A stretch of 64,000 bases of DNA from Neoalteromonas arenosi (lineage in GTDB: Bacteria; Pseudomonadota; Gammaproteobacteria; Enterobacterales; Alteromonadaceae): the NCBI RefSeq assembly GCF_030362855.1, contig NZ_JAUCBP010000011.1:1-64000 (forward strand), written 5' to 3'. Each line of letters begins with the position of its first letter. Position 1 is the first letter of the stretch. This document shows positions 1-64,000 of this stretch, in pieces. A program made the position numbers and the translations under genes. A model generated the notes under the pieces. That model saw only the letters and a list, made by a program, of their open reading frames with translations. It was not told the DNA's origin and made no database searches.

Positions 1-347
<347 letters not shown>

Positions 348-435
348 AATACTTGCGTTGCTCTTTTTAAAAAAAAGCAAAAAATAAATTGTCGTTGTGA
401 CACTCTTAACGAGTGCCCACACAGATTGTCTTGTT

Positions 436-452
436 ATAAATTGTTAAAGAAC
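436..452 (-). promoter_or_regulatory. boxA antitermination element of the rrn leader
   Basis: The minus strand reads GTTCTTTAACAATTTAT, nearly identical to the E. coli rrn leader boxA that loads the NusB/NusE antitermination complex. It lies about 90 nt upstream of the mature 16S start, inside the transcribed leader and downstream of both predicted promoters, which is the normal position. Confidence 0.85.
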
Positions 453-521
453 ATTGCTTAGCACTTCGTGCTTTGCGTTGCTTGATGAGCGCCTTAGCGA
501 CTCTCCTCAAGCGGGATGCGA

Positions 522-549
522 ATAATACGCTGTTTATTCGCGGTGTCAA
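522..549 (-). promoter_or_regulatory. rrn promoter P2 (predicted)
   Basis: On the minus strand TTGACA (544-549) is followed after 16 bp by TATTAT (522-527), a near-consensus sigma-70 promoter. It lies between P1 and boxA, giving the tandem P1-P2 layout usual for gammaproteobacterial rrn operons. The assignment rests on consensus match and position only. Confidence 0.7.
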
Positions 550-638
550 GCATCTTTTTTAAAAAGTTAGCAATTAAATTTGCCTGCTTAACGTTGTCCG
601 ATTCATTTGGCTTGAAGCCCCTCCGAATCGAGGTGCGC

Positions 639-666
639 ATTCTACTGAGAAGGAAAGTAACGTCAA
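639..666 (-). promoter_or_regulatory. rrn promoter P1 (predicted)
   Basis: On the minus strand TTGACG (661-666), a 16 bp spacer and TAGAAT (639-644) are followed by GCGCACC. That is the GC-rich discriminator typical of stringently controlled stable-RNA promoters. A T/A-rich tract upstream of the -35 could be an UP element. The GC discriminator suggests repression by ppGpp/DksA, which is inferred from known rrn P1 promoters. Confidence 0.75.
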
Positions 667-843
667 CCGTTTTTTTGTTTTTTTTACGGTTTAAACTTTA
701 TTTGTCGATAAATCAGTCATTTCTTGTAGATATCCTAATCTATACAGGCTCAAAACCCCTGCGGGGATTGCTTATGACGCTAACTGCAGTAGACTAGGGA
801 TTGCCTTTTATCGATACATACATAATAACAATAAGGTACACAC

Positions 844-1308
844 ATGAACGTAAAACTACTCAACTGCATGATTGTGGCAGCAGTCTTAGCAGTATTAGGC
901 TATTTTTCTCTTACCTTTCTCGCAACAAATGAAGTTTCTCCTCTGCTATTAGCATTAGCGATCTTCCTTTCTGGTGTGATCACGCCAATAGTTGCTAATG
1001 CGATTAAACTCAACTCGAACAGTTCAAAAGCTAGTAATAGCTCAGCATCTGGTGAGGTTGCTACATTATATGTAGGCAACTTACCTTATCGTGCCAACGA
1101 AGAAGCAGTACGAGCCTATTTTCAGGACTATATCAATGTGCAATCTGTTCGATTGATGAAAGATAAGCGCACCGGCAAGCGCAAAGGGTATGGCTTTGTC
1201 GAAATCATCTCTTCAGATGTGAGTGAGGCGATCGATAAACTCAATGACTCGGTTTTTCAAGACCGTACTCTTAAAGTTCGTCACGCGAAGGAAAAAGTCG
1301 CGCACTAA
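844..1308 (+). CDS. Membrane-anchored RRM RNA-binding protein
   Basis: The 154-residue protein has two hydrophobic helices in its first ~55 residues, a Ser/Asn-rich linker, then one RNA-recognition motif (about 75-150). Both RRM hallmarks are visible: RNP2 as LYVGNL and RNP1 as KGYGFVEI. Small RRM proteins bind single-stranded RNA, but the membrane anchor is unusual and suggests RNA binding at the inner membrane (inference). The ATG follows a weak AAGG. The gene is monocistronic, divergent from the rRNA operon and closed by the terminator at 1325. A specific role is not deducible. Confidence 0.85.
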   Translation: MNVKLLNCMIVAAVLAVLGYFSLTFLATNEVSPLLLALAIFLSGVITPIVANAIKLNSNSSKASNSSASGEVATLYVGNLPYRANEEAVRAYFQDYINVQSVRLMKDKRTGKRKGYGFVEIISSDVSEAIDKLNDSVFQDRTLKVRHAKEKVAH

Positions 1309-1324
1309 TCACATAAATTGACTT

Positions 1325-1353
1325 AAAAAGGCTGACAAATGTCAGCCTTTTTT
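1325..1353. terminator. Bidirectional intrinsic terminator
   Basis: The stem AAGGCTGAC/GTCAGCCTT closes a 4-nt loop and is flanked by an A-run on the left and a T-run on the right, so it can end both the RRM gene and the facing DUF5610-like gene. An almost identical element sits at 41973-42003. Confidence 0.88.
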
Positions 1354-1364
1354 ATTGCTTACAT

Positions 1365-2654
1365 TTATTCAGCTTCTGTTTTCGGTAAACCATCTAACAG
1401 TTTTTGATTAAATGTGTGGAAGCGATTAATTGCTTGGACCAAATCGGGTACTTGAACATCAGTCATTTCGTTAACAATACCGTTAATGATCTTGTTGTAG
1501 TCTTCGTTACTTTCTAACGTTTGTCGTGATTGTTCAAGAACAGCCAACATGCGTTCCAAATACTGGGCCAACGGTTTCACAGTTTTTGTCTGCTCATTCG
1601 CTTCTTCATCGGTGTCAGAATAGTTCTTTACATAGCCGTACGCCTTGACGGCTTCGGTTTGCTCTAGCCGATTTAACTGTAGTGCAAAGCCAACTAACTC
1701 TTCATCGTTGTAACCTAGCTTTAATGCTTGCTCAAAAGCTGCTTCCATATCACCACGGTAAAAGGTATCAGCGAGATCGTTGGCGTTACTAATTAAGTCA
1801 GTGATAGCCGCAAGCTCACCATCATCAATATCGCCAGTAACTGATACACTGTAGCCAGACAATTGCAACGTTCTAGCATTCAGTGATTGTGCGAATGTCG
1901 TTGTCGGAGTATCAGCGCTTTCATTACCGCCTTGTTGATCAGCGGCTAACGGCTGTGGCGTCTGAACGGACTGGCTAGTCACAGAGACCTGCTGCAAATC
2001 ATTAAAGGTCAAGCGCACTTCATCGCCATCTCTGGTCCGTATAAGTAGCTCGCCACTTTGTTCAGATGTCGATTGCACGGCAGCCACTTCAGCAGTCAAT
2101 GCATCAAGTATTGGCTTGCCGAGTAATTGGTTTTCTAATTCGCCGATTTGTTGATCGAGTAGCGAGCGACTATTGCTTATCCCTTCCGCTATCTCATCAT
2201 TCATCAAGCCACCAATGTCTCGCTCAGCCAATTTAATGCCTTTTGCCACACCTTCGCGCGCTTGTTCAAACAGTGAATTTAACTGTTCTTGGTCTGCGCC
2301 TGAGTTAGCAGCGCCTTTGATAACCCCGCCGACAAAGCGCATTACATTCTCAGCCACTTTTTCAAAATCAAATAAAGTAGCTGGCTTATCTGTATCGAAC
2401 TCAGTAGCTTGTTTCGCCCTCTCGCCATTAACCGCAACATTCTGTTGCATCGAGCCACTGTAGATCTTTAAACCGACAGTAGTTTGTGAACTAATTACAC
2501 TGACTGATGCGCTCGACACGCTGGCAGCCTGATTCGCTTGAAAAGAAGCGGCCTGCTTTAGCCCTTCCGCTTGCAACTGCTTATTTAATGCTGCGCTTGG
2601 TTTAGGCTGCTGAGGCTGCTCGTTATGGAACGCCTTTATTTCGCCAAAATTCAT
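1365..2654 (-). CDS. DUF5610-like hypothetical protein
   Basis: A 429-residue protein of unknown function. The N-terminal ~90 residues are low-complexity (Gln, Ala, Ser). About residues 95-180 form an amphipathic helical segment (FDFEKVAENVMRFVGG and LFEQAREGVAKG) that I recognise as resembling DUF5610. The C-terminal half is acidic and probably helical. There is no signal peptide or membrane segment. The ATG is preceded by GAGGT at good spacing. It is divergent from trmA and closed by the terminator at 1325-1353. The family name is from memory and should be checked by profile search. Confidence 0.75.
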   Translation of the reverse strand: MNFGEIKAFHNEQPQQPKPSAALNKQLQAEGLKQAASFQANQAASVSSASVSVISSQTTVGLKIYSGSMQQNVAVNGERAKQATEFDTDKPATLFDFEKVAENVMRFVGGVIKGAANSGADQEQLNSLFEQAREGVAKGIKLAERDIGGLMNDEIAEGISNSRSLLDQQIGELENQLLGKPILDALTAEVAAVQSTSEQSGELLIRTRDGDEVRLTFNDLQQVSVTSQSVQTPQPLAADQQGGNESADTPTTTFAQSLNARTLQLSGYSVSVTGDIDDGELAAITDLISNANDLADTFYRGDMEAAFEQALKLGYNDEELVGFALQLNRLEQTEAVKAYGYVKNYSDTDEEANEQTKTVKPLAQYLERMLAVLEQSRQTLESNEDYNKIINGIVNEMTDVQVPDLVQAINRFHTFNQKLLDGLPKTEAE

Positions 2655-2782
2655 GTTAGATACCTCACTATCCTCAACACCTTATCGGCGGCCAATAAAT
2701 ATAGTTTAGCGTTATTTGAATATTACTGCGTTGATTGCAACAAACCGCTACAATGCCGACTTTATTTATGTAGAGGACTCAC

Positions 2783-3871
2783 ATGCAACTCGATCCCGCC
2801 ACTTATGACCAGCAGTTAGCCAGTAAAGTAGCTAATATGTCAGAGCTGTTCGCTGAATTCAGTGGGCCTACACTCAAAGTGTTTGATTCACCGCGCGCTC
2901 ACTACCGGATGCGTGCTGAATTTAGAGTGTGGCACGATGGTGACGATCTCTACCATATAATGTTCGACCAAGAAACTAAGCAGAAAAAGCGTGTCGATCA
3001 GTTTTTACCCGCTAGCGAATCAATCAATAAGGCAATGACCAATTTGATGAAGCTGCTGCGTGATAATGCAGTATTGCGCAAAAAGCTGTTCCAAATTGAT
3101 TATTTGAATTCGCTGTCCAACGAGCTCGTTATCAGTTTGCTGTATCATCGTCAGCTGGATGAAGAGTGGCAAAACGAAGCCGAAATATTGCGTGAAACGC
3201 TAAGTAGAGACTTGCCAGTCAGCATCATCGGACGAGCGCGCAAACAAAAAATAATCATTGGCAATGATTTCGTCATCGAACGATTGCCAATTAAAGGTAA
3301 AGAGTACGTCTTTAAACATATCGAAAATAGCTTCACTCAACCCAATGCCGAAGTGAATTGCAAAATGATTGAATGGACACTGGATGCAACAAAAAGCGCG
3401 TCTGGTGATTTAGTTGAGTTTTACTGTGGTGCCGGCAACTTTAGTTTGCCGCTAGCACAAAATTTTAATCGCGTTGTTGGCACCGAAATAGCTAAGCCAT
3501 CTGTCGAAGCCGCGCAATACAATATTGCCGCTAATCAATTAAACAATGTTGAAATTGTGCGTCTTGCTGCCGAAGAATTCACCCAGGCTATGCGCGGTGA
3601 ACGCAGTTTTACTCGTTTAGGTGCGATCGATTTAACCCACTACGATTTCAATACGGTCCTCGTTGACCCGCCAAGGAGCGGTCTAGATAGTGAAACACTC
3701 GCATTAATCGCGCAATTCGATACGATTATTTACATCAGTTGTAACCCAGTTACGCTGAAAGATAACCTTGAGCAACTCATCGAATCTCATCAAATTGATG
3801 ATTTTGCACTATTTGATCAATTCCCTTACACCGATCATATTGAGTCGGGTGTGTTATTACGTAAAAAGTAG
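2783..3871 (+). CDS. trmA: tRNA (uracil-5-)-methyltransferase TrmA
   Basis: SAM-dependent enzyme that makes 5-methyluridine at position 54 (T-loop) of tRNA. At 362 residues it matches the family length. Visible motifs are the SAM-binding [13 protein letters not shown] (about 213-225), DPPRSGLD (from 295) and the catalytic-cysteine loop SCNP (Cys320). There is no [Fe-S] cluster cysteine set, which separates it from RlmC/RlmD. The ATG follows AGAGGA. The stop TAG abuts the fabR stop on the other strand with no spacer; trmA-fabR adjacency is common in gammaproteobacteria. Confidence 0.96.
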
Positions 3872-4465
3872 TTAGCGCTTTGACGTCGCACCAAGTTGAA
3901 TAAAGCGCAGTTGCTGCTTGACGCGCTCGCCAATAACTTTACGCATTGCCGAGTCTACCTCAAGTGCTTCTGCGCCAGCACTAAATACTAGCTTCACCAT
4001 GGCCTCGGCTTGGACATAAGCTAATTGATGTTGCACCGACTGAACTTCAATAATGTAATCCGTCAGTTCTTCGACAAAATGTTGGATCTCGCGCTGTACT
4101 GCAGTTCGATATGCAGCTGAAGTGCCGGTATGTTCACGCAATAACAAACGGAACACATTGGTATTTGCTGTTATAAATTCCATAAATGTGTTGACCGAAG
4201 TATCAATAACACCGCCGCCTGACTCTATGCGTCGCCGTGCCTGACGCATTAATTGACGCAGTGCCAAGCCCGCTTCATCGACAAGTGTTAGCCCAAGATC
4301 ATCAATATCTTTGAAATGACGATAGAAACTCGTCGGCGCGATCCCCGCGGCACGCGCGACTTCGCGCAAACTCATAGCAGACAGGCTTTTGTTGTCATCC
4401 AGCAAACCAAATGCCGCATTAATGATGTTTTGCCTAGTTTTGAGCTTTTGTTCCTGTCTGTTCAA
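3872..4465 (-). CDS. fabR: TetR-family fatty-acid repressor FabR
   Basis: TetR-type repressor of unsaturated fatty acid genes. The helix-turn-helix ([20 protein letters not shown]) and downstream LVDEAG and [12 protein letters not shown] blocks are close to E. coli FabR. No ATG fits: the frame opens at a TTG at 4543, but similarity begins only near [10 protein letters not shown], so I chose the TTG at 4465 (197 residues). It is divergent from the desaturase, whose promoter carries a FabR-type palindrome, so desaturase control is the likely local role. FabR senses the saturated/unsaturated acyl balance in E. coli; that it does so here is inference. Confidence 0.93.
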
Positions 4466-4549
4466 AAAAGATCGCCAAATAAAGTAATTAGTAAACAGTA
4501 TTGTGGCGCATATCGGGCACGAAGCAAAGTTTAGGACCAACAATTTTGC

Positions 4550-4578
4550 TTGGCGCTTTAGGCCTTTCGCGTTAGAAT
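4550..4578 (+). promoter_or_regulatory. Predicted desaturase promoter
   Basis: TTGGCG (4550-4555) and TAGAAT (4573-4578) are separated by 17 bp. Transcription would start near 4585, inside the FabR palindrome, leaving a leader of about 24 nt without an obvious Shine-Dalgarno before the ATG at 4609. Confidence 0.6.
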
Positions 4579-4579
4579 C

Positions 4580-4597
4580 AGCGTACAGTTGTACGCC
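4580..4597. promoter_or_regulatory. FabR operator (predicted)
   Basis: AGCGTACAGTTGTACGCC is a near-perfect palindrome (GCGTACA/TGTACGC around a 2-bp centre) of the form described for FabR sites upstream of fabA and fabB. It directly follows the -10 hexamer of the desaturase promoter and covers the predicted start of transcription, an ideal position for repression. fabR itself is transcribed away from it. Confidence 0.75.
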
Positions 4598-4608
4598 GAA
4601 TTTTTACT

Positions 4609-5748
4609 ATGAAAAAACCTCGTTTAATCCCATTAAATATTGCAGTGTTCGTCATCACCGGTGCAATTGCCTTTATTGGTGTGCCTTTGTGGGCAGTATT
4701 TGTAGGCTTCTCTGCGGCTGAAATAGCCGTCACTATTGCACTATTTTTCTTTACTGGCATGAGTATTACTGCAGGTTACCATCGCTTGTGGTCGCATAAG
4801 ACATATGAAGCCCACCCTGTTATCAAAGTCATTTTAGCCATTGGCGGTGCAATGGCCGTGCAAAACAGTATATTGCACTGGAGTTCTGATCACCGCATTC
4901 ACCACCGTCACGTCGACGACAATGACAAAGACCCATACTCGGCGAAAAAAGGATTTTGGTATTCACACATGGGATGGATGTTAAGGGAGTATCAAGCGCA
5001 TCGTTACGATAATTACGAAAATTGTCGGGACCTGCAAAAAGATAAAGTGGTTATGTGGCAACACAACAATTACCTTACCATCGTTTTGCTGGCTAATTTC
5101 GGTATCACCGGCTTGATTGGCTACTTTACCGGTTCTGTACTGGGTATGATCCTGCTCGCCGGTGTATTTCGCCTTGTAGCAGTACACCATGTAACATTCT
5201 TTATTAACAGCTTGGCTCATATCTGGGGTAAGCAACCCTATACAGATGCCAATACCGCGAGAGACAATGGTGTTGTCGCCTTGTTTACTTTCGGCGAGGG
5301 GTATCACAATTATCACCATATCTTTGAGTATGATTACCGCAACGGCATTCGTTGGTGGCAGTACGACCCGTCTAAATGGCTGATTCGTGGTTTATCTATG
5401 CTCGGCTTAACTTGGAACTTACGTCGCACACCAGAAGAGCGAATTGAAAAAGCCAAAGCAAAAATGCAACTACAATCCGCACAAGAAAAGCTTGCTCATT
5501 TGCCCAACGCTGAAGAGCTGCTTAACCTAATGGAGCGTGAGTACAACTTATTGATGGAAAAGATGAGTGCCTACTACTTAACCAAGAAGCGCGTGATGGC
5601 AATTAAAAAGCGCCATTTAAAACGTTCCCTCGATGGCTTGGAATTAGACTTTAAATACAAAGAATTGAAACAGGCCTTTGCGGTACAAAAAGAAAAGTGG
5701 CTGACGATTCAAGCATTGCCGCTACAGCAATTAGGTGCGCAAGCGTAA
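4609..5748 (+). CDS. Delta-9 acyl-CoA desaturase (membrane di-iron)
   Basis: Integral-membrane desaturase that introduces a cis double bond into acyl chains using O2 and an electron donor. The three histidine boxes are present: HRLWSH (58-63), HRIHH (95-99) and HNYHH (233-237), with paired transmembrane helices between them. Residues from ~275 to 379 form a charged, Lys/Glu-rich helical tail beyond the catalytic core. Start is the ATG at 4609; no strong ribosome site is visible. The FabR operator in its promoter indicates control by membrane fluidity or acyl pools. A terminator follows at 5772. Confidence 0.93.
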   Translation: MKKPRLIPLNIAVFVITGAIAFIGVPLWAVFVGFSAAEIAVTIALFFFTGMSITAGYHRLWSHKTYEAHPVIKVILAIGGAMAVQNSILHWSSDHRIHHRHVDDNDKDPYSAKKGFWYSHMGWMLREYQAHRYDNYENCRDLQKDKVVMWQHNNYLTIVLLANFGITGLIGYFTGSVLGMILLAGVFRLVAVHHVTFFINSLAHIWGKQPYTDANTARDNGVVALFTFGEGYHNYHHIFEYDYRNGIRWWQYDPSKWLIRGLSMLGLTWNLRRTPEERIEKAKAKMQLQSAQEKLAHLPNAEELLNLMEREYNLLMEKMSAYYLTKKRVMAIKKRHLKRSLDGLELDFKYKELKQAFAVQKEKWLTIQALPLQQLGAQA

Positions 5749-5771
5749 AATTGCGCGCTTCCTACTGATAC

Positions 5772-5800
5772 AAAAAAGCCCAGCATTGCTGGGCTTTTTT
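5772..5800. terminator. Bidirectional intrinsic terminator
   Basis: AAAAAAGCCCAGC, a 3-nt loop and GCTGGGCTTTTTT form a compact GC stem with A- and T-runs on either side. It serves the desaturase and the facing small secreted-protein gene. Confidence 0.88.
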
Positions 5801-5821
5801 GTTGTTCTCTGACCGAAGCAC

Positions 5822-6130
5822 TTAATTCTTCGGAATTTCTGTATTTTTTGCTAGTGTTGCGTCCTGATGCGCGACTACTTCAATTAACTGAAGCTCGGGG
5901 AAATAAGAAACGGTCGCCATAGCGTTGCCCGAATTCTCTTCTGCTGAGAGCACAATGTTTTGCTGTGCAGCAGTGAATGCCAAGTTATTGTTGATCGTAT
6001 TAGCCATACACTGGCTGTTAATTTCAAACGTCTTTGCATCCATACAGTCGAAAGCTTGTGCTTTGTTCGCATCCGCATGCGCACCAGCTGAACCCAATAC
6101 AAGGGCCGTGACAGCTAATAGTTTACGCAT
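5822..6130 (-). CDS. Small secreted protein, unknown function
   Basis: Not recognised. The 102-residue product has a Sec signal peptide ending near AHA-D (about residue 19) and a mature domain of ~80 residues with two cysteines (CMDAKTFEINSQC) that could form a disulfide in the periplasm. I placed the start at the ATG at 6130 because GGAGGT lies 5 nt upstream; a longer frame opening at a TTG at 6142 would start inside that ribosome site. It is monocistronic. Confidence 0.75.
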   Translation of the reverse strand: MRKLLAVTALVLGSAGAHADANKAQAFDCMDAKTFEINSQCMANTINNNLAFTAAQQNIVLSAEENSGNAMATVSYFPELQLIEVVAHQDATLAKNTEIPKN

Positions 6131-6313
6131 AGATACCTCCAAATATGGACGAAACTTCGATGCAAAGGGACAATTCCCATATGCACACTCGTCTCATGCA
6201 AGAGATATTAACAGTTTAGCACCAGACCTTCAATAACAATCACAGTTATGTGACAGAAATATTACAGTAATGCGATAATTTAATGACAGTTAGGGTTTCT
6301 TAGGGCGTACGGC

Positions 6314-8548
6314 CTAGTCTTTTTCGCGTAAGAACACCATCAATTCGTCAAATGGCATTGGCCTCGCGTAAAGGTAGCCTTGCGCTTCATCACAACCCAG
6401 TTTCAGCATATAGCTCGCTTGTTCGCGCTTTTCGACCCCTTCTGCAATAGTTGCCAAACCTAGCTTGTTTCCCAGTGTCACAATCGTTTCGGCAATAAAA
6501 GCATTGCCTCCGGGTTGAATATCACTGACAAAGGAGCGATCAACTTTAAGACGGTCTAGCGGTAATTGCTGTAAGTAACTCATTGACGAGAAACCTGTAC
6601 CGAAGTCATCGATAGCGATTTGTACACCGTATTCTTTTAGCGCTCGTAGCGCATCGATCACAATCTGCGGCTCATCCATTACTACACTTTCCGTAATTTC
6701 CAGCTCAAGAGATGTGGGATCGACACCATTTTTCTCGATTGCAGACTTCACTTTTTTCACAAACGTACGGTCACGAAATTGCGGGATTGAAATATTCACA
6801 GCAACGCGCAAATGGCTAAAGCCAGCGTCGCAAAGCTCTCGGATGCGTGCGCATGACGCTTCCAGTACCCACTGCCCGATATCGACGATGAGACCAGAAT
6901 ACTCAGCAAGTGGTACAAAAACCGCGGGAGAAATATACTTCCCATCACCATCGGGCCATCGCAACAAACCTTCCATGCCGACAACTTTCTCACTGACCAA
7001 ATCAACCTGAGGTTGGAACCAAAGCTCTAGCTTGCGATCAGCAAAGTCAGCCCGTAAGCGGCGGATCATATTCAAACGCCACGTGGTTTTTTCCTCAATT
7101 TCTGGCGCGAAGTACTCATAGTTATCAGTAAGATTTTTCTTCGCTCGATTCAGCGCAATATTGGATTGCTTCAATACTGTTATACCGCGGTTGCGTTCAC
7201 TAAGTAGCTTGGTTAAACCTATCGTGACATTTATTGGTAGTGTATTATCACCAGCGACAAATGCATTCTGGAAAACCTCATTGATACGCTCTGGTGTAAC
7301 GACGTTTTCATCACCAATTAAGCCAAATACATCAGCGCCTATGCGGCCTTTCTTAACTTTCTCGTCGAACTCTTCACTCAGGCGAGTAGAGACCGCACTC
7401 AATACCTGGTTACCCACTTCTTGGCCAAGACCATCGTTCACATCCGAGAAGTGATTAATATCGATAAGTGCGACATTAATGCCTGACTGAGACTCAATCT
7501 GGTGTGGCCTATCCAACATATTGATAAATTCATTGCGGTTAGGCAGGCGCGTCAACCAATCGCGGAATGCTGCATTGCGCAATTGATGGAAGAGGTTGAC
7601 GTTTTCGTAACCGACTGAAACGCTTGATAAAAAGATTTCTAGCAATTGTCTATCGAGTTCACCGATCTCTTTACACATATTCACATAGACTGCAGCTTCA
7701 AACCCCGAGCTGTTGATGTACAAGACCGAGAAATTAGACTCGAATACGTGCTTTTGAAACTTCAAACAGCGATTAACGTGCTCAACAATGATGTCATCAT
7801 GTAACTGCTCAATGCGTTCGTTGATATAGTTGGCGAAATCACCCGCTGCCCCAAGCACATAGACGCCGTCGTCGTCGTCTTCTTTATCGAGTACTGAGCC
7901 AGCGCGCGCACACACTACCCCTTCCGCTTCTAAACCGATCATCGAACTAATCTGGGTAACAATGCCTTCACAGAAGCCTTTGATGGAATGCTCTTCGAGT
8001 AAATTAGCCGCTGATTGGATAATCTTTTGTAAGCCTAAACGACTCTGGTTAATCGTGCGCAACTGTTGATATGAACGAATAGATGCAATAACCGTTGTCA
8101 TTAACTTACCCCGTGTAAGTTCGGTTTTGGTTTTATAATCGTTGATATCGTAGGTCTTAATGATTTGTTCTTCTGGCGCATAACCCGGTTGGCCAGTGCG
8201 CAGAATAATGCGAGGTTCAACTAGCTTCATTTGCTCTCGCATGTGCTTGACAACATTTAAGCCAGCGTCGTCAGTTTCCATCACTACATCAAGCAAGATG
8301 ATGGCAATTTCGCGCTCATATTCACCCAATATCTCAAGCGCTTGCTTGCCTGTATAGGCATGGAGGAAGTTCAGCTTGCGGTCGCCGACAACCAAGTCCG
8401 AGAGGGCTAAACGAGTGACTGTATGAATTTCTTCATCGTCATCAACGATGAGAATATTCCACACGCGCATATTCTCGCTAATCTGTTCTTCGGTGGTGTC
8501 TTCTTCCTTGAAAATTAATTCGTCGTTATCGTAGTCGTTGGGAACCAT
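6314..8548 (-). CDS. Response regulator with DUF3369, degenerate GGDEF and EAL domains
   Basis: A 744-residue regulator. REC (about 30-150) has the acidic pocket VDDDEE and phospho-acceptor LLDVVME. DUF3369, a GAF-like sensor, spans about 165-320. The GGDEF domain (about 325-480) has IGADVF in place of the GGDEF signature, so cyclase activity is unlikely. The EAL domain (about 500-740) reads EGLLRW at the signature but keeps NISIPQF, LEITES, IDDFGTG, KVDRSF and AEGVE, so c-di-GMP phosphodiesterase activity is expected. No partner kinase is adjacent. An in-frame stop directly precedes the ATG, fixing the start. Confidence 0.92.
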   Translation of the reverse strand: MVPNDYDNDELIFKEEDTTEEQISENMRVWNILIVDDDEEIHTVTRLALSDLVVGDRKLNFLHAYTGKQALEILGEYEREIAIILLDVVMETDDAGLNVVKHMREQMKLVEPRIILRTGQPGYAPEEQIIKTYDINDYKTKTELTRGKLMTTVIASIRSYQQLRTINQSRLGLQKIIQSAANLLEEHSIKGFCEGIVTQISSMIGLEAEGVVCARAGSVLDKEDDDDGVYVLGAAGDFANYINERIEQLHDDIIVEHVNRCLKFQKHVFESNFSVLYINSSGFEAAVYVNMCKEIGELDRQLLEIFLSSVSVGYENVNLFHQLRNAAFRDWLTRLPNRNEFINMLDRPHQIESQSGINVALIDINHFSDVNDGLGQEVGNQVLSAVSTRLSEEFDEKVKKGRIGADVFGLIGDENVVTPERINEVFQNAFVAGDNTLPINVTIGLTKLLSERNRGITVLKQSNIALNRAKKNLTDNYEYFAPEIEEKTTWRLNMIRRLRADFADRKLELWFQPQVDLVSEKVVGMEGLLRWPDGDGKYISPAVFVPLAEYSGLIVDIGQWVLEASCARIRELCDAGFSHLRVAVNISIPQFRDRTFVKKVKSAIEKNGVDPTSLELEITESVVMDEPQIVIDALRALKEYGVQIAIDDFGTGFSSMSYLQQLPLDRLKVDRSFVSDIQPGGNAFIAETIVTLGNKLGLATIAEGVEKREQASYMLKLGCDEAQGYLYARPMPFDELMVFLREKD

Positions 8549-8646
8549 TTAATTGATAAAAATTGCCGAACGTATAAGCTATCCTAACGCCTACCGGTTA
8601 ATTTGCAAACATATTGACGACCGATCTTGTATCTCTGTGTAATGAA

Positions 8647-9561
8647 ATGAAAGTAACGCCTCAATCTAATGTAAAAGTAGCCACAGTCAAAACCACTGAG
8701 GCGAAACCTGAGCAAGCCGTGACTAGCCCCCCGGCAGAAGCGGCAAACACACCTAGAAAAGCAAAAAAAGCTGATAAAAATCAGCAGGTTTTGCGTAGGT
8801 TGTTTGCACAAATTGGAATCAGTGACTCGCATGCGATTGGTAACGACTTGGATTTAGTAAAGCACACCAGTAGACGGGAACAGATTCTCGCAGCCAATCG
8901 CTTGAGGAATTTGCAAAAGGTTTTTGATCACGCGCTAGAGGTCAACATCGATACCGAGCATGCCGAGGGTATAGATCCTGATTGGTTTTTTAGTTTTGCA
9001 AAATTTGCAGAAGAGATTCATTCGCCCGCCATGCAAAGCTTATGGGGTAAGATTATTGCCGTAGAACTTGCTCAACCAGGCAGTTTCTCGTTACGCACGC
9101 TCGCCTTGTTGAAGCAACTTACCCAGCGCGATGCAAAGTTGTTCAGTAAAGTGGCCAGCGTCGCTAGCCGTAAACAGCACGACGCGACGCCATTATTGCT
9201 TGTTGGCTACTATCAGAAACCCTCATTGTTTGGTTGGTTCACTGGACCCTCTAATCCACATTTAAATCTGGCTCATTTTGGCATTACATACCCAGACTTA
9301 TTAGCACTGATCGATATGGGGCTAATTTTTGCCAGTGAAATCGAAACGGGTGAATTAGATCCAGACAGAACAGTCCATTGGCGCTGCGGCGATATCAAGT
9401 TTGACTTAACCCCGAAACGAGGCTCAACAGCGTTGATTTACTACAAATTTACCAGTGTTGGTAGTGAGTTATTTCGTTTGGTCAACAAGCAACGTCGCGC
9501 AGATTATACCGAACAACTGTGCGAGCTCTTGAGTAATGCCTTTACAGTTGTGCGCCATTAA
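8647..9561 (+). CDS. TIGR03899 family protein
   Basis: Conserved protein of unknown function found in Vibrio, Shewanella and relatives. The N-terminal ~45 residues are low-complexity (Thr, Ala, Pro, Lys). The conserved part starts at RRLFAQIGISDSHAIGNDLD and covers the rest, with VFDHALE, DPDWFFSFAKFAEEI and PAMQSLWGKI blocks that I associate with TIGR03899. No membrane segment. Start is uncertain: I chose the ATG at 8647; an in-frame TTG lies at 8614. Its stop is immediately followed by the cysH stop on the other strand. Confidence 0.85.
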   Translation: MKVTPQSNVKVATVKTTEAKPEQAVTSPPAEAANTPRKAKKADKNQQVLRRLFAQIGISDSHAIGNDLDLVKHTSRREQILAANRLRNLQKVFDHALEVNIDTEHAEGIDPDWFFSFAKFAEEIHSPAMQSLWGKIIAVELAQPGSFSLRTLALLKQLTQRDAKLFSKVASVASRKQHDATPLLLVGYYQKPSLFGWFTGPSNPHLNLAHFGITYPDLLALIDMGLIFASEIETGELDPDRTVHWRCGDIKFDLTPKRGSTALIYYKFTSVGSELFRLVNKQRRADYTEQLCELLSNAFTVVRH

Positions 9562-10326
9562 TCATATACCATCGCCGAACTCATGAAGACCACACTCGCG
9601 TTTTAGACCAAAGAAGCGCGTATCTTGCTCAGACATGCCCTCTTGCAGGCTTTGGGTTGTATGCCAGTCACCGATAGACACGTACCCTTCGTCCCATAGC
9701 GGGTGATAAGGTAAGCCGTGTTCCTTCAAGTAAAAATGCAAATCTTTATTAGTCCAATCTATGATCGGATAAACCTTTAACTGACCTCGCACTTTTTGCA
9801 ATACCGGTAAGCCCTCACGTGTATCAGATTGCGAGCGACGCAACCCCGCAAACCAGATACCAGCATCAAGTTCCTGTAACGCGCGCTGCATTGGCTCCAC
9901 TTTATTCATCCGATTGTATTGCTCGATGCCGTCAACACCTTTTTCCCATAGCTTACCAAAACGCGCCTCTTGCCATGCAGATGATATCTCTGCGCGATAT
10001 ACGTGTAAGTTCAATGATAAACGAGAAACTAACTCATCAATAAACTGATAGGTTTCTGGAAATAAATAACCGGTATCAGTTAGTACAACGGGAATATCGG
10101 GTTGCTGCTGCGTCAATAGATGCAACATCACCGCAGACTGTGCGCCAAAACTACTCGACACAATCGCTTTACCTGGCAAATACTCAAGTACCCAAGCGAC
10201 ACGCTGTTGTGCAGTCATTTTTTCTAACGCAGCGTTTACTAAAGCGATATCCTCGGCACTCGAATCCACGTTCACACGTGGTAGCTGCTTAACTTCATCG
10301 AGTGCTAAGGCATTTGTACTAGGCAT
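9562..10326 (-). CDS. cysH: Phosphoadenosine phosphosulfate (PAPS) reductase CysH
   Basis: Reduces PAPS to sulfite using thioredoxin, the step before sulfite reductase. Visible motifs are the [13 protein letters not shown] nucleotide loop, [21 protein letters not shown], and the C-terminal ECGLH with the catalytic cysteine. The two cysteine pairs of the [4Fe-4S] APS reductases are absent, so this is the PAPS type. I start at the ATG at 10326 (254 residues), which has AAGGA 5 nt upstream and overlaps cysI by 8 nt; a longer frame to 10371 runs inside cysI. Third gene of cysJIH. Confidence 0.96.
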
Positions 10327-12025
10327 AAAAATCCTTGGCGGAATCAACCACCGGCTTAACGATCCCCGCACGGATCACGAAATCACCAAAAGCCTCGTTT
10401 TCATTGCGCTCATTAGCCCAACGACCAATTAGCTCATCCATGTGCTGCATGATTTCTTCGTGCGAAATATTCTCTTTATACATCTTTGGTATACGCGTGC
10501 CTTCGCGGTTACCGCCGATGTGGAAGTTGTATTTCCCCGGTCCTTTGCCGACCAAACCGACTTCCGCTAGCATGGCTCGTCCACAACCGTTCGGACAACC
10601 GGTAACACGGTAAATGATACTGGCGTCAGCCATGCCGTGTTTTGCTAGTAAACCCTCAAGCTCAGTAACAGCATCAGGTAGATAACGCTCGGCTTCTGCC
10701 ATAGCCAGTGGGCATGTCGGCAGAGCCACACAAGCCATTGAGTCTTGCCGCTGCACACTGACTGATGCTTGGATCAAACCATGCTCTACTGCTAGTGCTT
10801 CGATAGTCGCTTTTTGATCACTCGGTACGCCAGCGATAATTAAGTTCTGATTAGCGGTTAGGCGGAAATCGCCTTGATGTATTTTTGCAATCTCGGCACA
10901 ACCCGTTTTCAAGGTCTTGCCTGGGTAATCAAGAATCCGACCATTTTCAATGAACACCGTTAGGTGGTGTTTACCATCGATGCCTTCCACCCAACCAAAT
11001 CGGTCACCTCGGCCGGTAAACTCATAGGGACGGCTCTCACCAAACACGATACCAGCGCGTTTTTCCACTTCCTGTTTGAAAGTCTCAACACCCACTCGCT
11101 CCAACGTATACTTGGTCTTCGCGTTTTTACGGTTAACGCGGTTGCCCCAATCGCGCTGCGTTGTCACTACCGCTTCAGCCACAGCTAGTGTGTCTTTAAG
11201 TTCAATAAAGCCAAAATCATCTGCTTTACGCGGGAAGGTTGCAGTATCACCGTGTGTCATAGCTAGACCACCACCGACTAATACATTGAAACCAATTAAC
11301 TGACCATTTTCGGCAATGGCGACAAAGTTAAGATCGTTAGCGTGCACATCAACGTCATTTTGTGGCGGTATAACCACCGTGGTTTTGAATTTCCGAGGTA
11401 AATAGGTATCGCCTAGTATAGGTTCTTCCGTCGTTTCAACCTTTTCACCGTCTAACCATATCTCAGCATAAGCCTTGGTTTTTGGTAATAAATGTTCACT
11501 GATTTTTGCTGCCCATTCCCATGCCTGTTGATGCACTTCTGATTCAATTGGATTAGAAGTACAGAGCACGTTTCGGTTCACGTCTCCCGCGGTAGCGATC
11601 GAGTCAATACCCGCTTTATTCAGCGTCTGATGCATCAATTTAATATTGGGTTTTAGTACACCATGGAACTGGAAAGTTTGACGTGTCGTCAAACGAATAC
11701 TGCCATACAACGAGTAGTCTTGAGCAAACTTGTCGATAACCAACCATTGCTCAGGTGTAATCACTCCGCCCGGCAAGCGCGCGCGCAGCATTACGTTGTG
11801 CAACGGCTCTAATTTCTGCTTAGTTCGCTCGTTGCGGATATCACGATCATCTTGTTGATACATGCCATGGAAACGAATTAACTGAAAGTTATCCGCAGTA
11901 AAACCACCTGTTACATCGTCCTTTAGATCGGCCTCTATCGTTCCGCGCAGGTGTCGACTCTCCGCTTTTAAGCGCTCGTTGTCAGATAACTTCCCGGTAA
12001 CAATTAGGTTGTTTTTATCGCTCAT
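10319..12025 (-). CDS. cysI: Sulfite reductase [NADPH] hemoprotein beta subunit
   Basis: Catalytic subunit that reduces sulfite to sulfide by six electrons at a siroheme-[4Fe-4S] centre. The 568-residue length is normal. The cluster cysteines are seen in CVALPTC (about 432 and 438) and GCPNGCG (about 477 and 481), followed by [13 protein letters not shown]. Other hallmarks are [13 protein letters not shown] and GDVNRNVLC. Its ATG overlaps the cysJ stop as TAATG, implying translational coupling. Confidence 0.97.
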
Positions 12026-13815
12026 TAGTACACGTCCTTCTGGTAACGCTTAGTTTTTCTAAGGTTAACCAAGTATTCTTTCGCACCTGCGTCATCGCGC
12101 TTCCCATGTGTTTTTATCACCTCTAATAACGCTTCTTCTACGTCTTTAGCCATACGCATGGCATCGCCGCATACATAGACATGAGCACCAGACTCCAACC
12201 ACGCAAACACGTCAGCACCATGCTCTATGATGCGGTGTTGTACATAAATTTTTTCCGCCTGATCACGTGAAAAGGCCAGACTAATGCGCGATAAAGCACC
12301 ACTTTTAAGGTACGCCTGCCACTCAGTTTGATATAAGAAATCTTGGGTAAAGTTTGGATTGCCAAAAAATAGCCAGCTGTCGCCATCGGCACCCGTTGCC
12401 TCGCGTTCTTGCATAAACGCCCTAAACGGAGCGATCCCTGTGCCCGGTCCTATCATAATCACAGGCGTATTGCCGTCCTGAGGTAAACGGAAATTGTCGT
12501 TCTTTTCAATGAATACGCCAACCTCCTGGCCTTCCTCGAGCCGTGTAGTTAAATAACCTGACGCACCGCCCTGATGACGAACTTCGTTGAATTGATAATC
12601 AACATGCGCGACTGTCAGATGCACTTCGTCTTCTACTTCTGCTTGGCTTGACGCAATGGAATACAAACGCGGTGTCAGTGGACGCAATGCATCAATTAAC
12701 TGCTGTGCGTCTAGAGCTGCTGGGAAATCACGGACAATATCGATGATTTGACGCTCAGCCAAATAGGCTCGAAGCTCAGCGGGTTGTCCTAGCAATTCTT
12801 GCAACTTAGGGAGTTCAGTTGCCGCAGCATAGGCCTTAATAAATCCGGGGTAGCTTAGCGTAAGCTCGAGCTTTTCTATCAAAGCAGTAGAAACTGTCAT
12901 TGATTCGTCTTTCACTGAAACGACTGTTGTTGGATCGATCTGGGTCAGTGACAATAATTCTTCGACGAGCGCCGGGTCATTCTTAAACCATACACCAAGC
13001 GCATCACCAGGTTGATATTGTAATCCTGAATCTTCAAGGGAGAGTTCTATATGTTGGATATCTTTTACAGAATCGCGCCCAGTAATTTTCTGAGCAACCA
13101 ACAAAGCTGAAGGAAACGGGTTTTGCTTGTTGTACTGACTAGCAACTGTTGGTGCGGCTTCTGTGATAGGCACCACATTATTGGCTGCGGCAGACATAGA
13201 CGATTTTGCAAACGCAACGACTTTTTCAGCCCAATCATTGGCCGCAGCTTCATAATCGACGTCACAATCAACCCGCTCTGCTAACGCTGTTGCCCCTAAA
13301 TTGGCTAAGCGCTGATCGAAGTCTTTACCGGTCTGGCAGAAAAACTCGTAACTGGTATCACCTAAGCCCAATACTGTATATTTCAGATTCGCCAGTTTTG
13401 GCGCTTTCTTACTCGCTAAAAACTCATGGAACTCAATCGCATCATCAGGCGCATCGCCTTCACCGTGAGTGCTAACAGCAATCGCCAAATGGGTTTCATT
13501 TTTAATCTGACGCGGTTTGTAATCAGCCATACTGACTAGTACTGCGTTTACACCCGCAGCTTGCAGGCGGCTGTGCAACTGTGTCGCAACTCCCTTAGCA
13601 TTGCCTGTCTGAGAGCCATACATAACAGTAAACGTGTCACCTGAAGCGGTCTGCGAAGATTGCTCGCCAGTTGGCGCAGCAGAAGCTCCGGTTGCAGCTA
13701 GGCCCGCCAGATAACCACTGACCCATGTCAGCTGTTCACGATTTAACGGTGCAATGGCCTGTGTGATTAGGTTCCATTGTTCAGGGCTTAATACACCCGG
13801 GTGTTGAGCACTCAA
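12025..13815 (-). CDS. cysJ: Sulfite reductase [NADPH] flavoprotein alpha subunit
   Basis: Electron-transfer subunit carrying electrons from NADPH via FAD and FMN to CysI. The flavodoxin domain (about 65-205) shows [21 protein letters not shown] and [12 protein letters not shown]. The FAD/NADPH domains show [31 protein letters not shown] and [14 protein letters not shown], ending in KRYQKDVY. Start is a TTG at 13815 with GGAG 7 nt upstream; no ATG fits. It leads the cysJIH operon, whose 5' region holds a 10-bp inverted repeat. Confidence 0.97.
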
Positions 13816-13856
13816 ACTAAAACTCCACTTAAATTTAACTCAGAGGCAGGTATAAG

Positions 13857-13894
13857 AACGCTAGCCTACAAAATTTATTGCAAAGGCTAGCGTT
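13857..13894. repeat. Inverted repeat in the cysJ 5' region
   Basis: AACGCTAGCC (13857-13866) and GGCTAGCGTT (13885-13894) are perfect inverted copies separated by 18 nt. A TTGACA (13899-13904, minus strand) lies just outside, so the repeat would flank the -10 region of a cysJ promoter, though no good -10 hexamer is visible. It could be an operator or an RNA stem in the leader. Confidence 0.55.
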
Positions 13895-13976
13895 TAATTG
13901 TCAAAACAGGAAAGAATAAAAAACGATTTTTTATTACGTAATTGACTTATAGCGGCCGTTTGCCGGCCGCAAATGA

Positions 13977-14732
13977 TTAGAAGTGAAACTCGATTCCGGC
14001 AAAGGCGCCATCAAACGACAAGTCAGTATAAATGTCATCAAGGTCCTCTAACTCAACGGTCGTATCGCGATAACCAACCTGTAAGGTCATGTCCAGAGCG
14101 AGGCTCTCTATGAAGCTATATGTTAATGCCACTTGGAAATCGCTCACCGTATTATCGTCAAATGACAGGTAACTGCCTTCAGCGTATACACCTAAACCTG
14201 TGAAAGGTAAGCCAAACGCAACACGTGAATACCCCATCGGCACAATACCAGTAAATGCTTGTTCTGCTGTTAAGCTCGATGCAGAGTCTGACACAAGTAA
14301 AGACCCATCAACGTATTTGCCGTTAACCCCTAGGTCTATGCTGACCAAATCGTTGTCAAAAATCTCGTAATACAGAATAAAGTCGGTTGTTGTTAATTGC
14401 ACATCAGTAAACACGTCAGTGTCCGCGGTAAATAACTCTCCATCGAACGTAAACGACGACGTTAGTACCGTATTTCCGGACGTATCCATCGTTGTGTTGA
14501 TAACTTTGAGATTTGGGATTAGTGGGATTGGGTGCTCAAGTGCTGCATAAAATGAGCTATTAGTTTCCGAGTCGAAACCAAACTGAGTGACGTTTGACTC
14601 ATCAGAGAAACCACCACTGGTTGACATATCCCAGCCTTGAGCGCCGGCATATATACCTAACACTGTATCAGCATGAGCATTAAAGGTTGCACTTGTACAA
14701 AGTGCCAATGCTGCAATCTTAAATAATCGCAT
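13977..14732 (-). CDS. TIGR04219 family outer-membrane beta-barrel protein
   Basis: The 251-residue product has a Sec signal peptide cut after AHA (about residue 21), alternating amphipathic strands and a C-terminal Phe (IEFHF), the recognition signal for outer-membrane insertion. The start of the mature part (VLGIYAGAQGWD) matches what I recall of TIGR04219. It follows the DUF2333 gene by 8 nt, so the two are co-transcribed. Function unknown. Downstream lies a GC-rich hairpin (13953-13971) without a clear T-run. Confidence 0.85.
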   Translation of the reverse strand: MRLFKIAALALCTSATFNAHADTVLGIYAGAQGWDMSTSGGFSDESNVTQFGFDSETNSSFYAALEHPIPLIPNLKVINTTMDTSGNTVLTSSFTFDGELFTADTDVFTDVQLTTTDFILYYEIFDNDLVSIDLGVNGKYVDGSLLVSDSASSLTAEQAFTGIVPMGYSRVAFGLPFTGLGVYAEGSYLSFDDNTVSDFQVALTYSFIESLALDMTLQVGYRDTTVELEDLDDIYTDLSFDGAFAGIEFHF

Positions 14733-14740
14733 GGATTTCC

Positions 14741-15733
14741 TTAACCTTGATTGAGAAGTTCTGTTAATTCTATTAAAGCAGCATTTGCTCTGGAAATATA
14801 GTTCGCCATTACTAACGAATGATTAGCAAATATACCAAAGCCACCGCCATTGAGGATCATCGGTGCCCAAACGGGCTCTTGAGTCGCTTCTAATTCCCGA
14901 ATGATCTGCTGCAAACTGACCGTTGCATTCTTTTTCGCTAAGACATCAGCGAAGTCTCGCTCGATAGCTTTGAGGAAGTGCAATAGAGCCCAGCTTGCCC
15001 CACGCGCTTCGTAAAAATTATCATCGATTTTGAACCAACTGGTTTTTGTTTGTAGTTTATTACTGGTAGGTGTTGATTGATGAGCTGCTGGATCACCAGC
15101 CAAATCGGTATTGTAAATTTCGGTTCCGACACTGGCACTTAATTTTTGTGACATACTGCCCAGACGCTTTTCAACCTGTTTCAACCAATCACGTAAATTA
15201 TCGGCACGTGTGTAGAATTGACTATCATCAACTTGTCTATCGCCCAGCTCAGAGCGATAGGTCCGCAGTAAATCTAAAGCTTCGCCATACTGAGATTCAG
15301 CTGAGGGTAACAACCAGCTGAGATGGTCAATGTTGAGTTTTGGTTGGGCCGCAATTAACCGTGAGTTTTCTACCGACTGTGATTGGGAACGGCTAAAATC
15401 TTTGCGCATCGCCAATGCCAAGTCGCGCATCATTTCCAATGCTCCAAACTCCCATGCAGGCATATTGTCGACGAATACCGAAGGTGGCATCAAGTCATTG
15501 GCTAAGTAACCACCAGGTTTATGGAGTAGGGTATCACCAACTTCGATCAAAGCGGTGGTAGTAGTGTAGCCGGCAACCACCTCTTCATTGTGGGCCAGCG
15601 CATGATCAGCTGCGCGTTGATTGACATCGAAAACATCGGGTTCCTGACTCCAATACCAACCTAACAGGGTAAGAAGCAACACTAAAACCAGTGTTACAGC
15701 GGAAATAGATTTTGCATTTAACAACGATTTCAT
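14741..15733 (-). CDS. DUF2333 family inner-membrane protein
   Basis: The 330-residue protein has one N-terminal transmembrane helix (about 10-28) ending in GWYWSQEP, with the rest predicted periplasmic. The segment GYTTTTALIEVGDTLLHKPGGYLANDLMPP is typical of DUF2333, whose function is unknown. It lies about 100 nt downstream of the psp cluster on the same strand and 8 nt before the TIGR04219 gene. Whether it shares the psp transcript is unclear. Confidence 0.88.
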   Translation of the reverse strand: MKSLLNAKSISAVTLVLVLLLTLLGWYWSQEPDVFDVNQRAADHALAHNEEVVAGYTTTTALIEVGDTLLHKPGGYLANDLMPPSVFVDNMPAWEFGALEMMRDLALAMRKDFSRSQSQSVENSRLIAAQPKLNIDHLSWLLPSAESQYGEALDLLRTYRSELGDRQVDDSQFYTRADNLRDWLKQVEKRLGSMSQKLSASVGTEIYNTDLAGDPAAHQSTPTSNKLQTKTSWFKIDDNFYEARGASWALLHFLKAIERDFADVLAKKNATVSLQQIIRELEATQEPVWAPMILNGGGFGIFANHSLVMANYISRANAALIELTELLNQG

Positions 15734-15834
15734 AGGTCCCTTAAACTAGCATTTTTAAAAACTGAACGTTTTCCTTTGTACATGACAAGGAGTGTAGTTG
15801 ATCACTGGATTTAAGTCTGCTTTTTTCAACCCAA

Positions 15835-16161
15835 CTAGCAGTTAGCTTGAGACCTGTCACGACAAACCAAGTAAAGTAGCACAGCAATTGTAATTGGCCA
15901 TAATGCACTCAGTCCAATTGCAACAAAAGCAGTAGCGACGACGACCGCTGTCACAACAAAAACGGCGAGAATCCCAGTCGCTAGCACTGCCGCCAGTGCT
16001 AAAACGACCAGAGTTAATACAACGCCACCAAGAAACCACTCAACTACATCATGGTGGATACCATTTAGATCAAGGTGAATGTTCATTGGCGTGATTGGCA
16101 CATAATCCATCACATAAAACACTGTCCAAACGACCAAGATTGTAATCAAGAGTTTCTTCAT
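15835..16161 (-). CDS. Small membrane protein of the psp cluster
   Basis: A 108-residue protein with a hydrophobic N-terminal helix (about 5-22), a ~20-residue polar stretch (NIHLDLNGIHHDVVEWFLGG) and two or three further helices, ending in an Arg/Cys-containing tail. I do not recognise the family. It starts 3 nt after the pspC stop with GGAG inside pspC, so it is surely co-translated with it. No PspB-like leucine-zipper protein is present; it might replace PspB as PspC partner (inference). Confidence 0.78.
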   Translation of the reverse strand: MKKLLITILVVWTVFYVMDYVPITPMNIHLDLNGIHHDVVEWFLGGVVLTLVVLALAAVLATGILAVFVVTAVVVATAFVAIGLSALWPITIAVLLYLVCRDRSQANC

Positions 16162-16164
16162 GGC

Positions 16165-16365
16165 TTAGCGCTCCTTAAGAATAAGACTCGCAATCAAATA
16201 TGTCATTCCGCACAACATTGGAGCGATAAACATTCCAACAATCATTGCGACGCGAACATAGAACACATCAAAATCGAAATGGCGGGCTAAACCACCCGCT
16301 AACCCCGTGATAATTTTTTCATGTCGACTTCGGTGAAGCTTGTTGATATCAAATGTTTCTTTCAT
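16165..16365 (-). CDS. pspC: PspC domain protein
   Basis: A 66-residue protein matching the PspC core: a short charged N-terminus (KLHRSRHEKIITGLAGGLARHF) followed by two transmembrane helices. In E. coli PspC, with PspB, senses inner-membrane stress and recruits PspA; here the longer C-terminal domain is missing. It sits 32 nt after pspA. A GC-rich inverted repeat spans the pspA stop just before it. Confidence 0.9.
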   Translation of the reverse strand: MKETFDINKLHRSRHEKIITGLAGGLARHFDFDVFYVRVAMIVGMFIAPMLCGMTYLIASLILKER

Positions 16366-16397
16366 TATTGCCTCCGGCTGTAGAAGGTAATGCGGCC

Positions 16398-17111
16398 TTA
16401 GGCGGCCGCTTTAGCGTTTGATTTTGTCGCTTTGCTTGCAGGCTTTTTGAATTTTGCTTTCAATTTCGCCAGTTCAGCTTCAACGTTTTCATCCTTTTCA
16501 AGCTGAGCAAACTGCTGCTCTAAGTTCACTGTTTCTGAAGAGGCAGGCACAATATCAAATGCATCAACTTGTGCTTCCAGTGCCTCTACTCGGCTTTCAT
16601 ACTGTTCAAAACGTGTCACAGCGTCTTCTACAGCATTGCTGTTGACGCTTTGCTTAGCCTGTAAACGTACCGCCGAATTTTGTTTGCGAGCAACCAAGCT
16701 TTTCTGCTTAGTCCGCGCTTCGTTTAACTTACTCTGCAAACGCGCCGTATCTTCTTGGATGTTCTTGATTAAATCATCTAGTTGCGTCTTCTGCTCTTCT
16801 AGAGCCGTAACTTTACTTTCAACGCTATGCTTTTCGGTTAGTGCCGCACGCGCTAAATCATCGCGCTGCTTATCAACAGCCAACTGTGCCTTCTGCTGCC
16901 AGTTACTAGCCTGCTTCTGCAAGCCTGAAATTTGTCTATCGAGTTGCTTCTGTTCGGCCAAATTCTTAGCCGCGACAGAGCGGATCTCTACCAAAGTTTC
17001 TTCCATTTCCTGAATGATCAGTCGAATCACTTTCTCAGGGTCTTCCGCCTTGTCTAACATAGCGTTGATGTTGGCTTGCACGATATCTGAAATTCTTGAA
17101 AACATTCCCAT
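16398..17111 (-). CDS. pspA: Phage shock protein A
   Basis: Peripheral membrane protein of the PspA/IM30 (ESCRT-III-like) family that stabilises stressed inner membrane and in E. coli inhibits PspF. The 237-residue sequence begins with the amphipathic helix MGMFSRISDIVQANINAMLD and EDPEKVIRLIIQEME, followed by long coiled coil (about 25-190). The C-terminus is Lys/Ala-rich. It follows the secreted-protein gene by 14 nt and precedes pspC. Confidence 0.95.
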   Translation of the reverse strand: MGMFSRISDIVQANINAMLDKAEDPEKVIRLIIQEMEETLVEIRSVAAKNLAEQKQLDRQISGLQKQASNWQQKAQLAVDKQRDDLARAALTEKHSVESKVTALEEQKTQLDDLIKNIQEDTARLQSKLNEARTKQKSLVARKQNSAVRLQAKQSVNSNAVEDAVTRFEQYESRVEALEAQVDAFDIVPASSETVNLEQQFAQLEKDENVEAELAKLKAKFKKPASKATKSNAKAAA

Positions 17112-17125
17112 GATTTACTCCTCAA

Positions 17126-17407
17126 TTATTCTGATTTAGATTGTTCGTTAGTGGTTGCGTCTTTTGCCGCAAACTCAGTGACTGTGACCTTGGTCTGTAC
17201 ATCAGACGCTTTTTCAGTCAGTGCGTGAGAAGCATTAGCAACTGTTTCCGTTGCTTGATGCTGTAATTCATCAATTGTTAGCTCTACAGCACTATCCAAC
17301 ATACGACTTAAAATGTTCTGTAGTACTGATTCTTGGGCGTGCGCTACTGGTGCAGTTAATGCGGCACCAATAAGTGCGATAGTTGCGATAGTCTTAGTAG
17401 CTTTCAT
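17126..17407 (-). CDS. Small secreted protein leading the psp operon
   Basis: A 93-residue protein with a signal peptide ending at AHA-Q (about residue 24); the mature ~69 residues are polar, Thr/Glu/Ala-rich and probably helical. I know no family. It has AAGGA 8 nt before its ATG and lies directly downstream of the predicted sigma-54 promoter, so it is the first product of the psp transcript. A periplasmic product in this place suggests a sensor or chaperone-like role in envelope stress (inference). Confidence 0.78.
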   Translation of the reverse strand: MKATKTIATIALIGAALTAPVAHAQESVLQNILSRMLDSAVELTIDELQHQATETVANASHALTEKASDVQTKVTVTEFAAKDATTNEQSKSE

Positions 17408-17454
17408 TGTCTTGTCCTTTTCAAACGAGTCACTGAGTGTGAGTTATCCAAGTT

Positions 17455-17473
17455 ATAGCGAGAGCTGTGCCAA
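17455..17473 (-). promoter_or_regulatory. Sigma-54 promoter of the psp operon (predicted)
   Basis: The minus strand reads TTGGCACAGCTCTCGCTAT. The invariant GG (-24) and GC (-12) are separated by exactly 10 nt as in the consensus TGGCACG-N4-TTGCW. Transcription would begin near 17446, about 40 nt before the first gene. psp operons of enterobacteria are sigma-54/PspF dependent, so the context agrees. No pspF is in the window. Confidence 0.85.
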
Positions 17474-17570
17474 CTCTGAGAAAAAAGCATAAGACATTGA
17501 TAAATATGAACTTATAAAAATATAGAAAGAAATTTATTGAACGAACAGAAAGGATTAAATATTAATCAAT

Positions 17571-17604
17571 GGTTAAAATGACCATCAATTTAGCCATTTT
17601 AACC
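17571..17604. repeat. Inverted repeat upstream of the psp promoter / after dusA
   Basis: GGTTAAAATG (17571-17580) and CATTTTAACC (17595-17604) are perfect inverted copies around a 14-nt loop. The centre lies about 140 bp upstream of the predicted psp transcription start, where an activator site would fit, and 15 nt after the dusA stop, where a terminator would fit. No T-run follows on the minus strand. Confidence 0.6.
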
Positions 17605-17619
17605 AAGTGAGTAGTCAGA

Positions 17620-18642
17620 TCAGTTATTACGTGCAGCAAAATGCTGTTTTGATTGTTCAATCGTGGCTTGGACGGCTTCATAGCCACGCAACAAGATGTC
17701 GCTTTGAGGGTTTCTGCCGGTACCGTTTTGACTGAGATAACGGCGCCAAACACGTCCACCAGGTTGGCCTTGAAATAAACCGAGCATGTGTCGTGCTACG
17801 TGCCACTCTCGTTCGCCCTTGGCAACCTGCTCACGAATATAATCCTGCATTTTGACCACAACCATTTCGCGCGTAGGCACGGCTTGCGAGTCAGAATAAA
17901 ATACCTCATCAACACGCGCGAGCAAATAGGGGTTAGCGTATATTTCGCGCCCCAACATAACACCATCTACATAAGACAAGTGTTGTTTGGCCTCCTCAAA
18001 CGTTTTTATTCCGCCATTGATACTGATAGAAAGGTCGGGGAACTCCTGCTTTAATGCATATACACGTGGATAACTCAGCGGCGGTATATCGCGATTTTCC
18101 TTTGGACTTAGTCCTTGCAGCCAAGCCTTGCGCGCGTGAATAATAAAGGTATCACAGCCTGCATCAGCAACTTCACTCACGAAGCGCGTCAAATCTTCGT
18201 ACTCATCCATGTCATCGATACCGATGCGACATTTAACCGTTACTGGGATATCTACTTCCGCCTGCATCGCTTTAATACAATCAGCGACAACCGTCGGCTC
18301 GGCCATCAAGCATGCACCAAAGCGACCGTTTTTAACCCGATCAGATGGACACCCAACATTAATATTTACCTCGTCATAACCAAGCGCTTGGGCTTTGGCA
18401 CTGCACTGTGCCATTGCCGCAGGATCGGAGCCCCCTAATTGCAGTGCTACCGGATGCTCTTCAGTGTTAAAGCTAAGATAATCACCCTTGCCGAAAATAA
18501 TCGCACCGGTTGTTACCATTTCGGTATACAACAAAGCGTGGCGACTCATAGTCCGATAAAAATAGCGACAGTGTTTATCTGTCCAATCGAGCATGGGCGC
18601 AACGGAAAAAGTGCGATTAAGGCCTTGGTGTTTTGCGTTCAA
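17620..18642 (-). CDS. dusA: tRNA-dihydrouridine(20/20a) synthase DusA
   Basis: FMN enzyme that reduces uridine 20/20a in the tRNA D-loop with NADPH. The 340-residue protein shows [16 protein letters not shown] at the N-terminus, [21 protein letters not shown] with the catalytic cysteine, and [17 protein letters not shown], all specific to DusA. Start is a TTG at 18642; no ATG or GTG lies upstream of the conserved FSVAPMLDW block. Confidence 0.95.
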
Positions 18643-18820
18643 CGTGTTTCTATCTCAATGATTCTGGTGAATGGTAATGGGTCAAATTCTCGCTGCCGCG
18701 AATGATAACACTGCCATTGCTCTAGCGCACTAGCCTGTTGGCTTTGGATCGATAGAAGCTTGATATGGTTTACTTATCCAAACGATTAAAAACTTGATTC
18801 GAAATACTCGTCCAAGTGAC

Positions 18821-18848
18821 TTGCGTTATTACGTATTTCCTCTATATT
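18821..18848 (+). promoter_or_regulatory. Predicted promoter of the RimK-like/GNAT-C39 operon
   Basis: TTGCGT (18821-18826), a 16-bp spacer and TATATT (18843-18848) form a good sigma-70 promoter, predicting a ~25-nt leader before the GTG at 18880. It would drive both the ligase and peptidase genes. Confidence 0.55.
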
Positions 18849-18879
18849 CCGCTCAATTTTTATCCACACTGGAACGTCA

Positions 18880-20331
18880 GTGCCCAACCCGATTATTGTT
18901 GTTGATCACGTTATACCTAACTTGCCAATGACAACTACCCACGAAACCTTTCGTGCATATTTGGATGAATATCCGAAGAAAAATGAAGCAAGTACCTTAG
19001 TTATTAATCTGTGTGCCACCCGCCGCTATTTAGACAATGGTTACTATTGTTCGTTGTTAGCCGAAGCTCGACGGCATAAGGTGCTGCCTACCGTTAATAC
19101 CATTAATGAGTTAACCAGCAATAAAGGCGCGACACCAAAAGCGCTGTTGATCCCCAGTAAGATTTGGAAGAAGACTGACGTCAAAACGCTGGAAACTTGT
19201 AATATCTTTTTAGGCCAGTCGAGTAGTCCTCATCGCGCCAAGCTTGCTGCGCATATTTTTTCAATCTTCCCTGCGCCACTATTGTTAGCTGAACTTAAAA
19301 TTCATAACGGTCAACTTGTTGCCACGGTGCGTTTGCAATCAATAGACGATTTGAACGATTCACAGCGGCGCTTTTTTGCTGAGGCGCTGGAAAAATTCGT
19401 AGCATCGACTTGGCGAGCGAAGAAGAAATCCCAACCATTGCGTTGGGACATGGCTATCTTACATAACCCTGCAGAGGCCACACCGCCAAGCGATGAGAAA
19501 GCGCTAAAGGCGCTTGTTAAAGCAGCAGCCAAACACAACATACATGCGGTATTGATCACTCCCGATCAGGCCGACACTATCGATAACTTCGACGCATTGT
19601 TTATTCGCGAAACTACAGCTATTGATCATCATACCTACCGCTTAGCGCGTTATGCTGAGCAGGCTGGTTTGGTGGTTATCGATGATGCCACATCAATTTT
19701 ACGCAGTTGTAATAAGGTTTATTTACAAGACGCGTTCAGCTATTCCAAAGTGCCAACACCAAAGAGTCTATTTATTGCCGATGCGCAACATAATACCCTA
19801 CTTCAAGTGGTTCAAGCCCTTGGCTTCCCAATGGTGTTGAAGCTGCCAGAAAGTGCATTTTCCTTAGGTGTCCATAAAGTTAAAGATATGGCCGAGCTGC
19901 AAAAGTATGCTGATGATATGTTGGCGCAGTCAGCCTTGATCTTAGCGCAAGAATATATACCCACTGATTTCGATTGGCGCATTGGTATGCTTGCTGGCCG
20001 TCCGCTATATGCCTGTCGCTATTTTATGGCGCGCAATCACTGGCAGATTTACAACCACAATTCCAAACGCTTCAGCTCTGGCGGTTTCGAAACGCTTGCT
20101 GTTGAGGATGTTCCTCAACCGGTATTGGATGCAGCAGTCAAAGCAGCAAAGGTAGTGGGTAACGGCCTATACGGTGTTGATATCAAACAGGTTGAGCAAC
20201 GTGTTTACGTCATTGAAGTCAATGACAACCCGAGTTTAGACGCAAAAATTGAAGATAAGTATTTAGGTAAACAGTTATACGAAGCGATTATGGCTGAGTT
20301 TGCCCTGCGGTTAGAAGCCCATGGTCACTAA
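18880..20331 (+). CDS. RLAN/RimK-type ATP-grasp amino-acid ligase
   Basis: A 483-residue ATP-grasp protein. About residues 5-150 form an alpha/beta domain I recognise as the RLAN domain found before RimK-like ligases. The ATP-grasp fold follows (about 240-480), with KLPESAFSLGVHK, AQEYIPTDFDWRIGM and the Mg-binding VIEVNDNPSLD (about 444-454). RimK-type enzymes attach amino acids, often Glu, to a carboxylate; the substrate here is unknown. Start is GTG with GGA upstream. The next gene overlaps its 3' end by 11 nt, so ligase and acetyltransferase/peptidase are translationally coupled. Confidence 0.88.
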   Translation: MPNPIIVVDHVIPNLPMTTTHETFRAYLDEYPKKNEASTLVINLCATRRYLDNGYYCSLLAEARRHKVLPTVNTINELTSNKGATPKALLIPSKIWKKTDVKTLETCNIFLGQSSSPHRAKLAAHIFSIFPAPLLLAELKIHNGQLVATVRLQSIDDLNDSQRRFFAEALEKFVASTWRAKKKSQPLRWDMAILHNPAEATPPSDEKALKALVKAAAKHNIHAVLITPDQADTIDNFDALFIRETTAIDHHTYRLARYAEQAGLVVIDDATSILRSCNKVYLQDAFSYSKVPTPKSLFIADAQHNTLLQVVQALGFPMVLKLPESAFSLGVHKVKDMAELQKYADDMLAQSALILAQEYIPTDFDWRIGMLAGRPLYACRYFMARNHWQIYNHNSKRFSSGGFETLAVEDVPQPVLDAAVKAAKVVGNGLYGVDIKQVEQRVYVIEVNDNPSLDAKIEDKYLGKQLYEAIMAEFALRLEAHGH

Positions 20332-21472
20332 CTCATCAATATTAGCGGAAACATCCATACGCAGCGCGCAAAAAACCGATTTGGATCAACTGGTTGCGAT
20401 TGAGAATGCCGCCTTTAACAATGACCGGATATCACGCAAGCGATTTGTGCATTGGCTAAAAGCAGAAAATTGCGTTTTCTTAGTTGCACAACGAGAACAA
20501 CGAATCGTTGGTTACGGTTTGGTGCTATTACGCAAAGGTACTCGACTGGCTCGATTGTATTCAATCGCGATTGAACAACACTGCGCCGGACAAGGTATTG
20601 GCAAAGCTCTATTGTTAGCGCTTGAACATGAAACACTCAAGACTGGCCGCTTGTACATGCGCCTTGAAGTCGCAAGCAATAATACAGCTGCCCAAAGATT
20701 GTATTTGAGCATTGGTTACAAGCCCTTTGGTAGCTATGCCGACTATTACGACAACCACATAGATGCGATAAGGATGCAGAAAAGCATTCGTCAGGCAGCT
20801 GAGCGTGACAAGCTGCCATGGTATCCATGGTACCGGCAAACGACACCTTTCACTTGTGGTCCAGCGTCATTAATCATGGCAATGCAACACCTTGAACGCC
20901 GTGTGGAAGCAAGCCAAACCCTGGAGTTGGCGCTGTGGCGCGAAGCAACCACTATTTACATGACCTCTGGACACGGCGGATGTCACCCATATGGTTTGGC
21001 CTTGGCAGCGATACATCGTGGTTTTGATGCTGCCATTCTGGTTTCACAAACGCACGGTTTATTTGCTGATGGCGTGCGCGACGAACACAAAAAGCAAGTA
21101 ATGCATATCGTCGAACAAGACTTCGCCGCACAATTAAGTAAAAAGCAGGTACACATAGACATTGGGACTGCTAACAGCGATTGGATTGAGGCACAATTAA
21201 AAGATGGGAACGCGGTGTTAACCCTCATCAGCACCTATCATATGACAGGTTATAAAACGCCACATTGGGTATGTATTACGCACTGTGATCAAGACTGCTT
21301 TTATTTGCACGATCCCGATATGGATGAAGATTCCGACAATCCATTTGAATTTCAGCATATTCCTGTGGGTATAGATGACTTGGTTGCTATGTGTGGCTAC
21401 GGCAAGCGTAAACTCCACGCGTTTGTGGTGCTCAGCCGTAGCGCTAACGCTCTGCCATCAACAGTTAAATAA
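20321..21472 (+). CDS. GNAT acetyltransferase fused to C39-like peptidase (DUF3335)
   Basis: Two-domain protein of 383 residues. An N-terminal GNAT domain (about 12-150) has the acetyl-CoA loop CAGQGIGKAL and LEVASNNTAAQRLYLSIGY. The C-terminal part (about 165-375) is a papain-like C39-family fold with catalytic Cys179 in TPFTCGPAS, His315 in TPHWVCI and Asp in HDPDMDED. The ATG at 20321 lies inside the ligase gene. The pairing suggests a pathway that builds, acetylates and trims a peptide tag or small peptide (inference). Its stop overlaps fghA by 15 nt. Confidence 0.87.
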   Translation: MVTNSSILAETSIRSAQKTDLDQLVAIENAAFNNDRISRKRFVHWLKAENCVFLVAQREQRIVGYGLVLLRKGTRLARLYSIAIEQHCAGQGIGKALLLALEHETLKTGRLYMRLEVASNNTAAQRLYLSIGYKPFGSYADYYDNHIDAIRMQKSIRQAAERDKLPWYPWYRQTTPFTCGPASLIMAMQHLERRVEASQTLELALWREATTIYMTSGHGGCHPYGLALAAIHRGFDAAILVSQTHGLFADGVRDEHKKQVMHIVEQDFAAQLSKKQVHIDIGTANSDWIEAQLKDGNAVLTLISTYHMTGYKTPHWVCITHCDQDCFYLHDPDMDEDSDNPFEFQHIPVGIDDLVAMCGYGKRKLHAFVVLSRSANALPSTVK

Positions 21473-22309
21473 ATGCTCTGCGTGAAAAGCTAAGTGTTTA
21501 TCTATAAAGGTACTGATGAAGTAATAACTGTGGTCATACCCAGTGTGTAATCCGTAATCGATTTTAACATCTTTGTCTTGCGCGACTTTGAGGAAAGCCT
21601 CAGGGTGCAGCTGATTGGACAAAAACTCATCTTCACTGCCCTGATCAATGCGGATCGGGAGTGTTGAACCACCGCGTTTTAACAGCGCTGTGGCATCGTA
21701 CTCCAGCCACGCTTGTTGATTGTTTCCCAAATAGCCAGTAAAAGCTTTTTGTCCCCATGAACATTCCGTCGGATTGCAAATCGGACTAAACGCTGAGATT
21801 GAGCAATATTTTTCTTGATTGCGCAGACCAATGACTAGCGCACCATGCCCCCCCATAGAGTGTCCGCAAATGGCTCGCCGTTGATTGACTGGAAAATTGC
21901 TCTCAATCAGCGCCGGTAGTTCACTCACTACATAGTCATACATTTGGTAGTTCAGCGCGTAGGTGGGAGACGTTGCATTGACATAAAACCCTGCGCCTAA
22001 GCCAAAGTCATAACTGCCATCCGGATCATCAGCCACACCGTATCCACGAGGACTGGTGTCTGGCATTACGATTGCCACATTTAAATCTGCGGCAGCGCGA
22101 AATGCACCGGCCTTTTGCGCAAAGTTCTGATCGTTGCAGGTTAAACCCGAGAGCCAGTAAAGCACTGGAACAGGATGAGAAGAGACATGACTAACTGCCA
22201 AAGGCGGCAGAAACACACTTGCTGTCATATTACAGTTATTAGTCTTCGATGCATGTTCAATACGCACCAACTCACCTTCAAACACGCGCTGTTTCGCTAC
22301 TATTTCCAT
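21458..22309 (-). CDS. fghA: S-formylglutathione hydrolase
   Basis: Serine esterase (alpha/beta hydrolase, esterase D family) that hydrolyses S-formylglutathione to formate and glutathione, the second step of formaldehyde detoxification. The nucleophile elbow GHSMGGHGAL, the early YWLSGLTCNDQNF block and the C-terminal DHSYYFI histidine are present; 283 residues is usual. GGAGG precedes the ATG. It follows frmA by 6 nt. Confidence 0.95.
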   Translation of the reverse strand: MEIVAKQRVFEGELVRIEHASKTNNCNMTASVFLPPLAVSHVSSHPVPVLYWLSGLTCNDQNFAQKAGAFRAAADLNVAIVMPDTSPRGYGVADDPDGSYDFGLGAGFYVNATSPTYALNYQMYDYVVSELPALIESNFPVNQRRAICGHSMGGHGALVIGLRNQEKYCSISAFSPICNPTECSWGQKAFTGYLGNNQQAWLEYDATALLKRGGSTLPIRIDQGSEDEFLSNQLHPEAFLKVAQDKDVKIDYGLHTGYDHSYYFISTFIDKHLAFHAEHLFNC

Positions 22310-22315
22310 ACGCTG

Positions 22316-23467
<1,152 letters not shown>

Positions 23468-23550
23468 TTATTTACGACTATTATTCGGATTTTGTCGAAT
23501 TTCGTTTACAATGCGCGCAATTTTGCAACGGTTCAAGAGTTATATTTAGG

Positions 23551-24450
23551 ATGCTAAAACAGTTGGGCTATAACATTGTCGGCAGCCTGGCGGTCATTGG
23601 TTATTTTATCAATACCGTATTCTGGTTTATACCGATTATGTGTTTATCTGTGTTGAAGCTATTGCCCATTCCGATTTGGCAGCGTGGGGTTTCATACCTG
23701 CTTGATGGCTGTGCAACAAATTGGATCAGCGTTAATCGTTTAAATCAAGTCGTGTTCAGTCGCACCCAATTCGATGTTCAGGGTGTAGACCAGCTAAGCA
23801 AAAATGATTGGTATCTAGTAATTGCGAATCATCAAAGTTGGGTCGACATCCTGGTGTTACAACGTATTTTTAACCGTCGTATTCCCTTTCTAAAATTCTT
23901 CCTGAAGAAAGAGCTAATCTGGGTTCCATTTTTAGGCTTGGCATGGTGGGCACTGGATTTCCCATTCATGCGTCGCTACAGCAAGTCATTTTTGGCTAAG
24001 AATCCACACTTAAAGGGCAAAGATCTTGAAACGACGCGTCAAGCATGTGAAAAATTCAGTACCAAACCTGTCAGTGTTATGAATTTTATCGAAGGCACCC
24101 GCTTCACGCCGAATAAGCATCAGCGCCAAACTTCTCCCTTTACCCACTTGCTCAAGCCACGTGCAGGCGGAATGGCCTTTGTGTTAAGCGCGATGGGCGA
24201 TCAACTGCACAAGTTAGTCAACGTCACTATTCACTACCCAGCCGGTATTCCTACTTATTGGGATTTTGTTTGCGGTAAGGTCAAAGAAATCACCGTGCGT
24301 GTAGATGTAACCCCTATTAGTGATTTATTTACTCAGCAGATATTCAATCAAACATACTTCGATGACCCACAGCAACGCGCCAAGTTTCAGCAATGGCTAA
24401 ATAACCTTTGGGCCGAAAAAGATCAACAACTCAACGAGTTAAAACAGTAG
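23551..24450 (+). CDS. Lysophospholipid acyltransferase, PlsC/YihG type (copy 1)
   Basis: Membrane-bound 1-acylglycerol-phosphate-type acyltransferase of 299 residues. It carries the HX4D catalytic motif (ANHQSWVD, about 90-97), FLKKELIWVPFLG, and the acceptor-binding FIEGTRFT, with two hydrophobic helices in the first 45 residues. It resembles E. coli YihG more than PlsC in length and motif spacing. A second, clearly paralogous gene begins 8 nt after its stop. Confidence 0.9.
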   Translation: MLKQLGYNIVGSLAVIGYFINTVFWFIPIMCLSVLKLLPIPIWQRGVSYLLDGCATNWISVNRLNQVVFSRTQFDVQGVDQLSKNDWYLVIANHQSWVDILVLQRIFNRRIPFLKFFLKKELIWVPFLGLAWWALDFPFMRRYSKSFLAKNPHLKGKDLETTRQACEKFSTKPVSVMNFIEGTRFTPNKHQRQTSPFTHLLKPRAGGMAFVLSAMGDQLHKLVNVTIHYPAGIPTYWDFVCGKVKEITVRVDVTPISDLFTQQIFNQTYFDDPQQRAKFQQWLNNLWAEKDQQLNELKQ

Positions 24451-24458
24451 ACTTTAAT

Positions 24459-25349
24459 ATGCGAGTAGTACTAGCCCCATTTATCTTCCTCATTCACTTG
24501 CCATTGCAATTAATCAATTTGGCGTTTTGGGGCTTGCTGATCATCACTTTTGGTCTGATTAAGCTAATTGCGCCCAAGTGGTTGTGCAATCAACTATTAA
24601 ACCCGTTGATGAACTGTTTCTTATTGTGGTTTGGCCAAGTCAGTGTGTGGTTTATCCGCGTATTTAATAATGTGCGTTTAGAATACAATATTGCTGGTGA
24701 ATTAAGTACCGAGCATTGGTATCTGATCATGGCCAATCACATCAGTTATCTCGATATTATCTTGATGATTCAGTTCGCCCATGGACGCATCCCGCCCCCG
24801 AAGTTTTTTCTAAAAAAAGAACTGATTTGGATGCCATTTGTCGGTTTGGGGGCATGGGCACTCGATATGCCTTTTATGCGCCGCTACTCGCAAGCTTTTG
24901 TCGCCAAACACCCGCATTTGCGCGGCAAAGATATTGAAACGACACGAAAGTCGTGTGAGAAGTTTAAAGACCAACCTACCACGGTAATCAACTTCGTTGA
25001 AGGCACTCGCTTTACACCTGAAAAGCACGCCAGCAAGCAGAGTCGATTCGAGTGTTTACTGCCACCAAAAGCAGGCGGTATTGCTTTTACCCTAGCAGCT
25101 ATGGGAGAGTTGTTTACTAATATTCTCGATGTTTCTCTAGCGTACCCTGACAATACACGCCACCCAATGCTAGAAATGCTAGCTGGGCAGATGCGTCGCA
25201 TTGTGATCGATGTGCAAGTTTTACCCGTTGATAATGACGTTATTGGCGATTACTTTGAGAACGCAAGTTTTAAGGCGCGTTTTCAACAGTGGTTAAACGG
25301 TGTATGGGCAGCCAAAGACGAGCGATTAAAACAAATATTGGGAAGTTAA
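24459..25349 (+). CDS. Lysophospholipid acyltransferase, PlsC/YihG type (copy 2)
   Basis: Tandem paralogue of the preceding gene, 296 residues. The shared blocks are ANHISYLD (HX4D), PPPKFFLKKELIWMPFVGLGAWALD, MRRYSQAFVAKHPHLRGKDIETT and FVEGTRFTPEKH. I start at the ATG at 24459; a longer frame to 24408 would read back into the first copy. A mechanosensitive channel follows 3 nt later. The pair may differ in acyl or head-group preference (inference). Confidence 0.9.
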   Translation: MRVVLAPFIFLIHLPLQLINLAFWGLLIITFGLIKLIAPKWLCNQLLNPLMNCFLLWFGQVSVWFIRVFNNVRLEYNIAGELSTEHWYLIMANHISYLDIILMIQFAHGRIPPPKFFLKKELIWMPFVGLGAWALDMPFMRRYSQAFVAKHPHLRGKDIETTRKSCEKFKDQPTTVINFVEGTRFTPEKHASKQSRFECLLPPKAGGIAFTLAAMGELFTNILDVSLAYPDNTRHPMLEMLAGQMRRIVIDVQVLPVDNDVIGDYFENASFKARFQQWLNGVWAAKDERLKQILGS

Positions 25350-25352
25350 CAC

Positions 25353-26606
25353 ATGATTGATGATACCGGCTTACGCGAACTCGTATTGGAATACGTTAAG
25401 TTTGTTGCGCCTCAAGCAACCATGGAAAGCTTGTCTTACACGCTTGGCGTATTTGGGATCATCATAGTAGCGGGTATCATTTCACTGTATGTGACGCGCT
25501 TTATTGTTAGTGAACGCGTCACTCGGTTTGTGTTAAAAACGCGTAGCCTATGGGATGACGAGCTGCATAAGCATCACTTTTTTAGGCGCTGTGGGCACAT
25601 AGTCCCAGCGATTGTTATTAGCCTAGTCGCCGCGCTACTGTTACCTGAGGAGTCTAAAGCATTAGCTATCATAGAACGAGTTTCTATGTTGTATTTAGCC
25701 GTTGCTTCACTATTAATTATCAGCGCTCTACTCAACACCGTTGAAGACCTGTATAACGCATCTGCACTCGCCAAGCGCGCCCCGATAACCGGTTTCATTC
25801 AAGTCACCAAACTGCTTGTCACTATTGTTGTTATTGTTCTGGTGATCAGTGTCTTGATTAATAAAAGCCCGCTGATCTTACTGTCAGGTATGACCGCAGT
25901 TGCGGCGGTTTTGCTACTGATTTTTCGCGACACAATTCTGGGGTTTGTGGCAGGCATACAAATCGCTGCGAATCGGATGTTTAATACCGGCGATTGGATT
26001 GCGATGCCTAAATATGATGTCGATGGTGAGATTCTATTGATTGGCTTGACCAATGTGAAGGTACAGAATTGGGACAAAACGATTTCTACCTTACCGACCT
26101 ACTCATTAACGACTGAAGCGGTAAAAAACTGGCGTGGTATGAGCGAATCGGGTGGACGGCGAATCAAACGGGCTATCCACATTGATCTGCGAAGTGTTAG
26201 GTTCTGCGATCAAGAGATGCTCGACAGCTTTGCCAATATTCGTCACATTAAAGGATACATTAGCGATAAACTCGCGACGCTGCGCGAATATCATCAAAGT
26301 CAGCAGATTGATGAGACCGACCTTCTCAACAGTCGACGACTGACCAACTTGGGAACATTTAGGGCCTACTTACAAGGTTATTTACGCAACCATCCCGATG
26401 TTAATAAGGAAATGACGATGATGGTGCGTCAGCTACCACCGACCGAGTTGGGTATTCCGCTGGAAATTTACTGTTTTAGCGCGAATAAAGACTGGGTAGC
26501 CTACGAGGGTATTCAGGCAGATATATTTGATCACGCGCTCGCCATGTTGCCGCTGTTTCAGCTCAAGCCTTATCAACGCGACAACATCGCAAGGTTAGAA
26601 AATTAA
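25353..26606 (+). CDS. ybdG: MscS-family mechanosensitive channel, YbdG type
   Basis: Inner-membrane channel of 417 residues with about five transmembrane helices in the first 200 and a cytoplasmic domain after. The pore-lining region is SGMTAVAAVLLLIFRDTILGFVAGIQ. The block LTNVKVQNWDKTISTLPTYSL, then KNWRGMSESGGRRIKR and GTFRAYLQGYLRNHP are very close to E. coli YbdG. It is the third gene of an acyltransferase-acyltransferase-channel operon. Its TAA shares bases with the TAA of the facing small gene. Confidence 0.94.
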   Translation: MIDDTGLRELVLEYVKFVAPQATMESLSYTLGVFGIIIVAGIISLYVTRFIVSERVTRFVLKTRSLWDDELHKHHFFRRCGHIVPAIVISLVAALLLPEESKALAIIERVSMLYLAVASLLIISALLNTVEDLYNASALAKRAPITGFIQVTKLLVTIVVIVLVISVLINKSPLILLSGMTAVAAVLLLIFRDTILGFVAGIQIAANRMFNTGDWIAMPKYDVDGEILLIGLTNVKVQNWDKTISTLPTYSLTTEAVKNWRGMSESGGRRIKRAIHIDLRSVRFCDQEMLDSFANIRHIKGYISDKLATLREYHQSQQIDETDLLNSRRLTNLGTFRAYLQGYLRNHPDVNKEMTMMVRQLPPTELGIPLEIYCFSANKDWVAYEGIQADIFDHALAMLPLFQLKPYQRDNIARLEN

Positions 26607-26794
26607 GCCAGCAAGTAGCCGAATAAGCCGCAAACAGCGAGTGACGCTACTCCAAGATAACAGTACTCAATACGCTCTTTTAGGGCTTCTGCACCGCTTT
26701 TATCTGACATAATCCCCATAATGATACTGCTCAAACCCAATACCAAAGCGACTACTGCGATCCCAAATAGGATCGGGCTAATCCACAAAGCCAT
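26603..26794 (-). CDS. Small two-helix membrane protein
   Basis: A 63-residue protein with two transmembrane helices joined by a polar loop (SDKSGAEALKERIEYC), so both termini face the same side. Family unknown. GGAGGT lies 6 nt before the ATG, strong support for translation. Its stop overlaps that of the YbdG-type channel (TTAA serves both). Confidence 0.7.
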   Translation of the reverse strand: MALWISPILFGIAVVALVLGLSSIIMGIMSDKSGAEALKERIEYCYLGVASLAVCGLFGYLLA

Positions 26795-27057
26795 AGTTAT
26801 ACCTCCAAAATGAAACTGCGCGCATTATGCCTGAAGCTGTCGTGCTTTGGTATGCTACTTTGGTCTTTTTGCTGTCTTTATTGACCTTGGTCAATACCAC
26901 TAACTATTGGCCTATTCCACAATGTTTATGCCATATCCGTATTATGTTCAAGTCATTAAAAACTACAACCTATTGTAATTTATAGTATTTTTAATTTTGG
27001 CCTGCATATTGATTATCCAAAGCATAGGTGACTCGTTTATTTTCAAAGGATAACATC

Positions 27058-27879
27058 ATGCACAAACAAGCCATTTTCACTGCCGCTTTGACTGCTGTCG
27101 CAATCAATGTAACTGCAATTCAACCAGTGCAAGCACACACTAGCATTTCGGATAACTGCAGCATTAATTTTACGGGTGAACTTGAGTTCCATCACGATGT
27201 ATTAACCATCACTCTTGAAGATGGTCGCGAAGTTGCGTTTACTGAAAATGGCGATGTAACGGTAAACGGCGTTTATCTTGACCTAAATCATGAGCAGCAA
27301 GGCTATGCGCAAGATTACTATACACATATCACTGACTCAGTTCCTATGACCGTTAACATTGCCGTGGACGCATTGGAAATCGCGAGTACGGCAGTAACGG
27401 AAGCATTTGGTGAACTACTCGGCTATGACGACGATTTAACTCAAGAGTTCGGTGTGTTTTTTGATGAAATCAGCACTAACATCAATAATCAATTCTATGC
27501 TGAAGACGGTAGCTTCCACATCGAGTCCAGCCGCTTTGACAATGGCAATTGGACAGATACTCAATGGGAGGAAGAATTCGATCAAAAAGTAGAAGAGCTT
27601 ATTTCCAAGTCGATGGGTCGCTTGTTGATCGCAATCGGTACAGAAATGTTATGGAGTGACAGCTCAGATAGCAACGGGTTCGAGGCGCGTATGGAATCGC
27701 TTGGCGATTCCATTGAGCAGCGTGTAGAAATGCAAACAGCAGAGCTAGAAGTGCAGGCTGATGAATTGTGCATGACATTAAGCAAAGCCGATATTGCTGA
27801 AGAGGCTTTACGAAACGATATAAGCCTATTACAGAGTTTGAATATCATCACCGTTGAGCACAACAAGTTCAGTATGTAA
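27058..27879 (+). CDS. yggN: YggN-like periplasmic protein (DUF2884)
   Basis: Secreted protein, 273 residues from the ATG at 27058, which has AAGGA 7 nt upstream; an upstream GTG at 27028 lacks such a site. The signal peptide ends near VQA-H (about 24). The order CSINFTGEL, LTLEDGREVAFTENGDVTVNG, then MGRLLIAIGTEML and a helical C-terminus with a second Cys (ADELCMTL) fits DUF2884/YggN. Function unknown. A terminator follows. Confidence 0.85.
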   Translation: MHKQAIFTAALTAVAINVTAIQPVQAHTSISDNCSINFTGELEFHHDVLTITLEDGREVAFTENGDVTVNGVYLDLNHEQQGYAQDYYTHITDSVPMTVNIAVDALEIASTAVTEAFGELLGYDDDLTQEFGVFFDEISTNINNQFYAEDGSFHIESSRFDNGNWTDTQWEEEFDQKVEELISKSMGRLLIAIGTEMLWSDSSDSNGFEARMESLGDSIEQRVEMQTAELEVQADELCMTLSKADIAEEALRNDISLLQSLNIITVEHNKFSM

Positions 27880-27899
27880 GACTGACTGAAACCCTTTAT

Positions 27900-27925
27900 A
27901 ATGCCTCGCACTCGCGGGGCATTTT
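27900..27925 (+). terminator. Intrinsic terminator after the yggN-like gene
   Basis: AATGCCTCGC, a 4-nt loop and GCGGGGCATT form a stem with one G-T pair, followed by TTGGGTTTT. The T-run is interrupted, so efficiency may be moderate. Confidence 0.7.
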
Positions 27926-27940
27926 GGGTTTTAATGAACG

Positions 27941-28777
27941 ATGATGAAAGGAACAAAAGTAGCGATTATTGGCTGTGGTTGGTTGGGACTACCCACTGCA
28001 AGGGCGTTACTCAATGACGGTTATCAAGTCATAGGTTCGAGCCGAAGTGAAACCAAATTAGACCAGCTTGAGCAGTTTGGCATTACTCCGGTAAGGGTTG
28101 ATATCTATCAGCCGGAAAGTTACCGAAATACGGCAATTACAGAATGCTCAACTTGGCTTATCAATATAGCTGCGGGTCGGCGCAACACCGATTTCCCAGT
28201 CTACATTCAGCGAGTCAAAGCGCTGATTGATTATGCGACACAATGCAAAGTCGCACATTTAATATTTGTCAGTACGACCGCTGTCTATGGCAATGCCAAT
28301 GGCACACTGAACGAAACCTCACCATTGCAACCGGTAACCGCCTCCGGTAAAGCACATGCCGAAATTGAAAGCTATATCCAAGCGCAGCTGAGTAACACGC
28401 ATAGCATATTGCGTTTGGCAGGTTTGGTCAGTCTAGACCGTCACCCGGTGCGCTCATTGAGTAAGAGGGCGGGGCCGATTAGCGGTGGTGATCAAGTAGT
28501 TAATTTGATTCATAGAGACGATGTGATCAGCGCCTTAGAGATTTTGTGTGAGATAGGCCCGCAAAGCGATAAACCTTTACTCTTGGCATCACCGGAGCAC
28601 CCGACTCGACGCGAATATTATACTTGGGCAGCAACTCAATTAGGTATTCAGCCCCCTGAGTTTGAGGCCAATAAGGGTGCAGATGCTAACAGCAAGCAAG
28701 TCGATGGTAGCGATAGTCTAAAGCGTATCGGGCTGACATTGCGTTATGCCAGCCCCTATGACATGTTAGCTAAATAG
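27941..28777 (+). CDS. yeeZ: NAD(P)-dependent epimerase/dehydratase family, YeeZ-like
   Basis: Extended SDR-fold protein of 278 residues. The Rossmann motif GCGWLGLPTA is at the N-terminus; FVSTTAVYGNANGTLNETSPLQP, LRLAGLVSLDRHPVR and VNLIHRDDVISAL match E. coli YeeZ. The reaction is unknown. Its 3' end overlaps the convergent NSS transporter by 12 nt. Confidence 0.88.
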   Translation: MMKGTKVAIIGCGWLGLPTARALLNDGYQVIGSSRSETKLDQLEQFGITPVRVDIYQPESYRNTAITECSTWLINIAAGRRNTDFPVYIQRVKALIDYATQCKVAHLIFVSTTAVYGNANGTLNETSPLQPVTASGKAHAEIESYIQAQLSNTHSILRLAGLVSLDRHPVRSLSKRAGPISGGDQVVNLIHRDDVISALEILCEIGPQSDKPLLLASPEHPTRREYYTWAATQLGIQPPEFEANKGADANSKQVDGSDSLKRIGLTLRYASPYDMLAK

Positions 28778-30187
28778 TGAAACGCCGAAGTACTTAACAG
28801 CGACAGTGTTAACAAAAATCACAAGTAATATAACCGGAATAAAAGTACCCACTGATATATCTACGTAACGCTCAAAGAATGAACCTTTGTACTTCGGTGC
28901 ACCTTGATCTAATTCAGCATTAAAATTGTGTTTTTTCCAGCGGTAGATAACGAAAATACAAATCAACAAACCATTTAACGGCAATATGGTGTCGTAGAAG
29001 ACATCGTAAACCACATCAAAGAATGACTTGGTTGAGTCTGCGTATGAGGTAAACTCGGTGAAAAACTTCACCATGCCAAATGATAGCGCGCAAAATACCG
29101 CTAATAACGCTAATAATAATCCTAAAATACCCAGTGCGGCTTTGCGTGATACGCCCTTTTCATCAATCAGTGCCGCCACTGGCACCTCAAAAATTGAGAC
29201 GATTGAAGTAATAGCCGCAAAGAAAACTAACAGGAAGAATACGCTGGCGACAATACTCGCGCCGACATAACCTAAGGTCGCTTGCAAGGCCAAAAAGATT
29301 TTCGGCAAGAAAGTGAAAATCATACTGATCGATGAATCACTTAATTTAGAGGGGTCGATGTCTGGGTCGAACGAGAAAATAGCCGGTAGGATCATCAAAC
29401 CGGCCACAAAGGCTACTGCTGTATCGGTCAAGGCTACTAACTTGGCAGAACCCGGGATATCGGCACGGCGGTTAATGTAACTACCATAGGTGATCATGAT
29501 CCCCATCCCTAGCGATAAGGAAAAGAATGCCTGTGAAAGCGCACCATTGACCACCGCCGCATCAATCTTGCTAAAGTCCGGTATAAGGTAATACTCAACT
29601 CCCGCCATTGCGTTTTCGCGCGTCAACACGAACACAACTAAAGCCAGTAACATTACGAACAATGCCGGCATCATGAGTTTTGCCGCTTTTTCAATCCCTT
29701 GGCGAACACCGCCTTGTAGGATACAATACACAATGGCAAGAACCGCCACCATGTAAATAAAGATAGTTTCACTCGTTATAAACTGACCAAAAGTATTCGG
29801 GTCGGCGAGCTGTTCTAAGTTACCGCTTGCAGATTCGAACAAATATCCAAAGATCCACACCGTAATAACCAGATAAAACACGGCGATCATAAATGGGGTG
29901 ATGATGGATAGCCAACCGGCGATTTTCCACTGCCAAGCACCGCCAGTGAGTTTTGAGTATGCGCCTAGTGGATCCTTACCCGCATGACGTCCCACTGACA
30001 TCTCAGCTAGCATCACAGGCAAACAGATTAGAAATACAAACAATGCGTACATTAATAAGAATGCACCGCCACCGTTTTTAGCCGCACCAACCGGAAACCC
30101 AACTAAGTTACCAATACCTACTGCAGAGCCTGCCGCGGCGAGAATAAACCCAATACGTGAGCCAAACTCCTCTCTAGAACCGGCCAT
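28766..30187 (-). CDS. Sodium-dependent transporter, NSS/SNF family
   Basis: Inner-membrane Na+ symporter of the neurotransmitter:sodium symporter family, 473 residues with about eleven to twelve helices. The conserved first helix GSRIGFILAAAGSAVGIGNLVGFP is present, with the Na+-binding Gly/Asn region, and LSLGMGIMITYGSY in helix 6. Bacterial members import amino acids or osmolytes; the substrate cannot be told from sequence. Confidence 0.93.
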   Translation of the reverse strand: MAGSREEFGSRIGFILAAAGSAVGIGNLVGFPVGAAKNGGGAFLLMYALFVFLICLPVMLAEMSVGRHAGKDPLGAYSKLTGGAWQWKIAGWLSIITPFMIAVFYLVITVWIFGYLFESASGNLEQLADPNTFGQFITSETIFIYMVAVLAIVYCILQGGVRQGIEKAAKLMMPALFVMLLALVVFVLTRENAMAGVEYYLIPDFSKIDAAVVNGALSQAFFSLSLGMGIMITYGSYINRRADIPGSAKLVALTDTAVAFVAGLMILPAIFSFDPDIDPSKLSDSSISMIFTFLPKIFLALQATLGYVGASIVASVFFLLVFFAAITSIVSIFEVPVAALIDEKGVSRKAALGILGLLLALLAVFCALSFGMVKFFTEFTSYADSTKSFFDVVYDVFYDTILPLNGLLICIFVIYRWKKHNFNAELDQGAPKYKGSFFERYVDISVGTFIPVILLVIFVNTVAVKYFGVSLFS

Positions 30188-30288
30188 ATCCCTTTCCTCT
30201 TGTCGTTTTATTATTGTTATGCGCCCGCTTTATTGAGCAGGCTATTATTTCTGCGCTCATGGTATCAGTAGTTGAAGGCACTGCCTAG

Positions 30289-30332
30289 AGGCGCCCCTGA
30301 CCGATAAGACCAGTCAGCTAAATTAGGCGCCT
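30289..30332. repeat. Nested inverted repeats downstream of the SDR gene
   Basis: An outer pair AGGCGCC (30289-30295) / GGCGCCT (30326-30332) encloses an inner pair CTGAC (30297-30301) / GTCAG (30313-30317). The structure lies 5 nt past the SDR stop and may act as a terminator or RNA-stabilising fold; no T-run follows on the minus strand. Confidence 0.5.
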
Positions 30333-30337
30333 GTTAT

Positions 30338-31072
30338 CTACCAGGGGATGGGTTCACCCTGCCAATCGATGTAGTGAGGACCTCGCTCTACGGTCAATTC
30401 AGGCAATATAGTTAGTAGCTGCTTGGCAGTGAACGCGGGGGTAAACAGTTTTTCAGGCTTGACGTTGGCTTGGAATGGCTCTGACAGTGGCGTATCAACG
30501 GTACCGGGGTGGTAACTAACCAATACCGCTTGTTTCAAACGTCGTTGTAGTTCTACAGCCGCGGTCTTGACTAGCATATTAAGTGCTGCCTTACTCATCC
30601 TGTAACTATACCAACCACCTAGGCGGTTATCGCTAATACTGCCGACTCGGGCACTAAACACAACCCACTCCGCACGCTGTTTGACCAATAACTGTGGTGC
30701 ATACTTCAACCAATTGGCATTGCTGGCAGTGTTTACCGTAAACACCTGCATTAAAGCGTTAATGTCGATATCTTCAAGGCGCTTTTCCGGGTGGAATTGC
30801 TCCGAGTGTAATACACCAATGGTGCTTATCACACGGTTGAATAAAACGCCCTGCTCGCGCCACTGACTCACCTGCTCTGCCACGGCGTCAGCATCTGTGC
30901 TGTCCAGCTCAATCCAGTCAGCAAGGCTCACGTCAGTGATTGCATCACTGCGTTGTGACCGAGAAACGACATAGAGATGTGCGCTCGGATCATTCGCACT
31001 GGTTTGGCGGATAAGTTCGGTGGCAATTGCACTACCGCCACCAATAATTAGTATATTGTCAGTTTCACTCAT
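30338..31072 (-). CDS. Short-chain dehydrogenase/reductase
   Basis: Classical SDR of 244 residues: nucleotide loop GGGSAIATELI, NTASNANW, the catalytic Ser in FSARVGSISDN, and YRMSK as the Tyr-x3-Lys pair. Substrate unknown; similar to proteins named CsgA-like or C-factor. Its ATG overlaps the stop of the DCC-family gene (TAATG). Confidence 0.9.
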   Translation of the reverse strand: MSETDNILIIGGGSAIATELIRQTSANDPSAHLYVVSRSQRSDAITDVSLADWIELDSTDADAVAEQVSQWREQGVLFNRVISTIGVLHSEQFHPEKRLEDIDINALMQVFTVNTASNANWLKYAPQLLVKQRAEWVVFSARVGSISDNRLGGWYSYRMSKAALNMLVKTAAVELQRRLKQAVLVSYHPGTVDTPLSEPFQANVKPEKLFTPAFTAKQLLTILPELTVERGPHYIDWQGEPIPW

Positions 31073-31470
31073 TAATTCTTCTCATTTATCTGGCAACTGC
31101 CCGAATCGCAGCGCTCTTTACCTGTAAGCCAATAACTTATGCGATGACGATGCTTAGCAAATACGATGTATAGTCGATCAGCTAGCGGCTTAATCAGTGG
31201 CCAGCGCAAAGGCGCGTACAGCCAACCCTTGCCCACTAATCTCCATGCGGTATAGGTCACATCGAGACCCGTTAACATCTGGCCATTACTCCAGCGACCA
31301 TGGATCCGAGCAGCACATGCCTCGCTATCGAGTTCCGGGTATTCGACAGCAAAACTGGGGTGATTAATGTCCACAAACGCAAGTTTGTTTTCGGTATTGC
31401 GTTTCATCAAATGGCGCATTTCTGTCATACACAATGGACATCCACCGTCGTAAAACACCGTAAACTGCAT
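31072..31470 (-). CDS. DCC-family thiol-disulfide oxidoreductase (DUF393)
   Basis: Small protein of 132 residues with the family signature FYDGGCPLC near the N-terminus; the CxxC is the presumed redox pair. I start at the ATG at 31470, with GGAG about 11 nt upstream; a longer frame to 31530 would add a hydrophobic leader not seen in the family. It is translationally coupled to the SDR gene and divergent from msrA. Confidence 0.85.
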   Translation of the reverse strand: MQFTVFYDGGCPLCMTEMRHLMKRNTENKLAFVDINHPSFAVEYPELDSEACAARIHGRWSNGQMLTGLDVTYTAWRLVGKGWLYAPLRWPLIKPLADRLYIVFAKHRHRISYWLTGKERCDSGSCQINEKN

Positions 31471-31597
31471 GCCGACTAAATCTCCTTTCAGGATGAACAA
31501 ATTAATAGTTATTACGTAGAACCAATACAACTGGATGACTTGTAAATTTGCGTTACGCTACCCACATGTAAGGCAGAACGAATTTGAGACGAAAAGT

Positions 31598-32134
31598 ATG
31601 GCGAATATAGAACAAGCAACACTGGCTGGCGGGTGCTTTTGGTGCCTTGAGTCGGCGTTTAATAGCATAAATGGGGTTGAAAGTGCGTTTTCTGGCTACG
31701 CTGGTGGCCATGTGGACAACCCAACCTATGAGCAGGTATGCGGCGGTGAAACTGGTCACGCAGAGGTAGTGAGGGTCAACTTCGATAGCGACGTAATAAG
31801 CTATCGCAGTATTCTGGAAATATTCTTTGCCTTACACGATCCGACTCAACTTAATCGCCAAGGTAACGATGTCGGAAGCCAGTATCGCAGTGCCGTATTT
31901 TATCACTCGGCTGAACAACAAGAGCAGGCGCAAGCCATCATAGCCGAAATCGAAGCACAACAGATTTGGCCTAACCCAGTGGTCACCGAAGTTGTGCCCT
32001 TGTCGAATTATTCACAGGCTGAGGATTATCACCAAGATTACTTCAACAACAATCCGCAAAACACCTATTGCAATATGGTGGTCGCGCCCAAACTGGCGAA
32101 GTTTAAAAAAACCTTTGCCGACAATTTAAAGTAG
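31598..32134 (+). CDS. msrA: Peptide methionine-(S)-S-oxide reductase MsrA
   Basis: Repairs oxidised methionine using thioredoxin. The catalytic GGCFWCLE is near the N-terminus, then GYAGGHVDNPTYEQVCGGETGHAE and QYRSAVFYHS. Start is the ATG at 31598 (178 residues), the usual family beginning; an upstream in-frame start at 31535 would add an unrelated extension. The stop abuts the facing lipoprotein stop. Confidence 0.96.
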   Translation: MANIEQATLAGGCFWCLESAFNSINGVESAFSGYAGGHVDNPTYEQVCGGETGHAEVVRVNFDSDVISYRSILEIFFALHDPTQLNRQGNDVGSQYRSAVFYHSAEQQEQAQAIIAEIEAQQIWPNPVVTEVVPLSNYSQAEDYHQDYFNNNPQNTYCNMVVAPKLAKFKKTFADNLK

Positions 32135-33361
32135 TTAGTCGCTCTGCGTTATGGCGGAGGCTTCCTTCGCCTGAAAATACGGGCGCAGCCACTCTGGTTG
32201 TAAAGTGAGCTTGAACATTAATGGCGCCATTGCCTCGTAGCGTTGTCGATTAGATTCACATTGAATGTTCTTATGATAATTGCGCTTCCAAGGATCGTTG
32301 ATAAGCCATACATCAGCACCCACAACTGCAACACCTTCCAATGACGCGTTATCCATCTTCTCAAATGGTTTACACTGAGGATCATCACTTAAACTCGGAG
32401 CTAAAAATACTAAATCGATTATTTGCGTCGGTTGTTGCTTAGCAAGATCAATAAACCACAATTGTTCATCATTGCGCGCCGCGGCGATCAATAAACCTGG
32501 ATGACTACCCGCTAAAGGCAAGTAGTCCATCCCGTTGATCGGGTGGTTACCCGCTGTGAAAGAGGGCACATCCAATTGCGGGTCAGTGACTGCTGCAAAA
32601 TCGGTCGTTTGCCAAAACTGTGCATCAATAACGACAGAAAAAATTCGCGGCTGGCCTCTCGAATCTTTTTCTAAACCTAGATACAGGGTGCGCTCAGGTC
32701 CAAACGCCATCCCTTCAATACCATCATTCGGAAAGTCGCCAACCGCATACTCTAGTGGGTACTGAATAGGTCTCACGTGGGTTACACGCAGATTATCTTC
32801 CGACTTTACCACTTTCACTAATAAGGTCGGATACGCCGTCGAACCCGTGTTTTCATAACGCTGCTGACAGCGCGTTGACATCGCCCCGCTGCGTGTTGCG
32901 TCTTCCGTCACAAGAATAAAGACGTTGGGATCATCTGGGTCTACCACCAGCGCTTCATAATCGGGTTCGTCGGATAAATACTGTGCAAAACAGCTACGTC
33001 GAACACGTGACGCTAACGTCATCGGTCCATACACGTCAGTTATGGTCATAGACACTGGGTCAATTGCATGGATACGACGGCGTTGAATGGGCAATGCACT
33101 TGCATCTGAGACAGTTAGCAGTTGGTTATTGTGAAACACGAGGCCTGAGGTTTGTGGGTCTGGCATCACTGCACCGTTTATATCCACAATCCATTGTCCC
33201 TCAAGTTCTACTAAAGGGTTATTACTACCGCCGTCAGCTTCATTCGTCATTTGCTCGGCAGGCGAACATGCGGTAAGTAGCGAAATCAATGTAACAAAGA
33301 TCAAACCACGCGCACACACAGTGCGGGATTGACTCGCTAGAAAGGTAACTACTTTTTTCAC
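32135..33361 (-). CDS. Predicted lipoprotein, beta-propeller/esterase-like
   Basis: A 408-residue protein with a lipoprotein signal (LISLLTAC, Cys near residue 32). The mature region has repeated short strands and motifs such as SGLVFHNNQLLTVSDAS, YEALVVDPDDPNVFILVTED, GIEGMAFGPERTLYLGLE and DNASLEGVAVVG. These resemble phytase-like or SdiA-regulated six-bladed propellers, but I cannot name the family with certainty. Confidence 0.78.
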   Translation of the reverse strand: MKKVVTFLASQSRTVCARGLIFVTLISLLTACSPAEQMTNEADGGSNNPLVELEGQWIVDINGAVMPDPQTSGLVFHNNQLLTVSDASALPIQRRRIHAIDPVSMTITDVYGPMTLASRVRRSCFAQYLSDEPDYEALVVDPDDPNVFILVTEDATRSGAMSTRCQQRYENTGSTAYPTLLVKVVKSEDNLRVTHVRPIQYPLEYAVGDFPNDGIEGMAFGPERTLYLGLEKDSRGQPRIFSVVIDAQFWQTTDFAAVTDPQLDVPSFTAGNHPINGMDYLPLAGSHPGLLIAAARNDEQLWFIDLAKQQPTQIIDLVFLAPSLSDDPQCKPFEKMDNASLEGVAVVGADVWLINDPWKRNYHKNIQCESNRQRYEAMAPLMFKLTLQPEWLRPYFQAKEASAITQSD

Positions 33362-33512
33362 CGCTTTTAAATTCCTGTCATAACTGAATTTCCCGCGCGT
33401 ATCATAATCACAAATCGAAGAATGTGCAGCACCATTCGTTCAGATTTAGATATTTTGCGATTTACATAACCACTGATAGACTTTCGCAACAGTCGTTGAA
33501 AATGAGTTTAAC

Positions 33513-35438
33513 TTGTCGAGTATTAACACCGTTTCCAATCCCAATATTGACCAAGTACCACAAGTTCTTGCCGGCCCCATGTTACGCCGCACTGACAATG
33601 AGCAAATGGTACTTTGGCTCGCTACAAAACGGCCTTTGCAATTCACGGTTAAATTGCGCCGCGCTAATCAAGGCGAGGACTGGCAAACATTTGATAAAGA
33701 CGCCAACTTATCTCAGCACACCGTCACCATAGGTGAGCACGCACATGTGCACTTATTGCATATACAGCAAGCAGATTTACTCGAAGCAGGTAGTCGCTAT
33801 CAGTATCAAATTACGAGTAACGATAAAGACCTAAATGGTGAGTTAATTCCCACAGACATGTACTTTGAAGGGAGCGATTGCTTCTCGTTCACCTACAATT
33901 CTACGTTAACTAATGTGATTCACGGTTCATGTCGCAAGCCTCATTTTGCCGGCGATGATGCGCTTCCCCAGGTCGATGCACTGTTGCGCAGTGATGATCC
34001 CAATGTTCGGCCTGATTTGCTGATCATGAGTGGTGACCAAGTCTATGTAGATGATGTGGCAGGACCAACACTGAATGCCATTCGACAGGTAATAAAGCTA
34101 TTAGGATTGTTCGAAGAGACACTCGAAGATGCCACCCTCACGCATAGTAGCGAGCTACATGACTCGCCAATGGGCTACTACAAACGCGAACAAATTTTAC
34201 CTAAGACTGACACCAATAGTGTGCTCGCAGGTCTGTTTTTCAAAGCGAAACGCAAACCCATTTTTACGTCAGTGAATGCCAAAAACCACCTCATTGCAGC
34301 CAGTGAAATCTTTGCCATGTATTTTCTGGTGTGGTCACCGGTCTTGTGGCGCTTTGTTGATTTAACCAGGCCCGCATCGGTCGATCTAACCTTTGAGCAG
34401 CTGTACGCCACAGAGCTCGAGCATATCGAACAGTTTGTCAGTAGTTTACCCGCTACGGCGCGAATGTTTGCACAAGTGCCCACCTACATGATTTTTGACG
34501 ATCACGACGTCACTGATGATTGGAATCTCACCCGCGCTTGGGAAGAAGCTGTGTACAACCATCCATTATCCAAACGCATGGTCGGCAATGCCTTGTTAGG
34601 CTATTGGCTGTGTCAAGGTTGGGCCAATGCACCCGAGGTATTCACCACTCTACAAGAGCAAGTACAGCGCAGTTTTTCCAAGCAAGGGATCAATGAGCAT
34701 GACGAGTTGGTCGAAATGTTGTTTGAGTGGGACGAGTGGCAATATCACTTAGAAACGTCGCCACCTGTGTATGTAATGGATACCCGCACCCAGCGTTGGC
34801 GCAGTGAGTCAAATCCAGATAAGCCATCGGGATTATTGGACTGGGAAGCGCTGTGTGAGTTTCAGCAAACCATTTTAGGTAAACCTTCAGTAATCGTTAT
34901 CTCGGCGGCACCTATTTACGGCTTAAAATTTATTGAAGCCGTACAAAAAGTATTTACCTTTTTCGGGGCTGCGCTGATGGTCGATGCGGAGAACTGGATG
35001 GCACATAAAGGCACCGCCGAGGTCATTCTAAATATATTTCGGCATTATAAAACACCGCCACTGTTTGTGATCTTGAGCGGCGATGTACACTACTCTTTCG
35101 TATACGATGTCACTACTCGATTTAGGCGCCACAGTCCCAAAATCCTGCAATTTACCAGTAGTGGTTTTAAAAACGCATTCCCTCCAGGGTTATTAAAATG
35201 GTTCGAGCGCTGCAATCGCTTGTTTTATTCCAAACGGTCACCACTTAACTGGTTTACGCGACGACGCAACATGCGTATTGACGAACGTGATCCAGAACCC
35301 AACCACAGGGATATCACCATGGGTAACGTGGTGAATGCTCCAGCGATTGGTTTGTTAGTACTCGACGATAAGGGCGAGCCCACTGATTGCAGTGTGATAC
35401 TGGCCGACGGCAAGCGCATCCAATTCATTCAAGACTAA
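33513..35438 (+). CDS. PhoD-like metallophosphatase without signal peptide
   Basis: A 641-residue protein of the alkaline phosphatase D/metallophosphatase group. Metal-binding motifs are GSCRKP, MSGDQVYVDD, IFDDHDVTDDWN and LSGDVHYS. Known PhoD proteins are Tat-exported, but there is no twin-arginine or Sec signal here, suggesting a cytoplasmic enzyme. The start is a TTG at 33513; the ATG at 33502 is in another frame. fldB and CLCA_X genes follow closely. Confidence 0.85.
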   Translation: MSSINTVSNPNIDQVPQVLAGPMLRRTDNEQMVLWLATKRPLQFTVKLRRANQGEDWQTFDKDANLSQHTVTIGEHAHVHLLHIQQADLLEAGSRYQYQITSNDKDLNGELIPTDMYFEGSDCFSFTYNSTLTNVIHGSCRKPHFAGDDALPQVDALLRSDDPNVRPDLLIMSGDQVYVDDVAGPTLNAIRQVIKLLGLFEETLEDATLTHSSELHDSPMGYYKREQILPKTDTNSVLAGLFFKAKRKPIFTSVNAKNHLIAASEIFAMYFLVWSPVLWRFVDLTRPASVDLTFEQLYATELEHIEQFVSSLPATARMFAQVPTYMIFDDHDVTDDWNLTRAWEEAVYNHPLSKRMVGNALLGYWLCQGWANAPEVFTTLQEQVQRSFSKQGINEHDELVEMLFEWDEWQYHLETSPPVYVMDTRTQRWRSESNPDKPSGLLDWEALCEFQQTILGKPSVIVISAAPIYGLKFIEAVQKVFTFFGAALMVDAENWMAHKGTAEVILNIFRHYKTPPLFVILSGDVHYSFVYDVTTRFRRHSPKILQFTSSGFKNAFPPGLLKWFERCNRLFYSKRSPLNWFTRRRNMRIDERDPEPNHRDITMGNVVNAPAIGLLVLDDKGEPTDCSVILADGKRIQFIQD

Positions 35439-35454
35439 TTAACAACTGAGAGTT

Positions 35455-35997
35455 ATGAGCGAAGAGACCTTTAAAATCGGATTGTTCTATGGTTCAACGA
35501 CGTGCTACACCGAAATGGCCGCGGAAAAAATCCAGCAGCAAATGAACGAGTTATTCGGCTTCGAGTGTGTCGACTTATACAACATTAAAGATACCGGTTT
35601 ACATCAAACCGCTGAATACGATGTACTTATTTTAGGGATCTCTACGTGGGATTTTGGTGAAATTCAAGAAGACTGGGAATCCCAGTGGCAAGATATTCGC
35701 GGTCTGCATCTTGAAGGCAAAATTGTTGCACTTTATGGCTTAGGTGATCAAATGGGCTATGCAGACTGGTTTCAAGATGCCCTAGGGATGTTGCACGATG
35801 AAGTGCTCGCTAGACAAGCTAGCGTTATCGGCTACTGGCCGAACGACGGTTATGAATTTACTGCGAGTAAAGCACTGACTGACGATCAATCTCACTTTGT
35901 CGGTTTATCTTTGGATGATGAAAATCAGTACGATCTTACCGATGTTCGGATTGCTCAGTGGTGCCAACAGTTGCTTGAGGAACTGAGCGACGCCTGA
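35455..35997 (+). CDS. fldB: Flavodoxin FldB
   Basis: FMN-binding electron carrier of 180 residues. The phosphate loop [18 protein letters not shown], the isoalloxazine-binding [14 protein letters not shown] and [24 protein letters not shown] are nearly those of E. coli FldB, which separates it from FldA. The start ATG follows GAGAGTT. It lies 16 nt after the PhoD-like gene and 19 nt before the CLCA_X gene. Confidence 0.95.
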
Positions 35998-36016
35998 ACA
36001 ATGAAGGTTTCCTTTA

Positions 36017-36799
36017 ATGAGTCGCCTGCATAAACCCTATTTTCGCAACGGTGATAATCATCGAGCAGGTGCCGATGTGTCGTTTAGCGATGTACGTAAA
36101 GTATTTGGATTTCGCAGTATCGAGATAGGGCGTTGGGTAACCAAAGAAGAACAGCAGCTAGCCGCTAATCTGTTCTTTGATGCGCTCTGTGACCTAGCCG
36201 ATATCTTACAGGTACCGACACCTGTCATATCGTTAAATGGCAATTTATCCCTCGCCTTCGGCAAGGGGGGAAATAAATACGCCAGTGCCCATTACAATGC
36301 CAGTATTCGACAACTAGCACTGGCTAAAAACGCTGGTGGTGGAGCACTTGCCCACGAATGGTTTCACGCGTTCGATCACTACATTGCCAGTAAAGCTTTT
36401 GTGCAACCCAAGCGCTTAGATTTTGCCTCTTCACTGTGGTTAGCAGAGGCTCGGGCTCGGGAACACCCACTCAATGAGCGTCTTTTCAGTATTTTTGAAA
36501 GTATGTTCTTGGCTGAAGATTTAGTCTCAATGAGCCCGCTTATGCAGCGCAGTGTTCATATCGACAAAGCCATGGGCGGCTATTACTTCGCTCAGCCTCC
36601 CGAAGTAGCAGCACGCGCTTTTGAGGCAGTGCTGCAAAATCACACAATAAAGAATCAGTTTTTAGTTTCGGGCACTAAACAGTCTAATGAAGCGCAGCTA
36701 GGCGCATACCCTGATAAGGCAGAACAACAGGCACTCAACCAACGCCTTGGTGATTATTTCAGTTTGCTCGGTCGTGCGGTCGACGCCAAACACGCCTAA
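36017..36799 (+). CDS. CLCA_X family protein (putative zinc peptidase fold)
   Basis: A 260-residue cytoplasmic protein I associate with the CLCA_X family. It holds HEWFHAFDHY, an HExxH zincin-like motif (residues about 115-119), preceded by LALAKNAGGGALA. Function is not known; the motif suggests a metallopeptidase. Located just after fldB on the same strand. Confidence 0.82.
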   Translation: MSRLHKPYFRNGDNHRAGADVSFSDVRKVFGFRSIEIGRWVTKEEQQLAANLFFDALCDLADILQVPTPVISLNGNLSLAFGKGGNKYASAHYNASIRQLALAKNAGGGALAHEWFHAFDHYIASKAFVQPKRLDFASSLWLAEARAREHPLNERLFSIFESMFLAEDLVSMSPLMQRSVHIDKAMGGYYFAQPPEVAARAFEAVLQNHTIKNQFLVSGTKQSNEAQLGAYPDKAEQQALNQRLGDYFSLLGRAVDAKHA

Positions 36800-36921
36800 A
36801 CGTTTCCCCGTTCGTCCCAAGATCCGGCTGTTTTTGCGAAAAGATCGCACCAAGGACTATTCATTTTGAATTCAAACGTTATACTAGAGCGTCTAGTAAA
36901 CGTAACAAGAATGCTAAAGAT

Positions 36922-37326
36922 ATGAAAAGAAAAAAGCATACCTCTGGTGATGACGACGCCCAGATCGATATGACACCGATGCTCGATATCGTGTTCATTA
37001 TGTTGATCTTCTTTATCGTGACTACGTCGTTCGTTAAAGAGAAGGGTTTAGAGGTTAATCGTCCTAAAGACAACCAAAATGTTACAAAACCGAGTAAAGC
37101 TCTCTCAATTCAGATTGATGAGTTTGGCAAAATTCGTATGAACGGCCGTGATGTTGATATCCGCCGTGTTGTAGCAAACATTCAAACCTACTTAGCGGAA
37201 AACATTACTGACGCCGCAGCTATCCAGGCGCATGCAGATACTGAGCATGGCATTGTGGTTGAAGTAATGAACCAAGCCAAAGAAGCAGGTATTGAAAAAG
37301 TATCGGTATTGGTAAAAGGCCAATAG
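36922..37326 (+). CDS. exbD: ExbD/TolR-family biopolymer transport protein
   Basis: A 134-residue protein with one N-terminal transmembrane helix preceded by the conserved DMTPMLDIVFIMLIFFIV; the Asp in the helix is the proton-path residue of ExbD/TolR. The periplasmic domain follows. Normally it works with ExbB and TonB to power outer-membrane receptors, but no exbB or tonB flanks it. TATACT upstream (about 36881) could be its -10. Confidence 0.93.
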   Translation: MKRKKHTSGDDDAQIDMTPMLDIVFIMLIFFIVTTSFVKEKGLEVNRPKDNQNVTKPSKALSIQIDEFGKIRMNGRDVDIRRVVANIQTYLAENITDAAAIQAHADTEHGIVVEVMNQAKEAGIEKVSVLVKGQ

Positions 37327-37340
37327 CGATAAATTGGATT

Positions 37341-37369
37341 AAAAAAACCGAGCGCTGCTCGGTTTTTTT
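37341..37369. terminator. Bidirectional intrinsic terminator
   Basis: AAAAAAACCGAGC, loop GCT, GCTCGGTTTTTTT. It separates exbD from the facing ygjV-like gene. Confidence 0.9.
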
Positions 37370-37396
37370 ATACCCGTAACTTAAACGCAGATTTCG

Positions 37397-37927
37397 CTAC
37401 TGCTGAATTTTAGGGTAATTAGCGGTACTGGCCGTGCGACGCTCCTGCCACAATTTGAGACCAATGCTGAACAAGTTGCTCACGTTAAACACACTGCCAA
37501 AGATACTACCGACCGAAATTGCATAAATCAGGCCTAAGACTTCAGCCAGCACAAACCAGCGCCGGATCTGATTCGCGTCTTGTAAAACAATAGAGCCAAC
37601 GGTAAAAATTAACGAGCTTGCATAAGCAACCAAGATCATCAAGCCGTGATGCATAACAAAGAGTTCGTACAACAAAAAGCCGATGTTTAACGCAACAAAT
37701 GCGTATAAAACGCCGACCTGGCGATAACGCATCGCGATTAGATTGCGAATACATGCCAATAAGCAACCAATCCCTGCAGCCATCGCGCCCAACATAAAAA
37801 AGTGAGCACTTACACTCGCCAAAGCTAAAGCAGAAATAAAGCGATAACGATTGATATCGTTTTGCCGGTAACCAATAAAGTTGAGTATGACCGCGAGTGC
37901 ACCAAAGGCCTCGGCGACAATTAACAT
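37397..37927 (-). CDS. ygjV: YgjV-family inner-membrane protein
   Basis: A 176-residue protein with about six transmembrane helices, similar to the Imp-YgjV family (GALAVILNFIGYRQND and RNLIAMRYR). Function unknown. Last of a four-gene minus-strand run (NAD(P)-binding protein, trmN, unknown, ygjV). Confidence 0.85.
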   Translation of the reverse strand: MLIVAEAFGALAVILNFIGYRQNDINRYRFISALALASVSAHFFMLGAMAAGIGCLLACIRNLIAMRYRQVGVLYAFVALNIGFLLYELFVMHHGLMILVAYASSLIFTVGSIVLQDANQIRRWFVLAEVLGLIYAISVGSIFGSVFNVSNLFSIGLKLWQERRTASTANYPKIQQ

Positions 37928-37936
37928 AGTTTCCCC

Positions 37937-38302
37937 TTAATGATTGGAGGGACTGAAGGTCGATTTGCCACGCATCAATTCGCGAGCGACGCGGTTAACC
38001 CCATTGATGTGATCGGCAGGTCGCGCTAATAAGCGAAACTGACTGCCCTGGTAATCAGCCAGCACCACTGCATATGCGGGCATCTGTTCTAACTCAAGTC
38101 CCAGAGGCTCAAAAAGCGGCACATCATACTTACCTAGTTGCAAGATTTGTAGGTTTTGTTGCTGAAATTTTACCGTTTTATAAGCGACGGGGTTGGGGAT
38201 CTGCGCATAGACTTCAAACATGGGTACATTAAATGGCACCCCCATCCACACATATTCTAAAACATCAATATAATCAGTTAGCGCTTTCACACTATCAGTC
38301 AT
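37937..38302 (-). CDS. Hypothetical protein, weakly CheW-like
   Basis: A 121-residue soluble protein I cannot assign. The spacing of AQIPNPVAYKTVKF, LQILQLGKYDVPLFEPLGLE and AYAVVLADYQGSQFRLLARPADHI is loosely reminiscent of a CheW-type beta-barrel, but the match is weak. It starts 13 nt after trmN and ends 9 nt before ygjV. Confidence 0.7.
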   Translation of the reverse strand: MTDSVKALTDYIDVLEYVWMGVPFNVPMFEVYAQIPNPVAYKTVKFQQQNLQILQLGKYDVPLFEPLGLELEQMPAYAVVLADYQGSQFRLLARPADHINGVNRVARELMRGKSTFSPSNH

Positions 38303-38315
38303 ACCTATTCACCGC

Positions 38316-39062
38316 TTAAAAGTGCAAATAATACGCGCGACACAATGCGCGATACTCTTCAGTATATACGTTGGGCGCAGCATAAATGTTTAATTTGTCG
38401 ATATTCGGTGTTGTTTGTGTCAAACCATAAGCTAAACACAAGCGTGAAACGGGCTTTTCAGGCAATGATCGGATCTCTAGCTGGCGTTGCACACACAAGC
38501 CATGTTGTTCACTTACGCGCCGCGCAGCACCGGCCTGCTCGGTAGGTAGAACGATAAACGCTAAGCCCTTAGTTGAAAGCTTAGCGCGGATCACTGCAAA
38601 TAATGAGCTGAGTGTTAACGCTGTCTCGCTTCGTGCGACTTTGCGCGGGTTGCTAAATCCTTGCTGTGAACGCGTTTCTCCGTGCGGCACGGAAAAGTAC
38701 GGCGGATTGGATACGATGACATCAAAAGTTGATTGCAATGTATTATTCGACACCACTATATCACTGTTGACGACTTCAATACTGTCAGGCCATGGACTAG
38801 CAGCAACGTTTTGGTTTGCCTGTCGTGCTGCATCAGCGTCAATTTCGACAGCTGTGATACGCAATTTCCCAGCGGCCCATTGACTGAGCATCAGCGCCAA
38901 TAAGCCACTTCCCGCTCCGATATCTAAGCCGTTTAGATACTGCTCACTGGTAGGATACTCATCTAAACAACGAGCAGCCCAACTGCCCAATAGAATGCTG
39001 TCGGTGCCAACTTTCATCGCACACGCTGAATCATCCACGCTGAATTGTTTGAACCTAAAAAT
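38316..39062 (-). CDS. trmN: tRNA1(Val) (adenine(37)-N6)-methyltransferase TrmN
   Basis: SAM enzyme that methylates A37 of tRNA1-Val. The family core is clear: CAMKVGTDSILLGSWA, GAGSGLLALMLSQW and the catalytic SNPPYF. The frame has no ATG before this core; a GTG at 39038 would drop the conserved FKQF leader. Translation of the codons upstream gives FRFKQFSVDD, matching family N-termini, and begins at an ATT (39060-39062) with AGGA 7 nt upstream. I therefore place the start there, giving 248 residues. It overlaps the preceding gene's end by 8 nt. Confidence 0.88.
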   Translation of the reverse strand: MFRFKQFSVDDSACAMKVGTDSILLGSWAARCLDEYPTSEQYLNGLDIGAGSGLLALMLSQWAAGKLRITAVEIDADAARQANQNVAASPWPDSIEVVNSDIVVSNNTLQSTFDVIVSNPPYFSVPHGETRSQQGFSNPRKVARSETALTLSSLFAVIRAKLSTKGLAFIVLPTEQAGAARRVSEQHGLCVQRQLEIRSLPEKPVSRLCLAYGLTQTTPNIDKLNIYAAPNVYTEEYRALCRAYYLHF

Positions 39063-39684
39063 GTTGCAGTCCTATCATCTGTTGTGCGACATCGGCCGCC
39101 TCAATCGGACGATACTTTTTCAATGGCCCTAGCATTAACGGCGCAATCACCTTGCCTACTTTTATCCCTAGTTGCTCTGCTGTGCGCACGTCTTCGCGGT
39201 CGCCTACTAGCAGCGATGGTCGCACAGCAGCTGCATGCTTCAGCTGCGGCATAGTGAGAATGGCATTTTCTAATTCGCCTTTGACGCGCAAGTAAAAATT
39301 ACTACTTTTAGCATCTGCCCCAACTGATGAGATCCACACAAAACCTGAGGCGCGCTGCGCTCTTGCTAATTGCGCAGCGACATGGACAAACTCAAAATCC
39401 ACCCGACGAAACGCTTTTTGGCTACCGGCTTGTTTTATCGTGGTGCCCAAACAACAGTACACATGATCAACGGTAAAGTAGCCTTGGTAATCTTGTAATT
39501 GTTCGAAATCGATGACGACTGGCACCAACTTTTTTAAGGGGTCGTGGAACATGCTTACGCTTAGCGGCTTCCGCACCAACACCGTAATTTGATGATAGCG
39601 TTCATCATTGAGTAACTGCTGAGTTAACGACTTGCCAACTAACCCTGTAGCACCGAGAACTGTCGCAGATTTGGTCGTTGTCAC
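39055..39684 (-). CDS. NAD(P)-binding Rossmann protein, HTATIP2-like
   Basis: Atypical SDR of 209 residues with VLGATGLVGKSLTQQLL at the N-terminus, CCLGTTIKQAGSQKAFRRVDFEFV and FVWISSVGADAKSSNFYLRVKGE. These resemble HTATIP2/YwnB-type reductases. Substrate unknown. It leads the trmN operon and is divergent from the S9 peptidase. Confidence 0.87.
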   Translation of the reverse strand: MTTTKSATVLGATGLVGKSLTQQLLNDERYHQITVLVRKPLSVSMFHDPLKKLVPVVIDFEQLQDYQGYFTVDHVYCCLGTTIKQAGSQKAFRRVDFEFVHVAAQLARAQRASGFVWISSVGADAKSSNFYLRVKGELENAILTMPQLKHAAAVRPSLLVGDREDVRTAEQLGIKVGKVIAPLMLGPLKKYRPIEAADVAQQMIGLQHF

Positions 39685-39735
39685 TTTGTATCCTCTACTT
39701 GATGCTCTACACTATCGCAGTCTATAAGCAATCAT

Positions 39736-41964
39736 ATGATAATAATGAAAAAACTCTTCGCACTTTTACTGTTTTTTAGCGCAAATGGTTTTGCTGAGCA
39801 GCCACTAACCATTGAACGTATATTTTCGTCGCCATCATTAGATGGTACTGCACCGCGTAACTTGGCAATCTCCCCGGACGGCCAGCGCGTTACCTTCTTG
39901 CGCGGTAAACAAGACGATTACGAGCGTTTAGATTTATGGGAATACCATATCGCCAGTGGCGAAACGCGCATGTTAGTTAACTCTGATGACCTGCATCAAG
40001 GTGATGAGCAGTTATCCGATGAAGAAAAAGCACGCCGTGAACGCATGCGCTTGTCAGGTACAGGCATTGTTAGCTACAGCTGGTCTGCTGATGGCAGAGC
40101 CTTGCTATTTCCGTTAGCAGGTGACGTGTTTTACTACACCTTGGCCACTGATGATAAACCGGCAAAGGTAAGCCGTTTGCTTGAAACGCCTGAGTTTGAA
40201 ACGGATATTCAGCTGTCGCCGAAAAGTCGCTTTATTTCCTACATTCGCGAGCAAAACCTCTACATCCTAGAAATTGCGACCGGTAAAGAAACCGCGATAA
40301 CACGTGAAGGTGGTGGCGACATTAAATTTGGTATGGCCGAGTTTGTGGCGCAAGAAGAAATGAGCCGTTTGACTGGTTATTGGTGGTCACCAGACGAACA
40401 ACACATCGCATTTACGCGCGTTGACGAAGGCCCGGTTGATGTGATCACGCGCTCAGAGATCTATGCTGACTCGATCAGTATGATTGAGCAAAAATACCCC
40501 AAAGCCGGTACCGACAATGTTGAAGTTACTCTCGCCGTGCAAAATATCGCCAGCGGTGACAGACAATGGGTTGACTTAGGTGACAATAAAGATATCTACC
40601 TTGCCCGCGGTCAATGGGCAACAGACAATCGCAATTTCACCTATCAAATTCAATCGCGCAATCAACAAATATTGACTCTGTTTGCCTACGATATCAGCCA
40701 AAAAAGTAATCGCGTGCTGATTGAAGAAACCTCTGATACCTGGGTGAACTTGCATGATGCATTGCACTTTTTAGCTGATCAGCAACACTTTATTTGGGCA
40801 TCGGAGCGCGATGGCTTTAAGCACCTTTATCTCTACAATATCGATAAAGGCTTAGTGCGCCAATTGACCCAAGGTGAATGGGTAGTAACCTCGCTCGATG
40901 CAGTCAATGAAGCTGAGCAACGCGTCTATTTTAGCGGCCGGAAAGACACGCCAATAGAAAATCATTTGTATACCGTCAGCTTAAATGGCGGCGAGATCGC
41001 TCGCGTTAGCCAACGCGACGGGTTCCACAACGTGACTTTTAGTCATAACGGTGAGATCTACGTCGACAACTTTTCAACCATTAATACGCCACCACAAGTC
41101 AGTGTGCATCGCGCCAATGGCAAGCAGCTAACTTGGTTAGCGGAAAATGCAATTGATGACTCACATCCGTTAGCGGCTTATCAAGCTCAATGGGTAAAAC
41201 CGACCTTTGGCACTTTGCAAACCACTGATAACGCAACGCTACATTATCGCTTGTACACACCGAAGAAAATCGAAGGTAAGCATCCTGTCATCGTATTTGT
41301 GTACGGTGGCCCTGGTGTACAAGTGGTGACTAACAGTTGGTACGGCAACCGTGGCTTGATGATGCAACATTGGGTCAACAAAGGTTACGTAGTCTTTTCT
41401 GTCGACAATCGCGGTTCAAAATACCGCGGTAAAGCCTTTGAAGATCCGCTGTATCTAAAGATGGGTGATATCGAAGTAACCGACCAGATTGAAGGCGTTA
41501 AGTTCTTACACACCTTACCGTATGTCGACAAAGACCGTATTGGTGTTCATGGCCACAGTTATGGCGGTTACATGACGATTATGAGTATGTTTAAAGGTGC
41601 GGACTACTTTGCTGCAGGTGTTTCAGGCGCGCCGGTAACCGATTGGCGTTTATACGATACACACTATACCGAGCGCTATATGGGTGACCCTCGCGTAGTC
41701 GATGAGGCCTACACAGCAGCGTCTGTATTCCCACATGCAGAAAACCTTAAAGGACCCATGTTGATTTATCACGGAATGGCAGATGACAACGTACTATTCA
41801 CCCACGCGACTATGCTCTATAAGCACTTACAAGACTTAGCATTGCCTTTTGAAGTGATGGACTACCCGGGTAAGAAGCACAGCATTCGTGGTAAAAATAC
41901 GCAGATCCACTTGTTTACCACGATCACCAACTTCTTTGATCGGAACCTGCATCCACCCAAGTAG
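39736..41964 (+). CDS. S9-family dipeptidyl peptidase IV-like protein
   Basis: Secreted serine peptidase of 742 residues with a Sec signal peptide (cleavage near GFA-E). The N-terminal beta-propeller (about 30-480) contains EFVAQEEMSRLTGYWWSPD, the Glu-pair region that binds the substrate amino terminus in DPP IV. The alpha/beta hydrolase domain has the nucleophile GHSYGGYMT, the Asp region ADDNV and the C-terminal His in KKHSIRG. It should cleave Xaa-Pro dipeptides in the periplasm. A second in-frame ATG lies at 39745. Confidence 0.93.
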   Translation: MIIMKKLFALLLFFSANGFAEQPLTIERIFSSPSLDGTAPRNLAISPDGQRVTFLRGKQDDYERLDLWEYHIASGETRMLVNSDDLHQGDEQLSDEEKARRERMRLSGTGIVSYSWSADGRALLFPLAGDVFYYTLATDDKPAKVSRLLETPEFETDIQLSPKSRFISYIREQNLYILEIATGKETAITREGGGDIKFGMAEFVAQEEMSRLTGYWWSPDEQHIAFTRVDEGPVDVITRSEIYADSISMIEQKYPKAGTDNVEVTLAVQNIASGDRQWVDLGDNKDIYLARGQWATDNRNFTYQIQSRNQQILTLFAYDISQKSNRVLIEETSDTWVNLHDALHFLADQQHFIWASERDGFKHLYLYNIDKGLVRQLTQGEWVVTSLDAVNEAEQRVYFSGRKDTPIENHLYTVSLNGGEIARVSQRDGFHNVTFSHNGEIYVDNFSTINTPPQVSVHRANGKQLTWLAENAIDDSHPLAAYQAQWVKPTFGTLQTTDNATLHYRLYTPKKIEGKHPVIVFVYGGPGVQVVTNSWYGNRGLMMQHWVNKGYVVFSVDNRGSKYRGKAFEDPLYLKMGDIEVTDQIEGVKFLHTLPYVDKDRIGVHGHSYGGYMTIMSMFKGADYFAAGVSGAPVTDWRLYDTHYTERYMGDPRVVDEAYTAASVFPHAENLKGPMLIYHGMADDNVLFTHATMLYKHLQDLALPFEVMDYPGKKHSIRGKNTQIHLFTTITNFFDRNLHPPK

Positions 41965-41972
41965 GGATGAAC

Positions 41973-42003
41973 AAAAAAAGGCTGACAATTGTCAGCCTTT
42001 TTT
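41973..42003. terminator. Bidirectional intrinsic terminator
   Basis: AAGGCTGACA and TGTCAGCCTT with flanking A- and T-runs; almost the same sequence as the terminator at 1325-1353. It separates the S9 peptidase from the facing PH-domain gene. Confidence 0.9.
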
Positions 42004-42016
42004 GCATGCGTTTGAA

Positions 42017-42391
42017 TTAGCCGAACATCGCATTCGCCAACGACTTTTGTAAACCAATCGCGGTTTCTTTGTTGAGCTCAACCTTAAGCGGATTAGATTG
42101 ACCTGATATCCAAATAGTCAGCTCAGCATCCATGTCAAAATGGCCTGCTGTTTCAACGTTAAACTGGGTAATTGCTCGGTAAGGAACGCTGTGATACTCA
42201 ACCTTCTTACCTGTCATACCTTGCTTATCGATGAAAATAAGGCGAGCGTTAGTAAAGACAAACATGTCACGCACGAGCTTAAATGCCTGAGTAACGCGCT
42301 CTGAATCAGCCAATACTGGCGCGAGCTCTTCCTGAACTTCTCCTGCATCAACCTCAGAAGCATTACCCATTAATTTATCTAGCAATCCCAT
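42017..42391 (-). CDS. Bacterial PH-domain protein
   Basis: A 124-residue cytoplasmic protein matching bacterial pleckstrin-homology proteins (formerly DUF1696): MFVFTNARLIFIDKQGMTGKKVEYHSVPYRAI and a C-terminal helix. Function unknown. I start at the ATG at 42391, with GGAG 6 nt upstream; a longer frame to 42439 has no such site. Confidence 0.86.
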   Translation of the reverse strand: MGLLDKLMGNASEVDAGEVQEELAPVLADSERVTQAFKLVRDMFVFTNARLIFIDKQGMTGKKVEYHSVPYRAITQFNVETAGHFDMDAELTIWISGQSNPLKVELNKETAIGLQKSLANAMFG

Positions 42392-42514
42392 TGTTATCTC
42401 CTGTCTCTTTTTATTGCCGCAAAGGCGATTACGTATCACTTTACTGGGTTATTACGTAATTAACAATTTGAATAAGCGATGCTACATTAGAGCCACTTTT
42501 TGACTGAGGTACAT

Positions 42515-43525
42515 ATGGACTTCTCAGATATCAAAGCGGCTCATACGCGCATCAAGCCGATGATCAAGCGCACGCCTATCGTTTCTTCTAAACGCCTTAA
42601 TCAATGGCTCAGTGGCAATTTAGCTGCCGGTAATCAGCACGAAGTATTTTTTAAAGCGGAATGTTTGCAAACCACCGGGGCGTTTAAGCTGCGCGGTGCG
42701 AGTAATTTTATTGCAAAGTTATTAGAAAGTGGTGAAAATCCGCGCCAATTCGTTGCTAACAGTTCGGGTAATCATGCCCAAGCGGTCGCCTATGCCGCAC
42801 GTAAATTTGGCGTTCCAGCGACTATCTATGCAGCAGATACCATCTCTCCGATTAAAGCTGCGGCAACCCAGAGTTACGGCGCAGAGCTCAAGACTTTTGC
42901 AAAACGCACGTTAGCCGATGCAGCGGTTGCCGAAGCCAGTCAGGCTGACGGCGTAGTATGGATCCCGCCGTTTAATCATCCCGATATAATCGCGGGACAA
43001 GGGACTGCTGCACTGGAGGCAATTGAAGAGCTTGAGAGCGTAGATGCAGTTTTTGCTCCTTGTGGCGGTGGTGGATTAGTAAGCGGCAGCTTAGTGACTA
43101 CCCGCGCTTTGGCCCCCAAAGCTCAAGTTATCGGTGCTGAGCCATTAGCCGCGAATGACGCAGCAGAATCACTGCGCCAAGGAACTATACAATACTTAAC
43201 CGACACCCCGAAAACTCTGGCGGATGGAGCCGCCACGCCAAGCGTTGGCGAACACACCTTCCCGTTTTTACAACAACTTGACGGCTTCTATGAAGTGTCT
43301 GAACAACAAATTTGCTATTGGACTCAATGGTTACATCACTTGCTAAAACTGCATATTGAACCAACCTGTTGTATGACAATGAGCGCAGTTGCTCAGTGGC
43401 TATCAAACCAAACACGACCGCAACGGGTATTAGTAATCTTATCAGGTGGTAATATCAGTTCGCAGAGTATGCAAACGATTCATGCAACCGATTACTTAGC
43501 CCAACCGCCGAGCCTAATCGAATAA
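42515..43525 (+). CDS. Threonine/serine dehydratase (PLP-dependent)
   Basis: Fold-type II PLP enzyme of 336 residues, the biodegradative threonine dehydratase/serine racemase type without the C-terminal ACT domains of biosynthetic IlvA. The PLP lysine is in TGAFKLRGA, the Asn loop in NSSGNHAQAVA, and the phosphate-binding loop in CGGGGLVSGS. It deaminates Thr to 2-oxobutyrate or Ser to pyruvate. Start is the ATG at 42515 with GAGGT just upstream. An amidohydrolase follows 20 nt later. Confidence 0.9.
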   Translation: MDFSDIKAAHTRIKPMIKRTPIVSSKRLNQWLSGNLAAGNQHEVFFKAECLQTTGAFKLRGASNFIAKLLESGENPRQFVANSSGNHAQAVAYAARKFGVPATIYAADTISPIKAAATQSYGAELKTFAKRTLADAAVAEASQADGVVWIPPFNHPDIIAGQGTAALEAIEELESVDAVFAPCGGGGLVSGSLVTTRALAPKAQVIGAEPLAANDAAESLRQGTIQYLTDTPKTLADGAATPSVGEHTFPFLQQLDGFYEVSEQQICYWTQWLHHLLKLHIEPTCCMTMSAVAQWLSNQTRPQRVLVILSGGNISSQSMQTIHATDYLAQPPSLIE

Positions 43526-43545
43526 CAACAATTACCGGAATATTT

Positions 43546-45201
43546 ATGAGTCTAATCAAGCGCATCACCCTACTCGTTCTGTTCGCCATAACCGCATCTG
43601 TGAATGCGAAAAGCCTGCATATATACAATGTCAAAGGATACACTTTTACGCCTCAACGCGAGCTCGTAACCTTCACGAACATGGTCATTGATTCCGGTAA
43701 GGTTGTGAGTATCGGTGATGATTCTCTCGGCCATGCATTCCCCACTGCACAACAGTTGGATGGCGAGGGACAAACACTATTGCCTGGCTTAATCGACGCG
43801 CACGGCCATTTATTGGGTTTAGGAGCAAGCCTGTTATTTATTGATGTGCGCGAGGCTACAAGCGCCCAGCACGCCGCGAAGATGGCGGCTGATTACTATC
43901 AACGCAATCCAGATTTAACCTGGGTACAAGGCGGGCGATGGAACCAAGTGTTGTGGCCAGATAAGGAGTTTCCCAATGCTGCCATCCTTGACGAGACATT
44001 ACCCAATGTCCCTGTATGGCTTGAACGTATAGACGGTCATGCCGGTTGGGCTAACAGTGCAGCCCTGAAAATTGCCGGTATTACTAAAGAAACGGTTTCG
44101 CCAGAAGGTGGAAAAATTCTCACCGACGAGCTCGGTAACCCAACGGGGATATTAATTGATACCGCGATGTCTCTCGTGGAGAAGCACCTTCCAGAACAAA
44201 ACCGTCAGTTAATGCAACAGCAGTTGAACGCCGCCGGCGAACACCTACTCAGTCTGGGCATTACAAGTATGCACGATGCCGGTATCGATAAACGCACCTA
44301 CGACTTCTATCGCGAATTAGCTGCTGACGGAGAGTTGCCACTGCGCGTATATGCAATGTTAGCGGCAACGGCTCCTGAGCTACCGCAAATGCTGGCTGCT
44401 GGCAAAGTCACTACTGCCGATGAAATGCTATTAATCCGCAGTGTTAAAGCATATGGAGACGGTGCTTTGGGAAGTCGTGGCGCAGCATTGTTAGCGGCCT
44501 ATAATGACGATCCGCGCAACAAAGGATTGTTAGTGACAGCACAAGATAAACTCCCCGGTTTATTCAACCAGGTCATTGGCAGTGGCTTTGCCCTTCACTT
44601 CCACGCCATTGGCGATCGTGCGAACCGCTTGGCATTGGATCAATTTGCTGCGACCTTCGCAACCATTGGTGGCCAAGAGTTGCGTCACCGCATGGAACAC
44701 GCACAGGTTATTGCTGTTGATGACATTATTCGATTTAAAGAGTTGGATATTATTCCATCGATGCAACCAACACATGCGACAAGTGATATGAACATGGCGC
44801 GTGATCGCATTGGCCCGAAACGCTTGCGCGGTGCTTATGCGTGGCGAACCTTTTTAAAGCAAGGTTCAATTCTCGCCTTTGGCTCTGATTTTCCGGTTGA
44901 GCTAGCCAATCCGTTTTACGGTCTGCACGCTGCAGTAACTCGACAAGACCGCAATAACCAGCCAGTCAAAGGCTGGATCCCAGAACAAGCGTTGAGCCTT
45001 ACTGAGTCGTTACGCGCTTTCACTATTGATGCGGCTTATGCGGCTGCTCAAGAACAAACTATCGGATCTTTAACTAAGGGCTACTGGGCGGATTTTATTT
45101 TAGTTGATAAGGATATCTTCGCTATTCCAGCGGAAGATTTATGGACAGTCACGGTCAACCAAACGTTTATTGCCGGTGAGAAAGTTTACCAGCGCGATTA
45201 G
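43546..45201 (+). CDS. Secreted amidohydrolase, YtcJ type
   Basis: Metal-dependent hydrolase of 551 residues with a signal peptide (cleavage near VNA-K). It shows GLIDAHGHLLGLG (first metal site), HFHAIGDRANRLALD, HRMEHAQVI and FGSDFPVE (distal Asp), the layout of the amidohydrolase_3/YtcJ group. Substrate unknown. It may be co-transcribed with the dehydratase. Its TAG shares bases with the facing TAA. Confidence 0.9.
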   Translation: MSLIKRITLLVLFAITASVNAKSLHIYNVKGYTFTPQRELVTFTNMVIDSGKVVSIGDDSLGHAFPTAQQLDGEGQTLLPGLIDAHGHLLGLGASLLFIDVREATSAQHAAKMAADYYQRNPDLTWVQGGRWNQVLWPDKEFPNAAILDETLPNVPVWLERIDGHAGWANSAALKIAGITKETVSPEGGKILTDELGNPTGILIDTAMSLVEKHLPEQNRQLMQQQLNAAGEHLLSLGITSMHDAGIDKRTYDFYRELAADGELPLRVYAMLAATAPELPQMLAAGKVTTADEMLLIRSVKAYGDGALGSRGAALLAAYNDDPRNKGLLVTAQDKLPGLFNQVIGSGFALHFHAIGDRANRLALDQFAATFATIGGQELRHRMEHAQVIAVDDIIRFKELDIIPSMQPTHATSDMNMARDRIGPKRLRGAYAWRTFLKQGSILAFGSDFPVELANPFYGLHAAVTRQDRNNQPVKGWIPEQALSLTESLRAFTIDAAYAAAQEQTIGSLTKGYWADFILVDKDIFAIPAEDLWTVTVNQTFIAGEKVYQRD

Positions 45202-45986
45202 AAATCAGTATCGGGCAACAGCAAATGTTGTGGCCGATACAAATTGACCAAGTCATTAAACTCTTTGCTGCGCTTAAATTCTGCTAACGCAGTATTGAGT
45301 TTAGTGACGATAGCGTCGTCAACGTTGACGTTGGTTGCTAAGTAGTTGCCTTTTAACTCGGGGGTTCGCAGCGGAGCGATGGCAATTACGTCATCTGGCG
45401 TGGCGTCAAATTGAGCTAATGAACTCGATAGGGTAAAGCCTGAAGCAATCATCAAGTCTAAACGCCCGAGTAAAAACAAGCGTGTAGGGTCGTCTTTATT
45501 TTCAGTTTGTAAAAGGTTATCACCAATTACGAAGCCCCTTGCAACTAGCACAGACTCGTAAATATCATTGCGCATCACGCCTATAGAGTAATTTAATACA
45601 TCCGTTTCCGACTCCACTACAATGTCGGTCCGACTGCTTAATTTAAAATAGTAAGTGTCGCTGCTAACGAGTGGACCGATCCAGTTAAAAAAAGGTTCTC
45701 GGGCGTTATTTCGCGAGGCGCTAAGCACCGCCCCTTTAGGATCTTTAAACACTGTGGACATTGCGCGCGTCCACGGCATGGGAATAAATGCACAAGTGAG
45801 CTCAGCCATCTCGCAAGCGCGTTTTGCTGCGACACCATTGATACCATCAATCTCACCGTCATTCATAAAGTTGTAAGGACGATAATTATCCTCAAAGTAA
45901 ATATTGAGATCGACGTCGTCCTGAGCATAGCTGGGACTCAAACAGAAAAGGGAAAAGGTGACCAAGACACCTAATACGCGGCCCAT
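45198..45986 (-). CDS. Periplasmic substrate-binding protein (SBP_bac_3-like)
   Basis: A 262-residue exported protein (signal peptide ending near SYA-Q) with the type-3 solute-binding fold: YFEDNYRPYNFMNDGEIDGINGVAAKRACEMAEL, and YSIGVMRNDIYE at the second lobe. No ABC permease or ATPase is nearby, so it may be a sensor-type or orphan binding protein. AAGG lies before the ATG, 15 nt after the MBL gene. Confidence 0.85.
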   Translation of the reverse strand: MGRVLGVLVTFSLFCLSPSYAQDDVDLNIYFEDNYRPYNFMNDGEIDGINGVAAKRACEMAELTCAFIPMPWTRAMSTVFKDPKGAVLSASRNNAREPFFNWIGPLVSSDTYYFKLSSRTDIVVESETDVLNYSIGVMRNDIYESVLVARGFVIGDNLLQTENKDDPTRLFLLGRLDLMIASGFTLSSSLAQFDATPDDVIAIAPLRTPELKGNYLATNVNVDDAIVTKLNTALAEFKRSKEFNDLVNLYRPQHLLLPDTDF

Positions 45987-46001
45987 ATCACCTTCCTCAG
46001 G

Positions 46002-46856
46002 TTACTTGTACAAAGTTCGGATCCAACGCTCCTCGGTAATAAAGCGCCACGCCCAACTGTCCCATTTTTCATTTAACCCAATCTCAACAATTTGATCTTC
46101 TGTTTCGCCGGCTACTTTTAATGCTTGCACATAATTATAGGTCTCTTGGATCATATCGCGAAACCGAATGAGATCTTGTCGAGTAGCCTCACTGCCATGC
46201 CCAGGTATAACACGAGTGTTATCGTCGATCATGCCAATCATTTGAGTGACCGCTGCAATATAGCCATTTACGTTGCCGCCAGCACCTAAATCAATATAGG
46301 GAAACCAATCCTTAAAAAACAAATCGCCGGTATGTAATACATTGGGTTGCTCAAACCAAACGATACTGTCTCCGTCGGTATGACTCGCGGGGAAGTGGAT
46401 TACGTGAATCGTTTCACTATTGAAGTGAAACTTTACCCCGTCTTGGTATGTCACCACCGGAAGTGCATCAGGGTCAACATCTTCACCAGACGCAAGGCGT
46501 ATGCGCACGTTCTCATGGGCAAAAATAGTCGCATCTTGTGTACCATGGAAAAACGCATTGGAGCCCGTGTGATCACCGTGATAATGGGTGTTGATCACGT
46601 AGCGAGGTTTGTCACTACCGAGTTGCTGCAGTGCGGCAGCGATTTTTTCAGCCAGCGGTGCATATTGATCGTCAACCATCAAGATTCCATCTTCACCCGA
46701 TGACACCCCGATATTACCACCCGCGCCGATAATCATGTGAACAGAGCCATTGAGATGCTGAACTTGCATTTCAACATCAGCGAAGCGGTCGTTGGCCACG
46801 ACCGAAGTCGAACCTAATAGTAATAAGGTAACAAAACAGCGTTTGATGGGTGTCAT
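46002..46856 (-). CDS. Secreted MBL-fold metallo-hydrolase
   Basis: A 284-residue exported protein (signal peptide ending near VVA-N). The zinc-binding HYHGDHTGSN, later His in FPASHTDGDSIVWF and GHGSE motifs define a metallo-beta-lactamase fold, similar to quinoprotein-relay SoxH/QuiP-type hydrolases. Beta-lactamase activity is not implied. It forms an operon with the binding-protein gene. Confidence 0.88.
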   Translation of the reverse strand: MTPIKRCFVTLLLLGSTSVVANDRFADVEMQVQHLNGSVHMIIGAGGNIGVSSGEDGILMVDDQYAPLAEKIAAALQQLGSDKPRYVINTHYHGDHTGSNAFFHGTQDATIFAHENVRIRLASGEDVDPDALPVVTYQDGVKFHFNSETIHVIHFPASHTDGDSIVWFEQPNVLHTGDLFFKDWFPYIDLGAGGNVNGYIAAVTQMIGMIDDNTRVIPGHGSEATRQDLIRFRDMIQETYNYVQALKVAGETEDQIVEIGLNEKWDSWAWRFITEERWIRTLYK

Positions 46857-46955
46857 TAGTATTCTCTGCAGGGTGTGTGTAATTACACTATGCGCCTACC
46901 GCTGCAAAGGGTCAATTCACGACTTATGCAAATGGTATTATTTTTCTACCAAATA

Positions 46956-47693
46956 CTATCCGGTCAATGCTTCAATCTTGTCGCGATTACGCCGCGACAA
47001 AGTCAGTAAATCGCCCGATTCAAGGATAACGGTATAGTCGCCCTTATCGTTTGGCCGCAGCTCAATCACAAATGAACGGCGCACAATCGACGAGCGATGA
47101 ATACGAATAAAAACATCTGGGTCTAGCTGCTGCTCTAAGGCTGTCATGGTCTCTCTATGCAAAACCGTTTTGCCATCATCAAGATGCAGCTCCACATAAT
47201 TGCCCGCGCCGGTTATATAATTGACGTGCTTTACATCGATTAATCGAATGCGGCCAGGGTCACGCACGACAAGACGAGACTTACACCCTGCCCTTTCGCT
47301 GATAGGAGGTTTTGGCCCATTTTGGACCGGCTGTAGTGGTTGTAATTTAGCTAACACTTTTTGCCACGCTTGCGCAAAACGGGCATCGCTGTAGGGCTTT
47401 AATAAATAGTCTACAGCATTGACCTCAAATGCCGGTAAGGCGAATTCATCATAAGCGGTGACAAAAACCTTCAGAACCGTTTCCGGTAATTGTTTAGCTA
47501 ACTGCAAACCTGAAATGCCCGGCATTTGCATATCTAAAAAGGCCACATCGACATTTTCTTTTGCCAATAGCTGTAAAGCGTGATCACCATTTTCTGCTTG
47601 TAAGCATTGGACTGCCTCGGCAGTATCATTGAGTAAATACGCAATACACTCTCGCGCAAGGGGCTCATCATCAACAATTAGTACCTTGATCAT
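46956..47693 (-). CDS. LytTR-family response regulator
   Basis: A 245-residue regulator: REC domain (about 1-120; VDDEPLARECIAYLL, phospho-Asp in AFLDMQMPG) and LytTR DNA-binding domain (about 140-243; HVNYITGAGNYVELHL, FIRIHRSSIVRRSFV). LytTR proteins bind direct repeats at promoters. It lies 11 nt downstream of its histidine kinase, and the TonB receptor, divergent from the kinase, is a natural target (inference). Confidence 0.93.
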   Translation of the reverse strand: MIKVLIVDDEPLARECIAYLLNDTAEAVQCLQAENGDHALQLLAKENVDVAFLDMQMPGISGLQLAKQLPETVLKVFVTAYDEFALPAFEVNAVDYLLKPYSDARFAQAWQKVLAKLQPLQPVQNGPKPPISERAGCKSRLVVRDPGRIRLIDVKHVNYITGAGNYVELHLDDGKTVLHRETMTALEQQLDPDVFIRIHRSSIVRRSFVIELRPNDKGDYTVILESGDLLTLSRRNRDKIEALTG

Positions 47694-47704
47694 TGTTTAC
47701 TCCT

Positions 47705-48640
47705 TTAGTCCGTATGCTGCGGCAGACGCATCAACGTGCGAAACAACCCATTTTCCAACGGCGTCAACTCCAGCTGGAAGTCTTTGTACAATTTTTTTAA
47801 GCGCTCTCGGGTATTGTGTACACCAATACCGAATCCCTCATGAGAGTTATGTGCGCCCACGTTGTTGACTAAATCAATTTCCAACATACCGTGGCGCAAA
47901 TGAATACTCAGACTTACCGCGTTGTTCTTACCATTGGACTGTGAGCCGTGTTGTACCGCGTTCTCCACCAAGGGATGCAGCAGCATGTTGGGAATATGGA
48001 CATTCATACACGAATTATCGATATCCGTCGTGATTTCTAATTTGTCAGCGAAACGCATTTTTTGGATCAATAAATAACTGTGGATAAATTGCATTTCTTC
48101 GCGCACTGAAACCGTTTGACTCTGCTTGTTCGCCAGTGAAATACGCAACATATTACTTAGCTCCGACAGCGCTAGCGTTGCATCATCTAGCTTTTTCAAT
48201 CGCACTAGGCTAGTAACGGTATTTAGTGTGTTGAACAAAAAGTGAGGGTTAAGCTGAGAGCGCAAAACCTTTAACTGTTCGGTGATCAACTCCTGCTTTA
48301 CTTGATTTAACGTGAAGCGCTCGCGCATGGCCTGATGATAAAAATGTGCACCAACGGCGGCAGTCACAATACCTATGTAGATCACAATATCGATTATGCC
48401 GGTTGATAAAATTACGTTGTACAAACGTTGTTGAAAACCGCTGAAACTTTCACCGCGAATAACCACTTGCATGGCTAAACTAATTGTCCAATAAACAAAT
48501 AACACCCCAAGCGATGCCAACAAGTAACTCGCCAGTCGGCGCTTGGAACTTTCTTTAAAGGGCAAAGTCAATAAGTTGTGAACAATGAAGAATACGATGG
48601 GGGTGACCCAAATAAAATTCAAAAACCAAGGCGCCAGCAT
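47705..48640 (-). CDS. LytS/YehU-type sensor histidine kinase
   Basis: Membrane kinase with several transmembrane helices, then the His_kinase domain with phospho-accepting HFLFNTLNTV, and the HATPase N-box LLHPLVENAVQHG. The ATG at 48640 is the first standard start, but the frame stays open upstream through at least 55 codons that read like a kinase N-terminus (YYKLFKSPFFWSFNSALW, another membrane helix). GGGAGG (around 48809-48814) precedes ATT codons at 48808 and 48805. The true protein is probably longer. Confidence 0.88.
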   Translation of the reverse strand: MLAPWFLNFIWVTPIVFFIVHNLLTLPFKESSKRRLASYLLASLGVLFVYWTISLAMQVVIRGESFSGFQQRLYNVILSTGIIDIVIYIGIVTAAVGAHFYHQAMRERFTLNQVKQELITEQLKVLRSQLNPHFLFNTLNTVTSLVRLKKLDDATLALSELSNMLRISLANKQSQTVSVREEMQFIHSYLLIQKMRFADKLEITTDIDNSCMNVHIPNMLLHPLVENAVQHGSQSNGKNNAVSLSIHLRHGMLEIDLVNNVGAHNSHEGFGIGVHNTRERLKKLYKDFQLELTPLENGLFRTLMRLPQHTD

Positions 48641-48911
48641 TACGAAATAATTGGCCCAGGTTAATTCAAGATCTGCGGCACGTGCATTAGCCGCCTGTGC
48701 ATAAGAGAAGAATGTGAGGAAACTAAACCACAGCGCAGAGTTAAAACTCCAAAAAAAAGGGCTTTTGAATAGTTTGTAATAGTCGCTCGTTACTGAACTG
48801 AAAATAATCCTCCCCCCCAGCAGTACGAAAAATTTTATTCGTTAATGCTAATAATACGCCATCTCCCGAAATTTAAATCCCCATTTATCCATTTAAATAG
48901 ACTGTTCATCA

Positions 48912-48931
48912 CACTAAACCCGCGTTTAGTG
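48912..48931. repeat. Palindrome upstream of the TonB receptor
   Basis: CACTAAAC and GTTTAGTG are perfect inverted copies around CCGC. The position, about 130 bp before the receptor start, fits a regulator site. Confidence 0.6.
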
Positions 48932-48977
48932 GATGTGGACTGGTTGTCATATTCGAGCAGGCATAGCGTATATCGAC

Positions 48978-48995
48978 GATAACAAATCGGTTATC
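48978..48995. repeat. Short inverted repeat upstream of the TonB receptor
   Basis: GATAAC (48978-48983) and GTTATC (48990-48995) are inverted copies around a 6-nt spacer. Possible operator half-sites. Confidence 0.4.
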
Positions 48996-49009
48996 TGAAA
49001 CACACAATA

Positions 49010-49041
49010 CTCCGCAAGTAGCACTTGTTTTGCTTGTGGAG
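49010..49041 (+). promoter_or_regulatory. Hairpin in the TonB receptor 5' leader
   Basis: CTCCGCAAG (49010-49018) can pair with CTTGTGGAG (49033-49041), nine pairs including one G-U, around a 14-nt loop. Flanking bases allow a few more pairs. It ends a few nt before the AGGAG ribosome site, so an RNA stem could modulate translation. Confidence 0.55.
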
Positions 49042-49057
49042 TGTAGGAGACCTCTTT

Positions 49058-52036
49058 ATGTTTGCTAACTCTAAAATTGCTTGTGCCGTCAAAGCCGCCT
49101 GTTGGGCTGGGGCTGCCAGTACCCTACTGGTCGCCAATTTAGCGACAGCACAGCAAACAACTGAAAACACCCCAGATGACTCTGCTGATGTAGAAGTCAT
49201 TGCGGTAACTGGCTCACGGATCCGAGCACCCGGTGTAGAATCATCCAGTCCAATCATTTCAATCGGCGAAGAAGAAATTGGCTACTTACAAACACCCGAA
49301 TTTGAACGCATCATCCGTAGCTTGCCGGCAACCATACCGGCTGACGGTAGCAACGTAAACAACGGTACCGCAGGTGCGGCCACGATAGATTTACGTGGTT
49401 TAGGCCCGCAGCGTAACTTGGTACTGATGGATGGCCGCAGGATGGTGCCATTTAACTTTAACGGTGCGGTCGATACCGCAACCATTCCAACGGCACTGAT
49501 TGAGCGCGTTGATGTGGTCACCGGTGGTGCATCGGCAGTATATGGTTCAGATGCGATTGCAGGCGCGGTAAACGTTATACTAAAAGACGATTTCGAAGGT
49601 GTCGCCTTTGATATGAATCACAACCAAACTGGCGAAAGTGATGGCGACCAAGACAGTATCTCGTTAACTGTAGGATCTAACTTAGCGGATGATCGCGGTA
49701 ACGCCGTGCTCAGCGTCAGTTGGATGGAACGCGATGCAGTTCGCTTGGGGCAACGTCCATTGGGACAACTCGGCATTAACTCTAACTCGGGTGCGGGCCT
49801 CGCAGAGTTTCTAGCCGGTCAACCTCCTGCAGACCCCATTGCTGGCTGTGGAGGCCCCAACGTGGTTGATTTTGTTAACGGCAGTGGTTCAACAACGGCT
49901 ATTCCAACGCGGTTTGAATTAATTGGTACCGGTGTTACTGGGCAGTTCCGCGATGACCGTACGCTTGGCGAACAGTGTAGCCGGTTTAACTTTAACCCAT
50001 TTAACTATTATCAAACGCCTGCGCAGCGATATTCTGCTACAGCCCTCGCAAATTATGAGATAAATGAATATGCCAATGTTTATGCCCGTTTCAATTACTC
50101 GAATACGTCTGTTACCCAACAAGTAGCGCCTTCGGGCACCTTTGGCGCGAGCTTCAACTTGCCGCTTTACAATCCGCTGATTAGCGCACAAGCGCTGGCT
50201 TTTATGATTGATGGTGCCAATGCTGCCGTCGCAGATGGCTCGTTGGTTGATGGTGGTAGTTGGACCGACGCGAACGCTAATGGCCTTGTCGATAGTGAAG
50301 ACAGTTTAACCGTACGGTTACGTCGACGTACCTTGGAACTGGGTGAGCGTACTGAGCGTTATGATTCAGATATCTGGCAAATTAACGTTGGTGTGAACGG
50401 TGCGTTCTTCGGCGATTGGGAATATGACGCATCATTCCAATACGGCGAATCCAATCGGACTACCGTACGCGATGGTTACACCAATTTACCTAACATTCAA
50501 AATGCATTAGACACTCGAGATGGGGTTACTTGTGCCGTTGGCGGTAACTGTGTGCCAATCGACTTATTTGGTGGCTTTGGCACCATTACCGAAGAAATGG
50601 GCGCTTACGCGCGTGCGATCGCATTGCAACAACAAAAGTATGAGCAAACCATCGGTACATTGTTCTTTACGGGTCCTGTTGATGCGATTGAACTGCCCAC
50701 AGCGGCAAGCCCGCTCGCAATGAGCTTTGGTTATGAATACCGCAAAGAAGAAGGTTTACTAGAGCCTGATGAGTGTTTGAAAGAGTCACCGGCGAGCTGT
50801 CAAGGTGGCGCTGGTGGTAACTTGTTACCCATTCGCGGCGGTTACACCGTAAATGACTTTTTCTTCGAAGGTATTTTACCGATTTTTGATGGTCAAAGTT
50901 TTGCCGACCGTTTGGATTTGGAGTTCGGCTATCGTACGTCAGACTATGACTCCATCGGTACAACAGATTCTTGGAAAGTCGGTTTTAATTGGCGTCCGGT
51001 TGAGTCATTAATGTTCCGCGTGATGCAACAGCGCGCAAACCGCGCTCCTAATGTGGGTGAGCTATCGTCGCCAGTAACGTCAGGGTTGAGTAATGCGACC
51101 CAAGATCCTTGTTCAGTTGCAAATGCTGCTAACATTGACGATCGCTTGCGCCAGCTGTGTATCTCAACGGGAATGTCTGCCGCTCAGGTGGGCGTGATCC
51201 CAGATATTATCGCCGGTCAAATTAATACCTTTGCGGGTAGCAACCCCGTTGATCCACCTGGGCCGGAAGAAGCGGATACATCAACTGCCGGTTTTGTCTG
51301 GACACCTGAGTTTGAAGCGTTTGACAGCTTTGTCATCTCAGCTGATTACTACAAAATCGATATTAAAGACATTATTGGTAACTTTAGTGCTCAAGAAGTA
51401 CTCGACTCTTGTTACATTACGGGCCTTGAGTCTGAATGTGCCAAGATCAACCGGGTTGGCGGTGACTTAACCGGCTCAGCGGCGGGTGTGAATCTATTCA
51501 CCACTAACCTAAACTTCCTGGAAGCTGAAGGTGTCGAGATTGCCTTTAATATGTCATTTGACTTGGATGATATGGGTAGCTTGCGTTTGTCGGGTAACAT
51601 CAACAAGTACTTGTCACAAGAGTCACAAAGTTCAGTAACAGTGCCAGTGCTGGATTGTAAAGGATACTACGGCACTAGCTGTGACCCTCTATCTGACTTG
51701 CGCTGGATCCAACGCACAACGTGGACTTATGACGATTTAACCCTATCAGTTCAATGGCGTCATATCAGTTCTGTTGATGTAGAGCCACCTGAGAGTTCAT
51801 TGCGGTTTGAAGCATTTAGAAGTATCGATGCTTATGACTACATCGATCTATTCGGTAGCTATCAATTGACCGATTACATTACCCTTACCGCAGGTGTTGA
51901 TAACTTGTTTGATGATGATCCACCCGCGCTTGGTAACCAAATCGGTGATACTAGCTCAAACTCTGGTAACACCTTCCCAAGTAACTACGATACTTTGGGT
52001 CGAATCTACAAAGCAGGGATTAACTTCCGCTTCTAG
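49058..52036 (+). CDS. TonB-dependent outer-membrane receptor
   Basis: A 992-residue receptor from the ATG at 49058 (AGGAG upstream; an in-frame upstream start would read through the leader). It has a signal peptide ending near ATA-Q, a TonB box-like EVIAVTGSRI, a plug domain (about 45-170; DLRGLGPQRNLVLMDGRR, VDVVTGGASAVYGSDAIAGAVNVILKDDF) and a beta-barrel ending in GINFRF. Such receptors import iron complexes, peptides or glycans; the ligand is unknown. The adjacent LytTR pair may control it. A terminator follows. Confidence 0.95.
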   Translation: MFANSKIACAVKAACWAGAASTLLVANLATAQQTTENTPDDSADVEVIAVTGSRIRAPGVESSSPIISIGEEEIGYLQTPEFERIIRSLPATIPADGSNVNNGTAGAATIDLRGLGPQRNLVLMDGRRMVPFNFNGAVDTATIPTALIERVDVVTGGASAVYGSDAIAGAVNVILKDDFEGVAFDMNHNQTGESDGDQDSISLTVGSNLADDRGNAVLSVSWMERDAVRLGQRPLGQLGINSNSGAGLAEFLAGQPPADPIAGCGGPNVVDFVNGSGSTTAIPTRFELIGTGVTGQFRDDRTLGEQCSRFNFNPFNYYQTPAQRYSATALANYEINEYANVYARFNYSNTSVTQQVAPSGTFGASFNLPLYNPLISAQALAFMIDGANAAVADGSLVDGGSWTDANANGLVDSEDSLTVRLRRRTLELGERTERYDSDIWQINVGVNGAFFGDWEYDASFQYGESNRTTVRDGYTNLPNIQNALDTRDGVTCAVGGNCVPIDLFGGFGTITEEMGAYARAIALQQQKYEQTIGTLFFTGPVDAIELPTAASPLAMSFGYEYRKEEGLLEPDECLKESPASCQGGAGGNLLPIRGGYTVNDFFFEGILPIFDGQSFADRLDLEFGYRTSDYDSIGTTDSWKVGFNWRPVESLMFRVMQQRANRAPNVGELSSPVTSGLSNATQDPCSVANAANIDDRLRQLCISTGMSAAQVGVIPDIIAGQINTFAGSNPVDPPGPEEADTSTAGFVWTPEFEAFDSFVISADYYKIDIKDIIGNFSAQEVLDSCYITGLESECAKINRVGGDLTGSAAGVNLFTTNLNFLEAEGVEIAFNMSFDLDDMGSLRLSGNINKYLSQESQSSVTVPVLDCKGYYGTSCDPLSDLRWIQRTTWTYDDLTLSVQWRHISSVDVEPPESSLRFEAFRSIDAYDYIDLFGSYQLTDYITLTAGVDNLFDDDPPALGNQIGDTSSNSGNTFPSNYDTLGRIYKAGINFRF

Positions 52037-52056
52037 AGAAAACAGAGTTTAAACCC

Positions 52057-52090
52057 AAGCCGGCCTGCAATTGCAGATCGGCTTTTTTTT
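52057..52090 (+). terminator. Intrinsic terminator after the TonB receptor
   Basis: AAGCCG-GC-CTGCA and TGCAG-AT-CGGCTT form a stem with one internal mismatch loop, followed by eight T. Confidence 0.85.
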
Positions 52091-52200
52091 ATCGGGGACT
52101 AGGGCAAAAAGACAAATCTGTGTTCATTCACAAATTAAGAAGAGCATAGTGGGTTTAATTTTTGCTAAGCTGGTATTAATGAATAAGCATTGGAAGGGTT

Positions 52201-52386
52201 ATGGCTTTTAGATATGCATTCATGCCATCAGAAAATACTACTGTGAGGAAGTATGTTGAAGGTTATACGTTAATGGCTTCAGCATCTAACAGAGAATACA
52301 AATGCTATGACGTTGAAACTTTGCCTACCGTGCTGAGCGACTTTGGCGTATTTCACCCCCCCAAATTTCTCAATTACAGTAACTAA
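52201..52386 (+). CDS. Small hypothetical protein (61 aa) of the AT-rich island
   Basis: A short frame preceded by AAGGG close to its ATG. Its TAA is one base before the ATG of the next gene (TAACATG), a layout typical of coupled small genes. No known family, signal peptide or membrane helix. Confidence 0.5.
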   Translation: MAFRYAFMPSENTTVRKYVEGYTLMASASNREYKCYDVETLPTVLSDFGVFHPPKFLNYSN

Positions 52387-52387
52387 C

Positions 52388-52798
52388 ATGCAGCGAATTT
52401 TTGATATGTACAAAACACCAAACCACGGAATATATTCATTGAGCATCAAGCAGTCTCTTGTCACGAATGACTACTCCGAATCTTTTAATATTGGTGGTGT
52501 CGAAGCTCTTATTGCTGATTTACTGGAGGTCACAAAAGACTTAGATGCTTGGGTGTTATTACAGCGGCCAGAATCTAATGTAGGGGTTACTCAAGACGCA
52601 CTTATCCCAATGATGCAAGGTTATCTAAAACTTCAGCAGGCAGGATGTAAGGCTGTTGGCATAGTAGAAAACAGCCTTTTTGTACATTCGGGTACACCCC
52701 ATAATCCAGCTGAGTTGACTATGCCGATTAATATCCATAAAGACGAACACTACCTACGCGAATGGTTAGAGAAGATTTTAAAGAAAATAAAGATTTAG
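52388..52798 (+). CDS. Hypothetical protein, possibly STAS/SpoIIAA-like
   Basis: A 136-residue soluble protein. I start at the ATG at 52388, directly after the stop of the preceding small gene; a longer frame to 52343 would overlap it. The pattern VEALIADLLEVTKDLDAWVLL, YLKLQQAGCKAVGIVEN and a C-terminal LREWLEKIL is loosely like small STAS/SEC14-type domains. The match is weak and the function unknown. Confidence 0.65.
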   Translation: MQRIFDMYKTPNHGIYSLSIKQSLVTNDYSESFNIGGVEALIADLLEVTKDLDAWVLLQRPESNVGVTQDALIPMMQGYLKLQQAGCKAVGIVENSLFVHSGTPHNPAELTMPINIHKDEHYLREWLEKILKKIKI

Positions 52799-53113
52799 AC
52801 TTCACAACCCTTGCTGTGTAGTCACTCGTTAAAACAGCGCCAATACTCCCAAGATGACAAGAGACAAAACTCTCTCTATCATTCTCGAATGGTCGGGAGA
52901 AGACAACGAGCAGACATTTGGCAATGTGCATTTTTTGCACATTGGTCGGTCTACTAAAGACAATAAGCAGACGTCCATATAAATGATTATTAGCTAAGCT
53001 TTCTAACGAATCTTTTGTGCCCAGAACTTATGAATAATTCAATTTTTCAGAAGAGCATACTCTGCTAACATTCTTTGTGTTAATCAGATGCTTTATTGCT
53101 GGAAGGGGAAACT
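52799..53113. other. Gene-free AT-rich segment before the GAF-GGDEF gene
   Basis: No gene is visible. It holds a perfect inverted repeat AATGTGCA/TGCACATT around TTTTT (52923-52943) and a 21-nt segment ACTAAAGACAATAAGCAGACG (52953-52973) that recurs in similar form at 54299-54319 on the other side of the cyclase gene. The promoter of the cyclase gene should lie near 53050-53100. Confidence 0.55.
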
Positions 53114-54217
53114 GTGAGTAAATATGAAGGCTGCTCAAAAAATGAGTTAATTTCTCAATTAATCTCCCTTGAACACGAGCTTGAAAAACTTAGAAAGACA
53201 GCAGCAATGAACGAAACTCTGCTTAGAATTTCTGAGTTGGCCCATGACCATTCATTAAGTATTGATGAATTCTACAAATCAGTATGTAAAGTTTTGAGCT
53301 CAGTAATTGATACAAGTAATTTCTACATTGCTAGATTGAAAAGAAATGGCGAAACACTCAGTTTCGATTTCTACAAAGACACTTATGGTATTCAATTTGA
53401 ATATGAGCATGATTTTCCAATAAGACCATATGGAAAAGGCCTTACCGAGATGGTCATTGATGGGGGGGAAACTCTCCTTCTTAGTCAAAAGGATATTGAA
53501 GAAATAACTTCGGCTGGTTCAATCACACGCAGACGCAAGACAACTGCCCACTCATGGCTTGGTTCACCATTGACCTTCAACAACGAAAAACTGGGTGCTA
53601 TTGTTGTTCAAAGTTACAAATTCAATTACACATTCTCGAAAGAAGACAAAAACCTTTTTACCTTTGTGTCCCAGCACATTGCGTCGGCAATTGCTCGCTA
53701 TGAACAAAAGCAAGCACTAGAAATAAACGCAAAAACAGACTCATTGACAGGGTTATTGAATCGCTCTGCGTTTTTAGATGCTTTAGAGGGTGTAATAAAT
53801 GCTCGTTCGGGCTTATATCAATCATGTGTCCTATTTATTGATTTAGATGGATTTAAAGCAGTGAACGACACATATGGACACGAGATTGGAGATGAGGTTC
53901 TAGTCTTAGTTTCAAAGGTCATAACCGCAGAGATTAGAGATATAGATTGTGTAGGCCGGTTCGGCGGAGATGAGTTTGTAGTTCTAATGAGTAGGCTTCA
54001 GCGAAAAAGTGATGCCAAGAACGCAGCAGAAAGAATACTAGAAGCTCTAAATAAACCAATTCTGGTTAGTAATAAGTTAATACATATTGGAGCAAGTATT
54101 GGTATTGCTTATGAAAACAAGCGGCACATTGCTGCAGAAGAGTTAATCAAAGATGCAGATTTGGCAATGTATAGAGCCAAAAAGCGTGGTAAACGCCAGT
54201 ATTCAATTGCAAAGTAA
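53114..54217 (+). CDS. GAF-GGDEF diguanylate cyclase
   Basis: A 367-residue soluble protein: a short coiled coil (about 5-35), GAF sensor domain (about 45-190) and GGDEF domain (about 200-365) with intact RFGGDEF and an I-site RDID five residues before it. It should make c-di-GMP with product inhibition. Start is GTG at 53114, with GGAAGGGG upstream; the frame also opens at a TTG at 53096. It lies alone in the AT-rich island and its codons are clearly AT-richer than its neighbours. Confidence 0.9.
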   Translation: MSKYEGCSKNELISQLISLEHELEKLRKTAAMNETLLRISELAHDHSLSIDEFYKSVCKVLSSVIDTSNFYIARLKRNGETLSFDFYKDTYGIQFEYEHDFPIRPYGKGLTEMVIDGGETLLLSQKDIEEITSAGSITRRRKTTAHSWLGSPLTFNNEKLGAIVVQSYKFNYTFSKEDKNLFTFVSQHIASAIARYEQKQALEINAKTDSLTGLLNRSAFLDALEGVINARSGLYQSCVLFIDLDGFKAVNDTYGHEIGDEVLVLVSKVITAEIRDIDCVGRFGGDEFVVLMSRLQRKSDAKNAAERILEALNKPILVSNKLIHIGASIGIAYENKRHIAAEELIKDADLAMYRAKKRGKRQYSIAK

Positions 54218-54685
54218 AAATATTTTGTATTGAACGATACTGCTCATTTAATGCTATGAGTTTAAGGACACCATTTTCCGATAAGTATTTTCAGTTCCAC
54301 TAAAGACAATTTGCAGTCGTTCAGTCTTGAGTAAAGTTCAAGGCAACGAATGACCAAAATTCTCACTAAGACGACGTTCAGTCTGCCTAAGTGATAGGTT
54401 GCTGCAAACTATTGCAGATTAGTCATTAAGCCAAATGATGAGTTATAAAAACTGAAAACACCAGAAGTCAGTGTGCTTTATGCTTAAGCTCGCGTTGGCT
54501 GCTGTGAGTAGCATTTATTTTTAGAGAATCCTGGATATGCCTTGTTTTGCTATAACATTCTAATCGTTTGAGCTGAGTACCCAGGAAAAAACAAGCATTA
54601 TGTGATACTTTCATCAAAAGTTAACATTTAAACGGATAAGGCCTTATTACAAGACCTTGTCTTTGCCAACTAATAATATTGCGTT
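54218..54685. other. Gene-free AT-rich segment after the GAF-GGDEF gene
   Basis: No supported gene. It contains ACTAAAGACAATTTGCAGTCG (54299-54319), matching the repeat at 52953; two copies of CGTTCAGTCT (54318-54327 and 54375-54384); and a CTGCAA/TTGCAG inverted repeat (about 54402-54417). The segment ends at the PEP-CTERM gene stop. Confidence 0.55.
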
Positions 54686-55357
54686 CTAATTCTTTTTTCG
54701 TCTTATCATCAAGGCTAAGATCCCGATTCCTAACAATACTATCAAAGAGGGTTCTGAGACACTTACACTTGATTCCATGTTTTGAACAGGGATATCTCGT
54801 ACTAACGCTACACCGTACGTTACAACAGAATCGGATGTTGAATACCAATCAGCGGGAAACAATTGACTTATTCCTGATTTTGTAGAAGATGACGAAGCTC
54901 CGATTGCATAAGTCAACCGAATGCTAGCGACATTGTAAATCCCATTCTGATCTTTATCGGAACCATAAAACGCGGAAGTTATTGTCTGACCGACACTCCG
55001 ATTGTCCGATATTCCGAAAAGATTAAAAAAACCAACATATGTCGTGTCGTCGATGATATTGGCATCATATTTTACAGCACGAGTTAGTTCGTTGGACTGT
55101 GTTAGACCAAACCAATGAGAGAACAATCCATTCATTTGGTCATTGGAAGCTAGTGACCAACCTTCATAGGTCTCCAGAGCCTGATTGATAGATAAACCAG
55201 TAGTGACATCCCACTTCATCCACTGAAGACCACCACCGGTTACCACGTTAGATTCTGAATCCCGCGTATAGTCGTTAAAGCTTATTAAGGCTCCATGAAC
55301 TTTAAAAGAAGATAATAAAACAAAGGTGATACATACTAAAAAGTAACTGCGCATCAT
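54686..55357 (-). CDS. PEP-CTERM sorting-domain protein
   Basis: A 223-residue secreted protein: signal peptide (cleavage near VHG-A), a body starting LISFNDYTRDSESNVVTGGGLQWMKWDVT, and a C-terminal tripartite sorting signal VSEPSLIVLLGIGILALMIRRKKN-like (SEPS, hydrophobic helix, basic tail). This signal is cleaved by an exosortase and directs surface or matrix export. No exosortase is in the window. GGAG precedes the ATG, and a sigma-54 promoter lies just upstream. Confidence 0.87.
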   Translation of the reverse strand: MMRSYFLVCITFVLLSSFKVHGALISFNDYTRDSESNVVTGGGLQWMKWDVTTGLSINQALETYEGWSLASNDQMNGLFSHWFGLTQSNELTRAVKYDANIIDDTTYVGFFNLFGISDNRSVGQTITSAFYGSDKDQNGIYNVASIRLTYAIGASSSSTKSGISQLFPADWYSTSDSVVTYGVALVRDIPVQNMESSVSVSEPSLIVLLGIGILALMIRRKKN

Positions 55358-55385
55358 TGATACTCCAATATTAAATTAATGACCC

Positions 55386-55404
55386 ATAGCAAACTTCATG
55401 CCAA
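55386..55404 (-). promoter_or_regulatory. Sigma-54 promoter of the PEP-CTERM gene (predicted)
   Basis: The minus strand reads TTGGCATGAAGTTTGCTAT, with GG and GC 10 nt apart and TTTGCT at -12: a strong sigma-54 match. The predicted start near 55378 leaves a ~20-nt leader. PEP-CTERM genes are known to be linked to RpoN and the PrsK/PrsR system in some genomes. Confidence 0.85.
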
Positions 55405-55450
55405 TCAAAAGATATTAATAATATCAATGAGTTAAGTGGAGTAAGACTAT

Positions 55451-55463
55451 CTGGTCATACCAG
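55451..55463. promoter_or_regulatory. Palindrome, possible sigma-54 activator site
   Basis: CTGGT-CAT-ACCAG is a perfect palindrome centred about 80 bp upstream of the predicted sigma-54 start, the usual place for an enhancer-binding-protein site. Confidence 0.5.
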
Positions 55464-55478
55464 GTGTAAAGTATGTCG

Positions 55479-55500
55479 ACAGCATATGTTTTAGTGCTGT
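55479..55500. promoter_or_regulatory. Second inverted repeat, possible activator site
   Basis: ACAGCA (55479-55484) and TGCTGT (55495-55500) are inverted copies with a 10-nt spacer, about 110 bp upstream of the predicted sigma-54 start. It does not share the sequence of the palindrome at 55451, which weakens a common-activator reading. Confidence 0.4.
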
Positions 55501-55945
55501 TTAAGAGGTATTAAAAAATTGTAAATTTAACTTGAAGCCGAATTTAACGTTGCATGAGGATGGGGTATAAATGCTAGAGATTCTAACTATTTAACCGTTT
55601 CTAATAATAATTAAACGTAATAGAACAACTGCGTTAAAAAACCTGACATTAGTGGGATAACACAAAGTTTTTCAACAGAAAGCGACTGATATTAATTACT
55701 CGTTTTTCTATTTGTTGTATATCACTATTTTGAAAGACTGCATCTGCCCATTTTCCTGTTGCTCACTGTTTTAGGTGCATGTCTCGAATAAATGAATTCC
55801 GAAAACTTATTAACTCACATCAGCTCAAAAAACGAATGTCTGCTTATAATGCCCATCTTTGCCGTTGACTACCAATCAAACCTGAACGGCTGAAATACGT
55901 ACGAAGCTGTCTACCCGCCAGTTGTTAAGCGATAGCGGTATTTTA
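55501..55945. other. Gene-free AT-rich segment
   Basis: No gene supported. The G+C rises again from about 55840, where the island ends. AATGTCTGCTTA (around 55833) echoes the GCAGAC motifs near 52908 and 52968 in reverse orientation. Confidence 0.5.
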
Positions 55946-56161
55946 TTATTCACCGCCGATGTACTTGAACCGTGGAACTTGCTCGCCGTCGGTTTCAACG
56001 GTCTCGGTAAACATCGTTAACGGCCGTACCCACAAGTCAAAATCCCCGTAAAGGGTGCGGTAAACCACCAACTTAGATTCATCTTCCGAATGTGTGGCAA
56101 CGCCAAGCACTTCGTAGTCATTACCTTTGTAATGACGATACTTACCTGTTGGGATTGTCAT
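55946..56161 (-). CDS. DUF1653 domain protein
   Basis: A 71-residue protein matching DUF1653: GKYRHYKGNDYEVLGVATHSEDESKLVVYRTLYG and WVRPLTMFTETV. Function unknown. The ATG at 56161 overlaps the MFS gene stop as ATGA; a longer frame to 56254 reads inside the MFS gene. It is the last gene of a three-gene operon. Confidence 0.9.
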   Translation of the reverse strand: MTIPTGKYRHYKGNDYEVLGVATHSEDESKLVVYRTLYGDFDLWVRPLTMFTETVETDGEQVPRFKYIGGE

Positions 56162-57339
56162 ACTGAATTCCTGCGTAAACGAAGTGATTGTGACAATAAT
56201 ATCAACGTATGCAAACCAATTAGAGCGGCGCTGATGATCATTAGCATTGACCAACCTGTCAACGCCAGAATCGCACCGGCTCCCAGAGCTGCAAATGCCT
56301 GAGCGCTAAATACCATAAAGTCATGCATGCCTTGTGCGGCAAATTTCTCGTTGGGGGAATGGCTTTTTCCCAGTAAGACAGTACCGGCGAGAAATAATAA
56401 GTTCCACCCCAAACCTAGTAGAACCAAAGCTACCCAATAGCTCGCCCATTCAGCGCCATAAAATCCGATTAGCATGGTCGCTATGTAAATACTCAATCCG
56501 CAGAAAATAACACCTTTGATCCCTAAACGGTTGATCAACCAGGCACTAAAAAAGGATGGCAAATACATAGCAATGATATGACTTTGAATCACCCACTTGG
56601 TCTGTTCCAAACTAAAGCTTTGATGCACATGCATATGCACAGGCGTTGCCGTCATAATAAAGCTCATTAGCGCAAAACCGATGACTGATGTAGAGACTGC
56701 AATAATAAAGTACGGTTGACGAATGATTTGCCAGCGTCCCCTCGCAGGTTCAGCATTGGATACTTGCTCCAACGGTTGTTCGGCTGTTAATTGAAATAAT
56801 AGTGCACATAGCAAACTGGCAGCAGACACGAGTAAAAAGCTGCCCACATACGCTTGTGAAAACATTGCCTGCCCGAGAGTTACGAGTTCTGGACCTAGCA
56901 CAGCTGCTACCAAGCCTCCAAGTAAGACCGTCGACATCGCCCGTGGTGCTAAGTCAAATGGCACCGCCTCAATCGCGGCAAAACGAATTTGCTGAAATCC
57001 CGCGATACACAGCCCAAGCATGAAAATCGCCGCTAAAAATAGCCCAAAATTGCCAATATAAGTTGCTAGCCCAGCAGCCATAGCGGCCGCAGCTGCTACA
57101 ACTGCTGAACCGGTAAATCCTTTTTTACGCCCAAAGCGCCGCATCAGCTGGGTCACAGGCAACACACCACAAGCTGTGCCAACAATCATCATGGCAACAG
57201 GCAGAGTTGCTAAGGATGGATAAGGAGCGAGTTGTGCGCCGACGATTCCGCCGGCCAATACAACTGTAGCACCAGCACTCATTGCCAGTGCTTGGATCAG
57301 AGCGAGTAACCAGACGCGCGCTGGTAACTGCCGGATCAC
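56158..57339 (-). CDS. Major facilitator superfamily transporter
   Basis: A 393-residue protein with twelve predicted transmembrane helices and the MFS loop MRRFGRKKGF between helices 2 and 3. The substrate is unknown. It starts four nt inside the M17 peptidase gene (ATGA) and ends in an ATGA overlap with DUF1653, so all three are translationally coupled. Confidence 0.9.
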   Translation of the reverse strand: MIRQLPARVWLLALIQALAMSAGATVVLAGGIVGAQLAPYPSLATLPVAMMIVGTACGVLPVTQLMRRFGRKKGFTGSAVVAAAAAMAAGLATYIGNFGLFLAAIFMLGLCIAGFQQIRFAAIEAVPFDLAPRAMSTVLLGGLVAAVLGPELVTLGQAMFSQAYVGSFLLVSAASLLCALLFQLTAEQPLEQVSNAEPARGRWQIIRQPYFIIAVSTSVIGFALMSFIMTATPVHMHVHQSFSLEQTKWVIQSHIIAMYLPSFFSAWLINRLGIKGVIFCGLSIYIATMLIGFYGAEWASYWVALVLLGLGWNLLFLAGTVLLGKSHSPNEKFAAQGMHDFMVFSAQAFAALGAGAILALTGWSMLMIISAALIGLHTLILLSQSLRLRRNSV

Positions 57340-58901
57340 TGAGGCTTATCTACGTATGTCGCAACCATCGCGGCTACAGGCGCTGCGGTAGGCTTACCAT
57401 GCTGCCAATCCAATTTTTCGACCCCACTACCAGCAATATCGACATGCGTATAGGCAATTGGAAACTCACTATTCTCGTCGTGCTGATCAATGCCCGATGC
57501 AATATTCAAAAACGCCATTGGAAATTGATGACCTCGCATGGTTGATACTGATGGCGCATTGTTCGACGACAGGACATCATCGGCTTTGGTACGAGCCTTG
57601 ATAAAATCATAGTCTTCGCGACGGCTCGATGATAATTCACCGCAGTCGCCCCACATCGCGCCTTTTTTAATAAACGCATTTGCCAACATGCGCTGTTGCG
57701 CTACACCGTTTTGTATATAACCGGTGTACGGTCCGAGTGCGATGGCGGCGTGACCGGTTAAGGTCGCCACTGAATAAACTTCCGGCTTGGTTTCTCGCGG
57801 CTGTTGCAACGCTAATTCACGCAAGTGAGACATAACATCAGCGAGCACCATACGCCCTTCTGCATCAGTATTACCCACCCGCACTCTGACGCCGGCATGG
57901 CTGGTAATGATCTCATCGGGTACATAGGCTTCTTCACCAATGCTATTGCGCACTACGCCAAGCTCGGCCACTACTTTTATGTTTTTCGGTTGTAACTTCG
58001 CCAGACTCAGCATAAAGCCTGCGACTGCGGCTGCACCACCTTTATCGCGACTCATACCTGCCATATGACCACCCACTTTTAAATCAGCACCGCCAGTGTC
58101 AAAAGTGATTCCTTTACCTGCCAAAAACAGGCTCTTTTGGATCAAGCCTTTACCTTCATAGGTTAGGCGCACTACGCGAGGCTGATGCCGCTCAACATTC
58201 ACCGATGCACGGGCAACGCCATGTAGTAGAGGATAATCCTGACGCAATTGTTGGTCATCGGCGATCACCTTCACGTCAATGCAGCTGTCTTTAAACGCTG
58301 CAACACAATAATCGGCAAACTTCGGTGGTGCCATGCGCTCAGGCTCAGTACCGCATAAATCACGCGCGAGACGTTTACCCAGCTCAATTGCGTGAATATA
58401 ATCACATTCAGCCGCGGACAAACCCACAATGCCAACTTCGGCAATAGTCTCAACAGCGTCTTCTCCTAGAGCTTCACGCGCTTCCAGCGGTTGCCAAAGG
58501 CCTTGGGCAAAGCCCAAGTAAGCCACTTCGATGGCATTTTGATAACGCTCTTCATTATGTTCCAGCGACACCATTAGTAACGGTTTATTTATCCCTGCCG
58601 CAACAGCGAGCTCGGCTGCTTCACGTCCAGCGTCAAAGCAACGGCGAACATCATCGTAGTAACGGTCTAAAGGCCCTGTGGGAACATGCAACAAACGTTG
58701 TCCAGGAACTTGCGCTGCCGCCAATAAAACCGGCTCTTTACCCACGCGAGCATCGATAGCCTTATGCTCGGTTAATACGCTGGATAACCCGCCTAGACTG
58801 CTGGGCGTTAAGCTATCAGAAATAACAATGGCCGCATCATATTGATTGAGAACGTCGCCATCTTGGATAGAGGATACCGGAATTGGTGTAGGGGCTGACA
58901 T
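57336..58901 (-). CDS. M17 leucyl-aminopeptidase family protein
   Basis: Dinuclear-metal aminopeptidase of 521 residues. The family signature is NTDAEGRMVLADV; the metal and catalytic block is LAGKGITFDTGGADLKVG, and the next block reads MSRDKGGAAAVAG. The N-terminal alpha/beta domain covers about 1-170. Peptides released may be linked to the coupled transporter. It leads the operon. Confidence 0.92.
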   Translation of the reverse strand: MSAPTPIPVSSIQDGDVLNQYDAAIVISDSLTPSSLGGLSSVLTEHKAIDARVGKEPVLLAAAQVPGQRLLHVPTGPLDRYYDDVRRCFDAGREAAELAVAAGINKPLLMVSLEHNEERYQNAIEVAYLGFAQGLWQPLEAREALGEDAVETIAEVGIVGLSAAECDYIHAIELGKRLARDLCGTEPERMAPPKFADYCVAAFKDSCIDVKVIADDQQLRQDYPLLHGVARASVNVERHQPRVVRLTYEGKGLIQKSLFLAGKGITFDTGGADLKVGGHMAGMSRDKGGAAAVAGFMLSLAKLQPKNIKVVAELGVVRNSIGEEAYVPDEIITSHAGVRVRVGNTDAEGRMVLADVMSHLRELALQQPRETKPEVYSVATLTGHAAIALGPYTGYIQNGVAQQRMLANAFIKKGAMWGDCGELSSSRREDYDFIKARTKADDVLSSNNAPSVSTMRGHQFPMAFLNIASGIDQHDENSEFPIAYTHVDIAGSGVEKLDWQHGKPTAAPVAAMVATYVDKPQ

Positions 58902-58918
58902 ACTGTGTCCTTGTGATT

Positions 58919-60022
58919 TTATTTAGGCTGATATTGTGCACGTGGTTCCGCTACAAACTCAAGTTGCTCAAAAGGTAAATTCATCTGTAGCATGGAATCA
59001 TTTGTTGGCAAGCCTACGTGTAAACCGACTAAGCGGATCCCGCGATCTTTACTTCGCGCGTACGCCTCGGCCATCAATTCGTTAAAGTAGTCACGTTGCA
59101 ACGTTGCAGTTTTATGTTCAACCGTTGTTTGTTGAAAGTCACTAAATTTGAGTTTAACGCCTTGCGACGCTATCCGCGCCTGACTCCCTGCATGTTTGGT
59201 CAGTCGTTGGTAAAGACTCTCATAAAGTTTCTCAACAATTGCCAAGCATTCATCAAGACTGTGAATATCTTCTGCCAAAGTACGTTCAACACCAACAGAC
59301 TTGCGCTGGCGCTCGGTACTTAATTCGCGATCATCAATAGCATGGCTACGCTTCCACAACACAGGACCAAATTTGCCGAATTGCTTAACCAGGCGGTCCA
59401 GAGGGTAATTGCGAACATCCGCACAGGTGTACAAACCTAATCGTTGTAGCTTCTCAATTGTGACTTTACCGACACCGGGAATTTTTCTGAGCGGCAACTG
59501 CTGAACAAACTCATCCAATTGGTCAGGTGTTATCACACAGATTCCATCGGGTTTGTTTTCATCGCTGGCAATCTTGGCAACGAACTTAAGCGGTGCCACA
59601 CCGGCTGAAGCAGTAAGACCTAACTCAGCTTTGATGGTACGTCTTATTTCTTCAGCAATTAGCGTAGCGCTGCCACCGTGCAGCTTACAATCCGATACAT
59701 CCAAGTATGCTTCATCAAGCGATAATGGCTCAATTATGTCGGTATAGCGTTGGAATATGGCTCGTATTTGCTTAGACACGCTGACATAGACGTCCATGCG
59801 TCCTTTTATGAGTTTCAGCTCTGGGCATAAACGCATGGCATGCGCAGTTGCCATAGCGGATCGCACGCCGAATTGGCGAGCGGGATAATTACAGGTGCTG
59901 ATCACGCCGCGCCGATCAGAGCTTCCCCCTATAGCAATAGGCACATTGACCAATGCCGGGTTATCGCGCATCTCAACGGCAGCATAAAAACAATCCATGT
60001 CGATATGAATGAATTTCCGCAC
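58919..60022 (-). CDS. dinB: DNA polymerase IV
   Basis: Y-family translesion polymerase of 367 residues: IHIDMDCFYAAVE (first metal Asp), SLDEAYLDVS (catalytic Asp-Glu), the HhH region LPLRKIPGVGKVTIEKL and the little-finger domain. The start is a GTG at 60022. The C-terminal tail ends in YQPK and has no obvious QxxLxLF clamp motif beyond MNLPFEQL. I see no LexA box upstream. Confidence 0.96.
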   Translation of the reverse strand: MRKFIHIDMDCFYAAVEMRDNPALVNVPIAIGGSSDRRGVISTCNYPARQFGVRSAMATAHAMRLCPELKLIKGRMDVYVSVSKQIRAIFQRYTDIIEPLSLDEAYLDVSDCKLHGGSATLIAEEIRRTIKAELGLTASAGVAPLKFVAKIASDENKPDGICVITPDQLDEFVQQLPLRKIPGVGKVTIEKLQRLGLYTCADVRNYPLDRLVKQFGKFGPVLWKRSHAIDDRELSTERQRKSVGVERTLAEDIHSLDECLAIVEKLYESLYQRLTKHAGSQARIASQGVKLKFSDFQQTTVEHKTATLQRDYFNELMAEAYARSKDRGIRLVGLHVGLPTNDSMLQMNLPFEQLEFVAEPRAQYQPK

Positions 60023-60148
60023 ACCACACCTTAAACTGTATAAAAAAACAGTATTTTGGCTCCTGACCGCCTATTTTGCAAGTATTGTGGTGTGGCGTTC
60101 AGTCATTGAGTGTCGTTACCCCAACAGGCCAGAGTGATCGTTGTATGA

Positions 60149-60382
60149 CTAGATTATTTTGTCCTTTTGCCACTCAGCAATTTTTTGCTGGCGTGCTTCT
60201 TCTCGTTCCATGCGTGCTTTTTTGCGATCACACGGCTCTGGGCAATCACACGCCTTAGAAATACCTAAAGCCCCTAAACCACCGCAACTGCCGGCGATGG
60301 ATTTGCGTTGCACCATATAGCCAACCGCCATTGCTGCCACCATAGCAAGGAAGAAAATAAATGCGAGAATAAAAGTACTCAT
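60149..60382 (-). CDS. nqrM: Na+-NQR maturation protein NqrM
   Basis: A 77-residue protein with one N-terminal transmembrane helix and the conserved cysteine-rich SCGGLGALGISKACDCPEPC, the NqrM (former DUF539) signature. In Vibrio it is needed to install the Fe centre between NqrD and NqrE. Its place after apbE is canonical. Confidence 0.95.
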   Translation of the reverse strand: MSTFILAFIFFLAMVAAMAVGYMVQRKSIAGSCGGLGALGISKACDCPEPCDRKKARMEREEARQQKIAEWQKDKII

Positions 60383-60393
60383 AATAATCTCTG

Positions 60394-61431
60394 TTAGTTC
60401 CCGATTTGATGGGGAGTTACCACATTAACCCGTTGGTCAAATGTGCTAGATGTCCATTGAATAAATTCGTTACCGCTCTTACTGATTAGAATAACGGCAA
60501 TATTATTGAGCTCCGCCACCGCTTTGGCTTGCTCAGTGCCCATTACAATCAGTGCGGTCGCCAAGCCATCCGCTGTCATCGCGGAAGGATGAATAACCGA
60601 TACCGACACCAAATTGTGCTGTATGGGCTTGCCCGTTATCGGGTTAATTAAATGCGAATAACGCACACCGTCCTGCTCATAATAATTGCGATAATCACCA
60701 GATGTCGCAATCGCATTGTTACCGATTTCAATCACGCTTTGAACTGCACGTTCGGTAGAGACTGGTTTTTCGATCGCTATTCGCCAAGGTTGTCCTGACA
60801 TTTTATTGCCAGCGACACGCATTTCACCACCAATCTCAACTAAGTACTCGGTAATGCCCGCCGCAATTAACAATTCAGCAATTACATCTACACCATAACC
60901 TTTGGCGATTGTACTTAAATCGATATAAAGATTCGGTTCGTTTTTAATGATGCTGTTGTCAGCTAAAACAATTTTGTCGATACCTGTCGTGGCTAACGTT
61001 TCAGCAATGAGTGCATCACTGGGGACAACGTCGGGTCGTTGCGTTGGACCAAAGCCCCACAGGTTAACCACAGGCCCTATAGTGATATCTAAGGCGCCAT
61101 CGCTGACTTGGTGCAACCGAACTGCTTCGCGCAGAACCGCTACCGTTTCTGGCGAGAGCGCAAAAGGTTCAGCACTGCGGTGCTGGTTGAGTTTCGATAG
61201 CTCTGAATTCGGATCATAGGTCGACATTAACGCATTTACGCGGATCAATGCCGCGTCAATCTGCCGGTGAATATCTTCTGGATCGACGTTTTCGCTAGGC
61301 GCAAACTTAACGTTGTAAGACGTTCCCATTGTCGCCCCTTGTAAATGCACTTCTTGCGGTTGTTGCGGAGCGCAACCAAACAGCAAGAAGAGCAACGAGA
61401 CGCCAACGATAAGGTATTTTACTTGATTCAT
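60394..61431 (-). CDS. apbE: FAD:protein FMN transferase ApbE
   Basis: Lipoprotein of 345 residues (lipobox LLFGC) that attaches FMN covalently to threonines of NqrB and NqrC. It shows GTSYNVKF, the NPITGKPI Mg-binding region and the AMTADGLATAL motif. It follows nqrF after a terminator-like stem, and its ribosome site AGGA directly follows that stem's T-run. Confidence 0.95.
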   Translation of the reverse strand: MNQVKYLIVGVSLLFLLFGCAPQQPQEVHLQGATMGTSYNVKFAPSENVDPEDIHRQIDAALIRVNALMSTYDPNSELSKLNQHRSAEPFALSPETVAVLREAVRLHQVSDGALDITIGPVVNLWGFGPTQRPDVVPSDALIAETLATTGIDKIVLADNSIIKNEPNLYIDLSTIAKGYGVDVIAELLIAAGITEYLVEIGGEMRVAGNKMSGQPWRIAIEKPVSTERAVQSVIEIGNNAIATSGDYRNYYEQDGVRYSHLINPITGKPIQHNLVSVSVIHPSAMTADGLATALIVMGTEQAKAVAELNNIAVILISKSGNEFIQWTSSTFDQRVNVVTPHQIGN

Positions 61432-61440
61432 TTATGTCCT

Positions 61441-61466
61441 AAAAAAGGGGGCTAAAAAGCCCCCTT
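61441..61466 (-). terminator. Intrinsic terminator/attenuator between nqrF and apbE
   Basis: On the minus strand AAGGGGGCT, loop TTTT, AGCCCCCTT then TTTT: a strong GC stem plus T-run inside an operon. It should cut transcription into apbE-nqrM after the abundant Nqr subunits. Confidence 0.85.
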
Positions 61467-61485
61467 GTCAGCAAAAATTGATTGG

Positions 61486-62718
61486 CTAGCCACCGAAATC
61501 ATCAAGCATGATGTTTTCGTCTTCAACACCTAAGTCTTTTAGCATGTTGATGACAGCTGCATTCATCATAGGTGGCCCACACATGTAGAACTCACAATCT
61601 TCAGGTGCTGGGTGATCTTTCAGGTAATTCTCCAACAATACTTGGTGAATAAAACCTGTGTAACCTTCCCAGTTGTCTTCAGGTTGTGGATCAGACAACG
61701 CCACGTGCCAATTAAAGTTATCGTTCTCGTCCTGCAACATATCGAAATCTTCTACATAGAACATTTCGCGTAGTGAACGCGCTCCGTACCAGAACGAAAT
61801 CTTGCGATCAGTTTTGATGCGGCGCAATTGGTCAAAGATGTGTGAACGCATAGGTGCCATTCCTGCACCACCGCCAACGAATACCATTTCTGCATCAGTT
61901 TCTTTCGCAAAGAATTCACCGAATGGGCCAGAAATAGTCACCTTATCACCTGCTTTCAAGCTCCAAATGAATGAGCTCATTTTACCTGCTGGCAGGCTGA
62001 GGTTATTAGGTGGCGGCGTAGCAATACGAACGTTAAGCATGATGATGCCTTCCTCTTCAGGATAGTTCGCCATTGAGTATGCACGAATAGTCTCTTCGTC
62101 AACTTTAGACTCGATGTCAAAGAAACCGAAGCGTTCCCAGTCACCACGATACTCTTCAGGAATATCGAAGTCTTTGTATTTTACGTGGTGAGGTGGCGCT
62201 TCAATCTGGATATAACCACCGGCGCGGAAAGGAACACTTTCCCCGTCGGGAATTGCCAATTTGAGCTCTTTGATGAAGGTCGCTTCGTTATTGTTTGAAA
62301 TAACTTCACAATCCCACTTTTTGATGCCGAATACTTCTTCCGGGAGTTCGATTTTCATGTCTTGCTTAATCGCAACCTGACATGACAAACGACAACCTTC
62401 ACGTGCTTCACCTTTAGTGATGTGGTCAAGCTCAGTAGGAAGGATTTCACCACCACCGTCTTTAACATCAACGCGACACTGACCACAAGAGCCACCGCCA
62501 CCACACGCAGATGATACGAAGATACCGGCGTCTGCTAGTGCGCCGAGAAGCTTACCACCTGGCTCGGCTGTAATGATCTTATCAGGATCATTGTTCACCA
62601 TAATTTTTACGTCGCCGCTTGGTACAAGCTTTGATTTGGCGAACATGATAATAAACACCAAGGCGAGAACGATGACAATGAACATGCCAACGCCAAGGTA
62701 AATTTCAACTTGATTCAT
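61486..62718 (-). CDS. nqrF: Na+-translocating NADH:quinone reductase subunit F
   Basis: NADH-oxidising subunit of 410 residues: N-terminal membrane helix (about 7-27), 2Fe-2S domain with [11 protein letters not shown] and a later Cys, then FAD-binding (RAYSMANYP) and NADH-binding ([22 protein letters not shown]) domains. Passes electrons to NqrDE/NqrC. Ends in DDFGG as is usual. Confidence 0.97.
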
Positions 62719-62736
62719 ACCTGTGACCTGCCCCTA

Positions 62737-63345
62737 TTAAAGTTGAATACCGGTAAATGATTGGAAACCTAATGCCATTAGACCTGCAATCATAAATACT
62801 GAACCTAAACCTCTCACGCCATCAGGCATGTCTGCGTACTTGAGTTTTTCGCGCACAGCTGCAAGCAAAGTTATTGCAATTGCCCAACCGATGCCGCTAC
62901 CCAAACCGTAAACTACACTCTCAGACAAGGTGTATTCACGCTGTACCGCAAACGCCACACCACCGAAGATGGCACAGTTCACCGTAATCAACGGCAAGAA
63001 AATACCTAACGCGTTGTACAGCGCTGGGAAGAACTTATCCAAGCTCATTTCCAAAATCTGTACTAATGCAGCAATTACGCCGATAAAGGTCAAAAAGTTC
63101 AAGAAGCTCAAATCAGCCTCAGGGAAACCAGCCCAAGCCAGCGCTCCAGGTGCTAAGATGTTGACGTAGATGATTTGGTTAACGGGTACTGAGATACCCA
63201 ATACCACGATAACAGCTACACCTAGACCCATTGACGTTTTTACTTTCTTTGATACCGCCAAGAAAGTACACATCCCCAAGAAGAGGGCCAACGCCATGTT
63301 CTCAATAAAAATTGAGCGAATTAAAAGCGATAAATAATGTTCCAT
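62737..63345 (-). CDS. nqrE: Na+-NQR subunit E
   Basis: Integral membrane subunit of 202 residues with six helices, homologous to NqrD and RnfA. Conserved [19 protein letters not shown] and VNCAIFGG, the Cys-containing half of the Fe site shared with NqrD. Confidence 0.97.
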
Positions 63346-63347
63346 GA

Positions 63348-63980
63348 TTAGTCCTTGGCCTCTACTTGCTCAGGTCTGATAGTTCGGATAAACCAGATCA
63401 TACCGCCGATTAGGAAGAACGAGCTAAATGGTAAAATTAGTAAACCATTACCTTGATACCAACCACCGTTCTGTACCAGTGGTAAGATTTCGAAACCTAG
63501 GATAGTACCGAAACCGAAAAGCTCTTTGATTGTACCAATAACGATAAGGATAAATGAATAACCTAAACCGTTGCCGATACCATCCAAGAAACTCATGGTA
63601 GGCGGACTTTTCATCGCATAGGCTTCAGCACGTCCCATTACGATACAGTTGGTGATGATCAATCCAACGAATACCGAAAGCTGCTTGGAAATTTCGTAGC
63701 TGTATGCCTTTAACACTTGGTCTACCACGATTACCAAAGAAGCGATAATGGTCATCTGGATTATGATCCGCACGCTCGAAGGAATGTGGTTACGTATAAT
63801 TGAGATAAACAAGTTTGAAAACGCACACACCGAGGTGAGTGCTAACGACATAACAAGTGCCGTTTCAAGCTTGGTTGTAATTGCCAATGCTGAACAAATG
63901 CCCAACACGTGCAATGCGATAGGGTTACTATCTAGTATCGGCCCGAACAGGGCTTTTTTCATTTCTTTAGTATCTGCCAT
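63348..63980 (-). CDS. nqrD: Na+-NQR subunit D
   Basis: Integral membrane subunit of 210 residues with [23 protein letters not shown] and [15 protein letters not shown], the counterpart Cys site of NqrE. Two nt separate it from nqrE. Past its start, the last bases of the window allow an in-frame TAA (63993-63995), probably the end of nqrC, with nqrA-B beyond the edge. Confidence 0.97.
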
Positions 63981-64000
63981 TGTCCTTGCCCCTTATGAAC

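Follow-up and report, generated by a model that had tools for sequence, protein, structure and literature searches.

Two overlapping genes on the + strand of the window (the whole 64,000-nt stretch of DNA analyzed here) encode an RLAN-ATP-grasp ligase (18880 to 20331) and a fusion of a GNAT acetyltransferase with a papain-like DUF3335 domain (20321 to 21472), and the pairing of ligase and DUF3335 across genomes is not due to chance. The pair is a member of an RLAN-ligase operon type that is already known. The comparison reported here sets limits on that type: the ligase and the GNAT are the steadier core, the peptidase can be absent, and one clade carries another amino-acid ligase in place of the GNAT. 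We tentatively propose that the two proteins act as one cytosolic module that may make and turn over a small peptide-like metabolite with a capped amine.

RLAN-ATP-grasp ligase

The ligase gene (ORF list and Pfam) has a GTG start and encodes 483 aa. The sequence-only reading of this region described an ATP-grasp ligase with an extra N-terminal domain, and Pfam agrees: an RLAN domain (PF14401) occupies residues 25 to 169 (18952 to 19386; 120.8 bits against a cutoff of 25, E = 5e-35) and is followed by a RimK/ATP-grasp match (37.6 bits against a cutoff of 21). Structure comparison assigns residues 186 to 483 (19435 to 20328) to a pre-ATP-grasp plus ATP-grasp part, for which the nearest folds are LysX/ArgX (Z = 28.1 to 28.3; VIA), with RimK nearly tied at 27.3; the queries were full-length proteins, and the matches listed span the ATP-grasp and GNAT regions. 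The idea that RLAN is a duplicated pre-ATP-grasp domain was rejected (profile-profile probability of 5.6% or less). The RLAN profile returned seven matches in the PDB, none of them significant, and the top-ranked one, a designed PPR protein at E = 0.049, was taken as chance.

Residues K279, K321, D434, E446, and N448 show no variation in two alignments of 45 (A3) and 31 (A1) rows. The last two form the E-x-N (20215 to 20223), which we take to be the Mg/ATP residues of the ATP-grasp fold. E358, which aligns with the ADP-contacting E178 of RimK, does vary and is kept in 39/45 and 26/31 rows, respectively. At the position of FRSN in RimK, as placed by aligning the ligase with the RimK of its own genome, the protein carries HWQI (residues 387 to 390; 20038 to 20049), and HWQ[IV] is present there in 116 of 117 ligases. 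Since this signature is nearly constant, the substrate that is ligated may not differ from one system to another.

The top NCBIfam match is LysX_arch, at 73.6 bits far under its cutoff of 275.6, and the scores against rimK_fam (69.9 bits; cutoff, 143.4) and against TIGR03103, the NAGGN synthetase (28.2 bits; cutoff, 569), are also below threshold. With RimK, and with the RimABK system for glutamylation of ribosomal protein S6, the window has in common the ATP-grasp fold, the ATP lysines, E-x-N, and the pairing of a ligase with a protease; it differs in the additional RLAN domain, in HWQI for FRSN, and in the subthreshold score. The ligase probably joins amino acids.

GNAT-DUF3335 fusion protein

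The second gene (ORF list and Pfam) encodes a single protein of 383 aa in which an acetyltransferase is fused to a papain-like peptidase, as the sequence-only reading had it. Four GNAT families exceed their Pfam cutoffs within about residues 13 to 156, and Pfam, NCBIfam, and structure comparison place a RimI/Ard1-like half at 20357 to 20788. DUF3335 occupies residues 168 to 371 (20822 to 21433; 276 bits against a cutoff of 25, E = 2e-82), and the HMM searches proposed earlier for RLAN, RimK ATP-grasp, and DUF3335 all gave scores over the Pfam cutoffs. In fold, the GNAT half comes nearest to the protein N-terminal acetyltransferases RimI and Ard1 (Z of about 22.5), and the fusion scores below the cutoff of the RimI model TIGR01575 (80.0 versus 86.4 bits). 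A stand-alone relative from Parabacteroides passes that cutoff, at 87.5 bits. E116 of the GNAT is kept in 44/44 and 14/14 rows, and Y128 is kept in 44/44 and 11/14 rows, of two alignments comprising the window with 43 relatives (A4) and the window with 13 other relatives (A2).

A triad of Cys179, His315, and an Asp had been suggested. The first two residues were correctly placed (codons at 20855 to 20857, encoding the presumed nucleophile, and at 21263 to 21265), and the Asp is D331 (21311 to 21313). All three, along with Q173, are unchanged in every row of both alignments, and no loss of catalytic residues was seen. In the AlphaFold2 model of the fusion (mean pLDDT, 91.3), C179 opens helix 179 to 191, H315 lies at the start of strand 314 to 322, and D331 comes after strand 326 to 330; judged by the order of these elements, not by distances, the modeled C/H/D residues follow a papain-like arrangement. 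By Pfam, the fusion is free of ABC transporter domains, unlike the C39 double-glycine peptidases of ABC transporters. The best PDB matches to the DUF3335 profile were BtrH_N-type and C39 proteins, with a nonsignificant E of about 0.01. At an E value of 0.01, 29 DUF3335 halves match Peptidase_C39_2 (27 halves), Peptidase_C39 (15), Guanylate_cyc_2 (13), and Phytochelatin (2).

Gene overlap and genome setting

Both open reading frames were recovered as originally described, with an overlap of 11 nt (20321 to 20331, + strand; ORF coordinates) that suggests that the ligase and the fusion are cotranscribed. Their placement behind one promoter was not borne out: a sigma-70 scan gave no + strand site upstream of 18880, and its three matches in 18600 to 21700 fall under the shuffled mean of 5.2. 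The order is ligase first, as in the nearest relatives in the ligase tree. The same genome has a separate RimI gene (99.8 bits) and a separate RimK (272 bits, on another contig), and no DUF2817 was found in it. Unlike some related operons, the window pair has no DUF2817, GCS2, or FGase alongside. Repeats in the region consist of short two-copy matches only.

Pairing and locus architecture across genomes

Of the 274 genomes sampled from the class, 63 have RLAN, with one match in each, which marks it as part of a common enzyme system. Of the 44 genomes in this sample with a strong DUF3335 match, 43 have RLAN (Fisher test, 1.6e-33), 4 weak DUF3335 matches of 48 (G004, G016, G049, and G116) having been dropped before counting, and the same-contig RLAN/DUF3335 pairs are within 6 kb and neighbors in 40 of 40 cases. 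The co-occurrence survey thus found the two genes paired in other genomes. Among the four dropped matches, two reach the cutoff with their neighbors and two are in RLAN genomes. The GNAT-C39 gene comes first in 32 of the 40 pairs classwide, and the pairing persists through five or more changes of arrangement in a tree of 117 of 121 ligases, which includes near-duplicates (e.g., L073/L109 and L038/L049) and excludes four ligases without a full-length ORF (L044, L048, L054, and L101).

The pairing of these families in an RLAN-RimK/GNAT-DUF3335 operon was reportedly described by Iyer et al. in 2009 (Mol Biosyst). The window has the same domain families and is ligase first, whereas the class sample is mostly GNAT-C39 first. 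PMC10318531 cites that study for GNAT fusions of DUF3335, in line with the sequence-only reading, which gave the operon type as known from comparative genomics, and PMC4431377 cites the operon work as well. A literature search turned up no product assigned to the operon type, in agreement with the sequence-only reading, which knew of no assigned substrate.

Among the best 80 of 583 confirmed relatives, 17 loci have the ligase and GNAT without the DUF3335 half (absence at the locus only), as do 3 of 16 order-level loci, and in five class genomes with GNAT-only loci there is no DUF3335 match at an E value of 0.001 anywhere in the genome. The GNAT is thus the steadier partner of the ligase, whereas the peptidase half has been lost or gained repeatedly. 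The suggestion that the system adds, caps, and removes amino acids therefore stands as to domain identities and coupling but not as to trimming at the core of the module, because many relatives keep the ligase and GNAT without DUF3335. No GNAT was found near the ligase in 10 of the best 80 of 583 relatives' loci; in six of these, the ligase is within about 1 kb of the sequence end (L082, L086, L120, L121, L145, and L147), and in four it is not near an end (L084, L091, L092, and L094). No GNAT lies within about 6 kb of a P. aeruginosa ligase. The TonB receptors near some loci fall by eye into two kinds, each shared by related loci, and were taken as synteny.

Second operon type and variable partners

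A second arrangement (type II) has the order C39, RLAN ligase, GCS2, and N-formylglutamate-amidohydrolase-like enzyme (FGase), with no acetyltransferase. It is complete in 10 loci, its families were confirmed with Pfam on example loci, and its ligases form one clade of 12 in the 117-row tree. The best 80 of 583 relatives are the closest ones, and type II is therefore underrepresented among them. GCS2 enzymes use free glutamate, which favors a small-molecule product.

DUF2817 adjoins the pair in 14 of the best 80 of 583 relatives' loci, and one copy has an AstE_AspA match below threshold (19.4 of 25 bits). Its co-occurrence as such does not reach significance (4 of 10 strong matches; Fisher test, 0.25), in a count that left out the weak matches found in 14 of 24 genomes, including some that had been flagged as exceeding the cutoff.

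Proposed function and alternatives

In the proposed module, the ligase would use ATP to activate a carboxylate and couple this group to an amino acid through the latter's amine, as in LysX, ArgX, and RimK. The RimI-like GNAT would acetylate a free alpha-amine on the substrate or the product, and the papain-like half would hydrolyze or transfer an amide bond so that the product is limited or recycled. The distantly aspartoacylase-like DUF2817 of some relatives may remove the acyl cap; in type II, GCS2 would supply gamma-glutamyl as the cap in place of the acetyl of type I, and the FGase-like amidohydrolase would take it off. In favor of this scheme are the conserved pairing, the loci that keep ligase and GNAT without DUF3335, the GCS2 of type II, DUF2817 next to some pairs, the lack of a broadly conserved candidate substrate among nearby small ORFs in the scan described below, and the separate RimI and RimK of the genome. 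Against it count the loci without a nearby GNAT, the nonsignificant co-occurrence of DUF2817 and its absence from the window's genome, and the small share of listed family genomes that have RLAN (4 of 10, the window's own included).

This scheme would follow the logic of the N-acetylaspartate/N-acetylaspartylglutamate (NAA/NAAG) cycle and of NAGGN osmolyte synthesis. The mammalian NAA/NAAG cycle comprises NAT8L, RIMKLA/B, a peptidase, and aspartoacylase; the operon would share its four activity types (a GNAT, a RimK-like ligase, a peptidase, and an aspartoacylase-like DUF2817 that some relatives have), whereas the mammalian peptidase and deacylase come from other families. NAGGN synthesis employs a GNAT, an ATP-grasp enzyme, and a peptidase to yield an N-acetyl dipeptide, but there (TIGR03103 and others) the GNAT is fused to the ATP-grasp part, and the window protein scores far too low for that model. 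Glutathione-type synthesis (GCS2 plus ATP-grasp) resembles the combination of GCS2 with the ligase in type II relatives, whereas the window belongs to type I and has no GCS2 next to the pair.

The substrate could also be a protein, because the GNAT fold is nearest that of RimI/Ard1 and the ligase is nearest the protein-acting LysX/ArgX and RimK, and because the ligase co-occurs with DUF155/RMND1-like proteins, the human member of which has been linked to mitochondrial disease. RimABK likewise couples ligase and protease, both acting on a single ribosomal protein, according to PMC11957791, in which RimB is retropepsin-like, whereas the window peptidase is papain-like. We nevertheless regard modification of a protein as rather unlikely, since HWQI replaces the FRSN of RimK, the scores are under the rimK and rimI cutoffs, and the GCS2 ligase of type II favors a peptide metabolite over protein modification. 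A BLAST scan (E value of 1e-4) of ORFs that encode 22 to 109 aa and lie no more than 3.5 kb from the ligase, a range in which shorter or very diverse peptides are missed, also gave no broadly conserved candidate substrate, although a target could be encoded anywhere. The widest family occurs in five Marinobacter loci, a cold-shock-like family occurs in four loci, and three close relatives of the window (L077, L081, and L083) share a 75-aa ORF that begins with a signal-like stretch.

The scan bears equally on a LysW/LysX-like carrier pathway, in which the ligase would load an amino acid on a small protein, other enzymes would alter it, and the peptidase would release it. LysX/ArgX lead the structural matches, with RimK close behind, and the best NCBIfam match is to LysX_arch; however, the cutoff of that model is missed by far and no broadly conserved carrier-like ORF was found nearby (a carrier gene may lie elsewhere), making this pathway improbable. 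Still less probable is a graspetide-like RiPP pathway, in which the RimK-like ATP-grasp enzyme would act together with the GNAT and the C39 peptidase to mature a ribosomal precursor. In microviridin pathways, ATP-grasp ligases occur together with a GNAT and a C39 transporter. C39-ABC proteins are among the common neighbors of graspetide ligases in PMC8939145, but the fusion lacks an ABC transporter domain, distant taxa have the same set of genes with the catalytic residues unchanged, and no precursor-like ORF with broad conservation emerged from the scan, although precursors may be highly variable. A phage defense or toxin-antitoxin pair, as overlapping genes, a protease-like member, and a patchy distribution (RLAN in no more than 4 of the 10 genomes listed for the window's family, its own included) might suggest, is just as improbable, given that neither protein has a PADLOC match at an E value of 0.001, the GNAT-C39 protein (the one used in that search) matches no phage record, 7 of the 12 plasmid records with a ligase relative are Azospirillum replicons of over 1.7 Mb, and no RLAN genome of the class has more than a single RLAN match.

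Link to DUF155/RMND1

Genomes with DUF155 have RLAN in 20 of 36 and 9 of 9 cases in two samples, 1 weak DUF155 match of 37 having been dropped before counting, and a DUF155/RMND1-family gene is sometimes found inside the operon, as in the Glaciecola-type locus L077, where the ligase, GNAT-C39, and DUF155 genes follow one another. Human RMND1 is a disease gene (PMC7564844). The co-occurrence ties the ligase system to bacterial relatives of this protein. An extension of the capped-metabolite proposal, speculative and in our estimate unlikely, is that the RLAN ligase with HWQI makes a small amine-capped peptide (acetyl in type I and gamma-glutamyl in type II), served by interchangeable decapping enzymes (DUF2817 and FGase) and papain-like hydrolases and used or sensed via a tail-anchored DUF155/RMND1-like membrane protein. 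Such a system would be a widespread, undescribed bacterial counterpart of N-acetylaspartylglutamate/glutathione-type metabolism, and if this is true, the bacterial relatives of RMND1 would gain their first biochemical context.

Gene pair and conserved residues

The ligase gene, with RLAN and RimK-like ATP-grasp domains (18880-20331, + strand; 483 amino acids), and the GNAT-DUF3335 gene (20321-21472, + strand; 383 amino acids), both assigned by Pfam domains, overlap by 11 nt, as the sequence-only reading had stated and ORF coordinates on the + strand confirm. The single promoter that it placed before them was not borne out: a scan of the + strand ahead of the ligase gene found no promoter-like site, so that "one promoter" is unproven. 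Upstream, dusA is divergent from the pair. Directly downstream and convergent, the gene encoding S-formylglutathione hydrolase shares 15 nt with the pair's 3' end, and that of the glutathione-dependent formaldehyde dehydrogenase, also named S-(hydroxymethyl)glutathione dehydrogenase, lies beyond it (together 21458-23446, - strand). The window also holds a gene for PspA (phage shock protein A; 16398-17111, - strand) and, at its edge, the 5' portion of a gene for 16S rRNA (1-347, - strand).

Ligase residues K279, K321, D434, E446, and N448 are conserved in every row of two alignments (45/45 in A3 and 31/31 in A1), with E358 less constant (39/45 and 26/31). The proposed papain-like Cys179-His315-Asp triad is upheld, with Q173, C179, H315, and D331 found throughout the GNAT-DUF3335 alignments (44/44 rows in A4 and 14/14 in A2); on the GNAT side, E116 is present in all rows of both and Y128 in 44/44 and 11/14, respectively. 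The window's own sequence is counted as a row in each of the four alignments. These residues may act in catalysis, by analogy with RimI, papain, and ATP-grasp biochemistry. For RimK itself, PMC10092738 gives K141, E178, F210, S212, and N213 as contacts to ADP.

AlphaFold2 models had mean pLDDT values of 91.3 (GNAT-DUF3335 protein) and 87.1 (ligase). In structure comparisons, the ligase part was closest to LysX/ArgX (Z of 28.1 to 28.3), with RimK almost equal at 27.3, and the GNAT half was closest to Ard1 (22.8) and RimI (22.7). Because these nearest folds belong to enzymes acting on proteins, a protein-directed module is possible. The separate RimI and RimK encoded elsewhere in the genome argue against S18 or S6 as its target.

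Partners of the ligase across genomes

Among 274 genomes of the class, 63 have RLAN, 44 have a strong DUF3335 match (four weak matches were left out), and 43 have both. The pairing extends beyond the window, as anticipated: in 40 of the 40 cases with RLAN and strong DUF3335 on the same contig, the two lie within 6 kb, with GNAT-C39 (GNAT-DUF3335) first in 32, divergent genes in 5, the ligase first in 2, and convergent genes in 1. The nearest relatives have the window's ligase-first order, and the arrangement changed at least five times on a tree of 117 ligases. RLAN was found in 31 of 148 genomes of the order and, within the family, in 4 of the 10 genomes listed, the window's own included. At 16 of the order-level loci, GNAT adjoins the ligase in all 16 and includes DUF3335 in 13.

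Among the 80 named loci, the closest of at least 583 confirmed relatives, GNAT-C39 is present at 53 loci (with DUF2817 at 14 and an extra GNAT at 1), GNAT without C39 at 17, and neither at 10, where the ligase is about 1 kb or less from the end of the available DNA in 6 and not in 4. On the tree, the GNAT-C39 label requires 11 changes and the GNAT label 10; the starred branches account for a minimum of 7. DUF3335 was not found at an E value of 0.001 in the five class genomes whose locus is GNAT-only (G040, G171, G177, G260, and G272). The GNAT-only loci and the label changes indicate that the DUF3335 peptidase is accessory and that the acetyltransferase is the steadier partner of the ligase.

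Several loci carry further genes. DUF2817, distantly aspartoacylase-like, accompanies the ligase and GNAT-C39 at L104, L107, L109, L110, L111, L114, and others and at L057, L061, L073, and L075; in all, it is found at 14 of the 80 named loci and at four unnamed ones. Genes resembling glutamate dehydrogenase, named by eye, lie within 5 kb of the set at L038, L049, L079, L084, L135, and L149. L079 combines the ligase with two acetyltransferase genes, one a stand-alone GNAT and the other a GNAT-C39, and DUF155 lies between these two. In a Pseudomonas aeruginosa plasmid record (L211, 5842-7431), the RLAN ligase has no GNAT within about 6 kb, and its neighborhood includes a glutamate/aspartate ABC transporter and a gamma-glutamyltransferase. 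The stand-alone GNAT by the Parabacteroides goldsteinii ligase (L142, 9373-9828) scores 87.5 bits against the NCBI rimI cutoff of 86.4, so such genes may carry the name RimI. L077, L081, and L083, three close relatives of the window, have in common a 75-amino-acid ORF whose start is signal-like; in L077 (7500-7727) it is divergent from the ligase gene.

DUF155 as a third partner

DUF155 (RMND1/Sif2 family) is near the ligase set at 10 of 118 loci, two type II loci (described below) also adjoin it, and it overlaps a partner gene in L077, L109, and L134 when longest-ORF starts are used. Genes of this kind lie beside or overlap the set at L077, L081, L109, L110, L134, L195, and others. In the class sample, RLAN is present in 20 of 36 DUF155 genomes (Fisher, 4.8e-6), of which 11 have both on the same contig, 8 within 8 kb; counted by family, the figure is 15 (p 0.001, 171 families taken). 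In a second sample, at order level, RLAN occurs in 9/9 DUF155 genomes (p 2.8e-7) or, by genus, 4/4 (p 0.001). Kinship makes genomes nonindependent, and the values by genus and by family are therefore safer. Adjacency at this level is confined to one genome of the window's own family (G361, locus L195: ligase, GNAT-C39, DUF155). All six DUF155 proteins checked, of the 10, have a hydrophobic C-terminal stretch, like that of tail-anchored proteins. In the window's own genome, neither DUF155 nor DUF2817 gave a match.

Type II operons and a possible product

GCS2 has been mentioned as a neighbor of RLAN. Among the 20 class genomes with RLAN and no strong DUF3335 match, a stand-alone C39-like gene or GCS2 lies beside the ligase gene in 13 and GNAT alone in 5; of the other two, G116 has none of these partners and G151 has a broken-up ligase. 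The complete type II order (C39, RLAN ligase, GCS2, and FGase, an N-formylglutamate-amidohydrolase-like enzyme) occurs in 10 class genomes, and the 12 full-length type II ligases form one clade in the 117-ligase tree (support, 100). A Legionella adelaidensis record has RimK, GCS2, and N-formylglutamate amidohydrolase annotated consecutively. DWR and E-[VIL]-NDNP occur in 117/117 ligases and HWQ[IV] in 116/117, the exception being NWQI. In an alignment with the RimK of the window's genome, HWQ[IV] falls on the FRSN stretch. As the signature is common to type I (ligase with GNAT, the window's type) and type II, the ligation substrate may be the same in both.

The source credited for the operon type, Iyer 2009, is reportedly a comparative-genomics study. 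That the type is known from comparative genomics, as the sequence-only reading stated, holds through a citation in PMC10318531, which credits the DUF3335-GNAT fusion to Iyer 2009; GNAT capping is predicted for other ATP-grasp families in PMC4431377. The literature searched, with most subscription journals and all bioRxiv preprints outside it, assigns no product, so the window's pair belongs to a known, uncharacterized kind. The DUF155 link, the steady-GNAT pattern, and the type II gene set were not found in the portions of that literature covered, and they may already be in print.

As the likeliest reading, we tentatively suggest that a carboxylate-amine ligase and an N-acetyltransferase, with hydrolases in turnover, make a small peptide-like compound whose amine is capped. 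For synthesis, the steady pair would suffice, and the papain-like half, or DUF2817 in relatives, could break the compound down. The four activities of the NAA/NAAG cycle match those predicted for the ligase, GNAT, peptidase, and, in relatives, DUF2817, and NAGGN synthesis is similar. GCS2 enzymes form gamma-glutamyl amides from free glutamate. Type II operons have a GCS2 ligase and an FGase-like amidohydrolase and no acetyltransferase, which favors a small-molecule product.
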